The translations under genes and the position numbers were made by a program. A stretch of 30,573 nt of DNA from a virus, in the IMG/VR virus record IMGVR_UViG_3300037156_000005, positions 1 to 30,573 of that record. One strand, given 5' to 3'. Positions 1-30,573 of the stretch are shown here, piece after piece. Below the pieces are notes generated by a model, which saw only the letters and a program-made list of their open reading frames with translations, had not been told where the DNA came from and ran no database searches. The first letter of the stretch is position 1. Each line of letters starts with the position of its first letter.

Positions 1-16
1 ACCAAAATCGCCTGGA

Positions 17-85
17 GGCCACGTAATACATGGCCTGGAGCTGTGCTCTTAGGTCGGGCACAGCAAGAGCACAGGCGAGCACAGC
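17..85 (+). repeat. Competing hairpins built on three GCACAG repeats
   Basis: A small hairpin pairs GGCCA (17-21) with TGGCC (31-35). Next to it, one 5' strand (40-50, GCTGTGCTCTT) has three possible partners downstream: GCACAGC at 58-64 (7 bp), AAGAGCACAG at 65-74 (10 bp with 41-50) and GAGCACAGC at 77-85 (9 bp with 40-48). The pairings exclude each other, as in attenuators. No T-tract follows, so it is not an ordinary intrinsic terminator. Function is unknown; it precedes the promoter at 146-174. Confidence 0.5.
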
Positions 86-145
86 ATTTCCTTACCCGGA
101 AGTCAGGTTTTGGATTAGAGGCTGAAATCTATTTTTGAATGGGTG

Positions 146-174
146 TTGACATGAATCCGCTTGTGGGCGATTAT
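146..174 (+). promoter_or_regulatory. Sigma70-like promoter upstream of the noncoding region
   Basis: A consensus -35 TTGACA (146-151), a 17-bp spacer and a -10 GATTAT (169-174, 4 of 6 matches to TATAAT) fit a host sigma70 promoter. The start of transcription would be near 181, seven bases before the first three-way junction of the structured RNA. The promoter at 1547-1575 has the same -35, spacer and -10 hexamers. No dyad operator is seen in this copy. Confidence 0.6.
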
Positions 175-180
175 GGATTC

Positions 181-1130
181 GTGGTGAATAGCTCAACCCG
201 CATTGCGCAGGGTTAGCGCCAACCTGGTATTGGCGAGCTATCTTGATCTGGCACAAGCACAATAGGCCTGAGATCCAGCAAATGTAATAATTGGGCTTTA
301 AACGGTCTGGATTAAGATGGGTCGCTAGAATTGCTTGATGTTGATAGAGTAATCAGCGAATTGAATACGGACGTGGAACTCGTCGCCGGAGACGTAAACG
401 GCACAAATTTTAAACGCTTTTTAAATCTGAAGTTGTTATTCGCATGCCAAGTAAAGGGATTGAGTTGCCGGCAGTTTGCGTGAATATCTGGGTTGCTATG
501 GTGATGTCAATCAGGCGCTGATCTGATCAATCATGTGTAAAGTCTCTTGGCAATGACCAGTTAGACTCTGGTTACTTGGCAGCCGAATAACAATTACACC
601 GAATATGACTCTAATGTAACGGCAGCATGCGGGATTCCAAATCCTTGCAGTGTGGGTTAGAATCCTACGAGTCATGCCAAACACCGATTGCAAGTCGGTT
701 CAACCTGTAAAGTTTGCCCGGAGTCCTCCTAACTCCTGCGGTCAGGGCGCAATACAGGAAACTTGCTAGCCAAGGGCATCTTCACCTGTTGTGCTGGTAG
801 TCGCGCCAGTGGCGAAAGAGCGATAGACTTGAGATGCGTGATTTAGGACGCCAGCCCGCAGATGCGGAAATCGTCTTTATCGGAAAGAATCCAGTCATCG
901 TGTTGGTATGTGATGTGCCAAGGGGATAGATACAAAGTGGATTCTTTACCGATGCAGATGAATGCGCAGGCTGATGCGATAATCATGAGATGGAGAGATC
1001 ACCCGGTGTAGCGATACGGTGCGGGTGTAGGGGCTGAGATGGGTATGGTTAGGTCCCCGGTGATTTATAAAACGAGGCGACACCACCAGCGCGCCTATCC
1101 ACTCAATGCCTGAGATCAGCACGGGCCATC
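181..1130 (+). ncRNA. Candidate giant structured noncoding RNA (GOLLD/ROOL-like) with embedded tRNA
   Basis: About 950 bases without a credible protein gene contain many complementary segments read by eye. A three-way junction has a 7-bp closing stem 188-194/235-241 and arms 195-199/210-214 and 218-222/230-234. Hairpins lie at 510-522 (ATCAG/CTGAT) and 555-575 (7 bp). A possible H-type pseudoknot has 704-708/754-758 crossing 710-715/759-764, with 716-719/745-748 and 720-724/732-736 nested inside. A 15-bp helix with one bulged A pairs 879-893 with 938-953 and encloses hairpin 903-908/916-921. Helix 998-1006/1057-1064 has one bulge, and 1075-1079/1092-1096 closes the 3' part. The tRNA-Trp lies at 605-679. 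GOLLD and ROOL RNAs are long structured phage or prophage RNAs often found beside tRNAs; membership here is inference. Start is set by the promoter; the 3' end is uncertain and transcription may continue to the terminator at 1492-1521. The open stretch 316-481 has no ATG and was not called a gene. Confidence 0.55.
605..679 (+). tRNA. tRNA-Trp (anticodon CCA)
   Basis: A full 75-nt cloverleaf can be drawn. The acceptor stem ATGACTC (605-611) pairs all 7 bases with GAGTCAT (669-675), followed by discriminator G676 and an encoded CCA (677-679). T8 and A9 are followed by a D stem 614-617/625-628 with GG in the loop. The anticodon stem is 630-634/642-646 with loop TTCCAAA and anticodon CCA at 637-639. 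The T stem 652-656/664-668 carries loop TTAGAAT. G73 fits tryptophan identity. Deviations: the top anticodon-stem pair is C-T, and position 56 of the T loop is A instead of C. It lies inside the structured noncoding region, so it may need processing from a longer transcript. Confidence 0.8.
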
Positions 1131-1175
1131 TGCGTCAAACCTTTTTGATTTATCCAATTGCAATGGAGCTTAAAG

Positions 1176-1469
1176 ATGATGATTGAACGTTGGGCGAGTT
1201 ATCTCGGAATGGCGCTTGCCATGTGCCTAGGTTCTTTCACGGCTCACGCAGCCGAGCGAATCGAGTACATCGTGGCGGCCAGTTACAGCGACGGCTGGCA
1301 CGGCGTCGAAAGCGTCAAGCATGAGCTGACCATGACGCAGTGGCGACAGGGTAGTGATACCGGCGCCAGCCATGTCAAGTCCAACCTGATCTCACTCAGC
1401 AACCACTTCGGCCTGGTTGGCGCCGCACCGATGGCTCCACCTGATTGGCCTTCCGCCGTAAACGTGTAA
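1176..1469 (+). CDS. Small secreted protein of unknown function
   Basis: A 97-residue protein begins with a clear Sec signal peptide: basic/polar start MMIERW, hydrophobic core LGMALAMCLGSF and a likely cleavage site after TAHA, before AERIEY. The mature part would be about 73 residues without cysteines, membrane segments or a family I recognise. The ATG at 1176 is preferred because GGAG (1165-1168) sits 7 bases upstream; a TTG at 1158 is in frame but has no ribosome site. It stands alone between the structured RNA and a strong terminator, so it would be transcribed from the promoter at 146. Periplasmic export suggests action on the host envelope, for example superinfection exclusion, but this is speculation. 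Confidence 0.6.
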   Translation: MMIERWASYLGMALAMCLGSFTAHAAERIEYIVAASYSDGWHGVESVKHELTMTQWRQGSDTGASHVKSNLISLSNHFGLVGAAPMAPPDWPSAVNV

Positions 1470-1491
1470 GCCATACGCCTGGAAGAAACAT

Positions 1492-1521
1492 AAAAAGCCC
1501 GCCAATTGAAGCGGGCTTTTT
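1492..1521 (+). terminator. Rho-independent terminator
   Basis: A perfect 11-bp stem pairs AAAAAGCCCGC (1492-1502) with GCGGGCTTTTT (1511-1521) around an 8-base loop. The T-run on the right and A-run on the left make it able to act in both directions. It separates the RNA/secreted-protein unit from the structural operon. Confidence 0.93.
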
Positions 1522-1546
1522 CTTGCCTGCAATTCGATAATTCAGC

Positions 1547-1575
1547 TTGACATAATGGTTATGTGTTGCGATTAT
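1547..1575 (+). promoter_or_regulatory. Promoter of the structural operon with dyad operator
   Basis: Consensus -35 TTGACA (1547-1552), 17-bp spacer and -10 GATTAT (1570-1575). A perfect dyad, CATAA-TGG-TTATG (1551-1563), overlaps the end of the -35 and the spacer. The same arrangement, with one compensatory base-pair change, occurs in the leftward promoter at 27951-27979. A bound protein would cover the -35/spacer region, so repression is the simplest reading. The first gene downstream starts at 1615. Confidence 0.75.
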
Positions 1576-1614
1576 TTGTTGGCGCAATGGAGCGCAATGA
1601 CAGGAGATAGCACC

Positions 1615-1881
1615 ATGGATCTGCAAGTAAAGCATGGAGGGCCAGCATTCCCTGCTGAGGTGGATAACAACACCATCGAAACTGTTGAGGGTTTCTTTGA
1701 TGAGCCGGTTGCTGCTGGCGAGCGGCATCAATACAGAGGCATGTCCCTGCGCGACTACTTCGCGGCCGAAGCCCTTCAGGGTATTTGCGCAAGCGGTCCT
1801 GGGAGCGACATCAGCAACTCGTTTATTGCAAGTGAGTCGTACGCCCTTGCCGATGCCATGCTTGCGGAGCGTGCGAAATGA
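1615..1881 (+). CDS. Conserved small phage protein, function unknown
   Basis: An 88-residue soluble protein of a widespread phage type: an N-terminal GGPAFP motif, a central GMSLRDYFAAEAL block (residues about 42-54) and a C-terminal ALADAMLAER helix. Such proteins sit among accessory genes of many enterobacterial and Pseudomonas phages and have no known role. The ATG at 1615 is chosen because AGGAGA lies about 8 bases upstream and MDLQVKHGG matches the usual beginning; an earlier in-frame ATG at 1555 falls in the promoter. It is the first gene after the promoter at 1547-1575, and its stop overlaps the next start (ATGA). Confidence 0.8.
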   Translation: MDLQVKHGGPAFPAEVDNNTIETVEGFFDEPVAAGERHQYRGMSLRDYFAAEALQGICASGPGSDISNSFIASESYALADAMLAERAK

Positions 1882-2033
1882 AACCGTTTATGTGGCGTAG
1901 CGTCCGAAGCGGTTACTGGTGTTGCAGTGCTGAGCGTCGACACTCAACTTATGGGCTTTCCGAATTTACAGCTGTCGATAAGAGCCCGATTGTTGCCTAT
2001 AAGAAATGGGCTGAAAAAGGAGAACCCCAATGA
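1878..2033 (+). CDS. Very small phage protein (51 aa), function unknown
   Basis: A 51-codon frame beginning MKPFMWRSVRSGYWCCS and ending YKKWAEKGEPQ. It is linked on both sides by ATGA stop/start overlaps (1878-1881 and 2030-2033), which strongly supports a real translationally coupled gene. It is rich in Trp, Tyr and Arg and contains a CC pair at residues 15-16, with no recognised domain. Its C-terminal VAYKKW segment resembles the ends of other small phage proteins of unknown function. It contains the ribosome site (AAGGAG) of the next gene. Confidence 0.7.
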   Translation: MKPFMWRSVRSGYWCCSAERRHSTYGLSEFTAVDKSPIVAYKKWAEKGEPQ

Positions 2034-2560
2034 AGCTGGTTGATATTTTGGCGCGGGACTTAAGTGCATGGCCTGAAGGGTTTGATGTGATCCAAGGGTA
2101 CAGGTGGGCTTATTTTTCATTCAAAAAATATGAGCAAACCCCATGGTTCAATGAAGCTGTCACCCGAGCAGAATGGCAAGCCGCAGTCGATGCGCTGAAG
2201 GCTGGGTCGGCGCCTGCATGGGTAGGCCTCGGTCTACCACCTATCGGCATTGATGTCGAAGTGTTAGCCGACTATTCGCACCCACGCTTTGATCGGTTTA
2301 TTGGTCAGCAAGTTCATATCGTCGCACACGACGTGATTAATGGTGATCCAGTCTCGGTATTCCGCATGCCAGTTGATGGCGACGATACCGAGCAGGACTA
2401 TCACGCAATGGTGGCCGGTTCGTTTCGACCCATCCGCACGCCCGAGCAGATCGCGGCGGAAGAGCTAGGAAGAATTGAAGCCTGGCTTGACTCAAACATC
2501 GAAGAGCTGGGATCTGTGGCGGCGAAGCTTCATGCTTCTGGCTTCAGGGTCACTGACTAA
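2030..2560 (+). CDS. Hypothetical phage protein with RPIRTPEQIAAEE tail motif
   Basis: A 176-residue soluble protein with no membrane segment. The N-terminal half contains aromatic, polar sequence (YRWAYFSFKKYEQTPWF) and a WQAAVDALK helix; the centre is rich in beta-type residues (QQVHIVAHDVINGDPVSVF). The segment SFRPIRTPEQIAAEEL near residues 131-146 is a recurring module at or near the C-terminus of otherwise unrelated small phage proteins. Function unknown. A good AAGGAG lies about 8 bases before the ATG, and the start overlaps the previous stop. Its place between accessory genes and the terminase suggests an early or host-takeover role rather than a virion part, but nothing in the sequence proves that. 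Confidence 0.75.
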   Translation: MKLVDILARDLSAWPEGFDVIQGYRWAYFSFKKYEQTPWFNEAVTRAEWQAAVDALKAGSAPAWVGLGLPPIGIDVEVLADYSHPRFDRFIGQQVHIVAHDVINGDPVSVFRMPVDGDDTEQDYHAMVAGSFRPIRTPEQIAAEELGRIEAWLDSNIEELGSVAAKLHASGFRVTD

Positions 2561-2572
2561 TTGGAGGCAAGC

Positions 2573-2968
2573 ATGAAAAAGGCCTTAGCCCTGGCTACAT
2601 CCATCCTGATGGCCTGCCTGACCGCGCCAGCCATCGCGCAATCAAAGATTCCGTCAAACCTTAACCAAGACCCAGAAAAGTTCTGCTTCGTCGCTGGCGT
2701 GATCTCAGCGGGCATCATGGAGCGACTGAATGTCGGCTATCGCCAGGAATACGTGTACGATGAAGTTAACCGGCTGGACCAGCCACAGCTTCGGGCATAT
2801 CTCAATGAGACCGTCGCCCTGGCCGCCCAGTTTGCCCAGCACTCAAGCGGACCCGTTGAACCGAAGTTGTTCGCCGAGTGGAACTATCAGCGCTGCCTGA
2901 TCGCGATGAAGCCTCGCCGCCATGAGGTGATCCACGCCGATGGCAGCAAGACTTATTTGGATAATTGA
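2573..2968 (+). CDS. Secreted hypothetical protein just before terminase
   Basis: A 131-residue protein with a textbook signal peptide: MKK, hydrophobic ALALATSILMACLTA, cleavage after PAIA-Q. The cysteine in the hydrophobic core is not followed by a lipobox arrangement, so a free periplasmic protein is more likely than a lipoprotein. The mature part has two cysteines (in KFCFVAG and QRCLIAM) that could form a disulfide and looks helical. GGAGG lies about 6 bases before the ATG at 2573; the in-frame TTG at 2561 overlaps this site and is rejected. Function unknown. It is the second exported small protein in the first 3 kb, and its stop is one base from the terminase small subunit start. Confidence 0.72.
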   Translation: MKKALALATSILMACLTAPAIAQSKIPSNLNQDPEKFCFVAGVISAGIMERLNVGYRQEYVYDEVNRLDQPQLRAYLNETVALAAQFAQHSSGPVEPKLFAEWNYQRCLIAMKPRRHEVIHADGSKTYLDN

Positions 2969-2969
2969 T

Positions 2970-3584
2970 ATGACGCCCGAGCAGCAAGAGCTGTTTGATC
3001 AGCTCACTCAGTTGCAGCAACGAACGGCCACAGGCGTCCTGGCTGGAATGACTCAGCGCGCCGCGTATTACGCTGCTGGCGGCAAGGCCGACACCGATGA
3101 ATCCGCCGATTCCAGTTGTTCTCAGATCTTGAGTAACATAAAGGTAAAAGCATTCATGGACTCAATGAAACGTCAAGCTATTTCTGACGCGATTATGAAC
3201 CGTGACGAAGCTATGTCGATTCTCACTCAGTTGGCACGCGGAAACCTGGTTGACATCGTTAAATTCCGGACTACCCACGTCGGCCAGAACGCCGAGAATG
3301 GCGACGACGTACACCAGACCACCTGGACCATCGACGAGTCACTGCAAGAAACCGACCCAGAGAAATTAATCATTATCTCCGAGCTGGAAGTCGGCAAGAA
3401 TGGCCCGAAGATCAAGCAACACTCCAAGGCTGCGGCCATTGCACTGTTAGCCAAAATGCAGGGCTGGGAGTCCGCGCAGAAGGTTGACCACCTGTCCAGC
3501 GATGGCAGCATGAGCGGCCCGACGCGGATTGAGATTGTGGCGCCGTCCATGACGCCTGTCGTAGCCGATAAGGACGATGCTTGA
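2970..3584 (+). CDS. terS: Terminase small subunit
   Basis: A 204-residue protein of the Terminase_2 type. An N-terminal helix-turn-helix region (MTPEQQELFDQLTQLQQR... MTQRAAYYAAGGKA) is followed by a repeat-entry motif (SNIKVKAFMDSMK), the AIMNRDEAMSILTQLARGNLVDIV block typical of the family, and a C-terminal AAIALLAKMQGWE segment. Small subunits form rings that bind the packaging site and hand DNA to the large subunit. The stop overlaps the large-subunit start by 4 bases. The start is not certain: ATG 2970 gives the usual family beginning, while ATG 2940, 10 codons earlier, has a better GAGGTGA ribosome site. Confidence 0.9.
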   Translation: MTPEQQELFDQLTQLQQRTATGVLAGMTQRAAYYAAGGKADTDESADSSCSQILSNIKVKAFMDSMKRQAISDAIMNRDEAMSILTQLARGNLVDIVKFRTTHVGQNAENGDDVHQTTWTIDESLQETDPEKLIIISELEVGKNGPKIKQHSKAAAIALLAKMQGWESAQKVDHLSSDGSMSGPTRIEIVAPSMTPVVADKDDA

Positions 3585-4993
3585 GCACTCTACGCATCGA
3601 GATGCCCCCCAAGATGATCCCGAGCTTTGCGCCGGCTCGCGGATCCCTGCGTTACCGGTGCTGGCGTGGCGGTCGTGGCTCCGGCAAGTCATTCAACGTC
3701 GCCAAGATGGCTGCCGTCTGGGGAGCCGTTGAGCCGCTGCGCATCGTCTGCGCCCGAGAGCTGCAAAACTCGATCAAGGAGTCATTCCACGCCGAGCTGA
3801 AGAATGCCATCGAGTCATGCAAGTGGCTGAAGACTCAGTACGACGTTGGCGCCGACTACTTGCGCCATAAAACCAATGGCACTGAATTCATCTTCAAGGG
3901 TCTGCGTCACAACATTGAGGCCGTCAAGTCGATGGCTCAAGTTGATCTGCTGATCGTTGAAGAGGCTGAGACTGTCCCGCATTCAAGCTGGGTCGACCTG
4001 CTTCCAACCATTCGCGCAGCCGGATCAGAGGTGTGGCTCATCTGGAACCCCAAGCGCCCCAACAGCTGGGTTGCCGAGAACTTCGACAACGGCACGCCAC
4101 CCCGCTCCCTGGTGACCAGCGTCAACCACTCTGACAATCCATGGTTCAGCAAAGAGCTTGAAGAACAGCGCCTGCACGACAAAGAGGTCATGCCGGTCAA
4201 CCTGTACAACCACATCTGGGAAGGCGCCTATCTGCTGGACGACGACACCAGCGTCATCAAATCCGCCTGGGTCGAGTCAGCCATTGATGCCCACCTTCTT
4301 ATCCCTGAGCTTGAGGATGGCCGCGCCGCTTTGGGCTTTGACGTTGCCGACGACGGCGCAGACCTTTGCGCTACCGTATTGCGCAAGGGCTCTGTGGCTC
4401 GATCTGCTGATGAATGGCATGGTCGCGAAGATGAGCTGTTCAAATCATGCATACGCGCCTACCACGACGCTCAGGGCGCTGGAGCGCACATCGTCTATGA
4501 CAGCATCGGCGTTGGTGCTGGTTGCGGCTCAAACTTCAACGTGCTCAACAGGGATCACCCGAACAACCGAGTCACGCACGACGGCTTCAATGCTGGCGGC
4601 AAGGTGCTGCGCCCTGAGGCCCTGTATGGTCACACGAAGATCAAGAACAAGGACTTCTTTGCCAACATCAAGGCGCAAATGTGGTGGGATGTCGCGGATC
4701 GCTTCCTGTTGACCCACATGGTCATCGAGTCCATCAAGAACGGCACGGTTCCTCCGAAGTTCAAGATTGAAGAGCTAATCAGCATCGACAGCACCATCAA
4801 GCACCTGGCCAAGCTGAAAATGGAGCTGTGCACGCCGCTGCGTGACTTCGACAATAACGGTCGCGTCAAGGTAGAATCCAAAAAGGACATGAAGAAACGT
4901 GAAGTGGCATCGCCAAACCTGGGAGACGGCTTTATCATGGCCTACGCTCCGATCCGTCGCGGATTGAACATCAACGCAGAGAACCTTCGATAA
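3581..4993 (+). CDS. terL: Terminase large subunit
   Basis: A 470-residue packaging ATPase/nuclease. Walker A is GGRGSGKS (residues 30-37) and Walker B with the catalytic acidic pair is LLIVEEAE (123-130). A coupling-type segment follows at VWLIWNPKRP (151-160). The C-terminal RNase H-like nuclease shows acidic residues in LGFDVADDGAD (about 251-261) and VYDSIG (305-310), with a late aspartate in GDGFIMAYAP. It drives DNA into proheads and makes the headful or site-specific cut. TTG 3581 is preferred as start: AAGGA lies 7 bases upstream and TTGA overlaps the small-subunit stop; ATG 3602 is the alternative. The stop overlaps the portal start (TAATG). Confidence 0.96.
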   Translation: MSTLRIEMPPKMIPSFAPARGSLRYRCWRGGRGSGKSFNVAKMAAVWGAVEPLRIVCARELQNSIKESFHAELKNAIESCKWLKTQYDVGADYLRHKTNGTEFIFKGLRHNIEAVKSMAQVDLLIVEEAETVPHSSWVDLLPTIRAAGSEVWLIWNPKRPNSWVAENFDNGTPPRSLVTSVNHSDNPWFSKELEEQRLHDKEVMPVNLYNHIWEGAYLLDDDTSVIKSAWVESAIDAHLLIPELEDGRAALGFDVADDGADLCATVLRKGSVARSADEWHGREDELFKSCIRAYHDAQGAGAHIVYDSIGVGAGCGSNFNVLNRDHPNNRVTHDGFNAGGKVLRPEALYGHTKIKNKDFFANIKAQMWWDVADRFLLTHMVIESIKNGTVPPKFKIEELISIDSTIKHLAKLKMELCTPLRDFDNNGRVKVESKKDMKKREVASPNLGDGFIMAYAPIRRGLNINAENLR

Positions 4994-6591
4994 TGACTGA
5001 TCTATTTGGCCGCAAGCGTCGTCGCAAAGAAGCAGAGCTGCGCGAGCGCGAGCTTGTCCTGGCCGAAAAGCAGGCAGACATCGCTGATCGCAAGCTGAAG
5101 CAGCAGCAAAAGATCATCCGCATGATGCAGGAGGAAAACTCCAAGGATATGGGCAAGTTCGTGATGGTTCCGCTGGCTGCTCCGGTGCTGATGCCTTCCG
5201 TTGTTCCTCAAGGGGAAACCCCAGCTATTGCCATGGATAGCTGTAGCTCGATCTATTCCTACGCATCTGAGGGCGTGCCGAACTTCTACGGAACGTTCAT
5301 GGGCTACCCTGCCCTGGCCGCTCTGAGCCAGTCCAGCGACTACCGCGCCGTCGCAGAGACCACCGCTACCGAGATGACCCGTGAATGGGGTCGCTTCAAG
5401 ATTGATGAGCCCGATATCGAGCAGAGCGATGACATGACCGCCGCCGAGCTGGAGGCTTACAAAGAGAGCAAGTCCGCCGAAAGCGCAGCCAGGCAGATGA
5501 AGATCAACAAGATCAATGACGCCTTCGATGAATACGGAATCCGGTCGCTGGTGCGCAAAGCTATTGAAGTCGAGATGGGCATGGGGCGCGCCCAGATTTA
5601 CATCAAGCTCGGCGATGCACAGAAGGACGAAAACCCCTTCCTGCTGAATAATGTTGGCGTCAAGAAAGGATCGCTCAAGGGATTCCGCCTCATCGAACCT
5701 ATGTGGTCGACGCCAAGTGTGTACAACGCCAACGATCCTACTGCCGAGGACTTCTACAAGCCAACGCAGTGGTTCGTCCTGGGCAAGTCAGTGCACTCTG
5801 ACCGCCTGATGACGCTGATCATGCGTCCTGTCCCGGATATGCTGAAGCCCGCCTACAACTTCGGCGGCATCTCCATGTTCCAGCTGATGAAGCCCTACGT
5901 GGAGCGCTACCAACGCACTGCCGACAGCATCAGCTGGGTTGTCCAGGCGTTCAGCTTGACCATCCTGAAAACTGACATGAGCGGCATCCTGGCTGACGGC
6001 GAAAGTGATGCCAACCTGTGGATGCGCGCAGGCATGTTCAACCGGTACAAAGAAAACTCCGGCATGATGCTGTTGGACAAAGAAAGCGAAGAGATCGATC
6101 AGATCAATACGCCGCTGTCTGGCCTGCATGAGCTGCTGAGCAAGAGCCAGGAGCAGATGGCCGGACCGAGTCACACGCCGCTGGTCAAACTACTGGGCGT
6201 GACTCAGTCGGGCCTTGGTAGTGGCGCCGAGGGCGAGATCACCGTCTACCGCGACTACATCATGGCGCAGAACGAAGCTCATGTTCGCCCGATCATCAAG
6301 AAGATTGCCGACCTGGTGCAGCTGGACCTGTTCGGCGAAGTCGATCCGGCCATCGTCTGGGAGTTCAACCCGCTTGAGCAGCTGAATGGAAAAGAGCTGG
6401 CCGAGACCCAGGAGATAAAAATGCGCACCGCCAAGGATGGTGTTGATGGCAACATCATCTCCCCTCAGGAGGCGCGCAAGGCTCTTTCCAAGGATGAGCA
6501 AAGCCCCTTCAGTGGCATCGACATTGACGATGTGCCGAGCGCCGAGCTGGACGACGCAGATAGTGATTATTCGGATGGCGAGAAGCCTTGA
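4993..6591 (+). CDS. Portal protein (DUF1073 / Phage_portal_3 type)
   Basis: A 532-residue protein directly after the terminase. The first 40 residues are highly charged and probably coiled coil (KRRRKEAELRERELVLAEKQADIADRK). The middle has features of the DUF1073 family, including AALSQSSDYRAVAETTATEMTREW (about 114-137), RLIEPMWSTP and the hallmark GVTQSGLGSGAEGEI (about 408-422) in the stem/crown region. It forms the dodecameric ring through which DNA enters and to which the neck binds. The C-terminus is acidic (DIDDVPSAELDDADSDYSDGE). The family name in some databases refers to Acb1 anti-CBASS proteins; nothing here shows that activity. Confidence 0.92.
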   Translation: MTDLFGRKRRRKEAELRERELVLAEKQADIADRKLKQQQKIIRMMQEENSKDMGKFVMVPLAAPVLMPSVVPQGETPAIAMDSCSSIYSYASEGVPNFYGTFMGYPALAALSQSSDYRAVAETTATEMTREWGRFKIDEPDIEQSDDMTAAELEAYKESKSAESAARQMKINKINDAFDEYGIRSLVRKAIEVEMGMGRAQIYIKLGDAQKDENPFLLNNVGVKKGSLKGFRLIEPMWSTPSVYNANDPTAEDFYKPTQWFVLGKSVHSDRLMTLIMRPVPDMLKPAYNFGGISMFQLMKPYVERYQRTADSISWVVQAFSLTILKTDMSGILADGESDANLWMRAGMFNRYKENSGMMLLDKESEEIDQINTPLSGLHELLSKSQEQMAGPSHTPLVKLLGVTQSGLGSGAEGEITVYRDYIMAQNEAHVRPIIKKIADLVQLDLFGEVDPAIVWEFNPLEQLNGKELAETQEIKMRTAKDGVDGNIISPQEARKALSKDEQSPFSGIDIDDVPSAELDDADSDYSDGEKP

Positions 6592-7364
6592 TGATTAAGC
6601 GCCGCCGCGCAGTTCTGCCCGACTTCAAGCCAAACGCTGGAGTCCGGGCAGAATACCGTGCAGAACTGAACCGGCTATTGCGCGAAGCCCGCAATGAGGT
6701 CGTCGCGGCTGTCGCCGACTATTGGCAAGCGCCGCAGCCTGTCGCCATGGATGCCGCCCATGACTTCCTTGGCCGAATGATTGATAAGGTCATCGGCAAA
6801 TGGATGACCAGCCTGGATACCCTCCCCCAGCAGATTGCCAAGAAATTCGTCGGCCAGACCAAGGCCGGATTGGATCGCAACCTTAGTGCGGCCCTGAAGA
6901 AGTCTGGCTTCACTGTTGACCTTCAGCTCACCGACTTCACCCGTCAAGCCATGCGCGAATCGGTCGGCATGAACGTTGGCCTGATCAAATCCATCCCTGG
7001 CGAGTACCTGGGCGACGTGCAGAAATACGTCTGGGAATCGGTAGAAGCTGGCTTCGATCTCAAAACATTGACCGACAACCTCGACCACGCCTATCATATC
7101 GGCAGAAACCGCTGCAAGCTGATTGCGCGAGATCAGGCAAACAAGGTGCATGCCGTCATGGAGCAGGCTCGACGCAAAGAGCTTGGCATCAAAGAGGCCA
7201 TCTGGCGCCACTCGGCAGCAGCGAAAGAGCCGCGTAAATCACACGTAGCTGCTGACGGCAAAAAGTTTGACATTGAAAAAGGGATGTACTTGGATGGTAA
7301 GTGGGTATTGCCAGGCCAGGAGATCAATTGCGGTTGCACCTCTAAGGCAGTTCTTGAATGGTAA
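6591..7364 (+). CDS. Head morphogenesis protein, Mu gpF-like
   Basis: A 257-residue protein of the Mu F-like minor head family (PF04233). The family domain occupies roughly residues 140-255, with CKLIARDQANKVHAVMEQAR, WRHSAAAKEPRKSHVAADGK and the cysteine-bearing end PGQEINCGCTSKAVLEW. In related phages the protein is a low-copy component near the portal needed for head completion. The ATG at 6591 overlaps the portal stop (TGATG); a TTG one codon earlier is possible but unnecessary. It overlaps the next gene by 7 bases, indicating tight translational coupling in the head module. Confidence 0.9.
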   Translation: MIKRRRAVLPDFKPNAGVRAEYRAELNRLLREARNEVVAAVADYWQAPQPVAMDAAHDFLGRMIDKVIGKWMTSLDTLPQQIAKKFVGQTKAGLDRNLSAALKKSGFTVDLQLTDFTRQAMRESVGMNVGLIKSIPGEYLGDVQKYVWESVEAGFDLKTLTDNLDHAYHIGRNRCKLIARDQANKVHAVMEQARRKELGIKEAIWRHSAAAKEPRKSHVAADGKKFDIEKGMYLDGKWVLPGQEINCGCTSKAVLEW

Positions 7365-8521
7365 ACAGACACATAGCCTTCGATGAATCGGTACGCTCAA
7401 TTGATGAGAGCGGGCATCTGCGCATCGCAAAAACAGTTATCAGCAAAGCCCAGGTTGATCCGTACTTCGGTCGCGAGATCCCAGGCTTTGATGCGATGGG
7501 CCTTGAGCCCGACCGCATTTATCAGATGTTGCGAGACCCTTCCGAGCTGGAGAAGTCCGCAGATACCGCAAAGGGCAAGCAGATCCTCTTCAAGCACGTC
7601 TATGTCGACTCCAAGACTCCAGAAAAAGAGCTCACCGTTGGCGCTATCGGCTCCGACGTGACGTATGAGGATGGCAAGCTTTATGCTGACCTGACCTTCT
7701 GGGATGATGAGGCAATCTCGCTCATCGACTCGGAAAAAATGGAGCAGCTGTCATACTCCTACTACTTCGACCCTGTTATGACGCCAGGGGATTTTGAAGG
7801 CGTTGCATTTGATGGCGTCATGCGCAACATCCACGGCAACCACCTCGCACTGGTTGAGCGTGGTAGAATCGGTCGGGACGCAGTAATTAGCGACTCACTA
7901 CCCCTTGAAATGAGGTTGAATATGAAACTCAAGAAAGGCGCTTTGGCGCTGATTACTGCCCGGTTGCGTGCGACTGCGCAAGACGGTGTTACACCGGAAC
8001 TTGAAAAGGCTCTGCGCGCCATTGTTGGCGATGCCGAGATGGACAAGGTTGCTGGCGAGCTGGGTGCCGATGAGGCCCCGGAAGATCTGGCCGCCAAGGA
8101 TGAAGATCCGAAGCCGCCGGAAACCGCTGACGACGAAGATGAAGGCAAGAAAGCCGACGCCGAGCGCAAGCGCCTGGAAGAAGAAGATAAGGACGACAAG
8201 GACGCGAAGAGGGACGACAAACGCGCTACTGCTGCTGATGCCGACTCTATCGCTGCCGCTGTCGGCGCCCGTCTGGAAGGCAAATATGCCGCCCGTGATG
8301 CCGTAGAACCGCTGATTGGACGCATCGCAATGGATGGTTTTACTGACGCCAAGTCGATCTACGCTTATGCCCTGAAGCAAAAAGGCATCGCCTGCGACGG
8401 TATCAACGAAGCCGGTCTGAAGGCCTTGGTCACCATGCAGCGTGACACCAAGCCTGCTCAGCGTGACGTAGTTCACGACTCGGCGCCAACCGACTATACC
8501 CGCCGCTTCAAGCAGGCATAA
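7358..8521 (+). CDS. DUF2213 prohead protease fused to scaffold-like domain
   Basis: A 387-residue two-part protein. Residues 1-180 match the DUF2213 type, which is related to prohead proteases. The block LSYSYYFDP (Ser132/Ser134) and GNHLALVERGRIG (His162) resemble the serine and histidine motifs of HK97-type proteases. Residues about 189-387 look like a scaffold: a helical start (MKLKKGALALITARLRA), a highly charged stretch rich in D, E and K (about 230-290) and a helical end. Proteases of this kind cleave scaffold and capsid during maturation. A second start inside the frame (7922) would make the scaffold alone. It lies just before cement and capsid genes, the expected place. Confidence 0.88.
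   Translation: MVNRHIAFDESVRSIDESGHLRIAKTVISKAQVDPYFGREIPGFDAMGLEPDRIYQMLRDPSELEKSADTAKGKQILFKHVYVDSKTPEKELTVGAIGSDVTYEDGKLYADLTFWDDEAISLIDSEKMEQLSYSYYFDPVMTPGDFEGVAFDGVMRNIHGNHLALVERGRIGRDAVISDSLPLEMRLNMKLKKGALALITARLRATAQDGVTPELEKALRAIVGDAEMDKVAGELGADEAPEDLAAKDEDPKPPETADDEDEGKKADAERKRLEEEDKDDKDAKRDDKRATAADADSIAAAVGARLEGKYAARDAVEPLIGRIAMDGFTDAKSIYAYALKQKGIACDGINEAGLKALVTMQRDTKPAQRDVVHDSAPTDYTRRFKQA
7922..8521 (+). CDS. Nested in-frame scaffold protein (alternative start)
   Basis: An ATG at codon 189 of the DUF2213 gene has GAGG (7912-7915) six bases upstream, a good ribosome site inside a coding region. Translation from here would yield a 199-residue protein comprising only the charged, helical C-terminal part. 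This is the same logic as lambda C/Nu3, where protease-scaffold and free scaffold share one frame. The site also sits just after the probable end of the protease domain (IGRDAVISDS). This is a prediction from sequence; no direct evidence of the product is available. Confidence 0.6.
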   Translation: MKLKKGALALITARLRATAQDGVTPELEKALRAIVGDAEMDKVAGELGADEAPEDLAAKDEDPKPPETADDEDEGKKADAERKRLEEEDKDDKDAKRDDKRATAADADSIAAAVGARLEGKYAARDAVEPLIGRIAMDGFTDAKSIYAYALKQKGIACDGINEAGLKALVTMQRDTKPAQRDVVHDSAPTDYTRRFKQA

Positions 8522-8532
8522 GGAGTATCTCA

Positions 8533-9000
8533 ATGAGCTTTCAAACCGGTTTGAACCGTGATCTTCCACGCGGCGTGGCGGGCGACTTCGCTTCGACCAA
8601 CCCGCGCAATTCCATCCTGGCTGGCGAAGCTGCTCTGGTAGCTGGCGAACCGCTCACTGTCGGCCAGTTCGCTTTCGCTGACCTGGCAACCGGAAAGGTC
8701 TGGAAAGTGTTCGCCGCTGGCCGTGTTATCGGCTTTGTGCATCGCAACAATCAAGCGGTTGTTCCGCTGGGCCAGGCTGCCAGCATGACCATCCCGACTG
8801 GCAAGGAAGTGGCCCTGTTCTCTAACGGCGACTTCTACGCTGTTGCGCCTGCCGTGGTGGCTCCCGGTGACGCCGTTTACGCGGTAAGTGCAACTGGCGC
8901 TGTAGGTGCGGTCGCTACCGATTCGCAGGCAACCAACTTCAAATTTGCCGAGGCCGCCGCATCTGGTGCCCTGGTGAAAATCACTCGTTTCTCGATCTAA
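8533..9000 (+). CDS. Capsid cement / decoration protein
   Basis: A 155-residue Ala-, Gly- and Val-rich protein with beta-type sequence, for example AGEPLTVGQFAFADLATGKVW, GFVHRNNQAVVPLGQ and MTIPTGKEVALFSNGDFYAV. This fits the structural cement proteins encoded just before DUF2184 capsid proteins, which bind the outside of the shell and stabilise it after expansion. An AAGGAG site lies 7 bases before the ATG, stronger than those of neighbouring genes, as expected for a high-copy virion protein. The assignment depends on gene position and general character more than on a single diagnostic motif. Confidence 0.8.
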   Translation: MSFQTGLNRDLPRGVAGDFASTNPRNSILAGEAALVAGEPLTVGQFAFADLATGKVWKVFAAGRVIGFVHRNNQAVVPLGQAASMTIPTGKEVALFSNGDFYAVAPAVVAPGDAVYAVSATGAVGAVATDSQATNFKFAEAAASGALVKITRFSI

Positions 9001-9010
9001 GGGGGCAAAC

Positions 9011-10027
9011 ATGAACCTGCACGATTTGCAGCAAAACGCGGGCATTGTGTTCGCCACCGGCTACGCGCCGAACGTACTGAGCGTTCAAGAGCGCTCGCGC
9101 ATGGAGGGTGAGCTGCGTCGTGTTGCGTTCGACGCCGCGCCACTGCTTACTGCGCCCAACGCCGGTATCCTGTCGCTGTTCACTACCTACGTGGACCCTC
9201 GCGTAATCGATGTTCTGGTTGAGCCGATGAAGGCCGCCCAGATCTTCGGCGAGACCAAGAAAGGCAGCTGGACCGACGACTTCCTGCAATTCCCACTCGC
9301 CGAATCGACCGGTGAGACTTCGTCCTACGACGACTTCTCCGAAAACGGCATGGCGAACACCAACGTCAACTGGGAAACCCGTGACACGTACTACTACCAG
9401 ACCATCATCGAGCTGGGCGAGCGTGAAGTTGAGCGTGCCGGTGCTGCGAAGCTGGACTGGGTGGCACGCAAGCAGATCTCCGCAGCTCTGACGCTGAACA
9501 AGTTCCAGAACAAAACCTACTTCTACGGCGTTGCCGGCCTGCGCAACTGGGGCATCCTGAATGACCCGTCGCTGCTGCCATCGGTAACGCTTCCGACGTG
9601 GGTTGGCGCTGACGGCCAGATCGTTTACAACGGCATTGCCCAGATCTACGGTCAACTGGTTTCGCAGACTGCTGGCCTGATCGACCGCAGCACTCCGATG
9701 ATTCTGCTGATGTCGCCACAGGCTGAAGCGGCGTTCACCCGTACCAACCAGTACAACGTGAACGTGAACGATCAGATCACCAAGAACTTCCCGAACCTGG
9801 AAATTCAAACGGCTCCGGAGATGTCGACCGATGCCGGTGAAGTGATAAAGCTGATCGTGAAAAACTACGAGGGTGTTGACACCGTAGAGCCGACTTTTAC
9901 CGAGAAGATGCGCGTGCATCCGATGGTTCTCGGCCTGTCGAGCTGGCGTCAAAAGCGTTCTCAGGGTACTGTGGGCACCATCATCTACCGCCCGATCTTC
10001 GTCGCCAGCGCCCTGGTGCAGATCTAA
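9011..10027 (+). CDS. Major capsid protein (DUF2184 type)
   Basis: A 338-residue protein of the usual length for DUF2184 major capsid proteins. Recognisable parts are the N-terminal arm (RSRMEGELRRVAFDAAPLLTAPNAGIL), the PRVIDVLVEPMKAAQIFGE segment, YYYQTIIELGEREVERAG (the long spine-helix region), and the C-terminal MRVHPMVLGLSSWRQKRSQG followed by IIYRPIFVASAL. The family has the HK97 fold and forms the icosahedral shell. It has a GGGGG-type ribosome site and codon use biased to C-ending codons, both fitting high expression. A strong GC hairpin follows the stop. No obvious protease cleavage site can be named by eye. Confidence 0.93.
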   Translation: MNLHDLQQNAGIVFATGYAPNVLSVQERSRMEGELRRVAFDAAPLLTAPNAGILSLFTTYVDPRVIDVLVEPMKAAQIFGETKKGSWTDDFLQFPLAESTGETSSYDDFSENGMANTNVNWETRDTYYYQTIIELGEREVERAGAAKLDWVARKQISAALTLNKFQNKTYFYGVAGLRNWGILNDPSLLPSVTLPTWVGADGQIVYNGIAQIYGQLVSQTAGLIDRSTPMILLMSPQAEAAFTRTNQYNVNVNDQITKNFPNLEIQTAPEMSTDAGEVIKLIVKNYEGVDTVEPTFTEKMRVHPMVLGLSSWRQKRSQGTVGTIIYRPIFVASALVQI

Positions 10028-10034
10028 ACCGTTC

Positions 10035-10054
10035 GGCGGGGCTTCGGCCCCGCC
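10035..10054 (+). terminator. UUCG hairpin after the capsid gene
   Basis: A perfect 8-bp GC stem, GGCGGGGC (10035-10042) and GCCCCGCC (10047-10054), is capped by a TTCG tetraloop. No T-tract follows, so it more likely protects the 3' end of capsid mRNA or weakens read-through than fully terminates. The next gene has its own AAGGAG site immediately downstream. Confidence 0.65.
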
Positions 10055-10072
10055 CACTCAAGGAGTTAGACA

Positions 10073-10423
10073 ATGTCCACTGTGACTATCGGCTGCAAAC
10101 TGCCTAACGGCATTTTCATGCAACAAGGCGAGACTCGCGTACGAATCAATGGCTGGAACAACAACACCATCCAGGGATTGGCTCACGGCATCACCTACGA
10201 CGTCCCTGCCGACCTGTGGGAATCCTGGAGCAAAGAACACGCAGAATCCAAGCTCGTCACCAACGGCCTGATCTTCGCTGAAGAAACTTCCCGCAAGGCT
10301 AAGGACAAGGCCAAGGATCTGAAGGATCAGAAGTCCGGCCATGAGCAGCTGCCGCAGATCAAAGTGACCGACAAAGCTGGCGCTCTGGGCGGTTCCGAAG
10401 ATCACCAAGATCGCAGCAAATAA
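10073..10423 (+). CDS. Small head-module protein, function unknown
   Basis: A 116-residue protein. Residues 1-60 form a beta-rich part (TVTIGCKLPNGIFM, RVRINGWNNN, HGITYDVPADLWESW) and the rest is a charged Lys/Asp/Glu-rich helix and tail (SRKAKDKAKDLKDQKSG). Genes of this size between the capsid protein and the DUF4054 connector protein are common in this phage group, but their role is not established; a decoration or completion protein is possible. It has a strong AAGGAG ribosome site after the capsid hairpin, so it may be expressed at a high level. Confidence 0.75.
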   Translation: MSTVTIGCKLPNGIFMQQGETRVRINGWNNNTIQGLAHGITYDVPADLWESWSKEHAESKLVTNGLIFAEETSRKAKDKAKDLKDQKSGHEQLPQIKVTDKAGALGGSEDHQDRSK

Positions 10424-10424
10424 C

Positions 10425-10883
10425 ATGGATGAAGTCGTAGTCTTCGACCCAGTTGATTTTCTGGCTCTGTACCCGAAAATCACGGCAACCGATGCTCAGC
10501 TTGAAGACTACTTCGCCATGGCTGAGACATTCCTGGACAACACCAAATGCAGCATCGTGAAGGATTTGAAATCCCGCAAGCGCATGCTGTATTTGCTGGT
10601 GGCGCACATCGCCACCCTCACGGGGCAAGCCGAGGCAGGGAACAACGTCGTTGGCCGGATCTCCACGGCTACTGAAGGCAGCGTGTCTGTTGGCCTGGAC
10701 TACGGCACCATGGGCAACAATGAGCGCTGGTATCTCCAGACTCCATGGGGAGCGATGTACTGGCAGCTGACCAAGAAGTATCGGTCGGCTGTTTACCGAA
10801 TGGGTATCGCACCTATGCCGGTCCAACGCACCTATGTGAACCAGCAGTATGATTCTGCTGGCCGTCTTGTTGGCGAGGGCTGA
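10425..10883 (+). CDS. DUF4054 head-tail connector protein
   Basis: A 152-residue protein matching DUF4054: the start VVVFDPVDFLALYPKI...TDAQLEDYFAMAETFLDNT, the central helix RKRMLYLLVAHIATL, then GRISTATEGSVSVGLDYG and WYLQTPWGAMYWQLTKKYR. Proteins of this type bind under the portal as head-tail adaptors; the helical layout resembles HK97 gp6-like connectors. It begins one base after the previous stop and is followed closely by the neck genes, the order expected for connector proteins. Confidence 0.87.
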   Translation: MDEVVVFDPVDFLALYPKITATDAQLEDYFAMAETFLDNTKCSIVKDLKSRKRMLYLLVAHIATLTGQAEAGNNVVGRISTATEGSVSVGLDYGTMGNNERWYLQTPWGAMYWQLTKKYRSAVYRMGIAPMPVQRTYVNQQYDSAGRLVGEG

Positions 10884-10885
10884 TC

Positions 10886-11434
10886 ATGACCAAGCTCACC
10901 GAAATGCTGGAAAAGTACAAGGATGGCGGCCCTTCCAGGATGAAAGTGGGCATCATGGGTGATAAGACTTATCCGGATGGCGAAAAACTGTCGTTTGTTG
11001 GATACGTGAACGAATACGGCTACAAGGGCGTTATCCCGGGCCGCAAGCAGTCTATTTTTCACGCCGTGGACAAAGAAGGAAATATGAAGTTTGACGGTCG
11101 CTTCGTGAAAAAGGCCAAGTCAAACCTTGAGCGAATTGTTGACGTTCCTGAATACACGCTGAATATTCCTTCGCGCCCGTTCTTCAGGTCCGCCATTGCA
11201 AAAAACAGCGAAGAGTTGAAAGAGATCATCGCCAAGGCTGTAAAGAAAGGCGGCGTAGAGTATGCGCTGAGAATCGCAGGCGAGTTTATGACTGACGCGT
11301 TGAAAGATTCGGTCATGACATGGACTGACCCGCCTAACGCCAAGAGCACGATCCGCGACAAGGGCTACAACGCCCCGCTGCGAGGAAAGGACAAGCTATT
11401 GCGCAACTCGTTCAGCTATGAGATCGAAGAATGA
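10886..11434 (+). CDS. Neck / tail-completion protein (HK97 gp10-like)
   Basis: A 182-residue protein with VGYVNEYGYKGVIPGRKQSIF and NIPSRPFFRSAI, a combination seen in HK97 gp10-like and related minor tail/neck proteins (the 'IPSRPFF' block). It is followed by an alternating helical stretch and TWTDPPNAKSTIRDKGYNAPLRGKDKLLRNSFSYEI, also typical of the family. Such proteins join the connector to the tail terminator. The stop overlaps the next start by 4 bases. Exact position in the neck is inferred from order: connector, this protein, closure protein, terminator, sheath. Confidence 0.78.
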   Translation: MTKLTEMLEKYKDGGPSRMKVGIMGDKTYPDGEKLSFVGYVNEYGYKGVIPGRKQSIFHAVDKEGNMKFDGRFVKKAKSNLERIVDVPEYTLNIPSRPFFRSAIAKNSEELKEIIAKAVKKGGVEYALRIAGEFMTDALKDSVMTWTDPPNAKSTIRDKGYNAPLRGKDKLLRNSFSYEIEE

Positions 11435-11838
11435 TCAATGTTCGCTCCCTGGCAAACATGGCCACGCAAAACGTCAATCCGAACATGGTGGTCACTCTTG
11501 AGGTGAATACCGGCTTCACGGTAGACGACTATGGGCGGCAGATTCCTTCGTTTGAATCCCAGCTGATCACCGTTCAGACTCAATCCCTTCGCTCAAGCGA
11601 GAAATACAACCTCGACCTGAATAGCCGTCAGGGAGAATTCATCTCGATCTATGCCTACGGATCGATTGATGGCATTCGCCGCTGGCTGCAAAAAGGGTCA
11701 TCCAAGTTCATCTTTCCAGCGTATGGCGAGCTTGATCCGGCTGTCTGGATGGTTGATCAGGTGGTTGAATCGTTTGCCACCTGGACGCGGGTTATTGCCT
11801 GGCGTGCCGACCCTATTCCAGCGCCGACCGGGGATTGA
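11431..11838 (+). CDS. Head-closure / collar protein
   Basis: A 135-residue beta-rich protein: VTLEVNTGFTVDDYGRQIPSFE, ITVQTQSLRSSEKYNLDL, GEFISIYAYGSIDGIRRWLQKGSSKFIFPAYGE, WMVDQVVESFATWTRVIAWR. This pattern is a conserved phage collar or head-closure type found between the gp10-like protein and the tail terminator in DUF3383-sheath phages. I recognise the type from gene order and motif layout, not from a characterised member. No SD of note; translation is probably coupled to the previous gene through the ATGA overlap. Confidence 0.7.
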   Translation: MINVRSLANMATQNVNPNMVVTLEVNTGFTVDDYGRQIPSFESQLITVQTQSLRSSEKYNLDLNSRQGEFISIYAYGSIDGIRRWLQKGSSKFIFPAYGELDPAVWMVDQVVESFATWTRVIAWRADPIPAPTGD

Positions 11839-11840
11839 TC

Positions 11841-12338
11841 ATGGCAACCCTTAAAGTCACGCACCAAGACATCTACAAGGACATCCGTGGCTTCTTGCTG
11901 GGCCTGTTCCCTGGTGCAGAAAAACAGATTATTCAGGCAATCCAGAATAACGAACCGCTACCCCACAACGCGGTCGTGATGAACGTCCTGTTCTCCGACA
12001 ACTTCGATACCGCCGTCGTGACAAATCTCCCGCCTACCGAGGCCGCGATTCAGAACTCTGTAGAGGTCCGGTTGCAACTGGACTTCTACGGCCAAAACGC
12101 CGAAGCTCGCAGTCGTGTCGTGAGCAACCTGTGGCGTACTAATTATGCTTGCGAGCGTCTTTTAGTCTGTCAACCGCTATACGTTCAGTCGTATAATCGT
12201 CACCCATACGTGAACGACTCCAACCAGTACGAAGATCGCTGGATAATCGACGTTGGACTGCAATACAATCCTCAGGTAAACGTTGCGCAGGATTTTGCTG
12301 ATTCCGCGCTGATCACCATAAACCCCGTAACGGAGTAA
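11841..12338 (+). CDS. Phage neck terminator (gp12-like)
   Basis: A 165-residue protein of the gp12-like neck-terminator type. It has an N-terminal helix (THQDIYKDIRGFLLGLFPG), NEPLPHNAVVMNVLFSD, a beta strand VEVRLQLDFYGQNAEARSRVVSNLWRTNYACE and the C-terminal VNDSNQYEDRWIIDVGLQYNP. These proteins cap the end of the tail tube and form the interface to the head. ATG 11841 is used; a TTG two codons earlier overlaps the previous stop and could serve as coupled start. It directly precedes the sheath gene, as usual. Confidence 0.85.
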   Translation: MATLKVTHQDIYKDIRGFLLGLFPGAEKQIIQAIQNNEPLPHNAVVMNVLFSDNFDTAVVTNLPPTEAAIQNSVEVRLQLDFYGQNAEARSRVVSNLWRTNYACERLLVCQPLYVQSYNRHPYVNDSNQYEDRWIIDVGLQYNPQVNVAQDFADSALITINPVTE

Positions 12339-12344
12339 CCGCGC

Positions 12345-13817
12345 ATGTCCATCCCGGCAAGCCGAATTGTTCAAATCAACCCGTCCGCACTCGGAACTGG
12401 CGGCAATCCGCTGGCGATGAATACGATGCTGATTGTTGACGGACCCCAACGCACGATTGGCGTTCAGCAGAACGGTAGCGCCGCAGAGGTTGGCGCCCGC
12501 TACGGTCTGACCTCGCCTGAATACACGTTTGCCGGTCGTTACTTCCTGGGCTATGACGGCGGCTTCAAGCTTCCCGATACCCTCTACACCGTGCAAAGCC
12601 CTGACGCCGCACTTCCGGCTATCCTGCGGGGTGCCAGCGTGCGCACCATGACATTGGCCCAGCTCAAGCTGATCACCGGCGATCTGATCGTGACCGTTGA
12701 CGGCACGGCAAAGACGGTGCCTGTGAACTTCGCTACCGTCACCAGCTTTTCCGAGGCTGCCGCACTGCTTACCGACGTGACCACCTTCGTGGGCGACTAC
12801 AATGAGCAGCTACAAGCGTTTGAGATCACCACGATCTCTACCGGATCGACCCACACCATCAGCTTCGGCTCTGGCGCTGTAGGCCTGGCTCTAAAGCTTG
12901 ATCAGGCCTCTGGCGCGCAGGCCGAGGATGGCCGCAACGTGATGACTGCCGCCGAACTGATGACCTACGTGCTCAACAAGACGCAGAACTTCGGCGTCCT
13001 GACTCACGTATCGGCACAACTCCGCGCAGTCCGTGAAGCCTTTGCGGCCTGGACCACGCTGCAAAACAGCCGGTTTGCCTACATTGCGCTGGATACCGAT
13101 GGTTCCGCCCTGGTCGCCAACAACGCCGCCAGCTTCGGCGCATGGCTTGATGAGACCGAGCAGAACGGCACCACGCCCTACTACGGAACCATCGAGCAGT
13201 TGGCTGCTGTCTGCGGCGGCATCGCGGCAATCGACTTTTCGCGCACCAATGGTCGCCGCAACATCATGTTCATGAAGCAATCCGGTATCGCGGCCAGCAT
13301 CACCGACGAGGCCGACTACACCGCCCTGCTGTCGAACGGCTACACCTTCTACGGCGCATTCGCTACCGCCAACGATGAATTCACATTCAACGTGAACGGC
13401 AAGGTTTTCGGCCAGTTCAAATGGCTGGATAACTACATCAACCAGATCTATCTGAATGCTCAGTTCCAGCTGGCCCTGATGACCATGCTGACAAGCTACG
13501 GCTTCATCCCGTACAACGCAACCGGCGTGGCGATCCATCAGTCGGCAATCGCGGATCCGATCAAAGAAATGATCAACTTCGGCGGAATTGTCCCTCTGGT
13601 TGATCCGGGCGCGCTTAGCGATCAGCAAAAGTCGATCATCAATACTCAGGCTGGCATTGATGTGATTCCTAATCTGCTGTCCAAAGGCTGGGCTACGGTT
13701 ATTCGCATCCCATCTGCGCAGGTTCGTGGCAATCGCGGATCGTTCCCTTTCACCTTCTGGTACACGGATGGCGGCTCTGTTCAGAGCGTCACCATGGCCT
13801 CCGTCAACGTTCAATAA
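12345..13817 (+). CDS. Tail sheath protein (DUF3383)
   Basis: A 490-residue protein of the DUF3383 family, the sheath of a group of myoviruses. Notable segments are the N-terminal SIPASRIVQINPSALGTGGN, the surface domain with an ATVTSFSEAAALL block, FAAWTTLQNSRFAYIALDTDG, NIMFMKQSGIAASITDEADY, and a helical core FGQFKWLDNYINQIYLNAQF..LALMTMLTSYGFIPYN. The C-terminal beta strand lies near SFPFTFWYTDGGSVQSVTMASVNVQ and would reach to the next subunit. Its presence shows that the tail is contractile. The gene has high C-ending codon use, like the capsid gene. Confidence 0.92.
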   Translation: MSIPASRIVQINPSALGTGGNPLAMNTMLIVDGPQRTIGVQQNGSAAEVGARYGLTSPEYTFAGRYFLGYDGGFKLPDTLYTVQSPDAALPAILRGASVRTMTLAQLKLITGDLIVTVDGTAKTVPVNFATVTSFSEAAALLTDVTTFVGDYNEQLQAFEITTISTGSTHTISFGSGAVGLALKLDQASGAQAEDGRNVMTAAELMTYVLNKTQNFGVLTHVSAQLRAVREAFAAWTTLQNSRFAYIALDTDGSALVANNAASFGAWLDETEQNGTTPYYGTIEQLAAVCGGIAAIDFSRTNGRRNIMFMKQSGIAASITDEADYTALLSNGYTFYGAFATANDEFTFNVNGKVFGQFKWLDNYINQIYLNAQFQLALMTMLTSYGFIPYNATGVAIHQSAIADPIKEMINFGGIVPLVDPGALSDQQKSIINTQAGIDVIPNLLSKGWATVIRIPSAQVRGNRGSFPFTFWYTDGGSVQSVTMASVNVQ

Positions 13818-13829
13818 GGGGAATACATC

Positions 13830-14279
13830 ATGCCAATGGGTCAGAACCCTCGCACTATCACCGCAGCCAACAGCGTCGTAATGTTCAAGGCTGCCGGTTA
13901 CTTCGACCAAGCCATTCAGCTGCAAGGCTTCCAGGTGGATAACGCCTTCGGTTTCGGTGACGCCACTGTCGGCGAAACCCGTATCGGCGTGGATGGCAAG
14001 CAGTCTGGCGGCTGGGTATCCCACGAAGTCCCAGTCACCGTGTTTCTGGAAGCGAACAGCGCAAGTCGCCAGCAGATGGAAGAGTTTCGCGGCTGGTGCA
14101 ACGCGAATCAAGAGACTGCGCTTTGCACCCTGGACATCACCATTCCATCCATCGGCAAGCGTATCGAGGCCAGCGGATTCATGGTCAGCCAGGGCGGCGG
14201 ACCGTCCGCTCAGAAGCTGATCAACGGCACGCAGTACGTGTTCAACATGGTCATCAACAACGAAGACAACATCGCATGA
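13830..14279 (+). CDS. Tail tube protein
   Basis: A 149-residue beta-rich protein directly after the sheath gene, the normal place for the tube subunit. The motif layout ANSVVMFKAAGYFDQAIQLQGFQVDNAFGFGD, GGWVSHEVPVTVFLEANSASRQQMEEFRGWCNAN and LDITIPSIGKRIEASGFMVSQGG, then NGTQYVFNMVINNED, fits tube proteins of DUF3383 phages. Stacked hexameric rings of this protein form the DNA channel inside the sheath. A GGGGAA ribosome site precedes the ATG. The stop overlaps the chaperone start (ATGA). Confidence 0.85.
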   Translation: MPMGQNPRTITAANSVVMFKAAGYFDQAIQLQGFQVDNAFGFGDATVGETRIGVDGKQSGGWVSHEVPVTVFLEANSASRQQMEEFRGWCNANQETALCTLDITIPSIGKRIEASGFMVSQGGGPSAQKLINGTQYVFNMVINNEDNIA

Positions 14280-14704
14280 GTACGACTAAGGACGTAACCA
14301 TCGAAGATGGCGCCGATACCGGAAAGACCTTCATCATCAAGAAGATGAGCTTACTGGTGGGTGACAGCTGGGCAAACCGAGTCGCACTGGCGCTGTGCAA
14401 ATCCGGTGTCGACCTGTCAGGCCTGACCACCCATGATGAGCATGGCAAAACTGTGTTTCGCGGCATGCTGGACATGGTTGGCGTTGTGCCGGTTGCGCTG
14501 AAGGCGCTTGGCGGCGTCGAGGAAGACAAGGCGCTTGGACTGTTGGAGGAGCTGATCCGCGATGTAAAAATCCGGCTGCCAAACGGCACTGAGCGCCCCG
14601 TCATCCTGGAATCCGACATAACAAGTATCTCCACGCTGTGGAAGATTCGGATTGAATCGCTGAAGGTCAATCTTGATTTTTTAACGGCAGGCGTTACCCA
14701 GTAA
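14276..14704 (+). CDS. Tail assembly chaperone, unshifted (G-like) form
   Basis: A 142-residue protein between tube and tape-measure genes. It has a short beta start (TTKDVTIEDGADTGKTFIIKKM), a helical core (SWANRVALALCKSGVDL, FRGMLDMVGVVPVALKALGGVEEDKALGLLEELIRDVKIR) and an end ILESDITSISTLWKIRIESLKVNLDFLTAGVTQ. Position and helical nature fit tail assembly chaperones that coat the tape measure during tail assembly. Its last codons contain the slippery heptamer T TTT TTA at 14677-14683, so a longer shifted form is expected. The frame is open upstream of 14276, but the ATG overlapping the tube stop is the natural start. Confidence 0.82.
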   Translation: MSTTKDVTIEDGADTGKTFIIKKMSLLVGDSWANRVALALCKSGVDLSGLTTHDEHGKTVFRGMLDMVGVVPVALKALGGVEEDKALGLLEELIRDVKIRLPNGTERPVILESDITSISTLWKIRIESLKVNLDFLTAGVTQ

Positions 14705-14931
14705 TCGAAAAAGATGGGTTGCATATGCCTCTGAATACAGAGGCTTTTGCAAGGTGCGTAAACCTAAGTCCGCAGGCCTGTTATATCCTTGAGCATGGCC
14801 TTGCTCCATACGCGGACCTGGCCCAGCACCTGACGCTTGAGGATGCGCTCAATCTGATCGAGCATCATCAGGTTTCGCAGCACAACAAATCCCTGATGGA
14901 GGAATTGCGGAATGAGCTCGGTAACCGTTGA
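14276..14931 (+). CDS. Tail assembly chaperone, -1 frameshift fusion (GT-like)
   Basis: If ribosomes slip back one base on T TTT TTA (14677-14683), reading continues AAC GGC AGG CGT without a stop through 14718 and into the open frame ending at 14931. The fusion would have 136 residues from the first frame plus 82 from the second, 218 in all. The second part (LNTEAFARCVNLSPQACYILEHGLAPYADLAQHLTLEDALNLIEHHQ) lacks its own good start: the first codon candidates are TTG 14719 and ATG 14725, neither with a ribosome site. Paired G/GT chaperones made by frameshifting are known in many tailed phages. Possible stimulatory pairing: ACCCA 14696-14700 with TGGGT 14715-14719. Confidence 0.8.
14677..14683 (+). 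promoter_or_regulatory. -1 ribosomal frameshift site
   Basis: The heptamer TTTTTTA lies in the reading frame as T TTT TTA (codons TTT at 14678, TTA at 14681). This is the X XXY YYZ form needed for simultaneous slippage of two tRNAs, the same heptamer as used by HIV-1 gag-pol. It is seven codons before the stop of the first frame. Confidence 0.8.
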
Positions 14932-17170
14932 TGAGCTGGTCATGCGCATTGAAATTGAACTGGATAAGTTCAAGTCTGATGCAAGCCAGGCCGAAGGGAT
15001 TGAGAAGCGCCTAAGAAGCGCTATCAAGGGCACAGAGGAAGGTTCTCGTGATGCGGGCAAGGCTATCAACGAGATGTCATCCGAGGTCTCCCAGTCAAAT
15101 CGCGAGCTTGGTAAAAGCGAAAAAGCCTTCATTGCTGCCACCGGTCGGGTCATAGCATTCTTGGGCGCCCTGTTCGCCTCAAACGCGATCCAGAAATTTA
15201 CCACTGCAATTTCAGATGCCAATGACCGGCTCGGCTTTATGTCCAAGCGTCTTGGCATTGCCGCTCGAGACGTGAAGGGTCTTGAGACTGCATTCTCTGC
15301 ACTCGGCGGATCCGGCACGTCTGCCAACAGCACAATCACAAACCTCAATCAGGGCATCCAAGAGATGATCCTGATGGGTAACGACTCGCTGATCCCCTTC
15401 TTTGGCGCGCTCGGCGTTGGCGTGGTTGACGCCACCGGCAACATCCGCCAGATGGATGACGTGCTGCTCGACATGGCCGACTCACTGTCTAAGATGAACC
15501 CTCAGCAGGCATATGCGCTTGCCTCGGCAATGGGTCTCGATGACGGCGTGGCAAACGCCCTGATCCAAGGCCGAGACGCCATGAAGGAAATGCTGGATAT
15601 GCAGAAGCAGATCTACGTTTCCAGCGAGACGGAGATCCGCGCCAGCCGAGAACTAAGCCGTGCCCAAGCCTTCCTGAATGCTCAATGGGACGGATTCAAG
15701 ACAATGGTGGCAAATGCCATCATCCCCGCCCTGCTCAAGATGACCAAAGTGGTTTCGGGCTGGATGGATTACCTGTCGCGCAACGAGCGGACGGTGCGCA
15801 ATTTCTTCGAAGGCGTAGCCATTGCTGTCGGCATAGTGCTTATTCCGGTCCTGATAAAGGCTGGTATTGCAATGCTGGCGCTGATCTCCCCCGTTCTTGG
15901 CGTTGCCGCTGTAGTCACAGGCCTTGCCGCTGCATTCGGCCTGCTGTATGACGACTACAAGACCTGGGCCGAAGGCGGAAAATCCCTGTTCAACTGGGAG
16001 CTTTTCGACAACTACATCAGGAAAACAGACATATCCGTCGACAGCCTTGCCAAGGGCCTGGCGCAGCTGCTTACCGGCTACGATTCGCTCTCTGATGCCC
16101 AGGAGGCATTCATGAAGTGGATGCGCGACAATGGTGTGATTGATGAGAATGGCCTGTCAGTACAGGGCCTGGCAAACGCATTCAAGCAACTCGGCAAGGA
16201 CATCTACGATTCAATACCGGCATTGCAGACGATAGTTCAACTGATCGGTGCCGTCATGGATGGTCGCTGGAGTGACGCCCTGTCGCTAGCTAAGAGCATT
16301 CCAGGGCAGATAGCTGGCACAGCCATTGACTTGGTTGGGGGCGCCGCTGGTCACGTCACAGGGGCCGTTGATACCGCCCTTGGCATGGATGCTGGTGCGA
16401 GCGGCACCATCTCGGGAACCGTAAAAAATGGCGTGGCATGGCTCAAGAATGAGCTGGCCGGATGGGTGGGCGCTCCAGAGTCCAAATCATCCGTATCTGG
16501 TTCTGGTCGCGGGTTTTCTGCTGACAAGGCGGCATCCATTGAGCGCGTTGCCGCCGAGATCGGCATGGAGCCAAACGACCTGGCGCAGATCATCAGCTTT
16601 GAGACTGGCGGCACGTTTGACACCAATGCGCGCAACCCGAAGTCCTCGGCTACCGGCCTCATCCAGAAGATGAAAGATCCTGACGGCAAGTATTACGGGC
16701 ATACCCGCGATGAGCTGGGGGCCATGAGCTTCGATGACCAGATGGAAAAAGTTGTTAAGCGTTACTTCCAGGAGCGAGGCTTTTCCGATGGTCGCACACA
16801 CAGCCTGGCAGACGGCTATGAGGCTGTGGCCGGATCTGGTTATAAAAAAGGCTCCCAGGCATACGATCTGAACAAGGTCTGGGATACAAATGGTGACGGC
16901 GTGATCGACAAGAACGAGCAATCTCAGTCGCCCCAGTTCCAGGCGCACGCCAATGACTGGATTGGCGCATCAAGAGCAGCATCAATGACCGGCATTCCAG
17001 GCATTAGCACCAACACTTCGGCATCGTCTAGCGGCGCTCCAACTGTTAACATCGACAGCATCACGGTGCAGACCTCTGCGACCACGCTACCCGAAGCCAC
17101 AAAAGAAGGCGTTGCGGCTGGCGTTGCCAGGGGCGGGAATATGCTTATTCAGCTTGGAGGTGGTCTTTAA
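14912..17170 (+). CDS. Tape measure protein with lysozyme-like domain
   Basis: A 752-residue protein starting at an ATG with GGAGG upstream and overlapping the chaperone frame by 20 bases. The N-terminal third is helical (KFKSDASQAEGIEKRLRSAI). A hydrophobic stretch at about 303-350 (GIVLIPVLIKAGIAMLALIS, then VLGVAAVVTGLAAAFGLLY) may insert in the inner membrane. Residues about 540-690 form a lysozyme/transglycosylase-like domain: Glu564 in ISFETGG, then NPKSSATGLIQ. This would cut peptidoglycan during DNA injection. A canonical EF-hand loop DTNGDGVIDKNE lies at 658-669. At the usual 1.5 angstrom per residue, the tail would be roughly 110 nm long. Confidence 0.93.
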   Translation: MSSVTVDELVMRIEIELDKFKSDASQAEGIEKRLRSAIKGTEEGSRDAGKAINEMSSEVSQSNRELGKSEKAFIAATGRVIAFLGALFASNAIQKFTTAISDANDRLGFMSKRLGIAARDVKGLETAFSALGGSGTSANSTITNLNQGIQEMILMGNDSLIPFFGALGVGVVDATGNIRQMDDVLLDMADSLSKMNPQQAYALASAMGLDDGVANALIQGRDAMKEMLDMQKQIYVSSETEIRASRELSRAQAFLNAQWDGFKTMVANAIIPALLKMTKVVSGWMDYLSRNERTVRNFFEGVAIAVGIVLIPVLIKAGIAMLALISPVLGVAAVVTGLAAAFGLLYDDYKTWAEGGKSLFNWELFDNYIRKTDISVDSLAKGLAQLLTGYDSLSDAQEAFMKWMRDNGVIDENGLSVQGLANAFKQLGKDIYDSIPALQTIVQLIGAVMDGRWSDALSLAKSIPGQIAGTAIDLVGGAAGHVTGAVDTALGMDAGASGTISGTVKNGVAWLKNELAGWVGAPESKSSVSGSGRGFSADKAASIERVAAEIGMEPNDLAQIISFETGGTFDTNARNPKSSATGLIQKMKDPDGKYYGHTRDELGAMSFDDQMEKVVKRYFQERGFSDGRTHSLADGYEAVAGSGYKKGSQAYDLNKVWDTNGDGVIDKNEQSQSPQFQAHANDWIGASRAASMTGIPGISTNTSASSSGAPTVNIDSITVQTSATTLPEATKEGVAAGVARGGNMLIQLGGGL

Positions 17171-17880
17171 TGGCGATCCCTGGAATACCGGACATCCCTG
17201 ACTTCAAGGGCCTGGTGACATCTGGCACTGATGCGCTGATCAGCTTCGGTGGCGCCACCCTGATCCGCATGATCTTCGGCAATCAGTGGGGTATCTTCAA
17301 TCAGTACGGCATCCCTATCATGCTGGCTGATACCGTGCACTCGCTGAAATACCAGAACAATTCGCAGATCGCTCAGGCTCCCGTTGAAAAGGGTTCGTTC
17401 GCCAGTTACAACAAAGTGCAGAACCCCTATCAGGCGACCGTGACAATGATTCGCGGCGGCGGTGACGTGACTAAGCGCGGGCTATTCATCGCTCAGCTTG
17501 AGCTACTATCCAAGTCCACCCTGCTCTTTCATGTCATCACGCCTGAATACGTGCACATCAACGCCTCAATCACCGGCTACGACTACGCACGCGACCCTAA
17601 CGCTGGCGCCCGCATGATCGTCGCCAACATCCACCTGGAAGAGGTTCGCGAGGCAAAGGTTACCTACGAGACCAAGGAGACCAAGAACCCGGATGATTCC
17701 CCGCAGGTCGACGGCGGCGAGCAGCAGCCAAAAGAGGCGAGCCAGTCATTGCTAAGCAAGGCCGTAGACACCGTGACTGGCGAAGGCGGCCTTCTGGATC
17801 AAGTGGAAACCCTAGGGGAAAAAGCCATGAGCGCATTCGATAAATTTGTTGGTGGTGCGCCCAAGGTTGTGACGCCATGA
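17170..17880 (+). CDS. Baseplate Dit-like protein
   Basis: A 236-residue protein. It begins with a hydrophobic low-complexity part (PGIPDIPDFKGLVTSGTDALISFGGATLIRM). The core then reads ADTVHSLKYQNNSQIAQAPVEKGSFASYNKVQNPYQATVTMIRGG, LELLSKSTLLFHVITPEYVHINASITGYDYARD and GARMIVANIHLEEVREAKV. This core is the pattern of Dit-like phage tail proteins that form the ring joining the tube to the hub. The tail from about 165 onward is polar and probably flexible. Start overlaps the tape measure stop by one base (TAATG), the usual arrangement at the beginning of the baseplate module. Confidence 0.8.
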   Translation: MAIPGIPDIPDFKGLVTSGTDALISFGGATLIRMIFGNQWGIFNQYGIPIMLADTVHSLKYQNNSQIAQAPVEKGSFASYNKVQNPYQATVTMIRGGGDVTKRGLFIAQLELLSKSTLLFHVITPEYVHINASITGYDYARDPNAGARMIVANIHLEEVREAKVTYETKETKNPDDSPQVDGGEQQPKEASQSLLSKAVDTVTGEGGLLDQVETLGEKAMSAFDKFVGGAPKVVTP

Positions 17881-18161
17881 CCTTAATGACCATCCGAACT
17901 GAGCCAATCCCGAATCAGTCGGTCTCCTATGCGCTCAATGGCTTGGCGTATACGATCGACATCAACACTCGCAGGGGGTCTCTATGTATCTCAGTTTGGC
18001 GCGCTGGAACCTACGTTCTGCGGAACAGGGCTCTTAGGGCTTACGCTCCAGTGGGGTTTGGATTGCAATTGGTAGACACCGAAGGTACAGATGATCCGCC
18101 AATGGACAACCCCTACTCTCAGCTCGGCACCCGCTGGCTCCTAATGGGTCTTGAAGCATGA
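17877..18161 (+). CDS. Baseplate plug-like protein (Pam3 gp18 type)
   Basis: A 94-residue beta-rich protein: TIRTEPIPNQSVSYALNGLAYTIDINTRRGSLCISVWRAGTYVLRNRALRAYAPVG, ending MDNPYSQLGTRWLLMGLEA. This size and layout, between the Dit-like and hub genes, matches the small plug protein seen in the cyanophage Pam3 baseplate family. It is thought to close the tube end before contraction. Overlaps of 4 bases on both sides indicate coupled translation. Evidence is gene order plus general sequence pattern. Confidence 0.75.
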   Translation: MTLMTIRTEPIPNQSVSYALNGLAYTIDINTRRGSLCISVWRAGTYVLRNRALRAYAPVGFGLQLVDTEGTDDPPMDNPYSQLGTRWLLMGLEA

Positions 18162-19036
18162 ACAAAAAGGTCATCCGCGTAACTATTACGCTCAACGGCG
18201 AAACCTTCGCGAAAGACGCCTCAATTCTGACCTCCGAGCAATTGCGCACGCTGTGTACTATCAATTTCGGCGGCGGCTCGGTTGTGCCAAATGCGGATAT
18301 CGCCGTCTATGGGCTGCCGATGGCGTCCATGCTCAAGCTGACACGCGTTCGCTGGCGAGATATCAAGAGCATGATGAACACCATCAAGATCGAGGCTGGC
18401 GACCAAGGAAGCGATCTGACAACGGTGTTTGAGGGCAACATCACATTCGCCTATATCGACATGAGCAATGCGCCAGACGTGTCGCTGAAGGTCACCAGCT
18501 CCACCGCCGCCCTAAACATCTATCAGCCAGCCTCCCCTATTACGTACAGCGGCCAGCAGTCGGTTGTCGGCGCCATCCAAGAGCTATGCGGTAAGATCGG
18601 CTGCGAACTGGAAAACAACGGCGTACCTGAGTCGCTGACAATGACGGACACCACTCTGGTCGACACTGATCTCAACAAGATCCGCGCCCTGTGCAAGCGA
18701 TATCAGATCGATCTGTACATTGAGCAGAAGCGCATCAGTATCGCTCCGCAGGGCGCACCTCGTCAGACCAAAATCGCCACGCTGCGCCCAGGATCTGGCT
18801 TGCTGGGCTACCCGGTGCCGACCATGCAGGGCATTGAGGTCCGCTGTCTGTTCAACCCCGGCATCACGTTCGGCGGCCTGATCAGGGTGGCCGACTCCAT
18901 AATCGAAAGCTGCAATGGCGATTGGAGGGTGTTCGGGGTTACACTTAGCCTGGAATCGGAAATGCCTGGTGGCAACTGGTTCATGGATATCAAGGCAACC
19001 TATAACGAGCCGAACAATGCAGCCATCAGTCGTTAA
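18158..19036 (+). CDS. Baseplate hub protein
   Basis: A 292-residue protein with the layout of myovirus hub proteins (gp27/gpD-like): an N-terminal beta part (VIRVTITLNGETF), PNADIAVYGLPMASMLKLTRVRW, KIEAGDQGSDLTTVFEGNITFAYIDM, then SVVGAIQELCGKIGCELENNGVP and IRALCKRYQIDLYIEQKRISI. The NIYQPASPITYSGQQSV segment is typical for the family. Trimers of the hub carry the spike and join it to the tube. The gene overlaps the spike gene by 20 bases. Two cysteines in CGKIGC are close but no metal site is evident. Confidence 0.85.
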   Translation: MNKKVIRVTITLNGETFAKDASILTSEQLRTLCTINFGGGSVVPNADIAVYGLPMASMLKLTRVRWRDIKSMMNTIKIEAGDQGSDLTTVFEGNITFAYIDMSNAPDVSLKVTSSTAALNIYQPASPITYSGQQSVVGAIQELCGKIGCELENNGVPESLTMTDTTLVDTDLNKIRALCKRYQIDLYIEQKRISIAPQGAPRQTKIATLRPGSGLLGYPVPTMQGIEVRCLFNPGITFGGLIRVADSIIESCNGDWRVFGVTLSLESEMPGGNWFMDIKATYNEPNNAAISR

Positions 19037-19661
19037 CCCGGCAACGCCAGAGCAGTCAGTCGGAGGCCCGCGAGAGTGGGAGTTTATCCTTGAGCGGCTG
19101 ATTGGCAAGTCGTATACCGTCACGCTGGTCAAGGTCGACGAAGTCAGAGCTGGCGGGACTGGCCCGGTTGGATTCCTGTCGGCAACCGACCTCATCCAGC
19201 AGATGGACGGAAATAACGACGGAATTGCCAATGTTCCGATGGAAAACATGCCCTACTTTCGACTTCAGGGTGGTGGAAATGCGGTGATTATCGACCCCAA
19301 GCCCGGAGATATTGGCCTGGCCGTGTTCGCTCGCCGTGATATCAGCGCTCTGAAGCAAAGCAAGACCGAAGGACCACCCCCAAGTCTGCGCAATCATGAC
19401 GTGTCAGACGGGCTTTACATCGGCGGCCTGCTCAACGGCGCACCAACCCAATGGATCCAGTTCCTGGATGCTGGCATCAACATCAAGGCTACTGCCGCCG
19501 TGACAATCGACGCCACACTGCTCCAGGTGAATTGCCCGATCAAATCGACCGGCGACATCACCGATCACACCAGTAGCATGCAAGTGATGCGCGACCAGTA
19601 CAATGAACACGCAGGACACTTGCCATCAGGCGGCGCTACGCCGAGCGTGCCAATGGAATGA
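19017..19661 (+). CDS. Baseplate central spike protein (gp138/gpV-like)
   Basis: A 214-residue protein starting at ATG 19017 inside the hub gene. Residues about 35-140 form an OB-fold-like N-terminal domain (SYTVTLVKVDEVRAGGTGPVGFLSATDLIQQ, FRLQGGGNAVIIDPKPGDIGLAVFARRD). A beta-helix-like stem follows (AGINIKATAAVTIDATLLQVNCPIKSTGDITDHTSSM). The end HAGHLPSGGATPSVPME resembles the tips of gpV/gp138 spikes, which are sharpened by a bound metal ion. The trimeric spike pierces the outer membrane. The MDGNNDGIANVP segment is Asp/Asn-rich but lies in a loop of this family and is not treated as an EF-hand. Confidence 0.88.
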   Translation: MQPSVVNPATPEQSVGGPREWEFILERLIGKSYTVTLVKVDEVRAGGTGPVGFLSATDLIQQMDGNNDGIANVPMENMPYFRLQGGGNAVIIDPKPGDIGLAVFARRDISALKQSKTEGPPPSLRNHDVSDGLYIGGLLNGAPTQWIQFLDAGINIKATAAVTIDATLLQVNCPIKSTGDITDHTSSMQVMRDQYNEHAGHLPSGGATPSVPME

Positions 19662-20011
19662 GAACCCTATTCCTTCTCCCGTCCACCTGGGATCTTGAGC
19701 TTGACAGCTCAGGTAATATCGCCGTTGCTAGCGACATTTATCAGCAGTCTCAGGACGTTGCCAGCGCATGTCGTACTTTTCGGCGTGATGTTTATTACGA
19801 CCAGCAGGCTGGCATCCCCTACTTCGAAAACGTGCTGGGACAATTTGGCTTCCCGCTCTCCCTTTACAAGATGTACCTGGAAGAGGCTGCAAAATCTGTC
19901 GACACACGCATAGTGTCTGCCAGCGCCCAGCTCAAGCTAACCGGTAGAGTTGCCGGCGGCTCCATCCTGTTCACCAATGATGAAAACCAAACCGGGCAGA
20001 TCAACCTATGA
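19658..20011 (+). CDS. Baseplate wedge protein (gp25/gpW-like)
   Basis: A 117-residue protein with the features of the gp25/gpW-type wedge component: WDLELDSSGNIAVASDIYQQSQDVASACRTFRRDVYYDQQAGIPYFENVLGQ near the N-terminus and a helical LYKMYLEEAAKSVDTRIVSASAQLKLTG in the middle. In contractile systems this protein starts sheath assembly on the baseplate. It follows the spike and precedes baseplate J, as in Mu-like and P2-like phages. Overlaps of 4 bases occur at both ends. Confidence 0.85.
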   Translation: MRTLFLLPSTWDLELDSSGNIAVASDIYQQSQDVASACRTFRRDVYYDQQAGIPYFENVLGQFGFPLSLYKMYLEEAAKSVDTRIVSASAQLKLTGRVAGGSILFTNDENQTGQINL

Positions 20012-21192
20012 TTCCATCCATCCAGTTCACCGAAGAAGGGTTGATCGTGCCTACTCGCGAAGAGATCACGGCAGGCCTGTGGGATATCATGCGAGACGCC
20101 TTTGGGCCGGATATCAATCCAGACGCCAGAACCCCACAGGGTCAGCTGGTAACTTCATTGACTGCTGTTATTCAGGATCGCGACAACGCCTCTGTCGAAC
20201 TTGGAAATAATTTCGACCCTCGCTATGCAATCGGCCAGTTTCAGGAAGCTCTTGCGGCCATTTATTTTTTGACCCGAAAGACAGCTACCAAATCAATCGC
20301 GCAACTTGAGTTCGTTGGGATTGCTGGGACCATCATTCCTCAAGGATTTGCAATGGTCGATGACGCTGGCATTGAGTGGCTGTGCATTAATTCAACGCCC
20401 CTCAGCTCAGACCTCGTTGAGTTCGCCTGTGCCGTTCCTGGCCCAGTTCAAGCCGCGCCGCGCACCATCCGCACATTCAAGCAGACGATTGACGGCATAG
20501 ATCGCGCAGAAAACCCAGATGCAGCAGCAGCCGGGTCGAATGAAGAGTCACGGGCAAACTTCGAAACGCGCCGCTATAACTCTGTGGCAGCCAACAGCAA
20601 GAACATGAACAGCTCAGTGCGCGGATCGGTAGATAACCTGCCTGGCGTAATCGACGTGTATGTCGACGACAACTTCACTGATAACACAGTGACCAAGGGC
20701 TCGACCAACTACCCAATGATCAGGAATAGCCTGCTGGTTTCCGTTGTTGGCGGCGACGATCAGGCGATTGCTGAGCAGATTGTAATCAAGGGCGGCACTG
20801 GCTGCTCTTTCGTTGGCAACACCACGGTCATATGGAAAGACACATCAGTTCCGGCATCACAGCCGCCTGAGTACGTGGTTAAGTTCTTGCGACCCGCCCA
20901 CGTCACCGTATTTATGCGACTGAGGGTTGTTGACCCTTCGGCAATCTCTTTTTCCAGCCTTGAGGCTGCCAAGTCTTCAATAATCTCTGAATTTCAGACC
21001 GGATCAAATCGCGCAAGGATTGGTGGTTTGGCTGTTGGCGCTAACTTCATGGTCGGACTTGATGTCGCAACAATCAGACCGGTAAGCCTTGAGATGTCTA
21101 CTGATGGTGTGTCCTGGAGTGAGTATCGCCAGTTTGGCGTAGACGAATCTCCTACCACATCATCGGCCAACATTAGCTTGGTGGGAATATGA
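20008..21192 (+). CDS. Baseplate protein J-like
   Basis: A 394-residue protein of the Baseplate_J family. It begins with REEITAGLWDIMRDAFGPDINPDARTPQGQLVTSLTAVIQDRDNAS, then FDPRYAIGQFQEALAAIYFLTRK, a beta-rich region (GTIIPQGFAMVDDAGIEWLCINS) and the characteristic NEESRANFETRRYNSVAANSKNMNSSVRGSVDNLPGVIDVYVDDN block. It forms the outer wedge of the baseplate and triggers contraction together with the DUF2612 protein. Codon use becomes less C-rich from here on, compared with the capsid and sheath genes, suggesting lower expression or different ancestry of the distal tail genes. Confidence 0.93.
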   Translation: MIPSIQFTEEGLIVPTREEITAGLWDIMRDAFGPDINPDARTPQGQLVTSLTAVIQDRDNASVELGNNFDPRYAIGQFQEALAAIYFLTRKTATKSIAQLEFVGIAGTIIPQGFAMVDDAGIEWLCINSTPLSSDLVEFACAVPGPVQAAPRTIRTFKQTIDGIDRAENPDAAAAGSNEESRANFETRRYNSVAANSKNMNSSVRGSVDNLPGVIDVYVDDNFTDNTVTKGSTNYPMIRNSLLVSVVGGDDQAIAEQIVIKGGTGCSFVGNTTVIWKDTSVPASQPPEYVVKFLRPAHVTVFMRLRVVDPSAISFSSLEAAKSSIISEFQTGSNRARIGGLAVGANFMVGLDVATIRPVSLEMSTDGVSWSEYRQFGVDESPTTSSANISLVGI

Positions 21193-21821
21193 TCAATCTA
21201 GAACAGACGGTTATGAGTCAGTACGCAAACAGTCCCAGGCTTATGGGGATTCTTCGCTCGGTCTGGGATGCGATTGATCCGGAACTGTTTACCAATGATT
21301 ATTATCGGCTGATAATGTCGATACCGACAGCGAATGGTATGGGGCTGGACATCTGGGGGAGGATCGTAGGGATAAGCAGAACAGTTTCCTTTGTGGATCC
21401 TAGCGGCGAATATCTTGGGTTTTCGACTGGGTTCTACCCTTTTAACGAGAGGCCATTTAGCGCGCCTGGAAGCGGTTCGGATACCTGGGAGCTGACAAAC
21501 GACGCCTACCGTGTCCTTATTTTGATGAAGGCTCTGGCGAATATTGTCTACGCCACGGCTCCAAACATAAACACACTGATGCGCGCCATGTTCGACAGGC
21601 CAGCTTATTGCCTGATAACCGGGCACATGAAAATGCGCTATGTCTTTGAGTTCGATCTATCCCCGTATCAGCGACATCTGGTTTACAATACCGACATCTT
21701 GCCCAGACCTTGCGGGGTCGAAATAAGCATTATCATAAACGCCGATCTTAGCGGTATATTCGGTTTCGATGGCTCAGGCCTACAGCCATTCGGCCAAGGA
21801 GTTTTCTACAATGCAGCCTGA
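21189..21821 (+). CDS. Baseplate DUF2612 protein (gpI-like)
   Basis: A 210-residue protein: NLEQTVMSQYANSPRLMGILRSVWDAIDPELFTNDYYRLIMSIPTANGMGLDIWGRIVGISR, then TWELTNDAYRVLILMKALANIVYATAPNINTLMRAMFDRPAYC. This is the DUF2612 pattern, the counterpart of P2 gpI, and it links the J-like wedge with the tail fibre. The C-terminal GIFGFDGSGLQPFGQGVFYNAA is a common ending and probably binds the fibre N-terminus. The gene overlaps the fibre gene by 11 bases. It shows more A+T in third positions than the head genes. Confidence 0.88.
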   Translation: MINLEQTVMSQYANSPRLMGILRSVWDAIDPELFTNDYYRLIMSIPTANGMGLDIWGRIVGISRTVSFVDPSGEYLGFSTGFYPFNERPFSAPGSGSDTWELTNDAYRVLILMKALANIVYATAPNINTLMRAMFDRPAYCLITGHMKMRYVFEFDLSPYQRHLVYNTDILPRPCGVEISIIINADLSGIFGFDGSGLQPFGQGVFYNAA

Positions 21822-23223
21822 TCTGATTTTGGTCCCGTTTGCTCAAGATGCGCCAGCGGTAAACGTTGACGCCATTCCTGTAAGCCTTGGTCCGTCCGAC
21901 CCGCCACAAGCTGCAAGCTGGAGCCAGGGGTTTCCGACCGTAACCATGACGCCTCTTGCGGCGGGTGGCATTCCGCCGCGAGGCCAGAGCTTTAACGGCG
22001 TACTCCAGGACATAACTCAGCATCTGGTTTATATCGGCGGGGGCGGCCAGTACAAATGGAGCCAAGCTTATGTGACTGCTAAGGGCGGCTACGCAATTGG
22101 CGACGTGATTCAGTCGGATGATGGTCTGCTCGCTTATGTGAGCATCGTTAATAACAACACTCAAAACTTCAATACCACGCCAGCATCTATCGGCCCTTCG
22201 TGGAGACTATGGGCTGGCGGGCAAGTCCCAGCTGCAACCACTGCCACGCCAGGTATCGCAAGAATTGCCACGCAGGTAGAGGTTGATAACTCCAACGGGA
22301 CGAATACCATTGTAACCCCGGCCACACTGGGGCAGAAATTTACGACTTACTTTGTGCAGGCCACTGAAACCGTAATGGGGGTTTTGCGGATAGCCACTGC
22401 CGCACAAGTTACTGCCGGGACCGACGACACAAGAGCGATCACCCCGCTAAAGCTTGCTCAGCGCCTGGCTTCCGCAATCGTGGCGGCCACCACTACAGTG
22501 GCTGGCATCGCCAGGATCGCAACTCAGACAGAGGTTGACAACTCTACTGGAGCCAATCTGATCGTTACGCCCGCCACCCTCGGTCAGAAGTTTACTGATT
22601 ATTTTAAGCAGGCAACTGAGTCTGTTATTGGCGTGCTGAGGATATCGACAACCGCACAAGTTACTGCTGGGACCGATGACGCAACTGCCATAACCCCGCT
22701 TAAACTTGCCCAGAGGCTGGCAGCGGTAGTTGTTTCTGCCACTACCAGTGTGGCGGGCATCTCCAGAATCGCCACCCAGACAGAGGTCAACAACTCGTCC
22801 GCAAACAATCTTGTCGTAACGCCTGCAACTCTCGGGGTTCTTCTGACCAACTACGTGGTTCAGGCTACTACGCTAGTCGCCGGTATTGCCAGGACTGCCA
22901 CTCAAGCCCTGGTAAATGCCGGGACCGACACTCAAACCATTGTAACTCCTGCAACTCTGCGCTTTGGTGTTTCATACAGCCTAAGTATTAATGGCTATAT
23001 AGTACTTCCATCATGGCTTGGCGGCATTGCTTTTCAATGGGGGTCGGTTGCTACGGCTGGTACGGTAACATTCCCTACCGCGTTTACGGCCGCATACATC
23101 GCAATTGCATCCTCAAATATTAACGGTAACTTCACAAGCACAAGCGCGCTAACCACAACCTCCGTGCTTCTGTCTAATTCAGGAAACCAGCCTATGACAT
23201 GGTTTGCTTTGGGGAGAGTGTAA
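21811..23223 (+). CDS. Tail fibre protein with 42-residue repeats
   Basis: A 470-residue fibre. ATG 21811 is used because AAGGAG lies 8-9 bases upstream. Residues 1-140 form an N-terminal anchor (GGIPPRGQSFNGVLQDITQHLVYIGGGGQYKWSQ). Residues about 148-385 consist of six 42-residue repeats alternating between two types: GIARIATQxEVDNS...VTPATLGQKFT and GVLRIATAAQVTAGTDD..AITPLKLAQRL. The C-terminal tip (IAFQWGSVATAGTVTFPTAFTAAYIAI...WFALGRV) has the gp53-like tail-fibre end pattern and is the probable receptor-binding part. The fibre should be a trimer. It determines host range, and its tip would be the most variable part. Confidence 0.9.
   Translation: MQPDLILVPFAQDAPAVNVDAIPVSLGPSDPPQAASWSQGFPTVTMTPLAAGGIPPRGQSFNGVLQDITQHLVYIGGGGQYKWSQAYVTAKGGYAIGDVIQSDDGLLAYVSIVNNNTQNFNTTPASIGPSWRLWAGGQVPAATTATPGIARIATQVEVDNSNGTNTIVTPATLGQKFTTYFVQATETVMGVLRIATAAQVTAGTDDTRAITPLKLAQRLASAIVAATTTVAGIARIATQTEVDNSTGANLIVTPATLGQKFTDYFKQATESVIGVLRISTTAQVTAGTDDATAITPLKLAQRLAAVVVSATTSVAGISRIATQTEVNNSSANNLVVTPATLGVLLTNYVVQATTLVAGIARTATQALVNAGTDTQTIVTPATLRFGVSYSLSINGYIVLPSWLGGIAFQWGSVATAGTVTFPTAFTAAYIAIASSNINGNFTSTSALTTTSVLLSNSGNQPMTWFALGRV
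22252..22965 (+). repeat. Tandem 126-bp repeats in the tail fibre gene
   Basis: Equivalent glycine codons recur at 22252, 22378, 22504, 22630, 22756 and 22882, exactly 126 bases apart. Odd and even units differ (A and B types), so the higher-order period is 252 bases, with A-B repeated three times and the last unit shortened to about 28 codons. A units share TPATLGQKF, B units share AQVTAGTDD and ITPLKLAQRL. Confidence 0.88.
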
Positions 23224-23612
23224 TGAGGTTCTTTAGCAGATCTACCGGCACAACCTATATCCAGGGCGTGCATGGCTTTATTCCGGAAGACGCTGTAGAG
23301 ATATCCGAAGAGATATTTAATGAGTGCTTCGCCAGCAGACCAATCGGAAAAGTCGTGCTTGTTGGGGATGACGGAATGCCATATTTGTCGGATCCTCCAC
23401 CACCAACATACAGGCAAGCCCTTGACGCGCTTAACCTGGCGTATCAAGCCGACGTAGAAAAATTTAACCGAGCATTCGCCATTGCCTACCTGTCTGACGG
23501 CCTCACTCAGGAGCCAAAGCAGGCGGCAATCAGGTCGCAATATGAAGCCAGAAAGAATCAGCACGCCGCCGACTCTTCCGCGCTAAAAGTCCAATACGGT
23601 ATCGAGGGATAG
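23223..23612 (+). CDS. Tail fibre assembly protein
   Basis: A 129-residue protein starting at ATG 23223, which overlaps the fibre stop (TAATG). The first half is beta-rich (MRFFSRSTGTTYIQGVHGFIPEDAVEISEEIFNEC, VVLVGDDGMPYLSDPPPPTYRQ), and the second half is helical (ALDALNLAYQADVEKFNRAFAIAYLSDG... IRSQYEARKNQHAADSSALKVQYGIEG). This layout, with the PPPxTxxQ linker, is typical for tail fibre assembly chaperones that lie directly after the fibre gene. It helps fibre trimers fold or attach. It is usually specific for its own fibre. Confidence 0.85.
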   Translation: MRFFSRSTGTTYIQGVHGFIPEDAVEISEEIFNECFASRPIGKVVLVGDDGMPYLSDPPPPTYRQALDALNLAYQADVEKFNRAFAIAYLSDGLTQEPKQAAIRSQYEARKNQHAADSSALKVQYGIEG

Positions 23613-23614
23613 AC

Positions 23615-23782
23615 ATGGAAATAAAATTTTGCCCGGGTTGCTCGGCCATTATGGAGCAGCTTCCTCGCACGCAAGGGGGTATTTCTGAGTTGTACTGGGT
23701 TTGCCCTGAGGGTGACTGGGAAGAGCCAGTAAACCGTGCCAAGCAGTCAGGCGTTGAAGCTGAAGCAACAGCAGATAAATAA
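23615..23782 (+). CDS. Small Cys-motif protein (55 aa)
   Basis: A 55-residue frame two bases after the assembly gene. It starts MEIKFCPGCSAIMEQLPRTQ and has a CPGC knuckle at residues 6-9 and a third cysteine in YWVCPEGD (Cys30), so it resembles a small zinc ribbon lacking the fourth cysteine; Asp34 or another residue could replace it, or it may not bind metal. The end (EAEATADK) is polar. The spacing between assembly protein and lysis genes and the protein-like codon use support a real gene. Function unknown. Confidence 0.65.
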   Translation: MEIKFCPGCSAIMEQLPRTQGGISELYWVCPEGDWEEPVNRAKQSGVEAEATADK

Positions 23783-23791
23783 GGAATATCC

Positions 23792-24148
23792 ATGGACGAC
23801 CCCGTAAGCCTGACCGGACTGCCAACCACAATCGCGACGGCTGTAGGGGTCTTTTTCGCCTGTATGGCCGCGCTGAATAAATGGATGCAGTCGCAAAAAA
23901 ACGATGTCACTCAGGTCACGATTCTTACTGACGACCGCAACCGCTGGCAGACCAGAGCCGAAAAGGCCGAGGCAGCCATTGACGATTACCGGGCAAAGCT
24001 GAACCAAATCATCCTTGACCAGTCGGAAATGAAAGCGCAAAACGCCGTTATGATCGAGCAAATCAAATACTTGCGAGAGGAAAATGACGATTTGCGCGCA
24101 GAAGTCCGCAGGCTTGCAGGAGGTTCAAATGTCCGATCAATCTCATAG
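23792..24148 (+). CDS. Membrane-anchored coiled-coil protein of the lysis cassette
   Basis: A 118-residue protein with one transmembrane segment at about residues 10-28 (PTTIATAVGVFFACMAAL) and a long coiled coil (about 45-110: DDRNRWQTRAEKAEAAIDDYRAKLNQ, IEQIKYLREENDDLRAEVRRL). It lies directly before another membrane coiled-coil protein, the endolysin and the holin. The single TM plus periplasmic coiled coil could make it an inner-membrane spanin or an accessory holin; topology cannot be proven by eye. AAGGA lies 7-8 bases before the ATG. It overlaps the next gene by 20 bases. Confidence 0.75.
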   Translation: MDDPVSLTGLPTTIATAVGVFFACMAALNKWMQSQKNDVTQVTILTDDRNRWQTRAEKAEAAIDDYRAKLNQIILDQSEMKAQNAVMIEQIKYLREENDDLRAEVRRLAGGSNVRSIS

Positions 24149-24386
24149 TTGTGATCCGAAAAAGGCCGCAAGGGATCGCAAGTTGTTTCTGTGTTTTGGG
24201 GCGCTAGCGATTGCGCTCGCTGTCGGGTTTGGTTATTCAATGGCAACAATCCAGTATCAAAACCAGATGTATGAGCATGCTGAGCTAGCGTCCAAGGAGC
24301 GCGCAAGTTTGCATAATCGTTATATGCGTCAGCTGAGCAAGAAAGATAAAGAGATCGCGGCACTTGTCAGAGTGTGCCCTATTTGA
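24129..24386 (+). CDS. Second small TM/coiled-coil protein, possible i-spanin
   Basis: An 85-residue protein from ATG 24129, with AGGAGGT directly upstream. A charged cytoplasmic start (CDPKKAARDRK) precedes one TM helix (LFLCFGALAIALAVGFGYSM, residues about 20-39) and a periplasmic helical region (YQNQMYEHAELASKERASLHNRYMRQLSKKDKEIAALVRV). The N-in, C-out layout matches inner-membrane spanins. No separate or embedded outer-membrane lipoprotein partner with a lipobox was found nearby, so the spanin call is tentative. The next start follows 12 bases after the stop. Confidence 0.68.
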   Translation: MSDQSHSCDPKKAARDRKLFLCFGALAIALAVGFGYSMATIQYQNQMYEHAELASKERASLHNRYMRQLSKKDKEIAALVRVCPI

Positions 24387-24397
24387 GTGATTAAAAA

Positions 24398-24868
24398 ATG
24401 AGCTACCCAAAGGCTGCAATTGATCAGGCCTTTCAACTTCTCCCAGCAGGAATGGACTCACCCATTGCCCGAGTAATACTGGCGGCAATTGGTTTTCAAG
24501 AGTCTGGTTATCTGGTGCGCATCCAGTATGGCAATGGCCCCGCCCGCTCTTATTGGCAGTTTGAGAATGGTCGGCTTGCCGGTATCAATGGCGTACTGAC
24601 TCATCGCGCCACCGAAAAGCTGGCGGCTGCCGTATGCAAGGCTTGCGGTGTTGAGCCTGAGCGAATGGCTGTGTGGAAGGCCATGGAAACCGATGATGTG
24701 CTTGGGGCGGCCTTTGCTCGAATGCTGATGTATACCGACCCAAAGCCGCTGCCAAACGATCAAGCTGGCGCCTGGGAGATGTATGCCAAAAGACTTTGGC
24801 GCCCAGGCAAGCCGCATCCTGATAAGTGGCCCGCATCGTGGGCCTTCGGACTGGAGCGTGCAAAATGA
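24398..24868 (+). CDS. Endolysin (lytic transglycosylase-like)
   Basis: A 156-residue protein without signal peptide. The N-terminal half shows a lysozyme-like active-site pattern: AIGFQESGYLVRIQYGNGPARSYWQFENG, with the probable catalytic glutamate in QES (Glu35) and GPARSYWQFE corresponding to the glycine/tyrosine/tryptophan block of transglycosylases. The end contains AGAWEMYAKRLWRPGKPHPDKWPASWAFG, common in this endolysin type. It would cleave peptidoglycan after release through the holin encoded by the next gene, whose start overlaps its stop (ATGA). The family is common in Pseudomonas and Burkholderia phages. Confidence 0.85.
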   Translation: MSYPKAAIDQAFQLLPAGMDSPIARVILAAIGFQESGYLVRIQYGNGPARSYWQFENGRLAGINGVLTHRATEKLAAAVCKACGVEPERMAVWKAMETDDVLGAAFARMLMYTDPKPLPNDQAGAWEMYAKRLWRPGKPHPDKWPASWAFGLERAK

Positions 24869-25455
24869 ACTGGTCCGACATCGGCAGCATGGTTGGTCGC
24901 GCAGCCCCAATCGTCGGCACGCTTCTTGGCGGCCCAGCTGGCGCCGCTGTGGGCGCTCTGGTGGCGAGCGCGCTAAACGTACCCAATGACCCAGATTCGG
25001 TCAACGTGGCTCTTGCTGCGAATCCTGAGGCTCTTGCTCGCGTGCAAGAATTGCAGATCAATGCTCGCGTTCAGCTGGAGCAGTTGGCAGTCACCGCCGA
25101 GAGCAATCGGTTGCAGGCTGAGGCCGCGCAGTATTCAGCCGAAGCCGCTGACCGGGATAGCGCCCGCAAGCTGGCATCACAGCAGCCGCATGACTTTGTG
25201 CGGCCAACCCTGACATTCATTATGCTGGGCGGCTCACTGTTCGTGGTGGTAGCCGTGCTGATTGGCTGGGCCAGTGACGTGATCCGCGATCCAACCGCAG
25301 CGCTTACGGTGGGCACCGTCCTAGGCCTGTGGCTTGGCATGACCAAGGAAGTCATGGGATTCTGGTTTGGCATGACCAAGGAGTCCCAGAAGCAATCCGC
25401 CATCGTCACGGATTTTGCCGTGGCGCCAGGCACCGTTACCAGGCCGGAAAAATAA
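24865..25455 (+). CDS. Holin, GTA_holin_3TM type
   Basis: A 196-residue membrane protein. An N-terminal Gly/Ala-rich hydrophobic segment (PIVGTLLGGPAGAAVGALVASAL, about 13-36) precedes a helical charged region (NPEALARVQELQINARVQLEQLAV... AADRDSARKLASQQPHDFVRP). Two more hydrophobic segments follow (LTFIMLGGSLFVVVAVLIGWAS about 127-148 and LTVGTVLGLWLGMTKEVMGFWFG about 158-180). This is the layout of the GTA_holin_3TM family, first described for gene-transfer-agent release. It would form the inner-membrane lesion that frees the endolysin. The MTKE..GFWFGMTKES internal repeat is notable. The start overlaps the endolysin stop. Confidence 0.87.
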   Translation: MNWSDIGSMVGRAAPIVGTLLGGPAGAAVGALVASALNVPNDPDSVNVALAANPEALARVQELQINARVQLEQLAVTAESNRLQAEAAQYSAEAADRDSARKLASQQPHDFVRPTLTFIMLGGSLFVVVAVLIGWASDVIRDPTAALTVGTVLGLWLGMTKEVMGFWFGMTKESQKQSAIVTDFAVAPGTVTRPEK

Positions 25456-25475
25456 GTAGACCAAGGAGAAATGAA

Positions 25476-25769
25476 ATGCTTCCAGATTTTTTCATCCCGG
25501 TAAACGCTTGGGTTGATCTGTATGCGCTGACAGGGATTGCACAAGGCAAGTCGCTCAAGGTCACGCTGAAGTCGCACTTCAACACCTTCGCTTGGGAAGG
25601 CGATGCGCCGCCACCCTCTGAGCCTGACGACCACAACGGCGAGCCCGTGCAGTGCTGGGAGTCGATCCGCAACACCGACCTGTCAACCGGCTTCTGGATC
25701 CTGTCGGCATCCACGCTGCTGGGCGAATCTCAGCAAAGCAGGCTCAGCGTACAGGAGTGGGTAGAATGA
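25476..25769 (+). CDS. Small protein after the lysis genes, function unknown
   Basis: A 97-residue protein with an AAGGAG site 7 bases before ATG 25476; another ATG at 25471 opens only ten codons in a different frame. The sequence MLPDFFIPVNAWVDLYALTGIAQGKSLKVTLKS reads like a compact beta domain and is followed by a Pro/acidic loop (APPPSEPDDHNGEPVQ) and WILSASTLLGESQQSRLSVQEWVE. No domain recognised. The start and length recall small virion or decoration proteins found with the next gene as a pair at the end of late operons, but this is only an impression. Its stop overlaps the next start. Confidence 0.65.
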   Translation: MLPDFFIPVNAWVDLYALTGIAQGKSLKVTLKSHFNTFAWEGDAPPPSEPDDHNGEPVQCWESIRNTDLSTGFWILSASTLLGESQQSRLSVQEWVE

Positions 25770-26140
25770 TCATCAAGGTCGGACCGCTTGAGGGGCCAAG
25801 TTCTGGCGGCGGGTCGACCGAGGCGTTGAGCGCCGAATACGTCTTGCATCTCGATCCTGGCGGCAATGTGATGGTGCCTGACTCTTCAGATCTATTGATC
25901 AGCGTCATCTTGGATATGGATGCGGCCATGGGTGACTGCCAGATCATGCTGCCTACAGCAAAGAAGGGCCGTAGGGTTAGCTTCTTCTTCACGCATACCG
26001 GCACGCAGTTTGTGTTTACTTCTGCTGAGCTTGGGGCGACCGTCTGCAATGGCGCGCTTTCGGTGGATAAGGACAATCTGATTGTCTTTTACTGCGTGTC
26101 GGAATCGCAGAAAATCTGGGCACGTGAGGCGGCGTTGTGA
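25766..26140 (+). CDS. Last gene of the rightward operon, function unknown
   Basis: A 124-residue protein, coupled to the previous gene by ATGA. It starts MIIKVGPLEGPSSGGGSTEALSAEYVLHLDPGGNVMVPDSSDLLIS, then DCQIMLPTAKKGRRVSFFFTHTGTQFVFTSAELGATVCNGALSVDKDNLIVFYCVSES. The Gly/Ser-rich linker and repeated short beta strands suggest an extended or beta-sandwich structure, as in fibre tips or decoration proteins. It shares no recognised domain. It ends 13 bases before the bidirectional terminator. Confidence 0.65.
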   Translation: MIIKVGPLEGPSSGGGSTEALSAEYVLHLDPGGNVMVPDSSDLLISVILDMDAAMGDCQIMLPTAKKGRRVSFFFTHTGTQFVFTSAELGATVCNGALSVDKDNLIVFYCVSESQKIWAREAAL

Positions 26141-26153
26141 ATGCTCAACAATG

Positions 26154-26181
26154 AATAAAGCGCCCCTTGAGGCGCTTTATT
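26154..26181. terminator. Bidirectional terminator between convergent operons
   Basis: A perfect 11-bp stem, AATAAAGCGCC (26154-26164) and GGCGCTTTATT (26171-26181), encloses a 6-base loop. T-rich ends exist on both strands. It lies between the rightward operon ending at 26140 and the leftward gene ending at 26183. Confidence 0.9.
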
Positions 26182-26182
26182 A

Positions 26183-26305
26183 TTATCTGCATCGATAGAA
26201 TTCAACGTATGCCCTCGCCTTTCGCAGGTAGAACCGGTGCAGGCTGATGTTATTTTCTCGCTTGGCGCGCTTGGCGTATTCAAGGCATTTGCTGATATGC
26301 TCCAT
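26183..26305 (-). CDS. Very small basic protein (40 aa)
   Basis: A 40-residue frame, MEHISKCLEYAKRAKRENNI then SLHRFYLRKARAYVEFYRCR, strongly basic and helical. The ATG overlaps the stop of the upstream gene (TAATG at 26303-26307), and its own stop touches the terminator stem. This tight packing supports a real gene at the end of the leftward operon. It could bind nucleic acid, to judge only from charge; no family is recognised. Confidence 0.68.
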   Translation of the reverse strand: MEHISKCLEYAKRAKRENNISLHRFYLRKARAYVEFYRCR

Positions 26306-26604
26306 TATGGCATCGCCTTGCCAATTTCGGCGGCTATTTCAACCGCTGCCCGACGATAAGCTGCGCATCTGATTCTATTGGCTTCCTCCCTTGTGTTCTG
26401 GCCGATTTGCGATGCGTAATTAAACCTAACCTGAAGATTCAGGTCGAGCGCCATCCTTAAGCAGTCCCCGTCATCCGTGAGCGGATTCCACTCGGGCGGC
26501 TGAAAATCACCATGTTTTACCCGGTACCAATACATGCCATTGAAATTTATTGGCCCGACTCCAGCAGCCTTTGCTGCAAAAATTAACAGGTCGTCATCAC
26601 TCAC
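26305..26604 (-). CDS. Conserved small phage protein
   Basis: A 99-residue protein: MSDDDLLIFAAKAAGVGPIN, then GMYWYRVKHGDFQPPEWNPLTDDGDCLRMALDLNLQVRFNY and a basic C-terminal helix (ANRIRCAAYRRAAVEIAAEIGKAM). The WNPLTDDGDxLRxAxxL motif (about residues 40-54) marks a common phage family of unknown function, usually in early accessory regions of Gram-negative phages. Start overlaps the previous stop by 4 bases and the stop overlaps the next start. Confidence 0.8.
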   Translation of the reverse strand: MSDDDLLIFAAKAAGVGPINFNGMYWYRVKHGDFQPPEWNPLTDDGDCLRMALDLNLQVRFNYASQIGQNTREEANRIRCAAYRRAAVEIAAEIGKAMP

Positions 26605-26801
26605 TTCCGCATACTCCTAAGAATCGCCGCGGTTGCTTTGGTGGCGGCGTATTTGGCTCGGCTGTCATCGCTGAGTTCGCAGAGTTGCTGCTCGGGAAAA
26701 CCAATCCACCCTTCGCCAATCACTGATCTCTTGAATCCAGTGACCATCACGCCGCCAACCCAGCAGGTCGGCTTCCAGGGTTGGTGGGTTTGGGTGGTCA
26801 T
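26601..26801 (-). CDS. Small phage protein (66 aa)
   Basis: A 66-residue protein, MTTQTHQPWKPTCWVGGVMVTGFKRSVIG, then EGWIGFPEQQLCELSDDSRAKYAATKATAAILRSMRK. The C-terminal half is a basic helix. No domain recognised. It is held between neighbours by 4-base overlaps at each end, in the compact leftward accessory operon. Function unknown. Confidence 0.68.
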   Translation of the reverse strand: MTTQTHQPWKPTCWVGGVMVTGFKRSVIGEGWIGFPEQQLCELSDDSRAKYAATKATAAILRSMRK

Positions 26802-27031
26802 GGCCTAGCCTCCAGTGTTTTCGTCCAGTCTTCTGGCATTGTGAATCTCAGCCCGTCACGATCAATGTAGCCAGCGGTAAGAAAATCGAACTCGTCTTGA
26901 TTTTCGATAGCTTGCGTCCAAAGCGATGCAGTCTTGTCCGGCTTCAAGTTCCACCATCCCCACTCGCCATCCTTGTCCTGAGCAAGCCACATAGCCCAGG
27001 TTGGCGCATCTTTCCAAAGTGGCTTTCTCAT
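26798..27031 (-). CDS. Small Trp-rich phage protein (77 aa)
   Basis: A 77-residue protein: MRKPLWKDAPTWAMWLAQDKDGEWGWWNLKPD, then TAGYIDRDGLRFTMPEDWTKTLEARP. The APxWAxWLAQDxxGEWxWW pattern is found in many small phage proteins of unknown function. ATG 27031 is chosen because it overlaps the stop of the upstream gene (ATGA at 27028-27031). A longer frame from 27109 exists but would overlap that gene by 82 bases and begin in a less likely place. Confidence 0.72.
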   Translation of the reverse strand: MRKPLWKDAPTWAMWLAQDKDGEWGWWNLKPDKTASLWTQAIENQDEFDFLTAGYIDRDGLRFTMPEDWTKTLEARP

Positions 27032-27210
27032 AACGGCATACTCATTATCGCCCAATCGAACACATAGGCCGCAGCAACCCCGGTCAGCCCGCATTTGATC
27101 AAAAACCAAGTGGTGAAGGTCTTTCCCATCATGGAATCCATGTGGACGATGCCTGACGGGCTGCGTTCGCGCATCTCTTGCTGGGTGAATTTGGTTGCTT
27201 GAACTCGCAT
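27028..27210 (-). CDS. Small protein with one hydrophobic segment (60 aa)
   Basis: A 60-residue protein: MRVQATKFTQQEMRERSPSGIVHMDSMMGKTFTTWFLIKCGLTGVAAAYVFDWAIMSMPL. The last 28 residues form one hydrophobic stretch that could be a transmembrane helix; the N-terminal half is polar. AGGGG lies about 8 bases before the ATG. It starts one base after the previous stop and overlaps the next gene by 4 bases. No homologue is recognised, so the function is unknown. Confidence 0.6.
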   Translation of the reverse strand: MRVQATKFTQQEMRERSPSGIVHMDSMMGKTFTTWFLIKCGLTGVAAAYVFDWAIMSMPL

Positions 27211-27211
27211 A

Positions 27212-27496
27212 TCAATTACCCCTGTAAGTCACAAATTTGACCTTGTAGCCTTTCGACTCAAGGAATTCAACGGAGCGCGTGATGACTGCTGAGTAGGCTT
27301 CTTGATCGAAGCACAGACCACTTGCCCAGCCGAGCTTGCCGCCTTCCAGCAAAACGCTATTGATGTCAGCTTCAGCTTTTCGTGAGCACAGATCAATGCT
27401 TGTCGCTCGCGGATCTTCGTATCGGCCAGACACAACGCACTCTGTCGAGCCGTCTTTCATTTCCAGGCACATTGCCATTAGTACTGAGATTGCCAT
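27212..27496 (-). CDS. Hypothetical phage protein (94 aa)
   Basis: A 94-residue protein: MAISVLMAMCLEMKDGSTECVVSGRYEDPRATSIDLCSRKAEADINS, then GLCFDQEAYSAVITRSVEFLESKGYKVKFVTYRG. It contains four cysteines and no recognised domain; the beginning is hydrophobic but too short and charged nearby for a clear signal peptide. ATG 27496 with AAGGA about 8 bases upstream is preferred over a start at 27538, which would lie in the preceding hairpin. Function unknown. Confidence 0.68.
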   Translation of the reverse strand: MAISVLMAMCLEMKDGSTECVVSGRYEDPRATSIDLCSRKAEADINSVLLEGGKLGWASGLCFDQEAYSAVITRSVEFLESKGYKVKFVTYRGN

Positions 27497-27529
27497 TTTG
27501 GGATTCCTTGCAGGGTTTCGGTACTGACA

Positions 27530-27549
27530 AAGCCCCAATTAAGGGGCTT
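27530..27549 (-). terminator. Hairpin between two leftward genes, weak terminator or attenuator
   Basis: A 7-bp stem, AAGCCCC (27530-27536) and GGGGCTT (27543-27549), has a 6-base loop containing the stop codon of the gene ending at 27539. Read on the minus strand it is followed by only a few T residues (TTTGTC including the last stem bases). It may reduce rather than end transcription of the downstream genes. Confidence 0.5.
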
Positions 27550-27754
27550 GAGGTGTAAGCTTTGGCATAGCGTGAATCGGCGTAGCCCTAACGACAAGTT
27601 GTCGTCCAAGTCGATAAGAATTCCCAAAAATTGTTAGTCCCATAAATCCTTTCTTGATGTCTTTTCTGCATACCGTCATAAGCCTGCCTTGGTGTTCAAT
27701 GCAGTCTCCAACCTTGATGTCGGAGACGTGGACCTCTTCCCGGATAACCTGCAT
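27539..27754 (-). CDS. Small phage protein with beta-barrel-like pattern (71 aa)
   Basis: A 71-residue protein: MQVIREEVHVSDIKVGDCIEHQGRLMTVCRKDIKKGFMGLTIFGNSYRLGRQLVVRATPI. The series of short strands, with VSDIKVGDCIEHQGRLMTV and GLTIFGNSYRLGRQLVVRA, suggests a small SH3-like barrel. Similar proteins are found in accessory regions of Pseudomonas phages without known role. The ATG overlaps the preceding stop (TAATG at 27752-27756). It is the second gene downstream of the leftward promoter. Confidence 0.72.
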   Translation of the reverse strand: MQVIREEVHVSDIKVGDCIEHQGRLMTVCRKDIKKGFMGLTIFGNSYRLGRQLVVRATPIHAMPKLTPQAP

Positions 27755-27903
27755 TACAGCGCGCTAACTACGTCGGCCAAGAAGCGCGCCTTTGCTTCAG
27801 GGTAGGTATTTACGGCGTAATCGAAATGCGCTTCGATCATCGCGGCTACGGACTCCTGATTGAAACCGCCCTTGATCAGCAGGTTGATTACTTTAGCTTT
27901 CAT
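27754..27903 (-). CDS. Very small protein, first gene of leftward operon (49 aa)
   Basis: A 49-residue frame, MKAKVINLLIKGGFNQESVA, continuing AMIEAHFDYAVNTYPEAKAR to FLADVVSAL. It appears fully helical and resembles no family I know. The first-gene position about 40 bases downstream of a near-consensus promoter, GGAG upstream of the ATG, and the one-base overlap with the next gene all support it. Small helical proteins made first from phage early promoters often bind host proteins; this is a suggestion only. Confidence 0.7.
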   Translation of the reverse strand: MKAKVINLLIKGGFNQESVAAMIEAHFDYAVNTYPEAKARFLADVVSAL

Positions 27904-27950
27904 CTCGTCTTGCTCCGTTGTTCGTTTCGTTTGTGTTCCCGTTGAATTGA

Positions 27951-27983
27951 ATAATAGTTATGCATAGCCACTATGTCAACTAT
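27951..27983 (-). promoter_or_regulatory. Leftward promoter with embedded dyad operator
   Basis: On the minus strand the -35 TTGACA (27979-27974) is a perfect match, the spacer is 17 bp, and the -10 TATTAT (27956-27951) matches 5 of 6. The spacer contains the perfect dyad CATAG-TGG-CTATG (27963-27975). A second, outer inverted repeat ATAGTT/AACTAT (27954-27959 and 27978-27983) overlaps both hexamers. The promoter would begin RNA near 27944 and express the genes from 27903 to 26183. The dyad matches the one at 1551-1563. Confidence 0.85.
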
Positions 27984-28000
27984 ACAGACAAATAATCTGC

Positions 28001-28029
28001 AAAAAAAAGACCTGCGGGTTAGGCAGGTC
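28001..28029 (-). terminator. Rho-independent terminator after the ATPase gene
   Basis: Read on the minus strand, GACCTGC and GCAGGTC (28029-28023 and 28015-28009) form a 7-bp stem with a 7-base loop, followed by eight T residues (28008-28001). It ends transcription from the recombination genes just before the next leftward promoter. Confidence 0.93.
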
Positions 28030-28037
28030 CAAATTCG

Positions 28038-29063
28038 TCAAGTCGCGAACGGATCATCGTCACCGTACTGCTGAGGTTCATCACGATGGGCGGGCACCTG
28101 ATCCTGCTCCTGGCGCTCAATTGGATTGAATCCACCACCAGACAAGTCAATATCATCCGGCTCTTGTGGCTCGCGCTCAGCAGCCTGGCGGTCGAATTCG
28201 GCGGCACTACTGCGCGCCATGTCGATAAATTCCTGACCCAACGCTTTTTTGATCTTGGCTGGCTGCGCGTCCCAGATATTGTTGACCTCATTCAGGCCTT
28301 CCGATGCCTGGCTCAAGATCGTATTTCGGGCGCGCTCAATCTCGGGATCAAGTTTAACCGCCCCATCGACCCACTGGCGCAGCATCAGTCCTTCACGTGG
28401 GCCAAGGTAGCCATCAGGCTTGCCAAATATGTGCTGGAGCGCTGAGGGGCACTTGATGACCTCTCGGCGCGAACCTTCGTCATGGATCAGCAGGCTTGCC
28501 GTCATCTCGAAAAGCACGTTCTTTTCACAGATAGGTTGAATGCCCAGGCTTTCCGGTTTCGATGGATTTTTGAAGCTGGTCTTTTCGCGGGCGCGCAGGC
28601 ACAGGATGATGTGCATGTCGCACGTCAACAGCGTATTCATGAAGCGTTTATGTTCGCGCTTGGCCTTCTTCCAGTTAGCGACCTTTCCGCCGTCGTCAGC
28701 GATATCCTCACAGCCGCCTTCGCCTTCCCATTCGTGGCTCCCTGAGTCGATCACCAGCACCTCTACGCCATCCGCCTGGAATTCCTTGATGGCCGTCGAG
28801 TAACGTTGCGGAGAGAACGGCGCGTAGAGGTCGCCAATTTGAAACCGATTGACCTGCTTGTCTTTGCCAACAAGGATGTCGTCGTAAAGGCTGCCACGCT
28901 TGTTCTCGGTGTCCAGCAAGCCAACCTTTTTGCTATCGCCATTAGCCAGCCCCCAAGCAAGCTGGAGAGCCGTATAGGTCTTGCCGGAACCGGACACGCC
29001 AGCCAGGCCGATAACCAGCCTGGCTCCTTCACGCACCGCTGGCCGAATATTCAAAATGCTCAT
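28038..29063 (-). CDS. RecA-fold ATPase (AAA_24-like), recombination partner
   Basis: A 341-residue protein. Walker A GVSGSGKT is at residues 22-29, followed by ALQLAWGLA and LLDTENKRGSLYDD (50-62). Walker B is VLVID (102-106), with SGSHEWEG after it. This matches the AAA_24/phage nucleotide-binding family with a RecA-like core. From about residue 240 the protein is helical, then acidic and disordered (EPQEPDDIDLSGGGFNPIERQEQDQ), ending GDDDPFAT, which resembles an SSB C-terminal tip. Next to a RecE-like nuclease it probably takes part in phage recombination or replication repair, perhaps in place of a RecT/ERF annealing protein. AGGGG is the ribosome site. Confidence 0.87.
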   Translation of the reverse strand: MSILNIRPAVREGARLVIGLAGVSGSGKTYTALQLAWGLANGDSKKVGLLDTENKRGSLYDDILVGKDKQVNRFQIGDLYAPFSPQRYSTAIKEFQADGVEVLVIDSGSHEWEGEGGCEDIADDGGKVANWKKAKREHKRFMNTLLTCDMHIILCLRAREKTSFKNPSKPESLGIQPICEKNVLFEMTASLLIHDEGSRREVIKCPSALQHIFGKPDGYLGPREGLMLRQWVDGAVKLDPEIERARNTILSQASEGLNEVNNIWDAQPAKIKKALGQEFIDMARSSAAEFDRQAAEREPQEPDDIDLSGGGFNPIERQEQDQVPAHRDEPQQYGDDDPFAT

Positions 29064-29116
29064 TTGCTGCCCCTGTCAGGAATGGCGCCAATTGACATAA
29101 CTGGCGCCGAATAACG

Positions 29117-29125
29117 ATTATACCA
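29117..29125 (-). promoter_or_regulatory. Candidate extended -10 promoter for the ATPase gene
   Basis: On the minus strand TGGTATAAT overlaps the last codons of the exonuclease gene. It combines a perfect -10 TATAAT (29122-29117) with the TGn extension. No good -35 is seen, which extended -10 promoters can lack. The ATPase start is about 55 bases downstream. The spacer between the genes also holds a GGCGCCA/TGGCGCC inverted repeat (29084-29090 and 29102-29108). Confidence 0.4.
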
Positions 29126-30056
29126 GACCTTCGCGCTTAAGCAGATACTCCGGCACGCAAAGATCCTCGCGACCGCCCAGGCCAGGCCAAACGTCGGCGT
29201 CACGGCATTTGCGGTACATCTTGATTGCCTCAGCCAACTGCTTTCGCCCAAGCTGCCAGGCGTGCGGCTGATTGTCGTGGTCGCCGCGTGACCGCTCGAA
29301 AATGGTGAACGGCTTGCACAGGTAAGGAGTTTCCTTTTCCTGCGCCAGGATGATGTAGCCAGCCGGATAGTGTCCGTAAGCTTGCTTGAACAGCTCGACT
29401 TCCATGCAGGCGCGCATCGGGTAGCCCATGTCGGTAGCCTTGCGGCCAAACGTCTGCGGCTCGGCGTCCATGGTGGTCTTGTAGTTGCACATCCACTCGG
29501 CTGGCGTGATCAGGTCGGGGCGGCACTTGAATTCATCGCTGACGATTGAGTATTCAGAGAATCCGCCTTCGAACATTGCGGCAGTTGCCGAATCAGCCAG
29601 CAGTGAATGGCGCATTGCCTGGATCTTGTCGAAGTCGGCTACCGGGATGAATTCACGACCTGGCAGCGCCGCACGGAAAGCTTCACGCTCGATGTCTTCG
29701 ATGTGAACCTTTTCACCGGTTTCCACGATTCGCGCAATCAGATCGGCAGCGGTGCCAGACACCTTCAGGCCGCGCTCTTTGAGCCATTCCTGATAATGCT
29801 TATTCTGGCTCATGATTGACTCATAAACGCTGCCGTCGAAATCTCGGGCATACGCTTCAGCGAATCGCTTGGGCTCCAGCATCATGGCATGCGACCAGAT
29901 GCCGAAGTCAAGAACCTTGGCCTTTGGCTGATCGCCGAATTTTGCCTTGGCTGGCGAGTGGGTCAGCATCTTGTGCAGGAAGCTGCCGGATCGCTGGTCG
30001 AGCAGTTGATAGGCTTCGTTGGTGAGCTGGTCTGGGGTGAATACGGTTGTGGTCAT
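29118..30056 (-). CDS. RecE-like PD-(D/E)XK exonuclease (DUF3799 type)
   Basis: A 312-residue protein with the layout of the RecE C-terminal nuclease/DUF3799: an early block LDFGIWSHAMMLEPKRF (about 49-65) containing the family histidine, then the core FKCRPDLITPAEWMCNYKTT (176-195) with Asp181 and Lys193, and a helical end MRACMEVELFKQAYG. Such enzymes degrade one strand of linear duplex DNA to make single-stranded DNA for recombination. Oddity: the acidic residue of the (D/E)XK motif is replaced by Asn191 (codon AAC), so activity may be reduced or altered. Start overlaps the DUF551 gene stop (ATGA) and AGAGGT lies upstream. Confidence 0.88.
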   Translation of the reverse strand: MTTTVFTPDQLTNEAYQLLDQRSGSFLHKMLTHSPAKAKFGDQPKAKVLDFGIWSHAMMLEPKRFAEAYARDFDGSVYESIMSQNKHYQEWLKERGLKVSGTAADLIARIVETGEKVHIEDIEREAFRAALPGREFIPVADFDKIQAMRHSLLADSATAAMFEGGFSEYSIVSDEFKCRPDLITPAEWMCNYKTTMDAEPQTFGRKATDMGYPMRACMEVELFKQAYGHYPAGYIILAQEKETPYLCKPFTIFERSRGDHDNQPHAWQLGRKQLAEAIKMYRKCRDADVWPGLGGREDLCVPEYLLKREGLV

Positions 30057-30292
30057 TGCGGCACTACCTCTAATGGCATCCAGTGGGTAACAGCATCAAG
30101 GCACTGAGAGCGAGTCTCGCCGATGATGTTCCAGTATTGATTGATCTGATGCGCATCGAGATATCCGACGCCATACCAGTTCAAGCCTTGCTCGTCGTGA
30201 GCGGTCGAGTTCATCCAGCGGTCGTTATGCGCCAGCGCCACGATCTGATGAGGTTCTGGCAGTCGCTCGGTTGCTGCGATCCACTGGCTCAT
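30053..30292 (-). CDS. DUF551-type phage protein
   Basis: A 79-residue protein: MSQWIAATERLPEPHQIVAL, then WMNSTAHDEQGLNWYGVGYLDAHQINQYW and the end CLDAVTHWMPLEVVPQ. The WIxxxxRLPEP beginning and THWMPLP-like end are the signature of DUF551, a common phage family of unknown function. It is found in early regions of many enterobacterial and Pseudomonas phages. Start and stop overlap both neighbours by 4 bases. Confidence 0.85.
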   Translation of the reverse strand: MSQWIAATERLPEPHQIVALAHNDRWMNSTAHDEQGLNWYGVGYLDAHQINQYWNIIGETRSQCLDAVTHWMPLEVVPQ

Positions 30293-30573
30293 ACCGGCAC
30301 CCCGTCAGCGCCAGCGTCGTGAGTGATGCACTTCAGCTTGCTGATACGATCAAGAAGGATGTTGACGCGAGATTGGGACTCAGCGCGCTCGGCCTGAACG
30401 GCTTTTTCAAGCCCGTCGATCTGAGCGGCAACCAGATCAATATCAGGAATCTCAAGCTCCTGCTCTACAGTACTAAGCAAGATATAGTCCGATGGCTTGC
30501 CGTTGTAACTTTTCGACATATCGAAGTCGTTGACTCCGACCTGGCCACCTCCGTAAGGCGCGATTGATTGCGT
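30289..30573 (-). CDS. Partial phage protein running off the window edge
   Basis: The frame is open from the stop at 30289 to the window end. It reads TQSIAPYGGGQVGVNDFD before MSKSYNGKPSDYILL and then STVEQELEIPDIDLVAAQIDGLEKAVQAERAES. The internal ATG at 30519 has no ribosome site, so the true start is probably outside the window and the visible part (94 residues) is C-terminal. The second half looks like a coiled coil (EKAVQAERAESQSRVNILLDRISKL). No function can be given. If translation does begin at 30519 the protein would have 76 residues. Confidence 0.6.
   Translation of the reverse strand, partial: TQSIAPYGGGQVGVNDFDMSKSYNGKPSDYILLSTVEQELEIPDIDLVAAQIDGLEKAVQAERAESQSRVNILLDRISKLKCITHDAGADGVPV

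Follow-up and report, generated by a model that had tools for sequence, protein, structure and literature searches.

A chain of RNA modules behind a promoter and around a phage tRNA gene, one of them belonging to a widespread RNA family with a conserved shell and exchangeable inserts

The window (the whole stretch of viral DNA that was analysed, 30,573 nucleotides) starts inside a 46-kb viral contig, L004, with identity over the 1,500 bases compared. Close to this start, a noncoding region of about 1 kb lies between leftward early genes, including a helicase gene, on its left and rightward terminase and portal genes on its right. A preliminary description of the sequence had reported no credible protein gene in positions 181-1130. 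We agree, as the longest ORF has at most 60 amino acids and 0 of the 6 ORFs of at least 40 amino acids match a PHROG family; a protein-coding reading of the region was dropped because these ORFs are without families. The transcription start predicted for the head of the region also held up, since a promoter at 146-174 places the start near 181. The promoter stretch is kept although the sequence downstream of it differs, with 137-184 being 91.7% identical in viral contig L262 and 5-189 being 93.5% identical in L264. The tRNA gene reported at 605-679 was confirmed as tRNA-Trp(CCA) and sits cleanly between two modules. The RNA of 181-1130 had been described as structured and does fold better than 20 of 20 dinucleotide shuffles (z = -3.1). 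Rfam recognised the tRNA alone in the window, including at permissive thresholds for GOLLD, ROOL, OLE, tmRNA and riboswitches. Behind one promoter (146-174), the locus strings together RNA modules and a tRNA, with the following features.

146-174, + strand: sigma-70-type promoter (TTGACA-17-GATTAT), start point about 180-181.
183-258, + strand: module A, a three-way junction (189-194/235-240, 195-199/210-214, 218-222/230-234), based on homologues and a compensatory change.
355-404, + strand: module B, two hairpins (370-373/381-384 and 385-388/399-402), based on comparison with P1 and IFTN2.
433-593, + strand: module D, constant ends TTGTTATTCG-CATG ... CAGC-CGAATAACAA (433-442/584-593) with a variable helix (447-453/573-579) and an insert inside.
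605-679, + strand: tRNA-Trp (CCA), found by ARAGORN and by Rfam (46.3 bits).
681-880, + strand: module E, a conserved structured stretch with outer helix CCTGT/ACAGG, 76-77% identical in L262 and L264.
879-953, + strand: module F, a 15-bp helix that contains a bulged A and has a variable insert as its cap; the helix is kept in L264 and L263.
951-1136, + strand: module C, member of a new family (model R1, 44.8 bits, E = 3e-10), with closing stem 951-960/1127-1136, first hairpin 965-967/976-978 (loop 968-975), insert 980-1107, second hairpin 1108-1112/1122-1126 and loop-loop helix 970-975/1115-1120.
980-1107, + strand: insert of module C, whose own ends are conserved: TAATCA (980-985) and TAAAACGAGGCG...CGCCTAT (1067-1098).

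Directly 3' of module C lies a 97-aa ORF (1176-1469) with a signal-peptide-like start and no PHROG or Pfam family. Past this ORF, at 1492-1521, a terminator-like hairpin was scored for the minus strand, and a second promoter with identical hexamers and spacing (TTGACA-17-GATTAT) at 1547-1575 heads the next small ORF.

A sensitive BLAST search against 50,697 phage records matched separate pieces of the region, not one homologue. Module A (183-258) was matched in Pseudomonas phage Medea1, module B (355-402) in P1 and Bordetella phages directly before tRNA genes, and both ends of module C (946-978 and 1108-1130) together in P1, ZC03, AH02 and Erwinia 59; the 5' end of C alone was matched in further phages (D3, CUS-3). 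The order of the modules differs in L005, where C is immediately upstream of A. Viral contigs L262-L265 have the promoter and module B in common with the window, plus most of the other modules. For three or more modules of the window, the homologous phages have the same ends and different contents.

The three-way junction that had been described at 188-241 is exact; it is conserved in Medea1 and three viral contigs, and in L263 an A-U pair has become G-C by a compensatory change. Module A is 96-97% identical in Medea1, L005 and L006, and is also present in L263. The slot that A occupies in the window and in L263 holds a C-type element in L264 and L265 and a third sequence in L262. Module B has counterparts of 81-83% identity in P1 (L008) and Bordetella phage IFTN2 (L012), lying there immediately before tRNA genes, and its first stem occurs as GACG/CGTC, GAGG/CCTC and GCGG/CCGC. 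The ends of module D are constant in L262-L265, and its inner helix occurs with different sequences (CCAAGTA/TACTTGG, GGTCACTG/CAGTGACC and GGTCACC/GGGTGACC) and is imperfect in L263. The insert of D differs among the window, L262, L263 and L264, i.e. there are three other insert sequences besides that of the window. No tRNA was found at the tRNA-Trp slot in the homologous contigs L262-L265: L262 has a short open frame there and L264 a sequence with parts resembling a tRNA, and in L263 nothing could be recognised. In L264 the slot (about 3695-3770) has the look of a degenerate tRNA, with complementary ends GCCCAAA/TTTGGGC and a TTCAATTCC arm, and ARAGORN makes no call there.

Three further helices of the preliminary description fared differently. 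For the possible pseudoknot at 704-764 in module E, of which positions 797-870 are nearly invariant in comparison with L262 and L264, the outer helix CCTGT/ACAGG was the sole part examined; it becomes CCTGC/GCAGG, a compensatory change, in both contigs. The 15-bp helix of module F (879-893/938-953) is present with its one bulge, and its pairs are kept with other letters in L264 (AAAGCATCATG/CATGATGCTTT) and L263 (GGTTAGCGTG/CACGCTGACC). However, a stem equal to it or longer arose in 4 of 40 shuffles of the 950 bases, so the support for this helix comes from the comparison, since a stem of such length is not beyond chance. The 8-bp bulged helix at 998-1064 was not upheld, as it falls inside the variable insert of C, where 979-1110 folds no better than shuffles (z = +0.5).

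Window positions 951-1136 have the features of the R1 family, with 10 closing pairs, 3 of 4 and 5 of 5 pairs in the two hairpins and 6 of 6 loop-loop pairs. Alignment A1 contains 38 C members with short inserts, a set picked partly for pairing, and 94.9% of the cells of the whole structure are paired in it. The order of elements in A1 is closing stem, linker AAU, hairpin GCGC-AGGCUGAU-GCGC, insert, hairpin GCCGG-AGAUCAGCA-CCGGC and closing strand. Pairs changed on both sides were seen at 8 of 9 positions of the closing stem and 4 of 5 of the second hairpin; there were 114 cells with double changes vs 33 in shuffles, and 0 of 500 shuffles reached any of the measures. Sliding the partners by 1-3 columns reduced the paired cells from 95% to 30-45%. 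Among elements picked by the conserved hairpins alone, closing positions 2-7 pair in 92-98%, compared with 47-81% when the partners are shuffled. G-U pairs occur in the loop helix and in the stems. The shell of C, i.e. the predicted closing stem, two hairpins and loop-loop helix, is well supported by sequence comparison.

The loop-loop helix was also assessed in elements picked without using loop complementarity, and 155 of 173 of these have 5 or 6 loop-loop pairs. In the canonical type of C both loops are almost invariant (GCUGAU/AUCAGC), and this near-invariance proves nothing about pairing by itself. R1 also matches an element with the loops GUCGAU and AUCGAC, which is found in L264 and L265 in the slot of the window's module A. 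When a pattern with free letters in the loop triplet was used, CGA was the sole strongly enriched triplet among those tested, and of the CGA-type sites whose scaffold is complete, 15 of 15 have the matching sequence, GUCGAU, as first loop. In 8 sequences of the joint alignment A2, two loop-loop pairs are changed on both sides; the first hairpin covaries too. The GUCGAU/AUCGAC change is probably one ancestral double change inherited by the subfamily, and we therefore count it as one event or few, yet it is exactly compensatory. When the compared loci were searched openly for scaffolds whose kissing loops have other sequences, most of the matches were due to chance.

The insert behaves very differently from the shell. 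Inserts of at least 20 bases from 141 elements with distinct flanks fell into 117 unrelated clusters, 103 of them with a single member; the typical length is 74-77 bases and the range is 12 to about 300. Homologous sequence on both sides of inserts that cannot be aligned was seen in 18 pairs of loci; between D3 and L121, for example, the flanks are 98-99% identical and the inserts unrelated. The insert position adjoining the second hairpin is fixed, being A in 95%. The inserts fold modestly (median z -0.8) and lack notable ORFs; a few of them (L122, L261, L090) contain a tRNA or a tRNA remnant. A search for antisense matches of the inserts to phage DNA, made in the compared loci with incomplete masking, gave no clear case and no phage gene as target; its strongest matches came from further copies left unmasked and from false positives in coding sequence. 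The window's insert belongs to a subtype with the ends TAATCAG...ACGAGGCG...CGCCTATCG and very different interiors between them, which also occurs in CUS-3, Hafnia Meifeng, Aeromonas 62AhydR11PP and viral contigs. The same ends are found outside the canonical C shell in L003 and in L266-L268, the latter having a different outer shell. Because the conserved ends of the window's insert recur inside another outer shell, the scaffolds are nested as well as chained.

Phages P1, D3 and CUS-3 carry members of the C family, as do prophages of Beta- and Gammaproteobacteria and more than 100 viral contigs. Searched with an exact 21-mer taken from its 5' end, C had hits in more than 100 viral contigs (at least 120) among the matches listed. 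A 20-mer hit more than 100 bacterial contigs (at least 119) among the matches listed, nearly all from Beta- or Gammaproteobacteria, a few of these hits being coincidences with coding genes. Exact 21-mers also matched a conserved coding gene of Xanthomonadaceae, and these loci, which are without the second hairpin, were left out. The P1-type element was found in 1,208 of 5,426 E. coli genomes, with no annotated feature under any of the 40 matches listed; the genome scan with R1 used strict filters, so the prevalence of C is a lower bound. No Rfam family matched the C elements searched at the gathering threshold, or further elements at E up to 1. Conserved 15-mers of C were absent from the papers searched, few of which were subscription papers, and in these papers we found no description of the exchange of unrelated inserts in one compensated shell. 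The C family is thus an RNA class missing from Rfam that we have not found described, and an earlier description is possible. A CRISPR-like array near 6843 (minus strand) of L186, a Halomonas genome, has a spacer-sized stretch with the head of C (GAGTGAATGCGCAGGCTGATGCGCACG), which suggests a past encounter with a C-carrying phage.

Promoter-like sites lie upstream on the same strand at 35 of 135 C loci, compared with 2-6 in the three other orientations, and terminators lie downstream at 37 of 135 loci, many of them 20-40 nt past the element, compared with about 8% of random stretches. In L126 and L133 the promoter would start transcription beside the closing stem. The strand of C is weakly biased relative to the neighbouring genes (upstream + 76/- 54, downstream + 73/- 57), so one role may not fit all C loci, and for the same reason a leader or terminator was rejected as a general rule for C. 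Association with tRNAs was likewise rejected as a general rule, with about 10% of elements being within 1 kb of a tRNA vs 1-2% of random positions. Some single neighbourhoods can be recorded here. Directly downstream of C in Salmonella phage IME207 are two tRNA genes (L018 2747-2831 and 2841-2913) that are absent from the phage record; in Pseudomonas phage PS-1 the Rfam Proteo-phage-1 RNA (L016 2274-2353, 63.7 bits) lies about 150 nt upstream of C; and Bordetella phage IFTN2 (L012 2741-2960) has a C-like closing stem (TTGATGGTG/CGCCATCAA) and GCCGG hairpin with altered loops, a partial repeat (GATGGTGAATGCGCGGG) inside, and module B and then tRNA-Arg downstream.

The closest known RNA to C is STnc100 (RF02076), a phage-borne sRNA of Gammaproteobacteria. 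In E. coli O157:H7 EDL933 11 copies of STnc100 are listed, most of them transcribed and one seen on a Northern blot (PMC5331693), and its described homologue PasD was found with target RNAs by RIL-seq (PMC13192938). The STnc100 model gave no match to the C elements searched. A separate element in P1 scores 33.9 bits with this model, below the gathering cut-off of 47, and R1 gives 21 bits (E = 0.002) on this STnc100-like copy. P1 (L008) has two C elements and the STnc100-like element at 3285-3422, 3714-3818 and 3975-4102, within about 700 nt between dmt and tciA, and none of the three has an RNA annotation. Weak R1 matches with a C-type closing stem were found in the K-12 prophages Qin (at dicF-dicB), Rac (at kilS-kilR) and e14, and these elements look STnc100-like.

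L420 21453-21583: scaffold-like element of K-12 between dicF and dicB.
L419 8262-8393: scaffold-like element of K-12 between kilS and kilR.
L418 6261-6386: scaffold-like element of K-12 in e14, overlapping the annotated ORF ymfH.

Cutting by RNase III at the dicF-dicB element was considered and found no support, as the site reported for RNase III generates the DicF 5' end (PMC10448788).

We propose, giving it about an even chance, that the locus makes a promoter-driven noncoding transcript of tandem modules and a tRNA, in which C, and probably D and F, are scaffolds with cassette-like inserts and the shell presents the insert as a small RNA. The transcript would be about 0.96 kb long. In C, and probably in D and F, the constant ends would fold into a compact body holding an insert that is swapped like a cassette. 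The body of C would have a closing stem arranged like the acceptor stem of a tRNA. The D-arm position would be taken by a hairpin of 4 bp with a loop of 8 nt, the place of the anticodon arm by the insert, and the T-arm position by a hairpin of 5 bp with a loop of 9 nt, which abuts the closing stem; the two loops would pair. Judged from aligned sequences, the closing stem, hairpins and loop-loop helix and the variability and exchange of the insert at fixed loci are the firm part of this proposal. The function of C is what we infer: the shell would protect the insert and present it as a phage small RNA, and the insert would give specificity by binding RNA or protein of the host or of a rival, as a sponge, antisense RNA or decoy. 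Such a role would explain the rapid turnover of inserts, and it is drawn from that turnover and from analogy to PasD, the relative of STnc100. The moderate structure of the inserts, the failure to find an antisense phage target and the weak strand bias count against the small-RNA reading.

The selection on the shell extends down to a compensated loop-loop helix and the contents turn over completely. This pattern is that of a carrier whose specificity changes, and it offers a lead in the search for phage RNAs that act on hosts or competitors. More tentatively, and leaning somewhat against it, we suggest a general RNA display system in phages of Beta- and Gammaproteobacteria, in which a constant kissing-loop shell would carry unrelated cassette inserts, shells would be strung and nested in one transcript, and the inserts would be fast-evolving effectors against RNAs or proteins of hosts or rivals. 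C is a structured RNA in the well-studied phages P1, D3 and CUS-3 with no Rfam match or annotation in the records examined, and counting its P1 variant alone, about a fifth of the complete E. coli genomes have it.

The main rival to the small-RNA reading is a leader or processing role, which fits some loci and which we judge unlikely overall. C would then be a cis-acting leader, either for processive antitermination like the HK022 put RNA or as a cut-site mark on long phage transcripts. C does lie directly before a gene or tRNA in the window, AH02, Erwinia 59, PS-1 and D3, and it heads an early or late operon in a UTI89 prophage, in CUS-3 (between Q and S) and in Aeromonas (before terminase); in K-12 the relatives sit in the dicF-dicB and kilS-kilR intervals. 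However, this position fits part of the loci, given the weakly biased strand relation to neighbours, and in Jedunavirus BUCT_49532 nothing lies close downstream on the same strand. A leader would also have no need for a completely changing insert.

It is quite improbable that the conserved hairpins are DNA-level recombination or boundary sequences for the exchange of pieces, with the RNA fold as a by-product. In favour of this reading are the cassette-like exchange of inserts between constant ends, the tRNA or tRNA remnant found as insert in L122, L261 and L090, and the annotated boundary sequences that flank the CUS-3 element on both sides. However, the closing stem changes its sequence and keeps its pairs, and is therefore no sequence-homology site; G-U pairs are present, and the orientation of promoters and terminators follows the RNA strand.

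The preliminary description had suggested a relative of GOLLD or ROOL, i.e. one giant cage-forming RNA, and the size, phage origin and tRNA of the region fit this. GOLLD and ROOL have a conserved body and a linker in which homologues are hardly alike, and tRNAs are sometimes present in the GOLLD linker (PMC12286853). However, a scan of 1-1500 with the Rfam GOLLD, ROOL and OLE models gave no match at E up to 10, and there was none in the window at the gathering threshold. Moreover, other phages have single modules or a different order of modules, and no phage was found with the whole kilobase conserved as a unit. We consider this reading very improbable; the region is a mosaic of modules each found separately elsewhere, instead of one giant fold. 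The broader suggestions of a structured noncoding phage RNA locus with a tRNA inside, and of a new class, were borne out, the latter by the C family without an Rfam match. That this is an ordinary tRNA gene in a long functionless intergenic region, as the recognition of the tRNA alone by Rfam would allow, is hardly credible given the compensatory conservation in A, B, C, E and F across phages.

Among known systems, GOLLD (RF02032) and ROOL resemble the window in being large phage noncoding RNAs near tRNAs with a conserved body and variable linker, whereas the window matches neither model and its small modules recur independently. The HK022 put RNA is, like C, a phage RNA in operon leaders; R1 has no match in the HK022 stretch 24000-32000, and to our knowledge the put RNA has no exchangeable insert. 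The tRNA has a layout like that of C, with a stem, a short linker, a 4-bp arm with an 8-nt loop, an insert, a 5-bp arm abutting the stem and a loop-loop contact. However, C differs in having six Watson-Crick loop-loop pairs, a 9-nt loop in the T position and a stem of 7-10 pairs or more. No regular encoded CCA end was seen in C elements, and the tRNA-like shape is a match of layout, mimicry being no part of our claim. STnc100 is the nearest: comparison of the Rfam consensus with A1 gives the same layout, with an UGGUGAAU closing stem, a first hairpin, a variable middle and a GC-rich hairpin abutting the 3' closing strand. Like C, it is carried by phages, and it is transcribed; its loops are unlike those of C, and insert exchange is undescribed for it in the literature examined. 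C ties STnc100 and prophage regions of K-12, e.g. dicF-dicB, to one architecture, which is testable in laboratory strains.
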